A stretch of DNA of 44,118 nucleotides from Candidatus Wirthbacteria bacterium. GTDB taxonomy: Bacteria > Patescibacteriota > CG2-30-54-11. A program made the translations under genes and the position numbers. The notes under the pieces are model-generated. The model searched no databases and had not been told where the DNA came from. It saw only the letters and a list, made by a program, of their open reading frames with translations. Below, piece by piece: positions 1 to 44,118 of this stretch; position 1 is the first letter of the stretch, and each line of letters begins with the position of its first letter. The stretch lies in the NCBI GenBank assembly GCA_903889905.1, contig CAISZI010000009.1, forward strand, positions 1 to 44,118. The letters are read 5' to 3'.

Positions 1-100
1 ATATCCACAGGATAAGTTCGACTAAACTCGCAGACTCGCTAAGTCTTTCTATATCCACAGGATAAGTTCGACTAAACTCGCAGACTCGCTAAGTCTTTCT
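1..100. repeat. Perfect 50-bp tandem duplication in the tRNA-Val trailer
   Basis: Bases 1-50 and 51-100 are identical, and bases 101-104 (ATAT) begin a third copy that diverges at once. There is no spacer, so this is not a CRISPR array. Read on the minus strand, the unit lies downstream of tRNA-Val and contains the block AGTCGAACTTAT that recurs, slightly altered, downstream of tRNA-Leu at 2116-2137. The array may extend beyond the window edge. Confidence 0.9.
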
Positions 101-135
101 ATATGGCGAAGCCAGCCGTAGCTTTACGCGAAGGC

Positions 136-212
136 TGGTGGGCTTGACAGGGCTCGAACCTGTGACCTCATGAATGTGAATCATGCGCTCTAACCAACTG
201 AGCTACAAACCC
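136..212 (-). tRNA. tRNA-Val (anticodon CAC)
   Basis: The minus strand folds into a full 77-nt cloverleaf. The acceptor stem is GGGTTTG/CAAGCCC, followed by discriminator A and an encoded CCA at 136-138. The D stem is GCTC/GAGC. The anticodon stem CATGA/TCATG encloses loop TTCACAT, which gives anticodon CAC and reads the valine codon GUG. The T arm is ACAGG-TTCGAGC-CCTGT. A minus-strand promoter lies just upstream at 232-260. Downstream (135 to 1 on the minus strand) is a trailer repeat shared with tRNA-Leu. Confidence 0.95.
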
Positions 213-231
213 ACTTTTTGGCACATTGAGC

Positions 232-260
232 AGTATAACCAAAATGTATTTCGCTGACAA
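232..260 (-). promoter_or_regulatory. Promoter of tRNA-Val
   Basis: On the minus strand TTGTCA (255-260) and TATACT (232-237) are separated by exactly 17 bp. The predicted start is about 225, 13 nt ahead of the mature tRNA 5' end at 212. Confidence 0.7.
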
Positions 261-337
261 TACGCGGCGCGCATGATTGTTATTTTAGCGGGGCTATTTG
301 GAGGTATTATGGAGAACAATTATGCGGCACAAAGTCA

Positions 338-365
338 TTGTCGGCCCAATTACTTGTGCTATAAT
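338..365 (+). promoter_or_regulatory. Promoter of the LCP gene (extended -10)
   Basis: TTGTCG (338-343), a 16-bp spacer and TATAAT (360-365) preceded by TGC, an extended -10. The predicted start is about 372, which leaves a leader of about 50 nt before the TTG start at 421. The stretch from 213 to 337 shows no gene apart from the divergent tRNA promoter. Confidence 0.7.
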
Positions 366-420
366 GCCCGCTGTCGGCAAAGGTCAAAACTAAGTAACCG
401 CTATTATTTGGGATGAAAAA

Positions 421-1929
421 TTGGAAGAATTCGGCAAAAAACGTGATTTGAAATATGTGACGTATGCCAAAAATAAAATAGCGCCCAAAGCAGATCCTAA
501 AGCGATTAAAGCTCCCGGGGCAAATAAGATGAAACCGGCAAAGTCATCGTTTTCCCGATTTAAACGAACATTACTGACAATCCTGATGGTGGGAGTGGTA
601 TGTGCCTTGGGTGTGGTTGGATTTTTGGGTTATAAAGCCTGGCGCGCTGCAGCTGCCATTATTGTCACCAATAAGAATTCAGCATCTGGTTTGGTCAATA
701 ATCCTGACGGGTCGACGACGGCAACGGAGTTGCCAATTCTCAACTGGGAAAAGAAAAAACAACGGATTAATATTTTATTGCTGGGTATTGACCGCCGGCC
801 AGAAGAATTGCCCGAATATACGCGCACCGATACCATGATGCTGGTTTCGATCAATCCGGTTGATAACACGGTTGCGTTGCTTTCGATTCCGCGTGATTTG
901 CAGGTACCGTGGAAGCAGGGGACGACCACCATTTATGACCGGATTAACACCATTGCCATTTATGGATATGACAAAAAAGATAAGTCCACCGGGCCAGCCG
1001 CCGCGAAGCAAATCGTAAGTCAAGTGCTGGGCGTACCGGTGCAGTATTTTGTGCGGATCGATTTTATGGGATTCAAAAGACTGATCGATACGATTGGCGG
1101 CATTACAGTCAACGTCCCCAAAGAAGTTTATGACGACGCCTATCCAACCGATAATTACAAAACGATCAAAATTGACATCAAACCCGGTGTGCAGGTAATG
1201 GATGGAACCAAAGCCCTGCAATACGCCCGTTCACGCCACGGCAGCAATGATGTGGATCGTGCCGGGCGTCAGCAAATTGTCATTGCTTCCGCCAAGGATA
1301 AAATCGTGGCTTCGAAGTGGTCGCTGGTGACTGACCCGGTGAAGTTGTCAGCTCTATTGGATACGGTCAAAGACAATCTCCTCACTGACATTCAAATTAA
1401 CGAGATGGTAGAACTGGCCAAGCTGGTTAAGAATATAGACACTTCGGATTCGACCAAAGTGGCCAACTGGGTGCTGCAGGAACCCTTGATTTACCACAAA
1501 GATGTTCCAAGTGGTGCCTGGCTCTATTTCGCCACTGATCCCACGTTTACCCAAATCCACCAGGCAGTTGCCGATTATTTGGCTGACCCTAATTTACAGG
1601 CCAATCTGGACAAGGAAAAAACTGATATTCGTATTGAAAATGGTACCACGTCGACTGGTGTCTCCAGTCAGGTTAGCTTAAGTTTGCGTCAGGATTATCA
1701 TTTGCAAGTTGAGAAGGCGATCAGTGCTGATAATACGAACTATTCGCAAACGGTCATCTATGATATAAGTAATGGAGGGTACCCGAAAACGGTTGCCTTC
1801 CTGGAGAATTATTTTGGCGTCAAAGCAACCATTCCAGAGAATCGGATCCCTGGGGAAACGGCCAATGTAGAGGTGATTATCGGGGCGGATTTCCTCAAAT
1901 CAGATCGCTATGCAACTTTGAAAAAGTAA
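421..1929 (+). CDS. LytR-CpsA-Psr (LCP) family cell-wall glycopolymer ligase
   Basis: LCP proteins transfer undecaprenyl-linked glycopolymers onto peptidoglycan at the outer face of the membrane. The 502-residue product has a basic cytoplasmic N-terminus, one membrane segment at about 50-72, an LCP domain at about 117-290 and a LytR_C domain at about 400-490. Visible LCP signatures are RTDT (135-138), IPRDL (156-160), YARSRHG (268-274) and DVDRAGRQQ (277-285), with the arginines and aspartates expected to bind the pyrophosphate lipid. The start is TTG with GGGA 10 nt upstream. ATG 413 is in another frame, and the next in-frame ATG is at 529. tRNA-Leu begins 11 nt after the stop and is probably co-transcribed. 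The exact polymer substrate cannot be told. Confidence 0.92.
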   Translation: MEEFGKKRDLKYVTYAKNKIAPKADPKAIKAPGANKMKPAKSSFSRFKRTLLTILMVGVVCALGVVGFLGYKAWRAAAAIIVTNKNSASGLVNNPDGSTTATELPILNWEKKKQRINILLLGIDRRPEELPEYTRTDTMMLVSINPVDNTVALLSIPRDLQVPWKQGTTTIYDRINTIAIYGYDKKDKSTGPAAAKQIVSQVLGVPVQYFVRIDFMGFKRLIDTIGGITVNVPKEVYDDAYPTDNYKTIKIDIKPGVQVMDGTKALQYARSRHGSNDVDRAGRQQIVIASAKDKIVASKWSLVTDPVKLSALLDTVKDNLLTDIQINEMVELAKLVKNIDTSDSTKVANWVLQEPLIYHKDVPSGAWLYFATDPTFTQIHQAVADYLADPNLQANLDKEKTDIRIENGTTSTGVSSQVSLSLRQDYHLQVEKAISADNTNYSQTVIYDISNGGYPKTVAFLENYFGVKATIPENRIPGETANVEVIIGADFLKSDRYATLKK

Positions 1930-1940
1930 TTCCCAATAAT

Positions 1941-2030
1941 GCCGGGGTGGCGGAATCGGTAGACGCAACGGACTTAAAATCCGTTGGGCCCATAAGGCCC
2001 GTGCGGGTTCAAGTCCCGCCCTCGGCACCA
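1941..2030 (+). tRNA. tRNA-Leu (anticodon UAA)
   Basis: A 90-nt class II tRNA. The acceptor stem is GCCGGGG/CCTCGGC, with discriminator A and encoded CCA (2028-2030). The anticodon stem ACGGA/TCCGT encloses loop CTTAAAA, so the anticodon is UAA (leucine UUA). A long variable arm (TGGGCCCATAAGGCCCG) and the T arm GCGGG-TTCAAGT-CCCGC are present. It has no separate promoter in the 11-nt gap after the LCP gene. Its 3' trailer carries the repeat blocks also found after tRNA-Val. Confidence 0.96.
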
Positions 2031-2140
2031 GCCTACGCTTCGGGAAGTTTGCTTTACGCAAACAAGCTTCGGCTGGCTGCGCCATAAAGCTCGACTTGGT
2101 GAGTCTCTGAATCTAAGTCGAACTTATACTGCGGATAAAG
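2031..2140 (+). repeat. tRNA 3'-trailer repeat (copy after tRNA-Leu)
   Basis: Starting immediately after the CCA, this stretch matches in order the sequence that follows tRNA-Val on the other strand. CGGCTGGCTGCGCCATA (2070-2086) differs at one base from the minus strand of 102-118. The block at 2116-2137 matches 20 of 22 bases of the minus strand of 2-23. A shared GAGTCT lies between them (2101-2106). The Leu copy has an extra hairpin-like insert near 2045-2066. Function unknown. Confidence 0.75.
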
Positions 2141-2206
2141 CAGTTCTTCAGTAAGTCTGACATAAATGTAGTATTCATGAAAGAAAGAGCTTTTTTAAAA
2201 CAAAGT

Positions 2207-2239
2207 AAAGACGAAATCACAGTTTCCTTCGTCTTTTTT
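2207..2239 (+). terminator. Rho-independent terminator after tRNA-Leu trailer
   Basis: AAAGACGAA (2207-2215) pairs with TTCGTCTTT (2228-2236) across a 12-nt loop, and a run of T ends at 2239. It would end the LCP-tRNA-Leu transcript, so the trailer repeat is transcribed with the tRNA. Confidence 0.75.
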
Positions 2240-2274
2240 GGTAACTGGAATTAAATTCAAGCAAGGACCTCGGC

Positions 2275-2850
2275 GTGGATCTAAATTTTGATAATGTTGT
2301 GCTCGTCAACGAACAGAATCATGTTGTTGGCACGATGCCCAAAAAGGCCGTCCATCAGATGGAAACGCCGCTGCACCGTGCTTTTTCACTTTTTTTATTC
2401 AGGGCGGACGGGAAATTGCTAATTCAACAGCGTTGCCGTACCAAAAAAACCTGGCCGCTGATCTGGTCCAACAGCTGCTGCGGGCACATTGCCTTGGGTG
2501 AAAAAGGGGCGCATGCCGTTGCGCGTCGTTTAAACGACGAGTTGGGTATGACGTTGAGTCACTTGCGGCGGGTACAGTATTATCGGTATCAATTTGTCAA
2601 AAATGGGGTGATGGAAAACGAAATCTGTCCGATTTGGGCGGCGATTTCAACCGATGAACCCAAGCAAGATCCCAATGAAGTAGAAGCAACACGGTGGGTC
2701 AAACTAAATGATTATATCGAGGCAGTCAAAGCAGACCCTGAAAATTTCTCACCGTGGTCGGCAGAAGAGGCGGAATTGTTGACGAAGAATGATTTTTTTC
2801 GGCAGTGGCTAAAAATACAGCAGTTGCATGAGTTGGTACAGTTGTCGTAA
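2275..2850 (+). CDS. idi: Isopentenyl-diphosphate delta-isomerase, type I
   Basis: Interconverts isopentenyl and dimethylallyl diphosphate for isoprenoid (undecaprenyl, quinone) synthesis. It is a 191-residue Nudix-fold protein. The type I signature TWPLIWSNSCCGH (59-71) contains the catalytic cysteine, most likely C69, aligned with E. coli C67. The metal/acid motif ENE is at 114-116. Length is close to the E. coli enzyme (182). The start is GTG with AAGGA 9 nt upstream. It is followed by thyA after 33 nt, suggesting an idi-thyA-folA transcript. It lies alone, with no MEP or mevalonate gene nearby. Confidence 0.95.
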   Translation: MDLNFDNVVLVNEQNHVVGTMPKKAVHQMETPLHRAFSLFLFRADGKLLIQQRCRTKKTWPLIWSNSCCGHIALGEKGAHAVARRLNDELGMTLSHLRRVQYYRYQFVKNGVMENEICPIWAAISTDEPKQDPNEVEATRWVKLNDYIEAVKADPENFSPWSAEEAELLTKNDFFRQWLKIQQLHELVQLS

Positions 2851-2883
2851 AGTGATGTCACTTTTTTTTGTAGCGGCGCACTG

Positions 2884-3678
2884 ATGAAACAATACCTTGA
2901 TATGCTGCAATACATCCTGGACCACGGTACGCATAAGCCTAATCGCACAGGGGTGGACCAAATTGGTGTATTTGGTTATCAAACACGTTACGATTTGGCG
3001 CTAGGGTTTCCGTTGCTCACCACCAAAAAGCTTTATACCCGGGCGATCACACACGAATTGTTGTGGTTCCTCAAGGGCGAAACCAATATCCAGTATTTGC
3101 ACGACAATAACGTCACGATCTGGGATGAATGGGCGAATGAGAGCGGTGAGCTGGGGCCGGTTTATGGCTCACAATGGCGGCATTGGAAAACAGCTGATGG
3201 GCGGGAAATAGACCAGATCAGCAAAGTGATTGAACAAATCAAAGCCCATCCCGAATCGCGTCGACTGATCGTGTGTGCCTGGAATCCGGGTGAAGTGGAC
3301 AAAATGGCGCTGCCGCCTTGTCATTCGTTGTTCCAGTTTTATGTGGCGGAGGGGAAACTTTCTTGTCAGCTTTATCAGCGCAGTGCCGACAGTTTCCTGG
3401 GGGTACCGTTTAACATCGCTTCCTATGCCTTGTTGACGCATATGGTAGCGCAGGTGTGTGGGCTTGAGGTTGGTGATTTTGTGCACACATTTGGTGATTT
3501 GCATGTTTATGTCAACCACCTGGATCAGGTCAAAGAGCAGCTTGGCCGTGAGCCGCGATCGCTTCCGACACTTAAACTTAATCCCGCAGTAAAAGATATT
3601 TTTGAGTTCAAATATGAAGATATTACCATCGCTAACTACGACCCTCACCCGGCGATCAAAGCCCCGATTGCGGTGTAA
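2884..3678 (+). CDS. thyA: Thymidylate synthase (folate-dependent, ThyA)
   Basis: Converts dUMP to dTMP using methylenetetrahydrofolate, which is oxidised to dihydrofolate. The protein is 264 residues, exactly the E. coli length. The catalytic cysteine is C146 in ALPPCHSLF, and [11 protein letters not shown] (126-136) supplies phosphate-binding arginines. RTGV (21-24) is the conserved N-terminal loop. No clear Shine-Dalgarno precedes ATG 2884. folA follows, which is functionally coupled because it regenerates the tetrahydrofolate that ThyA consumes. Confidence 0.98.
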
Positions 3679-3819
3679 GGCGGGAAAATGTCCTTTGCTC
3701 CCGGTTTGCCGCAAGGGCGGGCCACCGTGTGCCGAGTTTGCCAAACAGCAGAATAAAGAAGTTTCTGATGAATAACTGTGTTAGACAGTGTTTGCATTTA
3801 TCCGTTTTGGAGCATATTC

Positions 3820-4308
3820 GTGCACAAACCAATAATCTCCGCCATCGCCGCCATTGGCCGCAACCGTGAACTTGGCGCTGACAAAAAATTGATCTGGGAT
3901 TTTCCAACCGACATGAAATACTTCCGCGACACCGTGCGTGGTCATGTGGTGGTGATGGGGCGCAAAACGTTTGAGGGTGTTGGACGGCCCATGCCTGGCA
4001 GCCCCAATATTGTCATGACGCGCCAGCCGGACTGGAAAGCGGATGGTGTGGAGGTTCACGCGACTATCAGCGAAGCTTTGGATCGTGCCCGCGAGATTGA
4101 ACCAAGTGAAATCTTTGTGATCGGTGGCGGGCAAATTTATATTGAAGCCATGCCCTGGATCGACAAGCTGTATCTAACCTTGATCGACCACGATTATCCG
4201 CAGGCTGATGCCTTTTTCCCGCCGTATGAGAAGTTCAAGCAAGTGGTCAAGAGTTGGGAAGTGGTGGAAAATGGGGTGAAATTGGAGTTTAGGGAATTGT
4301 CAAAATAA
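3820..4308 (+). CDS. folA: Dihydrofolate reductase
   Basis: NADPH-dependent reduction of dihydrofolate to tetrahydrofolate. I choose the GTG at 3820 because TTGGAG sits 7 nt upstream and the product (162 residues, starting MHKPIISAIAAIGRN) then matches the family length. The open frame extends to a TTG-like start at 3778 that would add 14 unrelated residues. Key features are the substrate-binding aspartate D27 in LIWDFPTDMKYF, VMGRKTFEG (45-53) for NADPH and FVIGGGQIY further on. It ends 1 nt before the stop of the convergent small gene at 4310. Confidence 0.95.
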   Translation: MHKPIISAIAAIGRNRELGADKKLIWDFPTDMKYFRDTVRGHVVVMGRKTFEGVGRPMPGSPNIVMTRQPDWKADGVEVHATISEALDRAREIEPSEIFVIGGGQIYIEAMPWIDKLYLTLIDHDYPQADAFFPPYEKFKQVVKSWEVVENGVKLEFRELSK

Positions 4309-4309
4309 C

Positions 4310-4582
4310 TTAATCAATATTTCGGCCATTTTTTTCCTCAAACGTGTTTGTTATGTATTCTTGAACAAGGGTTGTTGACGTTGATTTTACTCCTTCAAGG
4401 TCTTCACTAGTAAGAGTTGAGTCACAATCGGTCAATTTACCATTTGCGTCATAGTGAATTGAAGCGACTTCCATCTCAAATGCGCCATTACCACCATCAA
4501 AAGTATCATTGACTTTGACTGTAAATCCTGAGAAGTCCCTGATGTCTGGTATGATCTCATATTGCGGATTTTGCAGGGCCAT
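4310..4582 (-). CDS. Small hypothetical protein, 90 aa
   Basis: I do not recognise this family. The product is soluble, acidic and probably beta-rich in its first half (YEIIPDIRDFSGFTVKVND, then a GGNGAFEMEVASIHYDANG turn-rich stretch), with a more helical C-terminus. ATG 4582 is chosen because GGAG lies 6 nt upstream; a TTG at 4594 would add four residues. There is no signal peptide or membrane segment. It is convergent with folA and divergent from ilvD, so it is an independent unit. The region upstream is very AT-rich. It is real rather than a shadow because nothing overlaps it on the other strand. Confidence 0.65.
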   Translation of the reverse strand: MALQNPQYEIIPDIRDFSGFTVKVNDTFDGGNGAFEMEVASIHYDANGKLTDCDSTLTSEDLEGVKSTSTTLVQEYITNTFEEKNGRNID

Positions 4583-4690
4583 TTTGAACTCCAAATAAGT
4601 TATAAATATAGCATTTGTGATATATAATCATATCATATTTAAGACTAGTTGATAATTCTTATGAATCAACTTTCGTTATTGAGGAATACA

Positions 4691-6442
4691 ATGTCTCGTA
4701 AACCACTTAACCAGGGTATTTCCAACATCCAACAGCACGGCAGCCGCATCATCGCCGAAGGCTATCATATGCTGCCAGCCGCCTCGCTGATGATGGCAGC
4801 GGGGGTGATTGACAAGATTTCGGACCGCAAAAAGTCGTTTATCACTGTAGTTAATTCCTACACGACGCACATTCCCGGACACGTGCATTTGCAGGTGCTG
4901 GGCGACAAAATCGTCAAAGACCTTAAGGCGCGCGGCTACAATGTGTGGTACTGCAATATCGGCGGTGCAGTCGATGACGGGATTGCCATGGGGCATTTTG
5001 GGATGAAGTATTCTCTGCCATCGCGCGAACTCATTACCGACCAGATCGAGACAGTGATTGGGGCACACCCCTGTGACGCCTGGATCGGCATTGGCAACTG
5101 TGACAAAATCGTGCCAGGCATGCTGAACGCCATGGTGCGGCTCAATATTCCATCCGTTTACTTAAGTGGCGGTCCGATGCTGGCAGGGCAAAACAATACC
5201 GACCTGATCAGTGTGTTCGAAGGGGTTGGCAAAGTCGCGGCCACCAAAATGTCCGAGGATGCCCTGACCAAGCTGGCCGAATCGTCCTGCCGCACCTGTG
5301 GCAGCTGTTCGGGCATGTTTACGGCCAATTCCATGAATTGCCTGGCTGAGGCAATTGGGCTCGCGGTACCGGGTAATGGATCCGTCCCTGCAGCGCGCTG
5401 GGTGGACGAAGCGGCAATGACATGGGAAGTTAACCCAGACCGGTTGGCTTTGATCGACCAAACACTGGATGCGTTGGAGAGAGTGATGAAAGAGAGAATT
5501 TTACCCTGCGACATCGTCACGCACGCCAGCATCGACAATGCCTTTGTCCTGGACATGGCTATGGGAGGATCAACCAATACGGTGCTGCACACACTGGCGT
5601 TGGCTGCCGAAGCTGGTGTCCCTTATCCATTGTCGCGACTCAATGAAATCGCCGGGCTTACGGCCAATGTTTGCAAAGTTTCACCCTCGCGACCCGATGT
5701 GCATCTGCAGGATGTACATCGCGTGGGTGGTATTGGTGCGATTCTAAAAGCTGTCCATCAAATGGGGAAAGCACCGCTTTCGTTGGATTTACCGAGTTGT
5801 CATGGGCATTACCGGGATTACATTTTGAATTCTCCCGATGCCGATGGTGATGTGATTCGTATGGGCGACAAGGCCTTTAGCCCCACGGGCGGTCTGAAAA
5901 TTCTCTATGGCAACATTGCGCCCAATGGCTCGGTCGTCAAAGTGGCAGGTGTGGACGCGGACATGTTGCAGTTTACCGGCACAGCCAAGTGTTTTTCCAG
6001 TCAGGAAGAAGCTCTCGCGGCGATTTTGGCCGGCAAAGTGGTGGATGGCGATGTGGTGGTGATCCAGTATGAAGGACCGCGTGGTGGGCCAGGGATGCAG
6101 GAAATGCTCTCGCCAACGTCAGCGCTCAAAGGACGCGGGATCAGGGCTGCCTTGATCACAGATGGACGCTTTAGTGGCGGCACGCGGGGACTTTGCATTG
6201 GGCATATTTCACCCGAAGCCGCGGCACACGGCCCCTTTGCCGCAATCCGGGATGGCGACATAGTGGAAATTGATGCCGACCAATTGAGCCTTAATGTCAG
6301 ATTGAGTGACGCCGAGATCCAAACTCGTCTCGGCGAACTCAAGCCCTTTGTCCCCAAGGTCACGCGTGGCTGGCTGGGGCGCTATGCTTTGCATGTCACC
6401 AGTGCCGATACGGGTGCGGTGATGGATAATACGCTGGAATAA
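4691..6442 (+). CDS. ilvD: Dihydroxy-acid dehydratase
   Basis: Dehydrates 2,3-dihydroxy-isovalerate and 2,3-dihydroxy-3-methylvalerate to the 2-oxo acids that precede valine/leucine and isoleucine. The 583-residue protein has Fe-S/active-site motifs GNCDKIVPGML (135-145) and CRTCGSCSGMFTANSMN (200-216). VVNSYTTHIPGHVHL (53-67) resembles the enteric, 4Fe-4S type E. coli enzyme and lacks a cysteine there. ATG 4691 is preceded by GAGGA at 6 nt. An in-frame ATG at 4661 would add ten residues. It stands apart from the ilvB operon, and its stop codon lies inside a palindrome shared with the next convergent gene. Confidence 0.97.
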   Translation: MSRKPLNQGISNIQQHGSRIIAEGYHMLPAASLMMAAGVIDKISDRKKSFITVVNSYTTHIPGHVHLQVLGDKIVKDLKARGYNVWYCNIGGAVDDGIAMGHFGMKYSLPSRELITDQIETVIGAHPCDAWIGIGNCDKIVPGMLNAMVRLNIPSVYLSGGPMLAGQNNTDLISVFEGVGKVAATKMSEDALTKLAESSCRTCGSCSGMFTANSMNCLAEAIGLAVPGNGSVPAARWVDEAAMTWEVNPDRLALIDQTLDALERVMKERILPCDIVTHASIDNAFVLDMAMGGSTNTVLHTLALAAEAGVPYPLSRLNEIAGLTANVCKVSPSRPDVHLQDVHRVGGIGAILKAVHQMGKAPLSLDLPSCHGHYRDYILNSPDADGDVIRMGDKAFSPTGGLKILYGNIAPNGSVVKVAGVDADMLQFTGTAKCFSSQEEALAAILAGKVVDGDVVVIQYEGPRGGPGMQEMLSPTSALKGRGIRAALITDGRFSGGTRGLCIGHISPEAAAHGPFAAIRDGDIVEIDADQLSLNVRLSDAEIQTRLGELKPFVPKVTRGWLGRYALHVTSADTGAVMDNTLE

Positions 6443-6453
6443 ACGCGTTTATT
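6438..6453. repeat. Perfect 16-bp palindrome spanning two convergent stop codons
   Basis: AATAAACGCGTTTATT is its own reverse complement. It contains the TAA of ilvD (6440-6442) and, on the other strand, the TAA of the deacetylase gene (6449-6451). It is too short and lacks the T-run for a confident terminator. Confidence 0.6.
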
Positions 6454-7297
6454 TGAATTTTTGCAGTTCCTGTGCCAGATTTGTGTCCGGAGTCATGCGG
6501 ATGCGGCTCAAGGTAAAGGGTGATGCCAGGTTGGCAATGCCGTCTTTGGTGGTGGTTGCAAACATAAAACCGGCATTCTGGACAGCATTGATGACGGTAT
6601 CGTTAAACGCGCCGGAAGGATAGCAAAAACTGATCATCTGGTAATGAAAAAGTTCGTCGATGCGCTGCCGTGAATAAACAATTTCGTGTTCGAGCTGCGC
6701 GGCATCGACTTTGGTGAGATCGGCGTGGGTGGTTGAGTGTGAACCAAATTCGATGCCGCCATCCAACAGTTCGTGCATATTTCCCAGCGACAAGTAACTT
6801 TTTTGGCCAATACGGTTGAGGATGACAAAAACAACAGCCGTCAGTTGACGTTGCTTGATGGCGGGGTAGGCCGTGGAATAGAAATCGTCATAGCCGTCGT
6901 CAAACGTCAAAATAACCGGTTTGTCCGGCAATTTACCGGCCAAAATGGCTCGAAAAGTCGTTGGGGTGAAATGGTTGGCAAGCAGGTAATCCAGGTCCTG
7001 GGCAAATTTGGCTGGTGCGTATGCCAGGTTATTACCCAAAGGATCGCTGGCATTGTGATAGTCAACAATGTGGTGATACATCAGAATAGGAATTCGAACG
7101 CTTTGTTGGGTGGCGGCAAGGTAGGCGGGATTGTCCTGGTGAAGAATGGGAACCGGTGAAGTGCGGTAGTCGGTTTGGTTGGCCACGTTGGGTTTGTCGA
7201 CCACGGAAGTTAGCGAGTGGCCGGGAAGGAGTTTAACGGCGACAATAGTACCAACAATGAGCAGGAAAAAAATAGCCAGCAGGACTTTTTTGGGCAT
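6449..7297 (-). CDS. Membrane-anchored polysaccharide deacetylase (CE4/NodB fold)
   Basis: Predicted to remove N-acetyl groups from an extracellular glycan, probably peptidoglycan or an exopolysaccharide. The 282-residue protein begins MPKKVLLAIFFLLIVGTIVA, a signal anchor or uncleaved signal peptide. The catalytic domain starts near residue 68 (RIPILMYHHI). CE4 motif 1 is TFDDGYDD and motif 2 is GSHSTTHADL, giving the metal-binding Asp-His-His set. SFCYPSGAFN corresponds to motif 3. The gene is convergent with ilvD and divergent from the small gene at 7366. PgdA-like versus exopolysaccharide-modifying roles cannot be separated from sequence alone. Confidence 0.9.
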   Translation of the reverse strand: MPKKVLLAIFFLLIVGTIVAVKLLPGHSLTSVVDKPNVANQTDYRTSPVPILHQDNPAYLAATQQSVRIPILMYHHIVDYHNASDPLGNNLAYAPAKFAQDLDYLLANHFTPTTFRAILAGKLPDKPVILTFDDGYDDFYSTAYPAIKQRQLTAVVFVILNRIGQKSYLSLGNMHELLDGGIEFGSHSTTHADLTKVDAAQLEHEIVYSRQRIDELFHYQMISFCYPSGAFNDTVINAVQNAGFMFATTTKDGIANLASPFTLSRIRMTPDTNLAQELQKFK

Positions 7298-7300
7298 AGG

Positions 7301-7329
7301 TTGATGAAGTCGGGTTAGTGATTTATAAT
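7301..7329 (+). promoter_or_regulatory. Promoter of the small gene at 7366
   Basis: TTGATG (7301-7306), a 17-bp spacer and TATAAT (7324-7329). The predicted start is about 7336, roughly 30 nt before ATG 7366. Confidence 0.65.
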
Positions 7330-7365
7330 TCTTTTCCAGTTTATTGATTTATGGGGGAAAAGTCT

Positions 7366-7563
7366 ATGAGTGGTGAGCCTAATAGAATCAAAGATGGTGC
7401 AGGGAATAGCTGGGTTGTTGTTGATCATGACGATAGCATCCCTGATAACGTTCAAGTCAGGTACCAAAGAGAAGATGATGCTGCGGGTGAAGGGACTGGA
7501 CCGATTCTTCCTGGAAGTGATATTGTGGGAGTTGATCAACCTGGTTCAACTGAAGATCTTTAG
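7366..7563 (+). CDS. Small acidic hypothetical protein, 65 aa
   Basis: I do not recognise this family. The product is strongly acidic and glycine/proline-rich (DHDDSIPDNVQ, EDDAAGEGTGP), without membrane segment or signal peptide, and is probably at least partly disordered. ATG 7366 is chosen because GGGGGAA lies about 8 nt upstream; an in-frame ATG at 7351 is possible. It forms a complete monocistronic unit, with promoter at 7301-7329 and terminator at 7579-7604, which is good evidence that it is expressed. Confidence 0.6.
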   Translation: MSGEPNRIKDGAGNSWVVVDHDDSIPDNVQVRYQREDDAAGEGTGPILPGSDIVGVDQPGSTEDL

Positions 7564-7578
7564 AAATTGTAATTAAGT

Positions 7579-7604
7579 AAACCCGCCAATTTGGCGGGTT
7601 TTTT
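7579..7604 (+). terminator. Rho-independent terminator
   Basis: AAACCCGCC (7579-7587) pairs with GGCGGGTTT (7593-7601) around the 5-nt loop AATTT, followed by a T-run to 7604. It ends the 65-aa gene. Confidence 0.88.
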
Positions 7605-7742
7605 GTTAAGTTTTTGACTTGTATAATGGATTGACGAAGCGTACTGTTCATTGTTGGTGGATCAGGATGACTTGTTCAAACGAAAACTAAAAAATCAATA
7701 AAAGTTTGGTTCTCAGAATTAATTCATTAATTTGGGTTAATT

Positions 7743-8024
7743 ATGGGTGATGTTAAACCTCTGAGTGAAATTCCGCAGGGAGACTACGTCTTAATCATTA
7801 GACACGGCAATCCAGATCAAGGAGTTCCTAATCAAGAGATGGTTGGATTTGTTGCCAGAACAGAAGAATATGGCGTTGTCTTGGCTGATATTCACGGGAA
7901 TCCGGTAGAACGGGTACCCAGAAGAAAAAATCATGCAGCACAAACGTTTGACCCAACTGAGGTTAATAAAGAAAGAGCTCGAATTTTTAATGCAGAACAT
8001 GGCCTTAATGAAAATGGTGAGTAA
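7743..8024 (+). CDS. Hypothetical protein, 93 aa
   Basis: Family not recognised. The N-terminal two thirds look like a small beta-barrel: alternating hydrophobics in GDYVLIIRHG, MVGFVARTEEYGVVLADIHG and PVERVPRR. A charged helical tail follows (EVNKERARIFNAEHGL). There is no membrane segment. ATG 7743 has no good Shine-Dalgarno, only GGGTTA. A TATAAT at 7622-7627 lacks a convincing -35. The gene lies between two terminator-like hairpins and just ahead of ilvC, but the ilvC promoter overlaps its trailing hairpin, so the two are probably separate units. Confidence 0.6.
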   Translation: MGDVKPLSEIPQGDYVLIIRHGNPDQGVPNQEMVGFVARTEEYGVVLADIHGNPVERVPRRKNHAAQTFDPTEVNKERARIFNAEHGLNENGE

Positions 8025-8048
8025 ATTATCAACAATTGGGTAGATTTT

Positions 8049-8077
8049 TTGACAGGCCAAGAATCCTAAAATATACT
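8049..8077 (+). promoter_or_regulatory. Consensus promoter of ilvC
   Basis: TTGACA (8049-8054), a 17-bp spacer and TATACT (8072-8077), close to the sigma-70 consensus. The predicted start is about 8084, 30 nt before ATG 8114, which has GGAG in its leader. The -35 and -10 elements fall in the two arms of an inverted repeat (8052-8085). Confidence 0.85.
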
Positions 8078-8085
8078 TGGCCTGT
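8052..8085. repeat. Perfect 10-bp inverted repeat over the ilvC promoter (operator or terminator)
   Basis: ACAGGCCAAG (8052-8061) and CTTGGCCTGT (8076-8085) are perfect inverted arms with a 14-nt loop, followed by TATTTTT. One reading is a rho-independent terminator for the 93-aa gene. The other is an operator for a regulator, since the arms cover the -35 and -10 regions of the ilvC promoter. Both may be true. Confidence 0.7.
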
Positions 8086-8113
8086 TATTTTTGATTTATT
8101 GGAGTGAAGCGAT

Positions 8114-9169
8114 ATGGCTACCATGAATTTTGGGGGAATGGATGAGACCGTGGTGACGCGTGATGAATTTCCTTTGGCCAAAGCCCTGGAAGTACTCAAA
8201 AACGAAACCGTCGCCATCCTTGGCTATGGCGTGCAAGGGCCAGGACAGGGGCTCAATATGCGCGACAATGGTGTCAATGTCATTGTCGGTCAGCGCGATG
8301 GGTCCAAAAGCTGGCAAAAGGCGATTGATGATGGTTGGGTACCGGGCAAAACGTTATTCAGCCTTGAAGAAGCCGCCCAGAAGGCGACGATAATCATCTA
8401 TTTGCTGTCGGATGCCGGGCAGAAAATGTATTGGGATACATTGAAACCTTACCTGACCGCTGGCAAAACACTTTGTTTTGCACATGGCTTTGCGATTACC
8501 TACAAAGACCAGACAAACGTGATTCCGCCCAAGGATATTGACGTTGTACTGGTCGCACCCAAAGGTTCCGGCCTTTCGGTTCGCCGCAACTTCCAGGCAG
8601 GGAGTGGTATCAATTCAAGTTTTGCTGTGTTTCAGGACGCCACCGGCAAGGCACGCGACAAAGTGCTGGCGATCGGTGTCACAGTGGGGTCTGGTTTTCT
8701 GTTCCCAACCACGTTTGAAAAAGAAGTCTATAGCGACCTCACCGGTGAGCGTGGCATCCTCATGGGCGCCCTGGCGGGTGTGATGGAAGCGCAATACAAC
8801 GAACTGCGCCAACAAGGCAGCACGCCGAGCGAAGCGTTTAACGAAACCGTCGAAGAGTTGACCCAAAGCCTGATTCGGCTGGTGGGCGAGAACGGCATGG
8901 ACTGGATGTATGCCAACTGCAGCACTACGGCCCAGCGCGGCGCACTGGATTGGAAAGACAAATTTCGTGACGCCACTGCGCCGGTTTTTGCAGACCTCTA
9001 CGAATCGGTCAAAAATGGCACCGAAGCGAGAATCACACTGGAAGCCAATTCCAAGCCTGATTATCGTGAGAAATTGCAGGTTGAACTTGACGCCATCAAG
9101 AATTCCGAGATGTGGCAGGCGGGGAGCCAGGTGAGGAAATTGAGGCCGGAGAATTGGAAGAAAGAATAA
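8114..9169 (+). CDS. ilvC: Ketol-acid reductoisomerase (ILV5-like)
   Basis: Isomerises and reduces acetolactate or acetohydroxybutyrate to the dihydroxy acids used by IlvD. The 351-residue protein has the Rossmann motif GYGVQGPGQGLNMRDNG (37-53), followed by VGQRDGSKSW, whose Arg and Ser residues suggest NADPH. Catalytic residues visible are H124 (AHGF), K150 (APKGSG), D208, E212 and E225. The wording GVQGPGQ, VAPKGSGLSVRRNF and MDWMYANCSTTAQRGALDWK is like the fungal Ilv5/Bacteroidetes group, not the usual short class I or E. coli class II enzymes. It has its own promoter, apart from the ilvB operon. Confidence 0.96.
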   Translation: MATMNFGGMDETVVTRDEFPLAKALEVLKNETVAILGYGVQGPGQGLNMRDNGVNVIVGQRDGSKSWQKAIDDGWVPGKTLFSLEEAAQKATIIIYLLSDAGQKMYWDTLKPYLTAGKTLCFAHGFAITYKDQTNVIPPKDIDVVLVAPKGSGLSVRRNFQAGSGINSSFAVFQDATGKARDKVLAIGVTVGSGFLFPTTFEKEVYSDLTGERGILMGALAGVMEAQYNELRQQGSTPSEAFNETVEELTQSLIRLVGENGMDWMYANCSTTAQRGALDWKDKFRDATAPVFADLYESVKNGTEARITLEANSKPDYREKLQVELDAIKNSEMWQAGSQVRKLRPENWKKE

Positions 9170-9180
9170 CCCCTCTTAAT

Positions 9181-9201
9181 CTCCCCTTACTTTAAGGGGA
9201 G
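9181..9201. repeat. Hairpin downstream of ilvC
   Basis: CTCCCCTTA (9181-9189) and TAAGGGGAG (9193-9201) form a 9-bp stem with a 3-nt loop 12 nt after the ilvC stop. There is no T-run, so it is more likely an mRNA-end stabiliser or repeat fragment than a classic terminator. Confidence 0.6.
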
Positions 9202-9225
9202 AAATATGACGAGAGAAATTGATAG

Positions 9226-9270
9226 GAAAATCCCCCTACCCCCTTTATAAAGGGGGTAAGGGGGATTTTC
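9226..9270. repeat. 45-bp GC-block palindromic repeat
   Basis: A near-perfect palindrome centred on TTTATAAA. Each arm reads GAAAATCCCCCTACCCCC, and the right arm has one extra A. It belongs to the same C-run/G-run repeat type as the element at 17001-17127. It lies in the gap between ilvC and the convergent membrane-protein gene. Confidence 0.8.
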
Positions 9271-9298
9271 TGTTGGGGAGGCATTGGCTTGTGATCAA

Positions 9299-9853
9299 CT
9301 ACTCGGTCAGGAATGCCTGGAGTTGCGGTGTGAGGGTGAGATTGGGTGCAACCTGGCGGAGGGCGTTGATGACTTCAATGGCCTCTTGGTGTGACCAGAA
9401 GTCGGTTGGAATTTGACCAACCAGCGTTTGTGCTTGGGTCAAGAGGATGCGATAGATAATCACTCGGTTTACTCCTCTGCCTGTGGAAACCATTCTGCTT
9501 TCTCTGGCGATATCAAGCATATCGAAGGAGGGGATGGCTATGGTTTGCCATACGGGTTTCAGGAGAAATCCATATTTGGCAATAAACTGAATTCGTTCAG
9601 AGTTAATCAATATTTCGTATGGTTTCGCCACGTATGCAACCGCGCTCAAAGCAATCGTACCACTGAGAAAAAGTAAGGGCATCATGAGTGAAAAGATCAA
9701 GGTGCCGGAATACATTAATTGCCAATAGGTATTGTTCCAAATGCTCTTGAAAATACCCAGTGTGTATACTGCACATACAATAGCCAATGCACCACTAACG
9801 ATCCTGATCATCAGCATTCGATGACGCCCGACGGTAACTTTGATTTCATTCAT
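9299..9853 (-). CDS. Two-TM membrane protein with probable PH-like C-terminal domain
   Basis: Family not firmly recognised. The 184-residue product has two membrane segments, at about 14-33 (MLMIRIVSGALAIVCAVYTL) and about 45-75. A soluble C-terminal part (EILINSERIQFIAKYGFLLKPVWQTIAIPSFDMLDIARES...) resembles a small PH-like beta sandwich, with the pattern of a strand, a turn and an 'I-P-S-F-D-M' step. It overlaps the upstream bPH gene by 8 bp (9846-9853), so the two are translationally coupled and probably act together at the membrane. No catalytic motif is visible. Confidence 0.65.
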   Translation of the reverse strand: MNEIKVTVGRHRMLMIRIVSGALAIVCAVYTLGIFKSIWNNTYWQLMYSGTLIFSLMMPLLFLSGTIALSAVAYVAKPYEILINSERIQFIAKYGFLLKPVWQTIAIPSFDMLDIARESRMVSTGRGVNRVIIYRILLTQAQTLVGQIPTDFWSHQEAIEVINALRQVAPNLTLTPQLQAFLTE

Positions 9854-10730
9854 GCGAGTCCTTGTTTAAAGTGTTTTCAATATTCTGTAAATGATTCACT
9901 TCGGAATTGGCCTGGATGAGTTCAGTGAGACGGGTTTGAATGGTGAGTGGATCGGGGACACCGAAGAGAACTTGAGAGCTTCTTCCCCTTGGCGTGCTGA
10001 CCATTTTGCCACCGGCAATGCCGACACCAACATTTCCGCTCTGGTAACTGGCCGAAGCCATGGCAAAGTCATCGCCCAGGCCCAAGCCGGAATTGGTGAC
10101 AGGAATGAGGGTGCCGAAGTTGAAGATTTTACCTACCAGCGATTGTTCCACGGCCATGTCGCTAATTTTGGAAAAGAATAATTCGCGGCGGCTCAGGGAT
10201 AGTCCGTTGGACTGCAAAATGAGGCGAAAGTTGGTCACCACAAAGCTGTGCGTCCTTCGCATAAGTTCGACCGAGGCAAAGCCCAAAAGGCCAAGTAATG
10301 CGCCGGTCAGGGGAATGGTGGGTAGGCTTCTGAACAGGAAAACACCCAGCAGGGAGCTGATCGCAGCAATGACAAAAAATTTGAGCAGCCATTTGAAGTC
10401 AATCGTCAGAACCGATACGCCAGCGCCAAAGATGATCAGGAAATATAACCAAAGACTGGGGATAATCGCCTGCTCCGCATTGGTAGCATTCAAGATGCCG
10501 GAATATTTTGACAACCCAACTCCGCCCAAAAGGGTGTTGATCAGGGTGGTGGGGATGTTGATATTTTTGGGTACAAAAATCTTGATGACAGTGGAGGAAA
10601 AGGCTGGCAGCGTCAGACTGACGATGATGAGCACAAGCCAGATCAAAAAGTGTTGATAGAATGCCAACAAATGAGGCGTGAGTTCGAATTCAATTGTTTC
10701 GTTTTGGAGCAGGGGAAGGTGTTGGGGCAT
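9846..10730 (-). CDS. Multi-TM bacterial PH domain (bPH_2/DUF304, YdbS-like) protein
   Basis: The 294-residue protein has membrane segments near 28-50, 95-111, 115-132 and 134-156, followed by a bPH_2 domain at about 155-215. The family signature is RRTHSFVVTNFRLILQSNG, then RRELFFSKISDMAVEQSLVGKIFNFGTL. The tail contains MVSTPRGRSSQVLFGVPDP, which reads like the closing strand and amphipathic helix. The function of bPH membrane proteins is poorly defined. It is the first gene of a two-gene minus-strand unit and has its own extended -10 promoter at 10759-10767. Confidence 0.8.
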   Translation of the reverse strand: MPQHLPLLQNETIEFELTPHLLAFYQHFLIWLVLIIVSLTLPAFSSTVIKIFVPKNINIPTTLINTLLGGVGLSKYSGILNATNAEQAIIPSLWLYFLIIFGAGVSVLTIDFKWLLKFFVIAAISSLLGVFLFRSLPTIPLTGALLGLLGFASVELMRRTHSFVVTNFRLILQSNGLSLSRRELFFSKISDMAVEQSLVGKIFNFGTLIPVTNSGLGLGDDFAMASASYQSGNVGVGIAGGKMVSTPRGRSSQVLFGVPDPLTIQTRLTELIQANSEVNHLQNIENTLNKDSHE

Positions 10731-10758
10731 GTTGGTTTTGTATTAATGGGTCAATCCA

Positions 10759-10767
10759 ATTATAGCA
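10759..10767 (-). promoter_or_regulatory. Extended -10 promoter of the bPH operon
   Basis: On the minus strand TGC directly precedes TATAAT (10759-10764). No good -35 is seen at 17 bp. The predicted start is about 10752, 22 nt ahead of ATG 10730. Confidence 0.5.
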
Positions 10768-10778
10768 GCAATACCCTG

Positions 10779-10787
10779 TGGTATAAT
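10779..10787 (+). promoter_or_regulatory. Extended -10 promoter of the coiled-coil gene
   Basis: TGG followed by TATAAT (10782-10787). The -35 is weak. The start would be near 10794, and AAGGA precedes ATG 10826. Confidence 0.55.
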
Positions 10788-10825
10788 ATTTAGACGGTTA
10801 AATATAATAACCAAAAGGATAACAA

Positions 10826-11308
10826 ATGAGTAATCATGAATCAGGTCATGAACCAGAAGAGCTTCAACCGGGGGAACTTAGGAAACTGACTGTTGGAGAA
10901 GCGTTGACGAACTTAAGGGCAAATATTGATGTTTGGCTTTATCCTGATGCCTGTCTTGAGGATGGGACATATGATGCTGATCTGATGACCGACTCGGGGT
11001 CCGCAGAGTCCGCTCTTCTTGCTGTGGAAAGAAAAGTTGAACGGATAAAAGCCCGGGAAGAAAAAAAGCGTGCTGAAATACAATTTTTAAAAGACGAGAT
11101 CGATCGAATTAGTGGAACCTATGATCCAAATGAGGGAAGGCGGACAAGGGGAATTCAAAAAATACAGGCGAAAATTGATAAAATTGATTTGGCTTTAATT
11201 GACATTGGTTCCCTTCGAAGTAGATATGAAGAGAAATTGCGTAAACTTAACGACAAATTTCTGTCCTTACGAGCTGCCGAACCCCTAAACTGGCACCCTT
11301 CCCATTGA
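10826..11308 (+). CDS. Hypothetical coiled-coil protein, 160 aa
   Basis: Family not recognised. Residues 1-60 are acidic and probably flexible (ESGHEPEELQPGEL...). Residues about 64-150 are strongly charged heptad-like helices (VERKVERIKAREEKKRAEIQ, then IQKIQAKIDKIDLALIDI and RYEEKLRKLNDKF), suggesting a two-helix coiled coil broken at GTYDPNEGRR. There is no membrane segment. ATG 10826 follows AAGGA at 7 nt and an extended -10 promoter. The 3' end overlaps the end of the convergent transposase remnant by 24 bp. Confidence 0.65.
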   Translation: MSNHESGHEPEELQPGELRKLTVGEALTNLRANIDVWLYPDACLEDGTYDADLMTDSGSAESALLAVERKVERIKAREEKKRAEIQFLKDEIDRISGTYDPNEGRRTRGIQKIQAKIDKIDLALIDIGSLRSRYEEKLRKLNDKFLSLRAAEPLNWHPSH

Positions 11309-11758
11309 ATGTCTGACAGATGTTTTGCGGATTGTTTCAATCCTTAAACCGGAGGATGTCTTTGTTGATGTGAATTCAACATAGATCCGTACATGTCCTG
11401 TCAAAAAAAAAATAGAAATGTCACCTAAGAAGGGTTTACGCCAGGGGTGATCAAAAGATGGGATTGAGTATGTTCTGAGAGCGGATGGCCGGACTGGAAT
11501 GGCTTTCTGAGGTTTTTCGGAAAGCATCTGAAAATTCAAAACGCATTGCCTGATAGTGAATGTAATAGTGCCATCTAGGTGTTCATTAACAACGATGCGG
11601 TCTTTGGGGTGGAGAATAGTCGGCTGCTTGGGCAGGAGTTGGAACCAGGCGTTGTGATAACGGACGGTGAAATCATAACCGAGCAGTCGTTCTTCCTTGA
11701 CGCAGAGGATGAGGTCGAGGTTGAAGCCATTAATCGTGCGGTGGAGATCTGTAGCCAC
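11285..11758 (-). pseudogene. ISNCY-family transposase remnant (C-terminal fragment)
   Basis: The open frame covers only the C-terminal end of an ISNCY-type transposase. DLHRTINGFNLDLILCVKEE matches the 'DAHRPL..LDDILCWQE' region, and it continues to VRYHNAWFQL and a VNEHLDGTITF strand. The DDE catalytic core is absent. Just upstream on the minus strand, KFAVQP continues in this frame, but the preceding FNR of the usual 'FNRxFAV' motif is in another frame. A frameshift near 11780 is therefore likely, and stops follow. No terminal inverted repeats were found. Family assignment is from remembered family sequence. Confidence 0.75.
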
Positions 11759-11791
11759 TTTGGGCTGTACTGCGAACTTGGCGGTTGAACA

Positions 11792-12676
11792 ATGGGTAGA
11801 TATTTGTTTATTAATAGTTTACCGATGACAGAGAATGTTCCTGATTTTGATCAACTGAATAAATCTGAACCTGATGACGATATGGAGTGGTTTGATTTGG
11901 AGGCTGAGGGGCAACAATTCCCAACGACGACCGACATTGCTTCAAAAGGTGTGCGGGATTTTGCTAAAGCATTAGAAAGGTTACCTCCGGCATTGCGATT
12001 GAAGTTATTTCAGGACGAGTTTTTGACAGACAGCATTTTGGGTTTGGATGCCGCATTGGGTATTGAAGAATCCAAGGATCCCAAATTCCCTCAATTTATG
12101 CTAAGTCTTTCGCAAGACGAAGCAAGCCAAATCCAGGCAGCGTTTAGAAGGACAATTTTTGTGGTAACTGATGTTGAAGAAATTATGGGTTATTTGCATT
12201 TCTATTTGATCAATCGTTTGGCCACTGAACGGATTATTTCGTTACATGGCGACGTATTTGCAAGCAGTCCTCAAAAAGGAACACGGCAGTGGAAACGATG
12301 GTTTAAAAGTATTCAGTTTGATTCTGTCAAAATGGGTTTATTGAGTGGTTTTCCCAAAGAATCGGTAAAGAAGTATGCTGATTGGGAGGACTTGGGTTAT
12401 AGGTATCGTCATTATTACCGCAAATTTGAAGTAATTAAGAATCATCCCGGTAGTGTTTCTGGGGCCGATATTGATGCTTTAGATATAACGGCGACAGATC
12501 GTGAATTCCTTCAAGACTATTTGCGGACTGGGGGAAAAATTGAAGGGCATAAATGTGCGATTTTCAGTCAAGAGGATAATCGATATATGAAGAGTCGGGC
12601 ACATTGGAAAACGAGGATGGAAAATCTTTTTTCTTCTCAGCTTGCTGGTATGGTGTCTCCAGTGCTTGACAACTGA
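11792..12676 (+). CDS. Hypothetical protein, 294 aa
   Basis: Family not recognised. The product is soluble, with an acidic start (NKSEPDDDMEWFDLEAEG). A helical middle contains ALERLPPALRLKLFQDEF and an aromatic-rich stretch (EEIMGYLHFYLINRL, WEDLGYRYRHYYRKFEVI). SGADIDALDITATDREFLQ follows. ATG 11825 (283 residues) is an equally possible start, and neither has a clear Shine-Dalgarno. The gene abuts the transposase remnant and its last codons contain the -35 of the ilvB leader promoter, so its 3' end is under double constraint. Confidence 0.6.
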   Translation: MGRYLFINSLPMTENVPDFDQLNKSEPDDDMEWFDLEAEGQQFPTTTDIASKGVRDFAKALERLPPALRLKLFQDEFLTDSILGLDAALGIEESKDPKFPQFMLSLSQDEASQIQAAFRRTIFVVTDVEEIMGYLHFYLINRLATERIISLHGDVFASSPQKGTRQWKRWFKSIQFDSVKMGLLSGFPKESVKKYADWEDLGYRYRHYYRKFEVIKNHPGSVSGADIDALDITATDREFLQDYLRTGGKIEGHKCAIFSQEDNRYMKSRAHWKTRMENLFSSQLAGMVSPVLDN

Positions 12677-12694
12677 TTTGTTCCCCGTTATTCT
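12666..12694 (+). promoter_or_regulatory. Promoter of the ilvB leader and BCAA operon
   Basis: TTGACA (12666-12671), a 17-bp spacer and TATTCT (12689-12694). The -35 lies inside the last codons of the upstream gene. The predicted start is 12700-12702, which falls on the ATG of the leader peptide, so no room is left for a Shine-Dalgarno. Confidence 0.8.
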
Positions 12695-12700
12695 TAAATC

Positions 12701-12760
12701 ATGAAAAAGCAATTGGCCCTCGTCCTTAGCCTCATTATTAACACCCCAACGGGAGTGTAA
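12701..12760 (+). CDS. BCAA operon leader peptide, 19 aa
   Basis: The ORF reads MKKQLALVLSLIINTPTGV and stops with TAA at 12758-12760. Eight of 19 residues are leucine, valine or isoleucine, with a cluster at codons 5-13 (L-A-L-V-L-S-L-I-I). Leader peptides of ilv operons are known to sense charged tRNA through such codons. Immediately downstream are alternative RNA hairpins and a rho-independent terminator ahead of ilvB, so this is an attenuation leader rather than a chance ORF. The first base of the ATG coincides with the predicted transcription start, so translation is probably leaderless. Confidence 0.85.
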   Translation: MKKQLALVLSLIINTPTGV

Positions 12761-12830
12761 TTTCGCTTTGGACCTCGGATAGCAAGCAAACATTACCTCC
12801 TGAACACCTCAGGGGGTTTTTTTATTTTTT
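12741..12830 (+). promoter_or_regulatory. Attenuator RNA: pause hairpin, antiterminator, terminator
   Basis: Three helices compete. Helix 1:2: ACAC and CCC (12741-12747) pair with GGG and GTGT (12751-12758, A12754 bulged). Helix 2:3 (antiterminator): GGGAGTGTAA (12751-12760) pairs with TTACCTCCT (12793-12801), nine pairs with U12756 bulged. Helix 3:4 (terminator): CCTCCTGA (12796-12803) pairs with TCAGGGGG (12809-12816). A ribosome stalled at the Leu/Val/Ile codons covers segment 1 and frees segment 2, favouring antitermination. A ribosome at the stop codon covers segment 2, so the terminator forms. GCTT (12765-12768) and AAGC (12784-12787) may form a small helix inside the 2:3 loop. Confidence 0.82.
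12796..12830 (+). terminator. Attenuator terminator upstream of ilvB
   Basis: An 8-bp stem (CCTCCTGA/TCAGGGGG, one G-U pair) with loop ACACC, followed by TTTTTTTATTTTTT. It ends 23 nt before ATG 12854 of ilvB. GGGGGA in that gap serves as the ribosome site. Confidence 0.88.
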
Positions 12831-12853
12831 ACCCACATTAGCCGGGGGACAGC

Positions 12854-14581
12854 ATGACTACCAAGCCAGCCAAGAAACCCAAGTCCAAAACCATCACTGG
12901 TGCAGAACTTCTATGCCAGTGTCTCGTTGACCACGGCGTTGAGCTCATGTTTGGCTACCAGGGCGGCGCGATCATGCCGGTTTATGATGCGTTCCCAAAA
13001 TATCCCAAACTGCGGCACGTGATGGTTCGTAACGAACAGGGGGCTGCCTTTGCCGCGGCGGGTTATGCTCGGGCGACTGGCAAGGTCGGCGTTTGTGTGG
13101 CGACATCCGGTCCCGGCGCAACCAACTTGCTGACTGGAATCGCCGACGCCCACATGGATTCGATTCCTGTGCTGGCGATCACCGGTCAGGTTGTCTCGAC
13201 GGTGATCGGTACCGACGCCTTCCAGGAAAGCGATGTGGTCGGACTGATGATTCCGCTGACCAAACAAAGTTATTTGCTGGATGACGTGCATGATATCCCG
13301 ATGGTGGTAAGCGAAGCGTTCCATTTGGCGAATTCTGGGCGACCAGGACCTGTGCACATTGATCTGCCCAAGGATGTGGCTTTTGCCACGGTAAAACTTG
13401 ACGAAGTGAATACTCAAATCCGCTATCCTTACGAAGGCTATCAGGGGATCAGCGTCAAAGACCTCAAAACCGTGCAGTCCATGGTCAAAGAAGCGCGCCA
13501 ACCGGTCGTCTTCGTGGGCCACGGGGTGATTCTGTCCAACGCGCATCGGGAAGTGCAGCAGTTTATCGAAAAATCCGACATGCCTTTTGCCAGCACCTTG
13601 CTTGGGATCAGTGCCTTGCCGTATGACCATCCATTGCACCTGGGCATGATGGGCATGCATGGCACGGTACAGGCCAACCGGGCGATTGAGCAGTCGGATC
13701 TGATCATTGCTTTTGGTATGCGCTTTGACGACCGCATCACTGGTTTGGTGTCGGCTTTTGCGCCCCATGCCAAGATCATTCACATTGAAATCGATCCATC
13801 GGAAATTGATAAAAACGTCAAAACCAATCTGGCGATCAATTGCGACATCAAAAAAGCGGCGGCCAAAATGACGCAGATTGTCGTTGGCAGAGACTATACG
13901 AGCTGGAAAAAGCTGGCTCGGGATAACGCCAAAGTCTGGGACAAAGCAGATCCGGTGCGCACGGGCAAAGGGTTAGGTTCGTCCGGCAAATTGCTCATGG
14001 CCTATGTCTTGGAACGGCTTTCGGATTTGACGCATGGCAACGACAATGTGGTGGCGGATGTGGGCCAAAACCAGATGTTTGCTGCCCGTTATTATAACTT
14101 TCAACGATATAACACCTGGTTTAACTCGGGCGGTGCCGGCACTATGGGTTTCGCGTTGCCGACAGCTCTGGGGGTGAAGATGGCACGACCCAAAGAACGC
14201 GTCTGGGTCACGGTGGGGGATGGCGGCTTTCAGATGAACATTCAGGAATTGGGTACGATTTTGGAAGAAAAGCTGGATATCAAAATTTTGCTTCTCAACA
14301 ACAGCTTCCTGGGCATGGTCAAACAATGGCAGGATCTATTTTTTGGTGGCCGCTTTGTGGCGACACCGATGGTTAATCCGGATTTTGTCGCCCTTTGTCG
14401 GGCTTATGGTATTGCGGGCGAAAAAGTGGCCACCAAAGCGGGTGTGGATGCAGCCATCAAGCGTGCCATGCAGCACAAAGGCGCTTACATCGTGGAAGTG
14501 GATACGGCCATGGAAGAAGTCGTCATGCCCATGATACCTTCAAATTCACCTTATAGTTCGATGAGGATTACCAATGAATAA
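12854..14581 (+). CDS. ilvB: Acetolactate synthase, catalytic large subunit
   Basis: ThDP- and FAD-dependent condensation of two pyruvates to acetolactate, or pyruvate with 2-oxobutyrate to acetohydroxybutyrate: the first shared BCAA step. The 575-residue protein shows GYQGGAIMPVYDA (34-46), catalytic glutamate E61 in RNEQGAAFAAAGYARATG, the FAD-region RFDDRITG and the ThDP motif GDGGFQMN...NNSFLGMVKQWQ. The C-terminal PMIPSNSPYSSM is truncated relative to a typical 'MV.PG' tail but the length is normal. It overlaps ilvN by 8 bp (ATGAATAA), indicating coupled translation of the two subunits. Expression is gated by the leader attenuator. Confidence 0.97.
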   Translation: MTTKPAKKPKSKTITGAELLCQCLVDHGVELMFGYQGGAIMPVYDAFPKYPKLRHVMVRNEQGAAFAAAGYARATGKVGVCVATSGPGATNLLTGIADAHMDSIPVLAITGQVVSTVIGTDAFQESDVVGLMIPLTKQSYLLDDVHDIPMVVSEAFHLANSGRPGPVHIDLPKDVAFATVKLDEVNTQIRYPYEGYQGISVKDLKTVQSMVKEARQPVVFVGHGVILSNAHREVQQFIEKSDMPFASTLLGISALPYDHPLHLGMMGMHGTVQANRAIEQSDLIIAFGMRFDDRITGLVSAFAPHAKIIHIEIDPSEIDKNVKTNLAINCDIKKAAAKMTQIVVGRDYTSWKKLARDNAKVWDKADPVRTGKGLGSSGKLLMAYVLERLSDLTHGNDNVVADVGQNQMFAARYYNFQRYNTWFNSGGAGTMGFALPTALGVKMARPKERVWVTVGDGGFQMNIQELGTILEEKLDIKILLLNNSFLGMVKQWQDLFFGGRFVATPMVNPDFVALCRAYGIAGEKVATKAGVDAAIKRAMQHKGAYIVEVDTAMEEVVMPMIPSNSPYSSMRITNE

Positions 14582-15104
14582 ACTGCACACCGTGCTGGCC
14601 TTTGCCTACAACGAGCCTGGCGTCCTCAACAAGCTTTTTTCTCTGATTCGCAAAAAACGTTACAACGTTGAAACCATCACTGCTGGACACACGCACGTGC
14701 CGAATTTAAGCCGCATGACGATCGCGTTTAGCCAGAAAGATGAAAGCAAGATTGAGCAAATCGTGAAGCAGATCCAGAACATCACCGAAGTCACCACCAC
14801 CGAGGATGTGACGAATCAGGAAGTGATCATCCGCGAACTGGTGTTGCTCAAAGTCAAGGCGACGACCATCAATCGTGCCCATATTGCGGCGACTGCTGAT
14901 GTGATGGGTGGCCGCGTGGTAAACGTGGCGCCGGATAATATGATTGTTGAATTTTCCGATTCCCCGGCCAAGATCGAGAATGCGATCACCGTCTTTGGTG
15001 ATATTGGTCTACTCGGCGTGGCGCGCACGGGTGCCACCGTCATCCACAAAGAAACCGAAGACATGGGCGTGGATAGTAAAGGGCGGAAAAAAGTCTCTTT
15101 TTAA
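14574..15104 (+). CDS. ilvN: Acetolactate synthase, regulatory small subunit
   Basis: Binds and activates IlvB and usually carries the valine feedback site. The 176-residue protein starts with an ACT domain: HTVLAFAYNEPGVLNKLFSL (4-23), then YNVETITAGHTHVPNLSRMTI. A C-terminal domain follows (REL.LLKVKA....IAATADVMGGRVVNVAPDNMIVEFS). GAGGA sits just upstream of the ATG, within ilvB. This is a long-form (IlvH-like) small subunit rather than the short IlvN/IlvM type. The normally conserved 'N..PGVL..I' effector loop is present as NEPGVLNKL, consistent with effector binding. Confidence 0.95.
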   Translation: MNKLHTVLAFAYNEPGVLNKLFSLIRKKRYNVETITAGHTHVPNLSRMTIAFSQKDESKIEQIVKQIQNITEVTTTEDVTNQEVIIRELVLLKVKATTINRAHIAATADVMGGRVVNVAPDNMIVEFSDSPAKIENAITVFGDIGLLGVARTGATVIHKETEDMGVDSKGRKKVSF

Positions 15105-15113
15105 GGTTAAACC

Positions 15114-15473
15114 ATGGAACTTGTCAATTTGCAAAATAAGTTTGGCCTGGTCAAGGACTACTGGACGCCGGCAGTGGTCACGGATTTTAACGGTCTAAGC
15201 GTTAAAATCGTCAAAGTAAAGGGGGAATTTGTCTGGCATCATCACGATGATACGGACGAGCTTTTCTGGGTTTACCGGGGAGAACTTTTAATTCACCTCA
15301 AGGATCGTGTTGTCCTGTTGCGCCAAGATGAAATGTTTGTCGTGCCCAAAAACGTGGAACACAAAACAGCCGCCTTGGATGAAACTTGGATCATCATGAT
15401 TGAACCGCGAGATACGGTCAATACTGGCAATGTCGTCAGTGATAAAACCGTTGTAAGACCTCAAGCTATCTAA
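15114..15473 (+). CDS. Small cupin-domain protein within the BCAA operon
   Basis: A single-domain cupin of 119 residues. Motif 1 is GEFVWHHHDDTDELFWVYRG, with metal ligands H42, H44 and E49. Motif 2 is MFVVPKNVEHKT, with H83. All four ligands are intact, so it should bind a divalent metal. It is most like the small mannose-6-phosphate-isomerase-type cupins, but the substrate cannot be predicted. It begins 9 nt after ilvN and ends 19 nt before leuA, so it is an operon member. That position suggests a role linked to BCAA metabolism, or a passenger gene. Confidence 0.85.
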   Translation: MELVNLQNKFGLVKDYWTPAVVTDFNGLSVKIVKVKGEFVWHHHDDTDELFWVYRGELLIHLKDRVVLLRQDEMFVVPKNVEHKTAALDETWIIMIEPRDTVNTGNVVSDKTVVRPQAI

Positions 15474-15492
15474 TCTCTTATGAGTTTAAACC

Positions 15493-16989
15493 ATGCCCCA
15501 GAATCGTTTAATCATCTTTGACACTACTTTACGCGATGGCGAACAGACGCCGCTCACTTCACTCAAAACCGTGGAAAAAGTTGAAATTGCCCGGCAGTTG
15601 GAAAAGCTTGGGGTGGACGTGATCGAGGCCGGATTCCCGATTTCTAGTCCGGGCGACTTTGAATCCGTACAGAAGATCGGGCGTGAGATCAAAAATTGCA
15701 TTATTTGTGGCCTCACGCGTGCCATCCGCAAAGATATCGACGTAGCCGCGGAAGCCCTGAAAACTGCCAAGTACCCACGGATTCATACCGGCATTGGCGC
15801 CAGCGACATTCACATCAAGCACAAATTCAAATCAACGCGCGAAGATATTCTGGCACGTGCCATTGAAGCCGTAAAATATGCCAAAAAGTTTGTCAGTGAC
15901 GTGGAGTTCTACGCCGAAGACGCGGGACGCGCAGATCCGGTTTATCTGGCTATCATGATCGAAGCGGTGATCAAAGCCGGTGCCACAACGGTCAATATTC
16001 CAGACACCACGGGTTACACCTTTCCCGAAGAATACGGCAGTTTGATCAAATTCTTGTTTGATCACGTCAGCAATATTGAAAAGGCGGTGGTTTCAACACA
16101 CTGCCACAATGATCTTGGTCTTGCCACGGCCAACACCTTGGCAGGCGTTTTGAATGGTGCGCGCCAGGTGGAAGTCACGATCAACGGCATTGGTGAGCGG
16201 GCCGGTAATACGGCGCTTGAGGAAATTGTCATGGCGCTCAAAACCCGCAAACAAAATAATCTGGAACTCAATCTCAAAACGCAGGAACTCAATCGCACCA
16301 GCCGCATGGTGGCAAGCTTGATGGGCGTTGTTGTCCAGCCTAACAAAGCCATTGTCGGGGCCAACGCTTTCGCGCATTCGAGTGGCATCCATCAGGACGG
16401 TGTGATCAAGAAACGCCTCACCTACGAAATTATCGACCCCAAAGACGTGGGTGTGGACAGTTCCAAGATCGTGCTAACGGCGCGGTCCGGTCGGGCGGCA
16501 CTGACGCACCGGTTCGAAAAACTGGGTTACAAATTCAGTCAGAAGAAAATTGATGAGCTATACGAACGGTTTTTGCTGATTGCCGACCGCAAAAAAGAAG
16601 TTTTTGACGATGATTTACGTGTACTTGTCGACGAAACTGCCCGTGAATCAACAGAACGCATCAAATTGGCGCTGACGGAGGTGGTCTGTGGCAATTCGTC
16701 CATTCCTTTTGCCATGGTGAAACTGATGGTGGATGGCGCGCCGTTTGTCGCGACGGCGACGGGGACCGGCCCGGTGGATGCGTCTTATCAGGCGATTGAT
16801 AAAATCGTCAAAAAAAAGGTGAAACTGGTGGAGTATCTGTTGCAATCCGTGACCGCAGGTATCGATGCCCAGGCCAAAGTAAGTGTGGCGATCGAGTACC
16901 GCGCCAAACGGTATTATGGTTATGGCGCGGACCCAGACATTGTGGTGGCGTCGACCAAGGCGTATCTGGACGCGGTGAATAAGCTGTGA
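15493..16989 (+). CDS. leuA: 2-isopropylmalate synthase
   Basis: Condenses acetyl-CoA with 2-oxoisovalerate, the first committed leucine step. The 498-residue protein has a DRE-TIM barrel ([12 protein letters not shown] at 9-20, [13 protein letters not shown], and [19 protein letters not shown]) and a C-terminal LeuA allosteric domain from about 390, where leucine feedback normally acts. It ends in TGA, showing TGA is a stop here. ATG 15493 lacks a good Shine-Dalgarno. The paralogous cimA lies three kilobases downstream. LeuA is assigned here because of GEQTP and the isopropylmalate-type [10 protein letters not shown] motif. Confidence 0.95.
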
Positions 16990-17000
16990 TGAGAAGAAAG

Positions 17001-17127
17001 CCCCCTGCGCCCCCTTTACAAGGGGGAAAGAGTAATTACTCTCATACGAAGTCTAAGGAGAGCAAGAACGATTTTTTTCTTTTGGCAAAGGCAAGATCAG
17101 ACCTCCTTGTAAAGGGGGCGCAGGGGG
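17001..17127. repeat. 127-bp inverted-repeat (MITE-like) element between leuA and avtA
   Basis: Bases 17001-17023 and 17105-17127 are perfect 23-bp inverted arms (CCCCCTGCGCCCCC at the outer end, then TTTACAAGG). The interior has a 14-bp palindrome, AGAGTAATTACTCT (17029-17042), and a T-rich run. There is no ORF. The arms share the C-run/spacer/C-run/TTTA layout with 9226-9270, so both belong to one repeat family. It may affect read-through from leuA to avtA. Confidence 0.8.
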
Positions 17128-17171
17128 ATTCGGATTAACCATAGGGATTTTAGAATTAATAGAAATTTCTT

Positions 17172-18428
17172 ATGTCCACTACCTTTCGTCTCTCCAACTT
17201 TGGCAACAAAATGACGCGGTCAACCGGGATTTCCATCCTTATGGACGATCTGGGCAAAGCCTTGTCGGGCAGTGACAAGGTTTACATGCTTGGCGGCGGC
17301 AATCCGGCGCACATTGCTGCGGTGGAAGCGATCTGGCGCAAACAAATGCACGTGATCATGGCGTCGGAAAATGGGTTTGAGAAAATGTTGGGCAATTACG
17401 ACACGCCGCAGGGGATGATGACCTTTATCGACACGATCGTGGATTTCTTTAACCGCAATTATGGTTGGGGCATCAAAGCGGATAACGTCGCCATCACCAA
17501 TGGCAGTCAGAGTGCCTGCTTTTTTCTGTTCAACCTGTTTGCCGGTACGTCACCCCAGGGTAAGCGCAAGATTTTGCTGCCGATCGCACCGGAATACATT
17601 GGCTACACCGACCAGGGCATTGAGGAAGACATCTTTGTTTCGCGGCGGCCGATCATTGAAGAGCTGCCGGATCATCAGTTCAAATATCACGTCGACTTTG
17701 ACAACCTGCACATTGGCGATGATATTGGGGCGATTTGTATTTCGCGGCCGACCAATCCCACGGGGAATGTTATCACCGATGAAGAATTGGATCGGTTAAG
17801 TGTTTTGGCGCGCGCCCAAGGCATACCGCTGATCGTGGACAACGCTTATGGCAATCCTTTTCCCCAGATGATCTTTAGCGACGCCACGCTCCAGTGGAAC
17901 GACCAAATCGTGCACAGCTTTAGTTTGTCCAAAATTGGTTTGCCGGGCACGCGTACGGGTATCGTCATTGCGCATCCCGAGACTGTCGCGGCGCTCGCGG
18001 CGGTGAATGCGGTGGTAAGCCTGGCCAATGGCAGTATCGGACAGGCGCTCACGCTGCCTTTGTTTCAGTCAGACGCGATCGTGCACATCAGCGCGACACT
18101 GATCAAGCCGTTTTATGCCAATAAATCCAAACAGGCGACAGCCTGGATCCGGCAATATTTTGATGGTCTGGTCGATTACCGCATGCACAAATGCGAAGGA
18201 TCTTTTTTCTTTTGGTTATGGTTTCCAGGGCTAAAAATCGATTCCATGGAGTTATACCAGCGACTTAAGGCTCGCAAAGTACTGGTCGTGCCAGGAAATT
18301 TCTTTTTTCCTGGTCTTGATGAGGAGTGGCAGCACAAGCACGAATGCCTGCGCATGAGCTATGCCCAAAACAGTGAAGATGTGCGGCAGGGGATTGAAAT
18401 TATGGCGGAGGTTTTGCAGCAATTATGA
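17172..18428 (+). CDS. avtA: Valine-pyruvate aminotransferase (AvtA type)
   Basis: A PLP-dependent fold-type I aminotransferase that interconverts valine plus pyruvate with 2-oxoisovalerate plus alanine. The 418-residue product matches E. coli AvtA closely along its length: YMLGGGNPAHI, NYDTPQG, ITNGSQSACFFLFNLFAG, APEYIGYTDQGIEEDIF and ISRPTNPTGNVITDEEL. The PLP lysine is in SFSLSKIGLPGTRTGI. In this operon it is the natural candidate for the last transamination step, since no ilvE is present. It overlaps cimA by 4 bp (ATGA). The start at 17172 has no clear Shine-Dalgarno. Confidence 0.93.
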   Translation: MSTTFRLSNFGNKMTRSTGISILMDDLGKALSGSDKVYMLGGGNPAHIAAVEAIWRKQMHVIMASENGFEKMLGNYDTPQGMMTFIDTIVDFFNRNYGWGIKADNVAITNGSQSACFFLFNLFAGTSPQGKRKILLPIAPEYIGYTDQGIEEDIFVSRRPIIEELPDHQFKYHVDFDNLHIGDDIGAICISRPTNPTGNVITDEELDRLSVLARAQGIPLIVDNAYGNPFPQMIFSDATLQWNDQIVHSFSLSKIGLPGTRTGIVIAHPETVAALAAVNAVVSLANGSIGQALTLPLFQSDAIVHISATLIKPFYANKSKQATAWIRQYFDGLVDYRMHKCEGSFFFWLWFPGLKIDSMELYQRLKARKVLVVPGNFFFPGLDEEWQHKHECLRMSYAQNSEDVRQGIEIMAEVLQQL

Positions 18429-19972
18429 CAGCCATTCAACTATACGACACTACTCTTCGCGACGGTTCCCAGCAGCAGGGGATTTCCTTTTCGGTCAAAG
18501 ACAAGTTGGAAATTACCAAGTTGCTGGACAATCTGGGTATCGACTTGATCGAAGGTGGCTGGCCCGGGTCTAACCCCAAAGACATGGAATTCTTTGCCAG
18601 GGCTGCCAAACTGAAACTGTCTCATGCACGGTTAGCGGCGTTCGGTTCGACCTGCCGCGTGGGTAAAGCTGCCAGCCAGGATGTCAATTTGCGGGCTTTA
18701 CTGGAATCTCAGGCTCCGGTTGTAACCATTTTTGGTAAAACCTCGACCTTGCACATTGAGAAAATTTTACGGGCGACCCAAAAAGAAGGATTAAGAATTA
18801 TCAAAGAATCCTTAAAGTTTTTGAAATCTTCTGGCCGTACTGTTTTTTTTGATGCGGAACATTTTTTTGACGGGTATCGGCTGGAGGCTAATTTTGCCTT
18901 GACATGTTTGCGTGAGGCAGAGGACGCAGGCGTTGATGCCATTATCCTTTGCGATACCAATGGCGGCACTATGCCGTGGGAAGTGGGGGAGATCGTCAGT
19001 CGAGTGACCAAAGTTGTTAAAATACCGCTGGGAATACATGCCCACAACGATGCTGGACTGGCGGCGGCGAATTCGCTGGCAGCTGTGCGCGCGGGTTGTC
19101 TGCAGGTGCAGGGAACCATGAACGGCTATGGCGAACGCACCGGCAATGCCAATCTGTGCAGCCTGATCCCGACGCTGAAGGTTAAGATGGGGCTTCAATT
19201 AGCTGCTAATCTGGCCAGTCTCGTAGCCACCTCGCATGCTATTGCCGCAATCGCCAACCAGCCACTGCCTGCGAAATCACCCTACGTCGGTACTCAGGCG
19301 TTTACGCACAAAGGCGGCATTCACGTCTCGGCCTTAAGTCGTGATAAAACCTCTTACGAACACATGGATCCCGCACTTGTGGGCAATGCGTCGAACGTTG
19401 TCATTTCGGATCTGGCTGGCAAAAGTAATATTGTTTACAAGCTCAAAGCTTTTGGCTTGCACGAACCAGTCGACGATGACAAGCTGGCAAAAGTGCTGCA
19501 GGAATTGAAGCAATGGGAAAACGAAGGGCTCAGTTACGAAGGTGCAGACGCGTCGTTTGAACTGTTTTTGCGCCGCCGTCTGTTTGGGCATAAAGCGCCA
19601 TTTCAACTGGTCAAGTTCATCTCGCTGGTGGAACAGGATCGGGGCAGTAACATCGAAGCGGTCGTCAAAATCCGTGTCGGCAAAGCAATCATGCACACAG
19701 CAGCGGCCGGCAATGGCCCGGTCAATGCACTGGATGGCGCTTTGCGCAAGGCTCTGGAACCGTTTTATCCGCAGTTAAAGCACGTGGAGTTAACCGATTA
19801 CAAGGTTCGTATCATTGATCCTGCCTCCGCGACGGAAGCCAAAACACGAGTGATGATTACGAGCTCTGATAGTATGAAGGAATGGGTCACCGTGGGCGCC
19901 AGTACCAACATCATCGAAGCCAGTTGGCTCGCCTTGAGTGATGCGGTAGAGTATGCGCTGGTGAAAAAGTGA
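18425..19972 (+). CDS. cimA: (R)-citramalate synthase
   Basis: Condenses acetyl-CoA and pyruvate to citramalate, opening the threonine-independent route to 2-oxobutyrate and isoleucine. The 515-residue protein has the CimA-type start YDTTLRDGSQQQGISFSVKDK, then IEGGWPGSNPKDMEFF, which distinguishes it from LeuA. IHAHNDAGLAAANSLAAVRAG and NGYGERTGNANLCSLIP complete the barrel, and a LeuA-type allosteric domain lies at the C-terminus. The 4-bp overlap with avtA implies coupling. No ilvA is present, consistent with this route. Isoleucine feedback is expected from the family but not shown. Confidence 0.95.
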   Translation: MTAIQLYDTTLRDGSQQQGISFSVKDKLEITKLLDNLGIDLIEGGWPGSNPKDMEFFARAAKLKLSHARLAAFGSTCRVGKAASQDVNLRALLESQAPVVTIFGKTSTLHIEKILRATQKEGLRIIKESLKFLKSSGRTVFFDAEHFFDGYRLEANFALTCLREAEDAGVDAIILCDTNGGTMPWEVGEIVSRVTKVVKIPLGIHAHNDAGLAAANSLAAVRAGCLQVQGTMNGYGERTGNANLCSLIPTLKVKMGLQLAANLASLVATSHAIAAIANQPLPAKSPYVGTQAFTHKGGIHVSALSRDKTSYEHMDPALVGNASNVVISDLAGKSNIVYKLKAFGLHEPVDDDKLAKVLQELKQWENEGLSYEGADASFELFLRRRLFGHKAPFQLVKFISLVEQDRGSNIEAVVKIRVGKAIMHTAAAGNGPVNALDGALRKALEPFYPQLKHVELTDYKVRIIDPASATEAKTRVMITSSDSMKEWVTVGASTNIIEASWLALSDAVEYALVKK

Positions 19973-19986
19973 CTGCGTTTTTTGTT

Positions 19987-20073
19987 GTCATTGCGAGGAA
20001 GTTTGATGACGCGGCAATCTAGTATCTTATTTTTTGTTGAAAGATTGCGACGTCGAGGAGTCCTGGCAATAAC
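19987..20073. repeat. Inverted repeat pair between cimA and leuC
   Basis: Left arm 19987-20020 (GTCATTGCGAGGAA...GCGGCAATCT) and right arm 20042-20073 (AGATTGCGACGTCGAGGAG...GGCAATAAC) are imperfect inverted copies of an interspersed repeat. A further single arm is at 21532-21562. It has no coding capacity. Confidence 0.75.
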
Positions 20074-20109
20074 AGATTATCTAAGCCAATCAAAATTGAG
20101 GAGAATCTC

Positions 20110-21510
20110 ATGCCCAAAACGCTGTTTGATAAAGTCTGGGAAGCTCATGTCGTGGAAGCCATGCCAGATGGCAGTTACCTGCTCTATATCGACCGGCACC
20201 TGGTACACGAAGTAACCAGTCCACAAGCCTTTGAAGGTTTGCGTCGCAGCGGTCGCAAGTTGCGCGCCCCCAAGCGGACGCTTGCCGTCCTCGATCACAA
20301 CATCCCAACCGTAGATCGCCGGAACATTACCAATCCGATTGCCAAAAAGCAGGTGACCGAACTCGAAAGTAATGTGCGTGAATTTGGTATCGAGTTTTAT
20401 GGTCTGGACAGCGACCGGCAGGGGATCGTGCACATTATTGGACCGGAACTTGGATTTACCCTACCAGGTGTGACCTTGGTCTGCGGCGACAGCCACACCT
20501 CGACGCATGGGGCGTTTGGAGCGCTAGCCTTTGGCATTGGGACATCGGAAGTGGAGCATGTGTTGGCGACGCAATGCCTGATGCAATCGAGCAAACCACT
20601 CAACTTCCGGGTTGAGCTCCAGGGTAGGTTGCCGCGCGGTGTGACTTCCAAGGATGTGATTTTGCGTATTATTCGTGAAATCGGTACGGCGGGCGGCACC
20701 GGGAGCGTGTTTGAATTCTGCGGTGAAGCGATTGCAGCCATGAGCATGGAAGAACGTATGTCACTGTGCAATATGAGCATTGAAGCTGGCGCGCGCGCGG
20801 GCATGATTGCGCCGGATCCGACGACGTTTGACTACATCCAGGCGCAAAATCGTCCGTTTGCGCCCAAAGGTAAGGTTTTGACGGAGGCTTTGAACTATTG
20901 GAAAACCCTGCAAACCGATGCAGGCGCACATTTTGACAAAGAACTGGTCCTGAACGTCTCCGCTCTGGCGCCGCAAGTTACCTGGGGCACCAATCCGGCC
21001 ATGGGCACAGACGTCTCTGGTTCGATTCCGGCATTGGACGGCTACAAACACTCATCCGCTGCCAATGTCGAACGCGCGTTGCAATATATGGGTTTGAAGG
21101 CCGGGCAAAAAATGACTGAGATCCCGATTGATCTGGTCTTTATTGGTTCCTGCACCAATGGCCGCATCGAAGATCTGCGCGCAGCCGCCGCATTCTTGCA
21201 AGGCAAGAAAGTCAAAGTCCAAACTTTGGTCGTCCCCGGCTCCATGCAGGTCAAAGCACAGGCAGAACGTGAAGGTCTGGATCATGTATTCAAACAAGCC
21301 GGCGCCAAGTGGCGTGAACCTGGCTGTAGCATGTGCCTGGGAATGAATCCCGACATTGCCGCACCAGGTCAGCACGTGGCTTCAACCAGTAATCGTAACT
21401 TCGAAGGCCGCCAGGGCAAAGGTGCCCGCACGCATTTGATGAGTCCGATTATGGCGGCAGCGGCGGGAGTGGCAGGACATGTCGTGGATGTGAGAGAAAA
21501 GTTGTACTGA
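20110..21510 (+). CDS. leuC: 3-isopropylmalate/(R)-citramalate dehydratase, large subunit
   Basis: With LeuD it isomerises 2- to 3-isopropylmalate. In organisms using CimA it also handles citramalate/methylmalate. The 466-residue protein is the same length as E. coli LeuC and closely similar ([52 protein letters not shown]). The 4Fe-4S cysteines are C348 ([12 protein letters not shown]), C406 and C409 (GCSMCLGMN). GAGGAG precedes the ATG. This is the bacterial-type LeuC, not the archaeal HacA-like form. The adjacent leuD completes the enzyme. Confidence 0.97.
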
Positions 21511-21531
21511 CGGAAAAGCGCACAGATTGAA

Positions 21532-21562
21532 AGATTGCCACGTCGCAGCTCCTCGCAATGAC
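21532..21562. repeat. Single arm of the GATTGCCACGTCGC-type repeat between leuC and leuD
   Basis: AGATTGCCACGTCGC and then CTCCTCGCAATGAC, matching the right arm at 20042-20073 with a few substitutions. It lies 21 nt after the leuC stop and is followed by the leuD ribosome site (AAGGAG). Confidence 0.75.
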
Positions 21563-21588
21563 AGATTAATCAATTAAGGAGTTTAAAA

Positions 21589-22257
21589 ATGGAAAGCTTT
21601 AGTATTTATACCGGCCGCACCGCCTTACTCAACCGTGAAAACGTCGACACCGACGCCATTATCCCCAAGCAGTTTTTGGCCCGGGTACAGAAAAGTGGCT
21701 ATGGACCATTTTTGTTTTTTGACTGGAAAAACGCACCGGGAACGGTTTGTGAGATTGATGATGAAGCGGGGGATTTTGTCTTCCGCAAGCAGGTGCTAAA
21801 CCCCGACTTTGAGCTCAATCACGACACATTCGCTGGGGCCACGATTCTGGTTACCAAAAACAACTTCGGTTGCGGATCATCGCGTGAGCATGCACCCTGG
21901 GCACTGCTGGGGGCAGGTTTTCGCGTGGTGATTGCACCCCGCAAAGACGACGTGCCGGCATTTGCCGATATCTTTCGCAACAATTCCATTCAGAATGGAT
22001 TGATGTTGGTGGAACTCGCGTCAGCTGAGGTTAATGCAATATTTGACCGGGTGAATGCCAATCCTGGACTCGAGATTACTGTTGATTTGCCCAAGCAAAC
22101 TGTTTCGCTTGTCGGCGGTCCGACCTTTCGCTTTCAGATCAATTCTGGCGCCAAACAACGGCTGCTCACTGGAAGGGATGAGATCGGGGATACGCTGGTG
22201 ATGGCGGAGAAGATAGCGACCTATGAGTCAAAAGTGCCGGCGTGGTGTTCGTTGTAG
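21589..22257 (+). CDS. leuD: 3-isopropylmalate dehydratase, small subunit
   Basis: Swivelling-domain partner of LeuC. The 222-residue protein has NVDTDAIIPKQFL near the start and the active-site loop NNFGCGSSREHAPWALLGAGFRVVIAP, then FADIFRNNSIQNGLM, all typical of bacterial LeuD. E. coli LeuD is about 201 residues; the extra length is at the C-terminus (AEKIATYESKVPAWCSL). AAGGAG lies 7 nt before the ATG. It is the last gene of the BCAA cluster and converges on hisS with a 15-nt gap. leuB does not follow. Confidence 0.96.
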   Translation: MESFSIYTGRTALLNRENVDTDAIIPKQFLARVQKSGYGPFLFFDWKNAPGTVCEIDDEAGDFVFRKQVLNPDFELNHDTFAGATILVTKNNFGCGSSREHAPWALLGAGFRVVIAPRKDDVPAFADIFRNNSIQNGLMLVELASAEVNAIFDRVNANPGLEITVDLPKQTVSLVGGPTFRFQINSGAKQRLLTGRDEIGDTLVMAEKIATYESKVPAWCSL

Positions 22258-22272
22258 GGTGGTTTATCAATT

Positions 22273-23496
22273 TCAAATTTTGGCTTGGTCTTTGGCTATT
22301 AATGTGGCAATCTCGTTTTGAGGGACAACGCATTGTTCTCCGGTTGTCATATTCTTCAGCGTTACTTTACTTTCTTTGGCTTCATCCGGGCCAAGGATGA
22401 CAACAAACGGAATTTGCTTGGCATTGGCGTAGCTGAGCTGTTTTTTGAGCTTGGCCGTGGGGTCAGGGTAGGTGTCGACATTGAGGCTGGCGGCACGTAA
22501 CGCTTTGGCTAGCGTCAGGGAAGCGTCCATCAGTTCCGGGCCAAAAAAAGTCACTAACACATTGGTCAGGGTGGCTTTGGCTGGCAGCAAGTCGAGCGCA
22601 GTGAGTGCGTCCAGCGTACGGTCAAAACCAATGGCGATACCGGTGCCGGGAATGTCGTTTTTGGTGTAGCGACTGACGAGTTTGTCATAACGTTCGCCAC
22701 CACCGACGGAACCACCTTCAAATCCATCGACTCTGACTTCCCAGATCGGGCCAGTGGAGTAGCTAAACGAGCGGGCCAATGTCGGGTCAAACTGGTAAAA
22801 TTCTGCGCTGAAACCACAGGATTTGAGGTAGGCAAAAATCGTTTTGATGGCGTCATTGGGCTGCAGGTTGAAGATCTGGTCCAGGAATCCCTTGGCTTGC
22901 TCTGATGTATATCCCTTGCGGACGATTTCGGCTTCCACGCCATCGCGACCGATTTTGGCGAGTTTATCGATGGCGGCGATCACCGGGTATTCCATGCCGA
23001 CATACAGGGCGCGGTCCGAAATACAGACTTTAAACTGTTTGAAACCCAGGTTCTGATACACCGCAATCGTCGCTGCGATCGTTTCGGCATCAGCAGTCAC
23101 GTTGGTGACACCAAAAATATCGATATCACATTGCAAAAACTCACGGTAGCGGCTGCTTTGGGGTTTGTCGGCGCGCCACACTGTTTGGAGCTGATAGCGT
23201 TTAAAAGGCATGGGTAGATCATTCAGATGCTGCGCCACGAAGCGGCAGGTGGGTACGGTCTGGTCATAGCGCAAGGCAATGTCGCGGCCGCCGTTGTCCT
23301 GGAATTTGTAAAACAGCTTTTCGTCCTCGCCAATGTTGCCTGTGAATACATCGAGGTATTCGATTGCTGGCGTCTCGATCGGGTCAAAGCCAAACGACTC
23401 AAACGTGCGGGCAATGATGCCCAAGGCGTAGCGGCGGGCAATGGCTTGTGGCGGCAAAAAGTCGCGAAAACCTTTGAGGATGCGGGGTTCGATCAT
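22273..23496 (-). CDS. hisS: Histidyl-tRNA synthetase
   Basis: Class II synthetase that charges tRNA-His. The 407-residue protein begins MIEPRILKGFRDFLP. It shows motif 2-like WRADKPQSSRYREFLQCDIDIFG, the histidine-binding ALRYDQTVPTCRFV, GGSVGGGERYDKLVSRY, and a C-terminal anticodon-binding domain (VLVTFFGPELMD...). The wording LRYDQTVP and QCDIDI is more archaeal/eukaryote-like than the E. coli form. HisZ is unlikely because the anticodon domain is present and no hisG is nearby. Its ATG overlaps the stop of the upstream YerC-like gene by 4 bp. Confidence 0.95.
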   Translation of the reverse strand: MIEPRILKGFRDFLPPQAIARRYALGIIARTFESFGFDPIETPAIEYLDVFTGNIGEDEKLFYKFQDNGGRDIALRYDQTVPTCRFVAQHLNDLPMPFKRYQLQTVWRADKPQSSRYREFLQCDIDIFGVTNVTADAETIAATIAVYQNLGFKQFKVCISDRALYVGMEYPVIAAIDKLAKIGRDGVEAEIVRKGYTSEQAKGFLDQIFNLQPNDAIKTIFAYLKSCGFSAEFYQFDPTLARSFSYSTGPIWEVRVDGFEGGSVGGGERYDKLVSRYTKNDIPGTGIAIGFDRTLDALTALDLLPAKATLTNVLVTFFGPELMDASLTLAKALRAASLNVDTYPDPTAKLKKQLSYANAKQIPFVVILGPDEAKESKVTLKNMTTGEQCVVPQNEIATLIAKDQAKI

Positions 23497-23804
23497 GCTG
23501 TCTCCAATTTGGTGGTGGAATCAATTTTGGCCAGAACGTCGGCATAGCCATGCTCGCCAGCCTTGAGCCAGCGGTTGACGCGGGTGATGGTAGCGGAACT
23601 GGCGCCAGTAGCTTTTTCGATCGCAGCGAAATGTTTGCCCTGATGCAGCATGCGCGCCACCTGCCAGCGCTGGGCGAAAGTGTCCAGCTCCTGCATCGTG
23701 AGCAGGTCGCGCAGGAAATGCGACACTTCATCCTCATGCTTGAGCAGCAGAAAAGCCTGGCACAGGTCCATCAGGTTCTGCGTTTGCCAACTGGATTTAG
23801 CCAT
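23493..23804 (-). CDS. TrpR/YerC-family DNA-binding regulator
   Basis: A 103-residue helical protein with the TrpR-like helix-turn-helix. LRDLLTMQELDTFAQRWQVARMLHQG is followed by FAAIEKATGASSATITRVNRWL, the recognition-helix region of the YerC/YecD group. YerC in Bacillus-type genomes has been linked to histidine metabolism; the coupling here to hisS (4-bp overlap) fits that but is inference. ATG 23804 is preferred over a TTG at 23834. The promoter on the minus strand is at 23840-23868. Its own operon is the obvious candidate target. Confidence 0.85.
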   Translation of the reverse strand: MAKSSWQTQNLMDLCQAFLLLKHEDEVSHFLRDLLTMQELDTFAQRWQVARMLHQGKHFAAIEKATGASSATITRVNRWLKAGEHGYADVLAKIDSTTKLETA

Positions 23805-23839
23805 AATGCGGCTTACTTTAATAAACCAAAGCAAGGATT

Positions 23840-23868
23840 AGATTAGCACTGATTGCGAATCGCTTCAA
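23840..23868 (-). promoter_or_regulatory. Promoter of the yerC-like/hisS operon
   Basis: On the minus strand TTGAAG (23863-23868), 17 bp, then TAATCT (23840-23845) preceded by TGC. The predicted start is near 23833. Confidence 0.6.
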
Positions 23869-23882
23869 ATTTAATGTAGACT
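23853..23882 (+). promoter_or_regulatory. Candidate promoter of the 92-aa gene
   Basis: TTGCGA (23853-23858), an 18-bp spacer and TAGACT (23877-23882). It overlaps the divergent promoter of the yerC-like gene, so the two may compete. Confidence 0.45.
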
Positions 23883-23914
23883 AAAGACCATTCAGGCTTT
23901 ATCGAGAGGTTCAT

Positions 23915-24193
23915 GTGACACAAGATCAAGATATTCCCTCTAGTGTATATCAAGCGGAAATTGACTACCAAGGGCAGGTCTTTGAGCAAATGAAAGGGTT
24001 AAAGGAACTCAAAGCGAGCTTCCCTGCAGACAGGCCCGATTTACGGGAGTTGGTTGACCAGTTGCGCAGTGTGTCACCTAGCCGAATCCTAGATGGGATC
24101 AAACTGATTGATTTAAAAGATAAGAACATAGATCTCTTTAATGCTCTGAACATTTACTATCTGCCTTTTTTAGAGAAAAATAAAGAAAGCTAA
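23915..24193 (+). CDS. Hypothetical protein, 92 aa
   Basis: Family not recognised. The product is soluble and probably all-helical: YQAEIDYQGQVFEQMKGLKEL, DLRELVDQLRSV, then LDGIKLIDLKDKNIDLFNALN and a short aromatic end (IYYLPFLEKNKES). The start is GTG 23915 with GAGAGG about 6 nt upstream. It is divergent from the yerC-like gene and 43 nt upstream of ychF, so it may be co-transcribed with ychF. No catalytic motif can be seen. Confidence 0.6.
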   Translation: MTQDQDIPSSVYQAEIDYQGQVFEQMKGLKELKASFPADRPDLRELVDQLRSVSPSRILDGIKLIDLKDKNIDLFNALNIYYLPFLEKNKES

Positions 24194-24236
24194 GGTATAT
24201 TCTTAATAAAAACGGCACCAAACAGGAGAATGAAAC

Positions 24237-25352
24237 ATGGGTTTGTCGATCGGTATCGTCGGGCTGCCCAACGTTGGCAAATCAACACTTTTTAACGCAC
24301 TGACGCGCCTTCAGGCCGAGGCGTCCAATTATCCGTTTTGTACGATTGATCCCAACGTGGGAGTGGTCGAAGTACCGGATGACCGGCTCCAAAAGCTGGC
24401 CGCCTTTGCCCATCCCGAAAAAATCGTGCCTACAGCCATTGAATTTGTCGACATTGCCGGCCTGGTCAAAAACGCCCATGAAGGCGAAGGACTCGGTAAC
24501 CAGTTTTTGGGACATATCCGTAAAGTCGACGCCATTTGCCACGTGGTGCGCGGTTTTGACAACCCCAACATCATCCACGTCGAAGGCTCGATTGACCCCA
24601 AACGTGACATTGAAATTATCGAGATGGAGTTGGCCTTATCGGATCTTGCGATTGTCCAGAAACGGCTGAGCGCCACCAAAAATTTCGCCAAAAGTGGCGA
24701 CAAGGACAAGCTCAACGAAGTGAAATGGCTGAATGAACTGCATGCGATGCTCAGTGCCGGGAAGTGGGTTTTCCTCCAAAAAGACTGGCGTAACAGTGAG
24801 TTGGAAGAAGGCAAGGAACGCCTTTTGCGCGAGTTGCAGTTATTGACTGACAAGCCAATCATGTATGCGGTCAATGTGGCCGAGACGGAAGTCGCCGCTT
24901 TTGACGTCCCAAAGTTTATCGCCACCATGGGGCTGCTGTCTGACGCTGTTGTGTTGAGCTTTTGTGCCCAGATTGAGCAGGAACTGACGAGTCTGTCAGA
25001 CGAAGAAGCCGCCATGTTTTTGGCTGATTTGGGACTGAAGGAATCGGGCCTCACGCGCATGGTGCATGCGGGTTACAAATTGCTCGATTTGCTCACTTTT
25101 TTTACCGCTGGCGAAAAGGAAGTCAAAGCCTGGACCGTAACCCGTGGCGCCAAAGCACCGCAAGCCGCCGGGGTTATTCACACTGATTTTGAAAAGGCAT
25201 TTATCCGCGTTGAAGCCATTGCCTGGGACAAGCTGATCGCAGCAGGTTCCTACGCCGCAGCCAAAGAAAAAGGCTGGATGCGCATTGAAGGCAAAGAATA
25301 TGTCATGCAGGATGGAGACACCGTTCATTTCTTGCATAGCGCCAAAAAATAG
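24237..25352 (+). CDS. ychF: Ribosome-binding GTPase/ATPase YchF (OLA1 family)
   Basis: A universally conserved translation-associated P-loop NTPase that binds ATP in preference to GTP in characterised members. The 371-residue protein has the Walker A motif GLPNVGKSTLFNALT (9-23), the switch region FVDIAGLVKNAHEGEGLGNQFL and NVAETEVAAFDV in the NKxD-like position (NxxE, the YchF signature). A C-terminal TGS domain ends with WMRIEGKEYVMQDGDTVHFLH. AGGAGA precedes the ATG. Length is close to E. coli YchF (363). Confidence 0.97.
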   Translation: MGLSIGIVGLPNVGKSTLFNALTRLQAEASNYPFCTIDPNVGVVEVPDDRLQKLAAFAHPEKIVPTAIEFVDIAGLVKNAHEGEGLGNQFLGHIRKVDAICHVVRGFDNPNIIHVEGSIDPKRDIEIIEMELALSDLAIVQKRLSATKNFAKSGDKDKLNEVKWLNELHAMLSAGKWVFLQKDWRNSELEEGKERLLRELQLLTDKPIMYAVNVAETEVAAFDVPKFIATMGLLSDAVVLSFCAQIEQELTSLSDEEAAMFLADLGLKESGLTRMVHAGYKLLDLLTFFTAGEKEVKAWTVTRGAKAPQAAGVIHTDFEKAFIRVEAIAWDKLIAAGSYAAAKEKGWMRIEGKEYVMQDGDTVHFLHSAKK

Positions 25353-25515
25353 ACATAAAACAAATTAAACACGAAGTTTAGAAAAAACTCACAATAAACT
25401 TCTTGTTATTTTAAGTTGTATCCGTTAAAGTATGGCTGATCTGAATATCTGGGCACGTCGCAAGAGTAGTGCCATTTTTTGTGAGTAATAATAACTCATT
25501 ATCAAGTACTGAGTG

Positions 25516-25544
25516 TTGACATAGATGTTTTATCTTGCTAGAAT
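25516..25544 (+). promoter_or_regulatory. Strong promoter of the glycogen operon
   Basis: TTGACA (25516-25521), 17 bp, then TAGAAT (25539-25544) preceded by TGC. This combines a consensus -35 with an extended -10. The start is near 25551, and the leader to ATG 25587 is about 36 nt without a clear Shine-Dalgarno. The rest of 25353-25515 shows no gene. Confidence 0.85.
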
Positions 25545-25586
25545 TAAAGGATTAGTCTACGCGGATTAAACAGAAAGCAAACAAAA

Positions 25587-26858
25587 ATGAACATGGATCG
25601 GGGTAAAATCAGGGTATTAATGTTTGGCTGGGAATTTCCCCCGATCAAAAGTGGCGGTCTTGGCACAGCCTGTTACGGCATCACCAAAGGGTTGGCTCAG
25701 CATGGTGTGATGACCACTTTTGTCTTGCCGCATGCCTACAAACAGCAGGAATGCGACTTTGCACAAGTGGAAGGCCTGTTTGACCGGTACAAGGAAGTCT
25801 ACGACCACACGGTCAAAGTTGTCCACGTGAATAGCCTGATCCGGCCTTACCAAAATGTTGACTCTTACTCCGAGGAAGTGACGCATTATCACACAGAGGT
25901 GGTCAAAAAGAAGAAGAACGACGGGATGAAACAGATTTACAGTAACAACTTGTTTGAAGAAGTGGAACGATACGCCCAGATGTCCAAGATGATCGCGCTG
26001 GATGGTGAATACGACCTGATCCACTGCCACGACTGGATGACGTACCAAGCCGGTATTGCCGCCAAAAAGGCCATTCACAAACCGCTCATCATTCACGTCC
26101 ATGCCACAGAATTTGATCGTACAGGTGGTCATCCCAATCAACACGTCTACGATATCGAACACTATGGCATGCACGAAGCCGATATGATCATGGCAGTCAG
26201 TGAATTTACCAAAGGCATGATTTGCGAACATTATGGCATCGCACCCAGTAAGGTTTGCGTCATTCATAATGCCGTCGAAAACGCCGATCGCGTCTTTGAC
26301 AAAGGTCAGGTGGAGTATCGTCCTGGCGACAAAGTTGTGCTATTTCTCGGACGCGTCACCCTGCAAAAAGGCCCTGACTACTTCCTCAAAGCCGCTGTCA
26401 AGGTCAAAGAACTTGAACCCAATGTCAAATTTATCGTGGCCGGCAGTGGCGACATGGAAGCCAAACTGATCCGTGGCGCTGCCGAGATGGGCTTGGCCAA
26501 AGACATGCTCTTTACCGGTTTTCTACAGGGAGAGGACGTTGACAGGGCCTTCCAGCTTGCCGATGTCTATGTCATGCCATCGGTCAGCGAACCCTTTGGC
26601 ATCACGCCACTCGAGTCACTGATCAACGGTACTCCCGTGATCATTTCCAAACAGTCCGGTGTTTCTGAAGTTTTGAGCCATTGCCTCAAAGTGGATTTCT
26701 GGGATATTGATCGTCTGGTCAATCAAATAGTCGCCGTGCTGCGGCACAAAATTCTGGCCGATGAAATGGTGCAAAACGGCCAGCGCGAAGTCAAAAAGCT
26801 GACCTGGGAACGGGTGGGCGCCAAAGTCAAGCAAGTTTATAACGAAATGGTTGCTTAA
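25587..26858 (+). CDS. GT4/GT5-like glycosyltransferase of alpha-glucan synthesis
   Basis: A GT-B fold, retaining glycosyltransferase of 423 residues. The N-terminal domain has FGWEFPPIKSGGLGTACYG, the donor/acceptor loop of starch/glycogen synthase-like enzymes. HCHDWMTYQAG and AVSEFTKGMICEHYG follow. The C-terminal domain has FLGRVTLQKGPDYFLKAA and SVSEPFGITPLESL (E-x7-E, from residue about 331). It is the first gene of a four-gene glycan operon. Glucosyl transfer to an alpha-glucan, or trehalose/maltose-phosphate synthesis, is possible; the donor nucleotide cannot be told. An alternative ATG at 25593 exists. Confidence 0.88.
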   Translation: MNMDRGKIRVLMFGWEFPPIKSGGLGTACYGITKGLAQHGVMTTFVLPHAYKQQECDFAQVEGLFDRYKEVYDHTVKVVHVNSLIRPYQNVDSYSEEVTHYHTEVVKKKKNDGMKQIYSNNLFEEVERYAQMSKMIALDGEYDLIHCHDWMTYQAGIAAKKAIHKPLIIHVHATEFDRTGGHPNQHVYDIEHYGMHEADMIMAVSEFTKGMICEHYGIAPSKVCVIHNAVENADRVFDKGQVEYRPGDKVVLFLGRVTLQKGPDYFLKAAVKVKELEPNVKFIVAGSGDMEAKLIRGAAEMGLAKDMLFTGFLQGEDVDRAFQLADVYVMPSVSEPFGITPLESLINGTPVIISKQSGVSEVLSHCLKVDFWDIDRLVNQIVAVLRHKILADEMVQNGQREVKKLTWERVGAKVKQVYNEMVA

Positions 26859-26879
26859 TTACAATGTTTTTTTAGCTTG

Positions 26880-28109
26880 ATGGGGAACATGGGAACATCG
26901 ATTTGCTTTTACTTTCAGGTACATCAGCCTTTTCGGCTGCGGCAGTACAGTGTTTTTGACGTGGGCAAGAACCACAATTACTTTGACGATGTCAAAAACA
27001 AAGCCATTTGCCAAAAAGTCGCTAACAAATGCTACTTGCCAGCCAACAAAACGATTCTGGGTTTGATCAAAAAGCACCCGGAGTTCAAAGTCAGCTACAG
27101 CATCTCGGGCGTGGCACTGGATCAATTTGAAGCCTACGCACCGGAAGTGCTGGAAACGTTCAAGCAACTCGCGGCCACTGGCAATGTCGAGTTTTTGGAT
27201 GAAACGTATTACCACTCACTTGCCTTCTTGTATTCCAAAAAAGAATTCAAACACCAGGTGCTGGAACACCGTGCCAAAATCCAGAAATTATTTGGCGTAA
27301 CACCGCAGGTTTTTCGCAATACCGAGCTGATTTTTAACAATGAATTGGCGCATACGGTTGAAGAAATGGGTTACAAGGGCATTCTGGCCGAAGGCGCTGA
27401 CCGTGTCATGGGCTGGCGTTCTCCCAACTACGTTTACCGTCCGCGCACCACCAGTAAGATCAAATTGCTTTTGAAAAACTATAAACTCTCTGATGACGTT
27501 GCCTTTCGTTTCAGCAATCGCCTGTGGAACGAATATCCGCTCACCACACCCAAATACACGCACTGGCTCGCCAGCAGTGAAGGCCAGACAATTAACTTAT
27601 TTATGGACTATGAGACGTTTGGCGAACACCAGTGGGAAGACACCGGCATTTTTGAATTCCTGCGGCATTTGCCAGTCGAAGTGGCGCGGCATCCTCACCT
27701 CAGTTTCAAAACACCGTCTGAAGTCATTGCTGACAATGAACCCGTGGGCGAAATGGATATCCACAATCTGATTTCCTGGGCTGACATGGAACGCGACCTC
27801 AGCGCCTGGCTGGGCAACAAAATGCAACAGTCCGCGCTCAAGGAAATTTATCTGCTCGAAGAAAAAATTGAAAAACGGATCAAAGCCGAAGACAAAAAAG
27901 GCAATGAATACCTGAAACGCAGTTTTACGCATTTGCTGATGGACTGGCGCAAACTCCAGACTTCCGATCATTTTTATTACATGTGCACCAAATGGTTCAG
28001 CGACGGCGACGTGCACAAATATTTCAACCCCTACGATAGCCCGTATGAAGCCTTCATCACGTTCATGAATGTGCTGAACGACATGATCGTCCGCCTCCAA
28101 AAAAAATAA
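26880..28109 (+). CDS. GH57 family alpha-glucan hydrolase/transferase
   Basis: Retaining glycoside hydrolase family 57 (amylase, 4-alpha-glucanotransferase or branching enzyme). The 409-residue product has HQPFRLRQY (region 1), GNVEFLDETYYHSL (region 2), FRNTELIFNN with the expected nucleophile glutamate (region 3) and MDYETFGEHQW with the acid/base aspartate (region 4). It is shorter than the 600-700 residue archaeal GH57 enzymes and lacks their C-terminal beta domains, matching the compact intracellular alpha-amylase subgroup. The start is ATG 26880 or 26889. It lies between the glycosyltransferase and the debranching enzyme. Confidence 0.9.
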   Translation: MGNMGTSICFYFQVHQPFRLRQYSVFDVGKNHNYFDDVKNKAICQKVANKCYLPANKTILGLIKKHPEFKVSYSISGVALDQFEAYAPEVLETFKQLAATGNVEFLDETYYHSLAFLYSKKEFKHQVLEHRAKIQKLFGVTPQVFRNTELIFNNELAHTVEEMGYKGILAEGADRVMGWRSPNYVYRPRTTSKIKLLLKNYKLSDDVAFRFSNRLWNEYPLTTPKYTHWLASSEGQTINLFMDYETFGEHQWEDTGIFEFLRHLPVEVARHPHLSFKTPSEVIADNEPVGEMDIHNLISWADMERDLSAWLGNKMQQSALKEIYLLEEKIEKRIKAEDKKGNEYLKRSFTHLLMDWRKLQTSDHFYYMCTKWFSDGDVHKYFNPYDSPYEAFITFMNVLNDMIVRLQKK

Positions 28110-28133
28110 ATTTACTGGTTTGAGGTCTGATTG

Positions 28134-30245
28134 ATGAGAGAAGCCAACCAATCATTGGAACTGGCCCGACTGATTAAGTCTGAGTGGCTGCTGACCAATG
28201 GTTTGGGTGGCTATGCGAGCAGTACCCTAAGCGGTATCAACACGCGCAAATATCACGGTCTCGCGATCGGCGGTTTTGACACTGACGGTATTCGCCGGCT
28301 GTATGTGGGTGGTGTTGAGGAAAAACTGATTGTCGATGGTCATGCTTATCTGATTTCTACACACAAATATCTGCCCGATGCGGTTTACCCCATGGGGTAC
28401 CTGCATTTGCGGGAGTTTGGTATTGATGAGCGGCGCGTGTGGTGGAGTTACGGTAGATTTGGTGACCACCCGATCGAGATCCACAAACAAATTCAGGTTG
28501 CCGACGGTATTAATGCCACGTGGATCCAGTACCAGTTCTCGGGTCGTAAACAAAACTATAGCTTTGATGTGCAGCCACTCATGACCTGTCGCAGTATCCA
28601 TGCCGTGCTGCATGATGCGCCCATGGAAAACGAGCGTGGTGATGAACACAAGACGGTTTCACCGTTTACCTTTAGTCACCTCGAATGGGATGTGGGTGGC
28701 AATCAGTTCGGTGTCGTCGAAGCAACCTGCACCGAAGGCCCTGACAAACTTTACCTGATTTGTGACAACCCTGATTTCCGGCAAACCAACATCTGGTACT
28801 ACGACTTTTTTTATGACAAAGAACAGGCGCGAGGCTATGACCCGGTCGAAGACCTGTATTCGCCCGGTGCTTTCTGGCGTTCGGCCAAAGCCAAGGAAAT
28901 GAATCTGTACATGGTGCTCGCGCCTGACGCGGATACCGCTCGAATGACATTTGAACAGGCTTTGCGTGGATGGCAAAAGCCGTTGCCGCTGGCTACAGCG
29001 CAAACAGTGATTACCAACGGCATTGGCAAAAAAGACACGGCGATCCTGAGCCGCTGGTTTGCCAAACTGGGCCAACAAAGCAAGGACTTTGTCGTCAAAG
29101 ACCACGAAAGTTGTGACAACATTATTGCTGGTTATCCCTGGTTTGGGATCTGGAGTCGTGACGCACTGCTTAGCTTTGACGGACTGTTGCTTCAAACCGG
29201 CAAACTCGAGACTGCGCGCAATCTGCTTGTGGCGATGGCCAATAGCGTGCACGACGGTCAACTGCCTAATATTATTGAAGAAAAGCACCGCCGCTATGAT
29301 TTCGTGGGGGATTCACCTCTGCTATTTGTCCTGGCGGTTTATCAATACTGGCTCAAGACGCACGACAGCACGCTGATAAAACGCGTCTGGTCCAAGTGCG
29401 AGGAAATTCTGGTGCGTTACATTGGATTGGGCAAATCCAATCCCCGTACCAACGCGCATGGTTTGATTGAAATGATCGGTGATGGTACCCAAGCTGCCAC
29501 CTGGATGGATGCGATTGCCAATGGACGAGCCATCACACCGCGCTATGGTGCACCGGTTGAGTTGCAGGCACTTTGGTATAACGCGCTCAAAATCGCCCAA
29601 AGTTTTGACGAGCTGAAGATTGTTTATTCAGAGCATTTGCAGGAGACGATCAGCAAAGCCTGTTTCGGTGATCTGGAGCAAATGCTGGCGATGTTGAAAC
29701 GTGAATTTGAACGGCATTTCTGGTCTGAAGAAAAAGGTTTTCTGGCTGATTTTATTCATGACAAAACACACAATTTGCAGCTTCGACCCAATCAATTGTT
29801 TAGTACTGGACTGCCATTTCCAATATTGGATAAAGCCAAAGCCGGGCTCATGTTGCAGACGGTGGAAGCGGAGCTGCTCACCCGCGCCGGGCTGCGGACC
29901 TTGTCGCCCCGTGACAGCCATTACCGGGCTGACTACGCCGGGGATCAGGTCCGTCGTGATGAAGCTTATCATCAGGGTACCATCTGGCCGTGGCTACTGG
30001 GGTTGTATTACCAGTCAATCCTGTACGCGGGTGGCAATACCAAGGAATCAAGACAACGGGTTCTTCGCCATCTGGTTCATTTTTTGAGTTTCCTGGAAGA
30101 AAGCCAGCTTAACTATATTCCCGAGATATTCGCCGCTGCTTCGTTGGCTCCACATGGAACAACGCATCAGGCGTGGAATGTTGGCCAGATTTATTCTATA
30201 ATGCAGCAGATTTTGCAACCACAAAATAAACAGGAGAATGAATGA
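28134..30245 (+). CDS. Amylo-alpha-1,6-glucosidase (glycogen debranching, GH133)
   Basis: Removes alpha-1,6-linked glucose branches from glycogen. The 703-residue protein has the N-terminal GDE_N domain (SEWLLTNGLGGYASSTLSGINTRKYHGL at about 16-43) and a C-terminal (alpha/alpha)6 barrel with AGYPWFGIWSRDALLSFDGLLL, NLLVAMANSVHDGQLPNIIEE, MIGDGTQAATWMDA and YHQGTIWPWLLG. Aspartate and glutamate in WSRD and DGT..TWMD are the likely catalytic residues. ATG 28134 is used; a TTG at 28131 is in frame. It overlaps the next gene by 4 bp (ATGA), so synthesis and trimming enzymes are made together. Confidence 0.95.
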   Translation: MREANQSLELARLIKSEWLLTNGLGGYASSTLSGINTRKYHGLAIGGFDTDGIRRLYVGGVEEKLIVDGHAYLISTHKYLPDAVYPMGYLHLREFGIDERRVWWSYGRFGDHPIEIHKQIQVADGINATWIQYQFSGRKQNYSFDVQPLMTCRSIHAVLHDAPMENERGDEHKTVSPFTFSHLEWDVGGNQFGVVEATCTEGPDKLYLICDNPDFRQTNIWYYDFFYDKEQARGYDPVEDLYSPGAFWRSAKAKEMNLYMVLAPDADTARMTFEQALRGWQKPLPLATAQTVITNGIGKKDTAILSRWFAKLGQQSKDFVVKDHESCDNIIAGYPWFGIWSRDALLSFDGLLLQTGKLETARNLLVAMANSVHDGQLPNIIEEKHRRYDFVGDSPLLFVLAVYQYWLKTHDSTLIKRVWSKCEEILVRYIGLGKSNPRTNAHGLIEMIGDGTQAATWMDAIANGRAITPRYGAPVELQALWYNALKIAQSFDELKIVYSEHLQETISKACFGDLEQMLAMLKREFERHFWSEEKGFLADFIHDKTHNLQLRPNQLFSTGLPFPILDKAKAGLMLQTVEAELLTRAGLRTLSPRDSHYRADYAGDQVRRDEAYHQGTIWPWLLGLYYQSILYAGGNTKESRQRVLRHLVHFLSFLEESQLNYIPEIFAAASLAPHGTTHQAWNVGQIYSIMQQILQPQNKQENE

Positions 30246-32035
30246 AACCCAAAGCGGATTTTTGTTTCGAAGTCAGTTGGGAAGTCGCCAACAAAGTTGG
30301 TGGCATCTATACCGTGATCAAGAGCAAGATCCGGCTGATGCAAAAAAATTATCCCAGCTACATCACGGTAGGTCCTTACATCAAAGGCCGTTCCGAACTG
30401 GAAGCAAAGCTCAGCGAACCACCGGAGCAGTACAAAACCATTTTTGACGAACTGAAGTCAGAAGGCATCATTTGCTACTATGGCAAATGGCAAGTCGATG
30501 GCGAACCGGAAGTAATTCTGGTCGACGCTTCGGCACTGCGCGAGCGTCTCAATGACTGGAAATCGTTTTGGTGGCAGAATTATCAGATTGATTCGTTGCG
30601 GTCGCATTGGGATTTTGAAGAACCCATGCTTTGGGCCACAGCCGTTGGGCGTGTGATCCAGCGTTTTGCCGAAAATCATCCAGAGCAGAAAGTCGTCGCC
30701 CAGTTTCATGAATGGCTCGCTGGCTTTGGACTGCTCTGGCTCAAAGATCAGAAAATTCCTGTGGCCACCGTCTTTACCACACATGCTACCATGCTTGGCC
30801 GCAGTGTGGCTGGATCCGGTCGTGATTTGTATGCCGAACTGGAAAAAATTGACCCGCCCTCGGAAGCCAAAAACCTTGGGGTGGAAGACAAATGGTCAAC
30901 CGAACACGCTTGTGCCCAACATGCGGATGTGTTTACCACCGTAAGTGCTATTACCGGTCTTGAAGCCGAACATTTCCTGGGCCGCAAGCCTGACGTGCTC
31001 GTCCTCAATGGCCTCGATAGCGATATGTTTCCCAGCATCGAAGACATTTCCATTCTGCACCATGACACGCGTGAAAAAATGCGTGGTTTCTTTAGCTATT
31101 ATTTTTTTCCATATGCCGGGCAGGAATTTGACCTGGAACACACCCTGGCGTTTTTTATGGTTGCCCGCTACGAGTACCACAATAAAGGTATTGATATCTA
31201 CCTCAAGGCTTTGGCCAAACTGAATGAAGACATGAAGGCACAAAATTCCAAGCACACGGTCGTCGCCTTTGTCTGGGTTCCAAGTGGTGTCAGCAACACG
31301 CGCGTCGAACTGCTGGAAAGCAAAAATTACTTCGGCCATATCCGCCACGAAACCGAATGGTACAGCGAAGACATTACCCGCAATGTGGTGCGGGCGCTGA
31401 TCTCCCAGAAGGAACTCACTATCCCGCAGGTCATGCCTGAGAAATTCCTGAAAGCCGTCAAAAAGGATGTCTGGAAATTCAAACGCCAGGGCAACCCGCC
31501 CATGACCACCCATTACCTCAACAATGAAGGTAATGATGAAGTGGTCCGCGCCTGTCAGAGTTTGGGCCTCGATAACCGTGCCGAGAATCGCGTCAAAGTC
31601 ATTTTTTACCCCGTCTATCTGGATGGCAATGACGGTTTGCTCAATTTGAGTTACTACGATGCCATGGCAGCCTGCCACCTGGGCGTGTTCCCATCGTATT
31701 ATGAACCCTGGGGCTATACCCCGATCGAAGCTGCAGCCATGGGTGTCCCGTCAGTCACCACCGACCTCGCCGGTTGTGGTGTTTACATGGAAGAAAAGCT
31801 CAAAGGCCGCAAACCCCAAGGCATCTGGGTAATCAAACGCCGCAACAAACCCGAAGGCGAAGTCGTGGACAGCTTGTTCAAAATCTTCAAAGACTTTGTC
31901 AAACTTGAACACCAGGATCGCGCCGAATACAAAATTGCTGCCAAACAGGCAGTCGATTTTTCCGACTGGAAAGAGCTCATCCACAACTATATCCAGGCGC
32001 ATAACCTGGCGGTGGAACGGGTCTTTAAAGTTTAA
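30242..32035 (+). CDS. GT3 (eukaryotic GYS-type) glycogen synthase
   Basis: Elongates alpha-1,4-glucan chains; characterised GT3 enzymes use UDP-glucose. The 597-residue protein begins FEVSWEVANKVGGIYTVIKSK, the hallmark of animal/fungal glycogen synthase. Downstream are AQFHEWLAGFGLLWLK, FTTHATMLGR and VLNGLD. FPSYYEPWGYTPIEAAAMGVPSVTTDLAG (from residue about 484) contains the catalytic glutamates. The eukaryotic C-terminal phosphorylation extension is absent. It overlaps the debranching gene by 4 bp and the convergent DHH gene by 11 bp. No glgC is in the window, consistent with a UDP-glucose donor. Confidence 0.95.
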   Translation: MKPKADFCFEVSWEVANKVGGIYTVIKSKIRLMQKNYPSYITVGPYIKGRSELEAKLSEPPEQYKTIFDELKSEGIICYYGKWQVDGEPEVILVDASALRERLNDWKSFWWQNYQIDSLRSHWDFEEPMLWATAVGRVIQRFAENHPEQKVVAQFHEWLAGFGLLWLKDQKIPVATVFTTHATMLGRSVAGSGRDLYAELEKIDPPSEAKNLGVEDKWSTEHACAQHADVFTTVSAITGLEAEHFLGRKPDVLVLNGLDSDMFPSIEDISILHHDTREKMRGFFSYYFFPYAGQEFDLEHTLAFFMVARYEYHNKGIDIYLKALAKLNEDMKAQNSKHTVVAFVWVPSGVSNTRVELLESKNYFGHIRHETEWYSEDITRNVVRALISQKELTIPQVMPEKFLKAVKKDVWKFKRQGNPPMTTHYLNNEGNDEVVRACQSLGLDNRAENRVKVIFYPVYLDGNDGLLNLSYYDAMAACHLGVFPSYYEPWGYTPIEAAAMGVPSVTTDLAGCGVYMEEKLKGRKPQGIWVIKRRNKPEGEVVDSLFKIFKDFVKLEHQDRAEYKIAAKQAVDFSDWKELIHNYIQAHNLAVERVFKV

Positions 32036-33200
32036 CGAGCGCGGCGAGCCGGGCTTCAATCCTTGGTCTTGTGATCGGCGCTGCAGAGGAGAAATCCACC
32101 TGTAGCGCCGTTTTTTTGAGTTCGGCCATCAAACTGGTCCCTATGTTTTTGAGGGAGTCGCGGCGATGCATTTTGCCGCCCAGGGCGCTATTGCCACTAA
32201 TCCCGCAGCTGGGGAAATAGCCACGATCAATGAGTGGTTTGAAAAGCAGTTTGGTATAAGCGCCACGTACAGAAATTTTGACAAAGTCGGGTTCGAAATT
32301 GTCCATCAGCAGCACCAGAATGCCGTAGTTGTCGCCATGTTCCAGGCAGCTTAGCCGTGCGTAGTGGTCAAAAAGTAAAATGGACTGGTTGTAGATTTTT
32401 TTAAATACCACGGTTTTGTCCTGGGGGATGGAGAGCAGGTAGAGTGAGATGGCTTTGCCGCTTTTGTCTAAAGCCAGATAGCGTTTGAAATATTTGCCAT
32501 AAGAGGTAATCTCGATTGGTAAACGTAAGGTACGGCAAGCGCGCAGCTCCTGATCAAACCAGGACTTGGCAACCGTTTGTTTGATTTTTTCGAGGATGGC
32601 GAGGTTGCTGGAATACACCTTTTCGGCAATGGTTAGTCCCACCATGTCTTCGAGCATGCCACGCAGGAGCAACTTGTTGACGGAGAGTTCGATCTCGGGC
32701 GGTAAATTTTTTGCGGACAACAGCTGATCGTGCACAATGTCATAAATAATTTCGCAGGTGGAACTGTGGCTGCGCAGGGTATAATCCTGCTCAGGGCAAA
32801 AAGTTGGGTCGTGGTGACTATGATGGTCAATGATACCGACGCCAAAGCGCGGCAGGCCAGCAAATATGAGGCCAGTGATCTGTCTGGTGCTGTAACTGCA
32901 GTCGAGGCAGAGGGCATAGTCGTAGTTTGCAAGTCTGATGGTAGGCGCTGGTTCGTCGCGCAGGTTGATGATTTTGGCGGGGATTGCTGGTGGCAAAGGG
33001 CGTTTGGGGTGGCTAAGCACATAGATGAGGTGCGGTTTTTTGCCCAGATGCTGCAGAACCTGATATAAGCTGTAGGTGGAACCGATGGCGTCACTGTCTG
33101 GATCCTGATGCGTAAGCAACAGGATATTTTCGGCTGCACCAATATTCTGTATGATGAGCGCAAGTTGCGGAGCGATGGGTTGTGAGTGGTTTTGATTCAT
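32025..33200 (-). CDS. DHH-family phosphoesterase (nanoRNase/pAp phosphatase-like)
   Basis: The 391-residue protein has the DHH domain motif THQDPDSDAIGS (30-41), DCSYSTRQI (motif II region) and IIDHHSHHD (motif III). A C-terminal DHHA1-like domain contains FVKISVRG and ISGNSALGGKMHRRDS in place of the usual GGGH loop. Relatives degrade oligoribonucleotides, pAp or cyclic dinucleotides; the substrate here is not determined. The 3' end overlaps the glycogen synthase gene. On the 5' side only 20 bp separate its ATG from that of the divergent EndoQ gene, and a minus-strand TATAAT at 33207-33212 lies 7 nt from the ATG. Confidence 0.88.
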   Translation of the reverse strand: MNQNHSQPIAPQLALIIQNIGAAENILLLTHQDPDSDAIGSTYSLYQVLQHLGKKPHLIYVLSHPKRPLPPAIPAKIINLRDEPAPTIRLANYDYALCLDCSYSTRQITGLIFAGLPRFGVGIIDHHSHHDPTFCPEQDYTLRSHSSTCEIIYDIVHDQLLSAKNLPPEIELSVNKLLLRGMLEDMVGLTIAEKVYSSNLAILEKIKQTVAKSWFDQELRACRTLRLPIEITSYGKYFKRYLALDKSGKAISLYLLSIPQDKTVVFKKIYNQSILLFDHYARLSCLEHGDNYGILVLLMDNFEPDFVKISVRGAYTKLLFKPLIDRGYFPSCGISGNSALGGKMHRRDSLKNIGTSLMAELKKTALQVDFSSAAPITRPRIEARLAALVKL

Positions 33201-33206
33201 CCATTA

Positions 33207-33215
33207 ATTATAACA
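33207..33215 (-). promoter_or_regulatory. Extended -10 of the DHH gene, overlapping a divergent -10
   Basis: On the minus strand TGT-TATAAT occupies 33207-33215, placing the start at about 33200, the first base of the ATG. On the plus strand TATAAC (33209-33214) would place the EndoQ transcript start at about 33221, also its ATG. Both mRNAs would then be leaderless. No strong -35 is seen for either. Confidence 0.5.
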
Positions 33216-33220
33216 TAACG

Positions 33221-34522
33221 ATGCTGATTGCTGCAGATTTGCATATTCATTCGCGCTATTCCAGAGCGACCTCAAGTGATTTAACACTGCCGAATCTGGC
33301 CTTCTGGGCCAAACGCAAAGGCATTGCTGTGGTTGGGACGGGTGATTTTACGCACCCTAAATGGCGGGAGGAAATGCGGTCGCAGCTCAGGGAAGATGGC
33401 ACTGGGTTGCTGCAACTTCAAGCATCCTTCAATGTTCTGCCAGCGGTTACTGCTCAGGCGGCCATGTTTTCGGCGAATGCCGCCGCGTCGGCGCAGGAGA
33501 ATTTTTTGCCAGAAGCAGTCCGTTTTGTCCTGACCACCGAACTCAGTACGATTTATACCGAAAATGGCAAAACCCGTAAAGTGCATCACGTCTTTCTGGC
33601 TCCTGATTTGGACACGATTGATCGTATCAGTCACGAGCTTGAACGGCGCAAATTCAATATTGCCTCGGACGGCAGACCAATCCTGGGCATGACCTCCAAA
33701 GAACTGTGCGCACTAATCTTTGACATTAATCCGCGCTCCGAACTGATCCCGGCGCACATCTGGACGCCGTGGTTTTCGGTGTTTGGCTCCAAGTCGGGTT
33801 ATGACACATTGGCAGAGTGTTATGGCGAATTCACACCCAAAATTCTGGCCCTGGAAACCGGTCTTTCGTCAGACCCACCCATGAACTGGCGGCTTTCAGC
33901 GCTGGACAAGTACACATTGGTGTCGAATTCTGACGCTCACTCCGCGAGCAAATTGGGCCGTGAGGCCAATGTGTTTGATGTCACCTCTTTGAGTGAGCTT
34001 ACTTACGATCGGCTGGTCGATTGGATTCGGCGTGGAAACACGGAGCGGTTCAAATACACGATTGAGTTTTTTCCCGAGGAAGGTAAATATCATTATGATG
34101 GCCATCGCGCTTGTGGTATTTGCTGGGCGCCGCAGGAAACCAAGGCACACGGCGGGATTTGTCCGGTGTGTGGCAATCCCCTCACACTTGGCGTTTGTTA
34201 CCGCGTCGATGACCTGGCGGATCGACCGGCAGGCTTTCAAAATAAGGCGCGGATCGGTTTTCGGTCAACGGTTCCACTCTCAGAAGTGATTGGAGCCGTG
34301 CTTGGCGTGGGGCCAGCTTCGGCCAAGGTGCAGCGCCAGTACGACTTGCTGGTGGACGGTTTGGGATCGGAATTCGCCGTTCTGCTGGAGGCAGCGCCTT
34401 CTGCCATTGCCAAGCTGGTGGGGGAGCCGATCGCCGCGGGCATCATCCGCATGCGCCGGGGTGACATCGAACTCAGCCCCGGTTATGACGGGGAATTTGG
34501 GAAAGTCATGGTCAAGGGGTAA
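33221..34522 (+). CDS. Endonuclease Q-type PHP-domain nuclease
   Basis: EndoQ enzymes, known from Thermococcales and some Bacillus, nick DNA 5' of deaminated bases and abasic sites. The 433-residue protein starts AADLHIHSRYSRATS (PHP motif I), then VVGTGDFTHPKWR, VHHVFLAPD and SNSDAHSASKLGREAN (later PHP metal motifs). A four-cysteine zinc knuckle, CGICWAPQETKAHGGICPVCG, begins near residue 299. A helix-hairpin-helix-like tail (GAVLGVGPASAKVQRQY) follows. ATG 33221 is chosen over an in-frame start at 33182 that would overlap the divergent DHH gene. Some annotations call this family 'UvrD-like', but no helicase motifs are present. Confidence 0.85.
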   Translation: MLIAADLHIHSRYSRATSSDLTLPNLAFWAKRKGIAVVGTGDFTHPKWREEMRSQLREDGTGLLQLQASFNVLPAVTAQAAMFSANAAASAQENFLPEAVRFVLTTELSTIYTENGKTRKVHHVFLAPDLDTIDRISHELERRKFNIASDGRPILGMTSKELCALIFDINPRSELIPAHIWTPWFSVFGSKSGYDTLAECYGEFTPKILALETGLSSDPPMNWRLSALDKYTLVSNSDAHSASKLGREANVFDVTSLSELTYDRLVDWIRRGNTERFKYTIEFFPEEGKYHYDGHRACGICWAPQETKAHGGICPVCGNPLTLGVCYRVDDLADRPAGFQNKARIGFRSTVPLSEVIGAVLGVGPASAKVQRQYDLLVDGLGSEFAVLLEAAPSAIAKLVGEPIAAGIIRMRRGDIELSPGYDGEFGKVMVKG

Positions 34523-34576
34523 GGGTTTTTGGTATAAAGGATAAGGTTTGCTACGGGTTTTACCTAAGGGGAACAC

Positions 34577-35383
34577 ATGTCCAATTCTGATTCCATTTTT
34601 GACGCAGTACTGGGGGGAGAATCAGGCAACGAGGTGGCGGCCAAAACTGAAAGTGTTTTGGTAGCGGTTACATCAGCAACAACGGAGGGTTCCAGTGCAA
34701 CCGATACAGTTTCTGCTTTGCAGCGCACGACGGTGCAGATTGCGGAGCAGGAAGAGCTGGTCACGGGATTGAGCATCAGTGGAACGAAGCAGGATTTGCA
34801 GATTGTCTGGTCGGATGAACTTACCTTTGCCGGCGCCAAACAACTGCTGAAACGTGAATTCAAAAAAGCACCGTTGTTTTTTCGGGATGCCGTCGCACGC
34901 ATTGGCTTCGAAAGCAAACAAATCACCAAAAAGCAGGAAAAAGAATTACAAGATGCATGCAAAGAAGCAGTGGTGTTGTATCAAAAATTACCGCTTAATT
35001 TCAAAGAACAACAGCGCCAGGCCAATGCTTTGATGATTGCCAAAACGCTGCGTTCGGGCCAAAAAGTTGAATACAACGGTCATATCGTTATCCTGGGTGA
35101 CGTGCATCCAGGCGCCGAAGTGATCGCAAGTGGCCATGTGATTGTCTGGGGCCATTTGCGTGGCATTGCCCATGCGGGTGCAGCCGGTAATCCCAAAGCC
35201 ATGGTCTGCGCCATGCGCCTCAACCCCGTTCAACTGCGCATTGGGAACTTTGTCGCGGTCAATGCGGAAATCATTGATGCCACTCATATGCAGCCTGAAA
35301 TAGCGTTTATCAAAAGTGACGTCATTTCCGCCGAACCCTGGGACACCAAAAGTTTTTTCACCATGGGGATTACTCTCGATTAG
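34577..35383 (+). CDS. minC: Septum-site-determining protein MinC (C-terminal domain)
   Basis: MinC inhibits FtsZ polymerisation and pairs with MinD. The 268-residue product has a low-complexity Ser/Thr/Val/Glu-rich N-terminus (1-60), a middle region with QDLQIVWSDELTFAGAKQLL and KAPLFFRDAVARIGF, and the MinC_C beta-helix at about 160-262. The latter is TLRSGQKVEYNGHIVILGDVHPGAEVIASGHVIVWGHLRGIAHAG, followed by NPVQLRIGN. The typical N-terminal FtsZ-binding domain is not clearly recognisable. AAGGGG precedes ATG 34577. No minD or minE is in the window, so it may act with a distant partner or have a different role. Confidence 0.85.
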   Translation: MSNSDSIFDAVLGGESGNEVAAKTESVLVAVTSATTEGSSATDTVSALQRTTVQIAEQEELVTGLSISGTKQDLQIVWSDELTFAGAKQLLKREFKKAPLFFRDAVARIGFESKQITKKQEKELQDACKEAVVLYQKLPLNFKEQQRQANALMIAKTLRSGQKVEYNGHIVILGDVHPGAEVIASGHVIVWGHLRGIAHAGAAGNPKAMVCAMRLNPVQLRIGNFVAVNAEIIDATHMQPEIAFIKSDVISAEPWDTKSFFTMGITLD

Positions 35384-35406
35384 TTTATTAGCGTAGATAT
35401 GCCACC

Positions 35407-37878
35407 ATGCTACTTTCACTTAATTGGCTTCGCGAATGGATTGATTTTGATTTGACGACGCAGGCCCTGGCCGACAAACTCACCATGTCGGGCACGGAAG
35501 TGCAAAAAATCATCGACGTCGGGCGTGACCTTGACCAGGTTTGGGTTGGCGAAATCCTGACGATTGAACCGCATCCCAATGCCGACAAGCTGCGTCTGGC
35601 CACGGTCAAATTTGCAGCCGATCAAGTCGAGCGAGTAGTCTGTGGCGCGCCCAACATTGAAGTAGGACAGCATATTGCGTTTGCCCAAAGTGGCGCACGG
35701 CTTTTTATGAATCCCGAGACCAAGGAACGCCAGGTGCTTGCACCAGCTGTGATTCGTGGCATCGAAAGCAGTGGCATGATCTGTTCGGAACGCGAGCTCG
35801 GTTTGGGCAGTGACCACAAATCCGGCATTGTTGTACTGCCGGCAGACACGATTGTCGGCATGCCTTTTGCCGCAGCCATGGGGCTGGCAGATACCATTTT
35901 TGAAATGGAAGTAACACCCAATCGCGGTGATGAACTCTCTGTCTTGGGCATTGCCCGCGAAGTGGCAGCCATTGGTGGCATCCCGCTCAAACAAAGCTAC
36001 TCGGATCGGTTGACAGCCGCCAAGCTGTGGGCAACGTCTCTACCGGTTTCACCATCCCTGCAGGTTGAAGTGCGTGAACAAGCGCTTTGTCCGGTTTACA
36101 GCCTGCTCCAGGTGGATGGCATCACGCCGATGAAGTCGCCACTGTGGATGCGCTGGCGGTTGCAAAATTGTGGGATCAGGCCGATTGGACTGGCGGTGGA
36201 CATTACCAATTATGTGATGCTGGAACTTGGTCAGCCCGAACACGCCTTTGACCGTCGCGATCTGGGCACAGGGGAGGTGGTGGTGCGATGTGCCGACGCT
36301 GATGAGGCATTAAAAACGCTGGACGGTGTCGAACGCAAATTAAATACCTCCATGCTGGTCATTGCTGATGAAGCCAGAGCGATTGGCGTGGCAGGCGTGA
36401 TGGGTGGCGAAAACAGTGAAATAAAAGCTGATTCGACGCAGGTGGTGTTTGAAGCGGCGCAGTTTGACGCAATCAATGTGCGGCATACCTCGACGCAACT
36501 GGGTATCCGCAGTGAAAGCTCGAGCCGTTTTGAAAAGTTTGTCGACCCCAATTTGCATCTGCTGGCCTTGAAACGTTCTTTTGAATTATTGCATCAAGCC
36601 GGGAGTGGTGGTGAGATTGCTGGTATCATTGATCAATCTGCCTGGCAAGATAGCCAAAACACCGTTTGTCTGGCTTCGGCCAAAGTCGAACAGCTTCTGG
36701 GTGAAACGATCAAGCTGGATGAAGCCAGTCGGATTTTGACGCTGCTTGGGTTTGGTGTGGCAGGGAAGACCGAGTCAGTTGCGGGCTGGAGTTTGGAGAT
36801 TAAGGTGCCTTCCTTCCGGCCTGACGTGCGTGAAAGCGCTGATCTGGTGGAAGAAATCGGACGGGTGCGCGGCTATCGGGCAGACAATGCGCGCCTGCCG
36901 CTGGCCAGGTTTCCACTGACCACAACTGTAAATACTCCCAATCTTACTTTCAAAATAAAACAAACCTTTGCTAATTTGGGCTTTACCGAAGTCATTGGTT
37001 ACTCACTGCTGAGCCGCAAACATCTGGAACGCCTGCAGTTTGATCCGGCGCAGTTCCTGGCGCTCAAAAACCCGCTGGCAGATTTTGAGTTTTTGCCCTC
37101 CACGCTGTTGCCACGCCTGCTGCTTACTGCCGAACGCAATGCGGTTGGGCTCAGTCAGTTGCAACTGTTTGAAGTCGGGAACGTCTTTGGTCCACTGGCT
37201 CATACGACTGAGCTTCCTGCACAAAAGCTGGTGGTGGCTGGCTTGGTACTGGACAAATCCGGTCAGGCAGATTCCATCTGGAAACAAAACGAACAGGCCT
37301 TCAAAACGGCCCTGCAGTCGGTACGGGGTGTGTTACAAACCCTTGGCCATGCTGTTGTGAATTTTGCTGTCGTCGCAGCAGTACCGAATTTGCCTACGTC
37401 CTGGCTGCATCCAGCGCGCAGTGTCAGCCTCAACGCGTACAACGAGGTCGTCGGTTTTACCACTGAACTCAATCCCAAACAGCTCAAATTGGTTGATCTG
37501 GATGGGTTTCGCGTGGTGTATTTTGAGCTTGACTTGTCCAAGCTGCTTGCTGCAGGGGAGCAGGTGGCGAAATTTAAACCTTTTTCCGAATTCCCTGCCA
37601 TTGCCGTGGACCTGAGCTTTATTGTGCCGGAGCAGATTGCCGCCAAAGCGATTGCCCAGGTTATCCGGGATCATGCCACGGATTTGATGGTTGCTTTGGA
37701 AATCAGCGACATTTTTGCCGCGGAGGCTATCGGCACAGGCAAAAAAAGCATGACCTGGTCGCTCAAATTCCAAAGTATGGAACGCACACTTTCTGAAGAC
37801 GAGGTGCAGGCCTTGGTGCGGCGTGTGGCCCAGGCACTGGAACAGTCGTTTGCGGCGAGCATCCGCAGCGCCGTTTAA
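35407..37878 (+). CDS. pheT: Phenylalanyl-tRNA synthetase, beta subunit
   Basis: Beta chain of the alpha2-beta2 PheRS. The 823-residue protein starts MLLSLNWLREWIDFD. It has an OB/tRNA-binding domain with GEILTIEPHPNADKLRLATVKF and CGAPNI (about 48-85), the B3/B4 editing domain (GIRPIGLAVDITNYVMLELGQPEHAFD), a B5 domain (VPSFRPDVRESADLVEEIGRVRGY), a pseudo-catalytic core, and a C-terminal FDX-ACB domain (FKPFSEFPAIAVDLSFIVPE). Length is typical (about 800). pheS is not adjacent, so the usual pheST pair is split or pheS lies elsewhere. ATG 35407 lacks a clear Shine-Dalgarno. Confidence 0.97.
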   Translation: MLLSLNWLREWIDFDLTTQALADKLTMSGTEVQKIIDVGRDLDQVWVGEILTIEPHPNADKLRLATVKFAADQVERVVCGAPNIEVGQHIAFAQSGARLFMNPETKERQVLAPAVIRGIESSGMICSERELGLGSDHKSGIVVLPADTIVGMPFAAAMGLADTIFEMEVTPNRGDELSVLGIAREVAAIGGIPLKQSYSDRLTAAKLWATSLPVSPSLQVEVREQALCPVYSLLQVDGITPMKSPLWMRWRLQNCGIRPIGLAVDITNYVMLELGQPEHAFDRRDLGTGEVVVRCADADEALKTLDGVERKLNTSMLVIADEARAIGVAGVMGGENSEIKADSTQVVFEAAQFDAINVRHTSTQLGIRSESSSRFEKFVDPNLHLLALKRSFELLHQAGSGGEIAGIIDQSAWQDSQNTVCLASAKVEQLLGETIKLDEASRILTLLGFGVAGKTESVAGWSLEIKVPSFRPDVRESADLVEEIGRVRGYRADNARLPLARFPLTTTVNTPNLTFKIKQTFANLGFTEVIGYSLLSRKHLERLQFDPAQFLALKNPLADFEFLPSTLLPRLLLTAERNAVGLSQLQLFEVGNVFGPLAHTTELPAQKLVVAGLVLDKSGQADSIWKQNEQAFKTALQSVRGVLQTLGHAVVNFAVVAAVPNLPTSWLHPARSVSLNAYNEVVGFTTELNPKQLKLVDLDGFRVVYFELDLSKLLAAGEQVAKFKPFSEFPAIAVDLSFIVPEQIAAKAIAQVIRDHATDLMVALEISDIFAAEAIGTGKKSMTWSLKFQSMERTLSEDEVQALVRRVAQALEQSFAASIRSAV

Positions 37879-37898
37879 TTCAAGCACAAGGATCCGTC

Positions 37899-38348
37899 AT
37901 GAATACGGTCACGTTGTTTATCGTTATTGGTTTGGTTTGCCTTGGCGCAGAGCTGCTGATCGGGGTGCACGCGGGTTTTGATCTGGTGCTGGTAGGCAGC
38001 TGTTTTATCCTCGGGGGACTGCTGGCGCGATTGTCTGAACTGCTTAAACTCGGTTTTCCGTCAGAGACGGTGGCGGCCGTGAGTACGGCCATTTTTTGTA
38101 TTCTGTACGTGGTTCTGGGGCGACGCTATCTCAAGCAAAAACTGCTTTCGACCTTGCATCGCAGCAATGTTGACAAACTCATCGGCAGCCAGGGCTTGAT
38201 GACGGAGGCCGTGTCACCGGATCAACCCGGCAAAATAGTTTTGGAACATGAAACCTGGCTGGCTCGCAGCAAAGAAACGCTCACCGTTGGGAGCAAGGCT
38301 GAAGTTGTCCGCATTGAAGGCATTAGCCTGTGGGTCAAGTCTGTCTAG
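37899..38348 (+). CDS. NfeD-like membrane protein, short form
   Basis: The 149-residue protein has two or three membrane segments at about 3-22, 27-46 and 57-76, then a soluble OB-fold of the NfeD type: VDKLIGSQGLMTEAVSPDQPGKIVLEHETWLARSKETL...GSKAEVVRIEGISLWVK. It lacks the ClpP-like protease domain of long NfeD proteins. It is immediately upstream of an SPFH/stomatin gene. NfeD-SPFH pairs are a known conserved unit thought to organise membrane microdomains. AAGGA lies 7 nt before ATG 37899. Confidence 0.85.
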   Translation: MNTVTLFIVIGLVCLGAELLIGVHAGFDLVLVGSCFILGGLLARLSELLKLGFPSETVAAVSTAIFCILYVVLGRRYLKQKLLSTLHRSNVDKLIGSQGLMTEAVSPDQPGKIVLEHETWLARSKETLTVGSKAEVVRIEGISLWVKSV

Positions 38349-38381
38349 ATTCAGGTTTATTTTTTAATCAAAAAGGGTCGT

Positions 38382-39245
38382 ATGGGCAATGACTCTGCGT
38401 ATCTGATTTTGGGCTTGCTGGTATTTGCCGTGATTTTCCTGATGATGGCGATGCGCATCATTCAGCAGTATGAAAAAGGAATTATTTTACGCCTCGGGCG
38501 ATACTCACGTACCGTGACCTCGGGGGTCACTTTTGTGCTGCCGTTTATTGAAGCCGTGATCAAGGTGGACATGCGTGAAAAACTGATCGAAGTGCCGCCA
38601 CAAAAAGTAATTACCAAAGACAATGTAACGGTGCTGGTGGATGCCGTGATTTATTACAAAGTTGTGGACCCGATCAAAGCGGAATTTGAAGTCGTCGACT
38701 TTGGCATGGCCTGTACCACCCTGGCTCAGACTAATTTACGCAATCTGATTGGCGATCAGCAGCTGGATGAAACCCTGACCGCACGGGACAAAATCAACGT
38801 CAACCTGCGCGAAGTGCTGGATCATGCTACCGACACGTGGGGTGTGAAAGTAACCCGTGTTGAAGTGCAGAAGATTGATCCTCCCTCGGACATTACCGAA
38901 GCCATGAGCAAACAGATGAAAGCTGAACGCGAGAAACGTGCCGCCATCCTGGAAGCTGAAGGAATCAAGCAATCGGAAATCCTCAAAGCCGAAGGTGCCA
39001 AACAGGGAGCGATCCTGACTGCCGAAGGGGAAGCCCAGGCCAAAATTCTCCGTGCTGACGCTGATGCCAAAGCAATCGAAACGGTGGCTGTCTCGGCTGA
39101 GAAGTTTTTTCAAAGCCGGGCCGAAACATATAAAAAACTGGACGTGATCCAATCCAGTTTAAGCCATAACACCAAATTGATCCTGCCGACCAACTCACCC
39201 CTTTTAAATATTCTCGGCCTGGATGACAAGGCAATGGATAAATAA
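38382..39245 (+). CDS. SPFH-domain (stomatin/slipin-like) membrane protein
   Basis: The 287-residue protein has an N-terminal membrane segment (6-27) and an SPFH domain at about 28-190. The domain includes QQYEKGIILRLGRYSRTVTSGVTFVLPF, MREKLIEVPPQKVITKDNVTVLVDAVIYYKV and LRNLIGDQQLDETLTARDKIN. A coiled coil with repeated AEG units follows (EAEGIKQSEIL, KAEGAKQGAIL, TAEGEAQAKIL), then a short tail ending near SPLLNILGL. It is the partner of the NfeD-like gene 33 nt upstream. It probably forms membrane-associated oligomers; the client is unknown. A bidirectional terminator follows at 39268-39300. Confidence 0.92.
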   Translation: MGNDSAYLILGLLVFAVIFLMMAMRIIQQYEKGIILRLGRYSRTVTSGVTFVLPFIEAVIKVDMREKLIEVPPQKVITKDNVTVLVDAVIYYKVVDPIKAEFEVVDFGMACTTLAQTNLRNLIGDQQLDETLTARDKINVNLREVLDHATDTWGVKVTRVEVQKIDPPSDITEAMSKQMKAEREKRAAILEAEGIKQSEILKAEGAKQGAILTAEGEAQAKILRADADAKAIETVAVSAEKFFQSRAETYKKLDVIQSSLSHNTKLILPTNSPLLNILGLDDKAMDK

Positions 39246-39267
39246 TAAGGGCCTTTGGTTAGCTTGC

Positions 39268-39300
39268 AAAAAGAGATCCTCGTCTGAGGATCTCTTTTTT
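39268..39300. terminator. Bidirectional rho-independent terminator
   Basis: AAAAAGAGATCCTC (39268-39281) pairs with GAGGATCTCTTTTT (39286-39299) around loop GTCT. There is a T-run on either strand, so it can end both the SPFH transcript and the convergent penicillin-binding protein transcript. Confidence 0.92.
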
Positions 39301-39323
39301 GACTGGTGCAATCAGTGGCAGAA

Positions 39324-42300
39324 CTAGGGTGTGATGGTCGCAGTCAGAGTGCCGCTCTGGCGTTTGTTGCCGGCGTGGTCGTAGGCAATGGCGTAAAGGC
39401 TGTAATTGCCCGCCTGGCCGGGTTTGAAGTTGTAGAGAGTTGGGACGGTTGGACTGTCCTGAACCAGACTTGGGCTGGCATTGGTTGGACTGATGAGGTA
39501 GAACTCTAGGTGGCTAATACCTGAGATGGCGTCCATCGGTGACGCGGTGATCAGGCAGATCTGGTTGACAGTCGTGCAGATACCGCTGCTCAGGTCAAAG
39601 GCGGTGGGTGGTGATGTGTCCGAGGTAACGGTAATGCTGTCTGTTGCGGTTTTGCCATTCTGGTCGGTCGCGACCACTTCCACGGTATGCAGGCCTTCGC
39701 TGCCGGCGGTAATGACAGATTCGTAAGGCGATGCGGTGACTGTGGCTTGGACCACACCATCCAGGGCAAAACTAACGGTTTTGACTGGTGACGCCGGTGC
39801 CGCCACTGCCACCGCAACTTTGAACTGTCCACCCACTGTCGCATTTCCCGCAGGTGTGGTGATGGCCACGCTTAGTTGAGTATCGATCGTGACATTGATT
39901 GTGGCGGAGCCGATGGCGCCTTTTTGGTCAGTGGCCCGTACGGTGATGCTGTATTTGCCATCCAATGCCGTGAAGGCTTTGCTGTAGCTGGCTTGCTGCC
40001 CTGCCGTGGAACCGATCAGGTTGGCCCCAAGGTAAAAGTCAACCGTGGTCATGGGGTAGGGCCCCAGGGCGCTGACTTCCACGTTGAAATTATTGGCGGC
40101 GAGCATAGCACCATCGGTTGGGGTTTTAAATACCACCGTCGGCGTATTGTCGTTGTTGTAATAACTTTGACTGGTGTCCGTAGGCAGCACAAATGGGGTG
40201 TTGGGGTCGTTTCGCTTCTGTTGTTGTGCCCAGCCAGTGAGTGCCGCCTGCCAGCGGGGATAGGCAGGATCAGTGGTGGGAATTTCCGGATGCAGGGCAA
40301 AGAAGGTTTTGGTGATTTGCAGTGGTAGGGGTGTCGCCATGTTGGCCAAGAGCCCATTGCTGCTGTCCAAAGTGATTTGTTTGCGGATGTCGTCCTGTGG
40401 CAGCGAGCTCACAAAGCTTTTGAGAATCAGGGCATTGCTTGTTTGGTCGCCGGTAAATTCGCCTGGTTTCATGCCCGAGAAGTTATCAACGGGTATTGTG
40501 GTGACCGAATCCGGCATGGTGTACCAGGGCACATTGGGCGTGGTTTTGAAGGCAGCTTCCATGAAATCATGCCAGATCGGGGCTGCTCCGGTGACCCCTG
40601 AAGCGCCACCCAGGAGCGCGTCGCCATTGTTATTGCCGACCCAGACAGCGGCAGCCAGGTTGGGCGTGAAGCCAATCGTCCAGTTGTCCTTGATGTCATT
40701 GGTGGTGCCGGTTTTGACAGCGGCTTTGCGGCTTAAACGCAGCGGTGTGTTGTAGCCAAATTCCATCACACGTGCCTGGTTGTCAGACAAAATGTCAGAG
40801 ATCATATAGGCCACACCCGGGTCGATCGCCTGTTTGGGAGCAGGTTGCTGGAATTCTTCGATCAGTTTGCCGCTGGCGTCGGTAATTTTGAGAATCGGGT
40901 TAAAGGGAATTTTGTTGCCCAGGTTGGCAAAGGTGCTGTATCCCTGCAGCATGTCAAAGAGTTTGATTTGAGCGGCACCCAAACCGAGCGAGAGGCCATA
41001 GTCGCCATTTTCCTGGAGTGAATCCACACCCATGCTTTTGGCGGTGGCAATGACATTGGGGACACCGGCGATGGCTGTGGCTTTGATTGCTGGAATATTA
41101 AAGGAGTTGGCAAGTGCAATCCGCATGGGTTGCGGACCATGAAACTTGCCATCGTAGTTGCGGGGGATATAACCACCACCAAAATCCGTTTGCACGTCCA
41201 TAAACAGGGATTGCGTATTCAGCCCTTTCATCAGGTCGGTGGCATAGACAAACGGCTTGAACGACGATCCTGGCTGGCGGTTGGTACTGCTTACCACATC
41301 CACATTGCCATCATTGGCGGTGTCAAAGTAGTTCACACTCCCTACGTAAGCCAGGATTTGACCGTTGGTCGGATTGACCGCCATCATCGCCGCATTGTGG
41401 GCATTGAAGGGCTTGGCAATTTTATTGATGGTATTGGTTATGATGGTTTGTGCCTGGCTTTGCAGATCCAGGTCGAGTGTTGTGTAAATTTTAAAACCGC
41501 CGGTGCGAACTTTTTCTTCGCCGTATTTGGCGAATAACAGGTCACGCACGTAGAAGACAAAGTGAGGTGCCTGGACCTGTGTATTGGGGTGGGAAGGGTT
41601 GATTGGCACGAGCAGGGCATCATCAGCTTGCTTCTGGGTGATTTTGCCGACTTCCATCATCGAGGAGAGTGTCTTGATCTGACGCTGACGCCAGCGGTCA
41701 ATGACATGGCGGCCGTTGACGACTTTGGAAAACTTCAAATACTGCTCCTGCAGCCACGATCCGGGATGATTGACATCGACATAGAGGTCGTTTTGCAGGT
41801 CGCGGAAAGCACCGGAAAAAAAAGAATTATAGGTTGGCGTTTGTGGAATACCGACAAGGGCAGTAATTTCGCCCAGGTTGAGGTCTTTGACGTCTTTGTT
41901 GTAAAAGCGGTGCGCGGCGGTCTGGATGCCATAAACCTGTTCACCGTAGGAAATCTGGTTGAGGTAAGCCTGCAGGATTTCGTCTTTGGAATAGATTTGT
42001 TCAATGCGGAAGGAAATGGCGATTTCCTTAAGTTTGCGTGTGATGCTTTTTTCGCTCGACAAAAACAGGGTACGCACGAGTTGCTGGGTAATGGTACTGG
42101 CGCCCGTCTGGTTGTCACTGCTTAGATTGAGCAAAGCGGCCCGAACGATACCGCGCACGTCCACGCCCTGATTGGTATAAAAGTTGCGATCTTCGAGTGC
42201 GAGCGTGGCATCCACCACGGTTTTGGGAATCTGGTCCAGCGGCACATATTCGCGGCGTTCATCGCCAAAAATTTCATAGAGCAGCTTGCCATTACGGTCG

Positions 42301-42521
42301 TAAATAAAGCTCGACTGGCTCGGTGTCGTCAGAGTCAGGTTTTTGGGGATGATCGTGTCCACGTAGGCAAACACGGCGTATGTTCCTGCTCCCAGTGAAA
42401 GCATCAGCACGATGGGGAGCGCAATCAGGAGGCCGATCAGGGCTCGCTTTTTGTTGGATTTGCCTTGTTTGGCTGCCAGCTGCAGTCGTTTTAAACTGCG
42501 CCGGCGCTGCATATTGAACAT
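39324..42521 (-). CDS. Class A penicillin-binding protein with three Ig-like C-terminal modules
   Basis: Bifunctional peptidoglycan glycosyltransferase/transpeptidase of 1065 residues. A basic N-terminus and one membrane segment (27-52) anchor it. The GT51 domain (about 75-250) has LEDRNFYTNQGVDVRGIVRA and TGASTITQQLVRTLFLSSEKS. The transpeptidase domain has SSFKPF (SxxK, about 420), SFNIPAIK (SxN, about 470) and KTGTTND (about 602). From about 795 onward are three tandem Ig-like beta-sandwich modules, each ending in a pattern like 'ATDQKGAIGSATINVTI'. The long extracellular tail is unusual and may bind the cell wall. The gene is divergent from tyrS with overlapping promoters. Confidence 0.95.
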   Translation of the reverse strand: MFNMQRRRSLKRLQLAAKQGKSNKKRALIGLLIALPIVLMLSLGAGTYAVFAYVDTIIPKNLTLTTPSQSSFIYDRNGKLLYEIFGDERREYVPLDQIPKTVVDATLALEDRNFYTNQGVDVRGIVRAALLNLSSDNQTGASTITQQLVRTLFLSSEKSITRKLKEIAISFRIEQIYSKDEILQAYLNQISYGEQVYGIQTAAHRFYNKDVKDLNLGEITALVGIPQTPTYNSFFSGAFRDLQNDLYVDVNHPGSWLQEQYLKFSKVVNGRHVIDRWRQRQIKTLSSMMEVGKITQKQADDALLVPINPSHPNTQVQAPHFVFYVRDLLFAKYGEEKVRTGGFKIYTTLDLDLQSQAQTIITNTINKIAKPFNAHNAAMMAVNPTNGQILAYVGSVNYFDTANDGNVDVVSSTNRQPGSSFKPFVYATDLMKGLNTQSLFMDVQTDFGGGYIPRNYDGKFHGPQPMRIALANSFNIPAIKATAIAGVPNVIATAKSMGVDSLQENGDYGLSLGLGAAQIKLFDMLQGYSTFANLGNKIPFNPILKITDASGKLIEEFQQPAPKQAIDPGVAYMISDILSDNQARVMEFGYNTPLRLSRKAAVKTGTTNDIKDNWTIGFTPNLAAAVWVGNNNGDALLGGASGVTGAAPIWHDFMEAAFKTTPNVPWYTMPDSVTTIPVDNFSGMKPGEFTGDQTSNALILKSFVSSLPQDDIRKQITLDSSNGLLANMATPLPLQITKTFFALHPEIPTTDPAYPRWQAALTGWAQQQKRNDPNTPFVLPTDTSQSYYNNDNTPTVVFKTPTDGAMLAANNFNVEVSALGPYPMTTVDFYLGANLIGSTAGQQASYSKAFTALDGKYSITVRATDQKGAIGSATINVTIDTQLSVAITTPAGNATVGGQFKVAVAVAAPASPVKTVSFALDGVVQATVTASPYESVITAGSEGLHTVEVVATDQNGKTATDSITVTSDTSPPTAFDLSSGICTTVNQICLITASPMDAISGISHLEFYLISPTNASPSLVQDSPTVPTLYNFKPGQAGNYSLYAIAYDHAGNKRQSGTLTATITP

Positions 42522-42583
42522 GGTTTGGTTTTGGGATTAAGGACTAAACATGAAGTTGCTAAAGCGGGGGAAAAATAGGTAAG

Positions 42584-42612
42584 ATGACAACGAAATGAAG
42601 CGGCGATATTAT
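42584..42612 (+). promoter_or_regulatory. Promoter of tyrS
   Basis: ATGACA (42584-42589), 17 bp, TATTAT (42607-42612). The start is near 42619, which argues for ATG 42640 rather than 42595 as the start codon. Confidence 0.6.
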
Positions 42613-42636
42613 AACAAAGCCGTACCCGTTTACCAA
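42608..42636 (-). promoter_or_regulatory. Promoter of the penicillin-binding protein gene
   Basis: On the minus strand TTGGTA (42631-42636), 17 bp, then TATAAT (42608-42613) preceded by TGT. The -10 overlaps the tyrS -10 on the opposite strand. The leader to ATG 42521 is about 80 nt. Confidence 0.65.
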
Positions 42637-42639
42637 ATT

Positions 42640-43872
42640 ATGAGCAGGTCCAGCGTGATCCCAATCAAAACCGATCCGGAGCTGATTGCCAAATTTTTTG
42701 AACGTGGCATTGACACGGTTTATCCATCGCGTGAGAAATTCGCTAGAGCGCTCGCTTCCGGAAAAAGGCTGCGTTTTTATCTCGGGGCTGATCCTTCGCG
42801 TCCTGACTTGCACATTGGGCACGCGGTCGTGTTGCGGCGAATGCGCATACTCCAGGAAATGGGCCATGAAATCATCTTCCTGATCGGTGATTACACGGGG
42901 CTGATCGGTGACCCGACCGGCCGCGATGCCAGCCGCAAACAGATGACCCATGCCGAAGTACTCCAAAATGCCGAAACCTACAAAGAACAAATCAAAAAAA
43001 TCCTCAACTTTGAGGGCGACAATCCAACCCTGCTCATGTTTAATTCCACCTGGCTCAGCAAACTGAGTTTTGAAGACATCATTCGACTCTCGGCCAATTT
43101 CACCGTACAGCAGATGATCGAGCGCGACATGTACCAGAAACGTCTGCAGGAAGGTAAGCCGATTTATCTGCACGAATTTTTTTATCCGCTAATGCAGGGC
43201 TATGACAGCGTGGCCATGGAAGTGGATGGCGAGTTTGGCGGCACAGACCAGATGTTCAATATGATGGCTGGCCGCACGCTGCTGAGCGAACTCAAGCACA
43301 AGGAAAAGTTCGTCATCACCGGTACGCTGCTGGTTGGTAATGACGGTCGCAAAATGAGTAAGAGTTTTAACAACACGATCGCCCTGAATGATGATGCCGC
43401 CAATATGTATGGCAAAGTCATGTCCATCCATGATGATTTGATCGGCTCTTATTTGACGCTTTGTACGGATGTGGCCATGGACGAAATTAAGCGCATTGAG
43501 GCCGACCTGAAGCAGAGCGACAAGTGTAATCCACGCGATGTCAAAATGCGTTTGGCGCGCACGATTACGGCGATCTATTGGGGGGAGACGGCAGCCGCTG
43601 CTGCCGAGCAGTCTTTTGTCCGGCAATTCCAGGAACACGCTTTGCCTATGGATATTCCCAGTCGCACGATTGCGTCTGGGCTCACCCGGTGGCCTGAAAT
43701 CCTCGTGGCACTTGAACTGGCTCCCAGCAATGCTGAAGCCAAACGGTTGATCAAAAGTGGCGCCGTGAAACTAAATGCCACCAAAGTGGAAGATTTCACT
43801 GGCGTGGTGGAACTGGCAGCAGGGGACGTTGTGCAGGTCGGCAAACTCAAATACGTTCAAATCGCCCCATAA
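42640..43872 (+). CDS. tyrS: Tyrosyl-tRNA synthetase
   Basis: Class I synthetase charging tRNA-Tyr. ATG 42640 is preferred over the in-frame ATG 42595, because the promoter lies between them and family members start near this point. The 410-residue protein has YLGADPSRPDLHIGH (47-61, the HIGH motif), GDYTGLIGDPTGRD, YDSVAMEVDGEFGGTDQMFN and KMSKS near 238. A C-terminal S4 RNA-binding domain (about 345-408: EAKRLIKSGAVKLNATKVED) completes it. The 'GADPSRPDLHIGH' form is the TyrS variant common in non-proteobacterial lineages. Confidence 0.95.
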   Translation: MSRSSVIPIKTDPELIAKFFERGIDTVYPSREKFARALASGKRLRFYLGADPSRPDLHIGHAVVLRRMRILQEMGHEIIFLIGDYTGLIGDPTGRDASRKQMTHAEVLQNAETYKEQIKKILNFEGDNPTLLMFNSTWLSKLSFEDIIRLSANFTVQQMIERDMYQKRLQEGKPIYLHEFFYPLMQGYDSVAMEVDGEFGGTDQMFNMMAGRTLLSELKHKEKFVITGTLLVGNDGRKMSKSFNNTIALNDDAANMYGKVMSIHDDLIGSYLTLCTDVAMDEIKRIEADLKQSDKCNPRDVKMRLARTITAIYWGETAAAAAEQSFVRQFQEHALPMDIPSRTIASGLTRWPEILVALELAPSNAEAKRLIKSGAVKLNATKVEDFTGVVELAAGDVVQVGKLKYVQIAP

Positions 43873-44118
43873 ATTGTATTGAACCTTCATCGAATCTCCA
43901 TACCTTTGGATTATGTTGGCAATGGTGATGAGTTTAATAACAAAAAACAAATGATGAATATGCAAAATTTCTGTTTATTGTATTGACTTAGCCTAAGGTT
44001 TCATGGCATAGTTTTGTGCGACCTGTCAGAAGGCTGATACCGATACCGAATTGCAAACAAACTGTGGTAACTTACATCAAAAATTCATATCTAATCAAAT
44101 CAATTTTAAAATAAAGAC
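43873..44118. other. AT-rich 3' end of the window, no gene seen
   Basis: After tyrS there are 246 AT-rich bases with no credible ORF or strong hairpin. A TTGACT at 43983-43988 has only a weak CATAGT (44007-44012) at 18 bp, so a promoter for a gene beyond the edge is possible but not supported. Confidence 0.5.

Follow-up and report, generated by a model that had tools for sequence, protein, structure and literature searches.

The attenuators of E. coli ilvB, leu, and trp follow a four-segment logic comprising a pause helix, an antiterminator, and a terminator, with the control codons lying just before segment 1. For ilvB, leader-peptide attenuation by branched-chain amino acid (BCAA) codons has been supported or proposed in Corynebacterium (PMC10272879, PMC11857589) and Mycobacterium (PMC13236596). 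It has also been proposed in other Actinobacteria, although codon changes in S. coelicolor were without effect (PMC1262725), and leader-ORF attenuation has been argued to be common for ilvB (PMC10272879). An attenuator leader that is itself leaderless is known from Sinorhizobium, namely trpL (PMC7298713).

Here, we analyzed a 44,118-nucleotide (nt) stretch of a Candidatus Wirthbacteria genome (phylum Patescibacteriota), referred to below as the window, in which a putative leader lies directly 5' of ilvB, the gene that opens an ilvBN-leuA-cimA-leuCD run. This leader is very probably a ribosome-mediated transcription attenuator of the trp/ilv type, i.e., a known kind of system, to which our analysis adds a predicted leaderless start, a second candidate attenuator elsewhere in this genome, and similar leaders in several families of the phylum.

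The window leader shares its four-segment logic with the ilv, leu, and trp leaders of E. coli; those leaders are translated from Shine-Dalgarno (SD) sites, whereas the AUG of the window leader is predicted at or near the 5' end of the RNA. The C. glutamicum ilvBNC leader and the ilvB-II motif resemble the window leader in having an L/I/V-rich ORF, there of ~15-17 codons, with ilvB next to it (PMC11857589, PMC10272879), and ilvBNC likewise has three alternative hairpins (anti-antiterminator, antiterminator, and terminator), initiation being framed as leaderless (PMC11857589). In contrast, the peptide, the hairpin sequences, and the phylum differ, and the window leader has no Rfam match at gathering score. 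In M. tuberculosis ilvB1NC, a stalled ribosome on a BCAA-rich ORF also sets the choice between antiterminator and terminator, and its terminated RNA of ~120 nt compares with ~125 nt predicted for the window leader (PMC13236596); that system belongs to another phylum, has LVVI as control codons, and is experimentally supported, whereas the window leader is a prediction. Finally, S. meliloti trpL, like the window leader as predicted here, has its ORF at the very 5' end of the RNA, but it responds through Trp rather than BCAA codons and belongs to the Alphaproteobacteria (PMC7298713).

Leader ORF, promoter, and helices upstream of ilvB

The predicted features of the locus are as follows; ilvB, ilvN, leuA, and cimA exceeded the respective NCBIfam cut-offs.

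12666-12694, plus strand: sigma-70-type promoter (-35 TTGACA at 12666-12671, 17-nt spacer, -10 TATTCT at 12689-12694)
12701-12760, plus strand: putatively leaderless leader ORF, MKKQLALVLSLIINTPTGV, ATG...TAA, 19 codons, control codons 5-13 (Leu, Val, Ile)
12741-12747/12751-12758, plus strand: pause (1:2) helix, 7 bp, bulged A12754, dG -5.3, weak
12750-12761/12792-12802, plus strand: antiterminator (2:3) helix, 11 bp, bulged U12756, dG -8.7, overlapping the leader stop codon
12795-12803/12809-12817, plus strand: intrinsic terminator (3:4), 9 bp, dG -13.3, followed by TTTTTTATTTTTT, with the T-tract at 12818-12830
12854-14581, plus strand: ilvB, acetolactate synthase large subunit (TIGR00118), putative SD GGGGGA at 12844-12849
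14574-15104, plus strand: ilvN, acetolactate synthase small subunit (TIGR00119)
15493-16989, plus strand: leuA, 2-isopropylmalate synthase (TIGR00973)
18425-19972, plus strand: cimA, citramalate synthase (TIGR00977)
20110-22257, plus strand: leuC and leuD, named by eye from sequence, a same-strand continuation of the run

The leader ORF carries eight L/I/V codons (Leu5, 7, 9, and 11; Val8 and 19; Ile12 and 13), seven of them in codons 5-13, and at least seven L/I/V codons in nine occurred in only 0.015% of dinucleotide shuffles (100-nt region; ORFs of 8-45 codons). The promoter upstream of it, a 10/12 match that the sequence-only reading had missed, predicts a transcript start at ~12701, at or beside the leader ATG. 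Since the -10 element ends only 6 nt 5' of this ATG, the leader ORF would be leaderless and there is no space for an SD site; consistently, no SD motif such as an E. coli-type leader would have was found before the leader ORF.

The intrinsic terminator sits between the leader ORF and ilvB, the first structural gene. Complementarity in the antiterminator exceeded that of shuffled sequences (p = 0.022). With a ribosome at Ile13, the extent to which the 5' arm of the terminator pairs with upstream RNA was matched in only 0.75% of spacer shuffles (p = 0.0075). The fold of 12701-12830 as a whole gave z = -1.95, so that folding energy by itself is only mildly unusual, and in untranslated RNA the pause helix had a probability of only 0.37-0.42. 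The sequence-only reading had described a 19-codon ORF with eight Leu/Val/Ile codons, a pause helix, an antiterminator, and a terminator with T-run as parts of a ribosome-mediated BCAA attenuator. We recovered all of these parts, the antiterminator being slightly longer than it had given, and the attenuator reading as a whole is now supported by sequence, masked folding, and comparative evidence.

An alternative would be that the hairpin terminates the upstream gene (11792-12676), that the short ORF arose by chance, and that ilvB has its own promoter further downstream. The upstream gene, which gave no NCBIfam match, is indeed on the same strand and ends 119 nt 5' of the terminator. We nevertheless regard this alternative as very unlikely, given the low shuffle rate of the ORF, the 10/12 promoter at its start, and the complementarity of its end to the terminator arm. 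Moreover, we found no promoter-like site on the plus strand between the terminator and ilvB. A leader ORF followed by a terminator is also seen in front of ilvB and DAHP synthase in many other genomes of the phylum, which argues against a chance ORF.

Another explanation would be direct recognition of a metabolite or uncharged tRNA by a riboswitch or T-box, the ORF being incidental; T-boxes control BCAA genes in some other bacteria. Some bacterial ilvB leaders also contain ppGpp riboswitches (PMC10272879). However, the window leader stayed below the Rfam gathering thresholds for T-box, ppGpp riboswitch, ilvB motifs, and the RF04312 trpB motif, the last being the best match (21.4 bits versus 59 required). 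An aptamer would also have no space, as the ORF takes up the leader from nucleotide 1 onward, and peptide and pathway correspond for the BCAA leaders as well as for the aromatic ones (see below). Direct ligand binding is thus most improbable, and we retain attenuation by a translating ribosome as the preferred reading.

Between or after the ilvB-to-cimA genes lie leuC and leuD as well as cupin-like and aminotransferase-like genes, likewise named by eye. For ilvD and ilvC, which lie upstream in the window, no convincing BCAA leader was found; hydrophobic ORFs before a terminator at 7576 were rejected as an ilvD/ilvC leader, as they lie within a region fronting another small gene. Before ilvC, an inverted repeat at 8049-8090 (GACAGGCCAAG...CTTGGCCTGTT) overlaps a TTGACA-17-TATACT promoter-like site and may be an operator or a terminator. 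A long inverted repeat (CCCCCTGCGCCCCCTTTACAAGG / CCTTGTAAAGGGGGCGCAGGGGG) at ~16998-17128, in the interval from leuA to the aminotransferase gene, looks like a dispersed repeat.

Ribosome position and the choice between helices

We folded, codon by codon, the RNA that a ribosome on the leader ORF would leave exposed, with RNA made up to 12802 and the leading edge of the ribosome set at 10, 12, or 15 nt beyond the first A-site nucleotide. At +12, the probability of the antiterminator was 0.02-0.22 with the A-site on codons 1-3, 0.89 at codon 4, 0.97-0.98 at codons 5-13, 0.39 at codon 15, and 0.00 from codon 16 to the stop, versus 0.10 without a ribosome. Setting the edge at +10 or +15 moved the productive codon range by about one codon, and values of 0.97-0.98 over the BCAA run were obtained with these settings too. 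The high probability across codons 5-13 indicates that each BCAA codon of the run, and thereby all three amino acids, can trigger the antiterminator. Val19 comes too late to act because a ribosome there covers the antiterminator arm.

This folding, with and without ribosome masking, had been suggested as a check in the sequence-only reading. Its outcome agrees with the claim made there that a ribosome at the leader stop codon frees the terminator, and that one stalled on the Leu/Val/Ile cluster favors the antiterminator instead. The helices had also been called mutually exclusive. Antiterminator and terminator do share the 12795-12802 region, and the position of the ribosome decides between them in masked folding. 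In complete RNA, the terminator was favored at equilibrium in all states (P 0.72-0.98); the switch must thus be kinetic, as in classical attenuators.

These results suggest the following mechanism, a well-supported interpretation built on sequence, masked folding, and comparative evidence. RNA polymerase would start at or next to 12701, and a ribosome would begin on the 5'-terminal AUG of the leaderless ORF. Were charged Leu-, Val-, or Ile-tRNA scarce, the ribosome would stall on codons 5-13, leaving 12750-12761 free to pair with 12792-12802 before the terminator is complete, and ilvB and the genes behind it would be transcribed. With plentiful amino acids, a ribosome at the stop codon would cover 12750-12761, so that the terminator at 12795-12817 forms and transcription ends near 12820-12830. 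In the case of no translation, the 5' RNA would fold on itself and the terminator would be expected to form as well. Across 18 leaders collected by hand, however, the terminator arm did not pair with upstream RNA significantly more often when a ribosome was stalled than when none was present (p = 0.14), indicating that a terminating no-translation state is not general. From the computed parts, geometry, masked-folding behavior, and recurrence in relatives, we infer the start site, translation, stalling, termination, and regulatory response, as well as the function of the leader in the cell.

ilvB leaders in other genomes of the phylum

The phylum comprises hundreds of genera, whose near-complete genomes are mostly 0.5-1.3 Mb in size, and the class of the window is represented by three genomes (G000, the window genome, with G001 and G002). 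The window carries bacterial cell-wall genes, which, like the make-up of the phylum, fits Patescibacteriota. The window genome measures 1.99 Mb. In addition, ribosomal protein uL30 (PF00327) is present in G000 (C5:55747-55899) and G002 (C38:23609-23761), and absent in 18/18 sampled members of the phylum outside the family. The retention of uL30 together with the genome size suggests that this class is atypical, and it may branch early in the phylum.

No relative could be aligned to the window leader: ilvB is missing from G001 (68% complete) and runs off the contig end in G002, and the stretch in front of ilvB is retained in neither class relative. A different class of the phylum, to which G049 and G459 belong, yielded L/I/V leaders with terminators before ilvB or a short ilvB operon in 13 genomes (G049, G397, G459, G742, G519, G680, G601, G468, G449, G483, G695, G723, and G714); a 14th such leader, G723b, is a second one in G723 and lies before another gene. 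All 14 leaders showed the leaderless geometry, with the ATG 5-11 nt after the best -10 element and no convincing SD, and a similar geometry was found in all 18 leaders collected by hand. By comparison, no BCAA leader with terminator was found before ilvB in G057, G099, G063, G077, G297, G334, G304, G542, G571, or G644.

In the ilvB-type leaders, the antiterminator arms lie -24 to +14 nt from the leader stop codon, except in G723b, in which the match was not significant. Over 15 leaders, the antiterminator shuffle scores combined to Z = 8.05 (7.8 without the window), a value that overstates independence, as some of these leader sequences are related. Between G723 and G695, six of ten antiterminator pairs were changed on both sides with pairing kept throughout, and the terminator had changed along with them. 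These changes were counted on hand-aligned segments, MAFFT alignments having placed segment 3 wrongly in some rows.

These comparisons also bear on whether the leader peptide functions as a small protein in its own right, such as a hydrophobic peptide of the membrane, or has an effect in trans, beyond serving as a ribosome sensor. Its sequence is hydrophobic, and the Sinorhizobium leader peptide peTrpL has a trans function (PMC7298713). However, what is conserved between genera is the codon cluster and its spacing from the helices, not the peptide sequence, which argues against a working small protein. Such a role would also leave the match between peptide and pathway unexplained, and it is compatible with attenuation rather than exclusive of it. 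We thus give a separate peptide function very little credence and keep the ribosome-mediated attenuator as the preferred explanation.

Outside the phylum, candidate BCAA leader ORFs with terminators were present before ilvB at loci L041, L044, L085, L052, L057, L072, L056, L065, and L070, which are named ilvB relatives from Flavobacteriaceae, Bacteroidales, Chloroflexota, and a Francisellaceae relative. Attenuators of this kind had been described in the sequence-only reading as known from Proteobacteria and Actinobacteria; they are known there, but their range appears wider, with candidates in Bacteroidota, Chloroflexota, and Francisellaceae records. Joint transfer of leader and ilvB was considered and rejected: the nearest ilvB relatives with a name are Desulfobacterota-like and lack a comparable leader, apart from one weak, TTG-started match (L023).

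Aromatic leaders before DAHP synthase

Each of the three genomes in the class of the window has a putatively leaderless Tyr/Phe leader with a terminator before DAHP synthase. The one in the window genome, whose promoter has the same geometry, is the second attenuator candidate of that genome:

G000:C5 (L220), just upstream of 96715, minus strand: aromatic leader MQNSSHNFYFYFYFTNPGGARG with terminator; counterparts are L208 (G001) and L197 (G002)

The corresponding leader peptides are MMNTHNPAQTYFGFYFYWNLTGK in G001 and MNTTTRWTCSSYFYFTLMVPMS in G002, and the antiterminator shuffle p values were 0.006 (G000), 0.065 (G001), and 0.015 (G002). A genome-wide search of G000 for the leaderless-promoter pattern showed no enrichment (23 versus 20 in the reversed-pattern control), yet this pattern search pointed to the aromatic leaders of G001 and G002. 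A search for His runs in the three class members yielded no credible histidine leader in the loci read, which were a part of all hits.

Across the phylum, DAHP synthase was detected at the threshold used in 29/380 genomes. Outside the window's class, 10/23 scorable DAHP-synthase loci had an ORF with at least six F/Y/W codons in nine, versus 0.6% of shuffles, and the ten antiterminator tests at these loci combined to Z = 6.1. The ten loci (L271, L273, L274, L275, L276, L280, L282, L287, L290, and L292) belong to several other families of the phylum, L276, L280, and L282 being from one family; by eye, L280, L282, and L287 look leaderless.

In the usual description, Patescibacteria rely on other cells and have little amino-acid synthesis or regulation. 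Pathway-matched leaders in many families (L/I/V at ilvB, F/Y/W at DAHP synthase) suggest that some of them sense their own aminoacyl-tRNA supply, and such leaders may mark lineages that truly depend on making these amino acids. Our searches for attenuators or leader peptides in the candidate phyla radiation, Saccharibacteria, or Patescibacteria, which covered open-licence PMC literature and are thus weak evidence of absence, returned no relevant paper; the textbook mechanism would thereby be extended to a phylum for which we found no report of it. More tentatively, and as a reading less likely than not, we raise the idea that leaderless, ribosome-mediated attenuation is a main phylum-wide route by which Patescibacteriota control amino-acid synthesis, acting at ilvB for BCAA and at DAHP synthase for aromatics, with 5'-terminal AUGs replacing SD sites, and that it is either older than the major classes or was acquired repeatedly. 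The leaders are easy annotation marks in genomes of unculturable bacteria, and the leaderless starts would offer a simple system to test transcription-translation coupling from the first nucleotide.

Two further observations were made at individual loci of the phylum. Upstream of ilvB in G010 (L003, G010:C56) there is a TCCCC-TGCGA-CGGGGA hairpin with a T-run. An L/I/V ORF is absent there, and the leader may be of a different kind. G723 carries a second L/I/V leader, MQLFNRIKDAILVLSLRRLCFNEVEARRR, with a terminator (L175, G723:C127; plus strand of the locus, ORF start at 758), which is divergent from the ridA-ilvB leader and lies before an uncharacterised gene.
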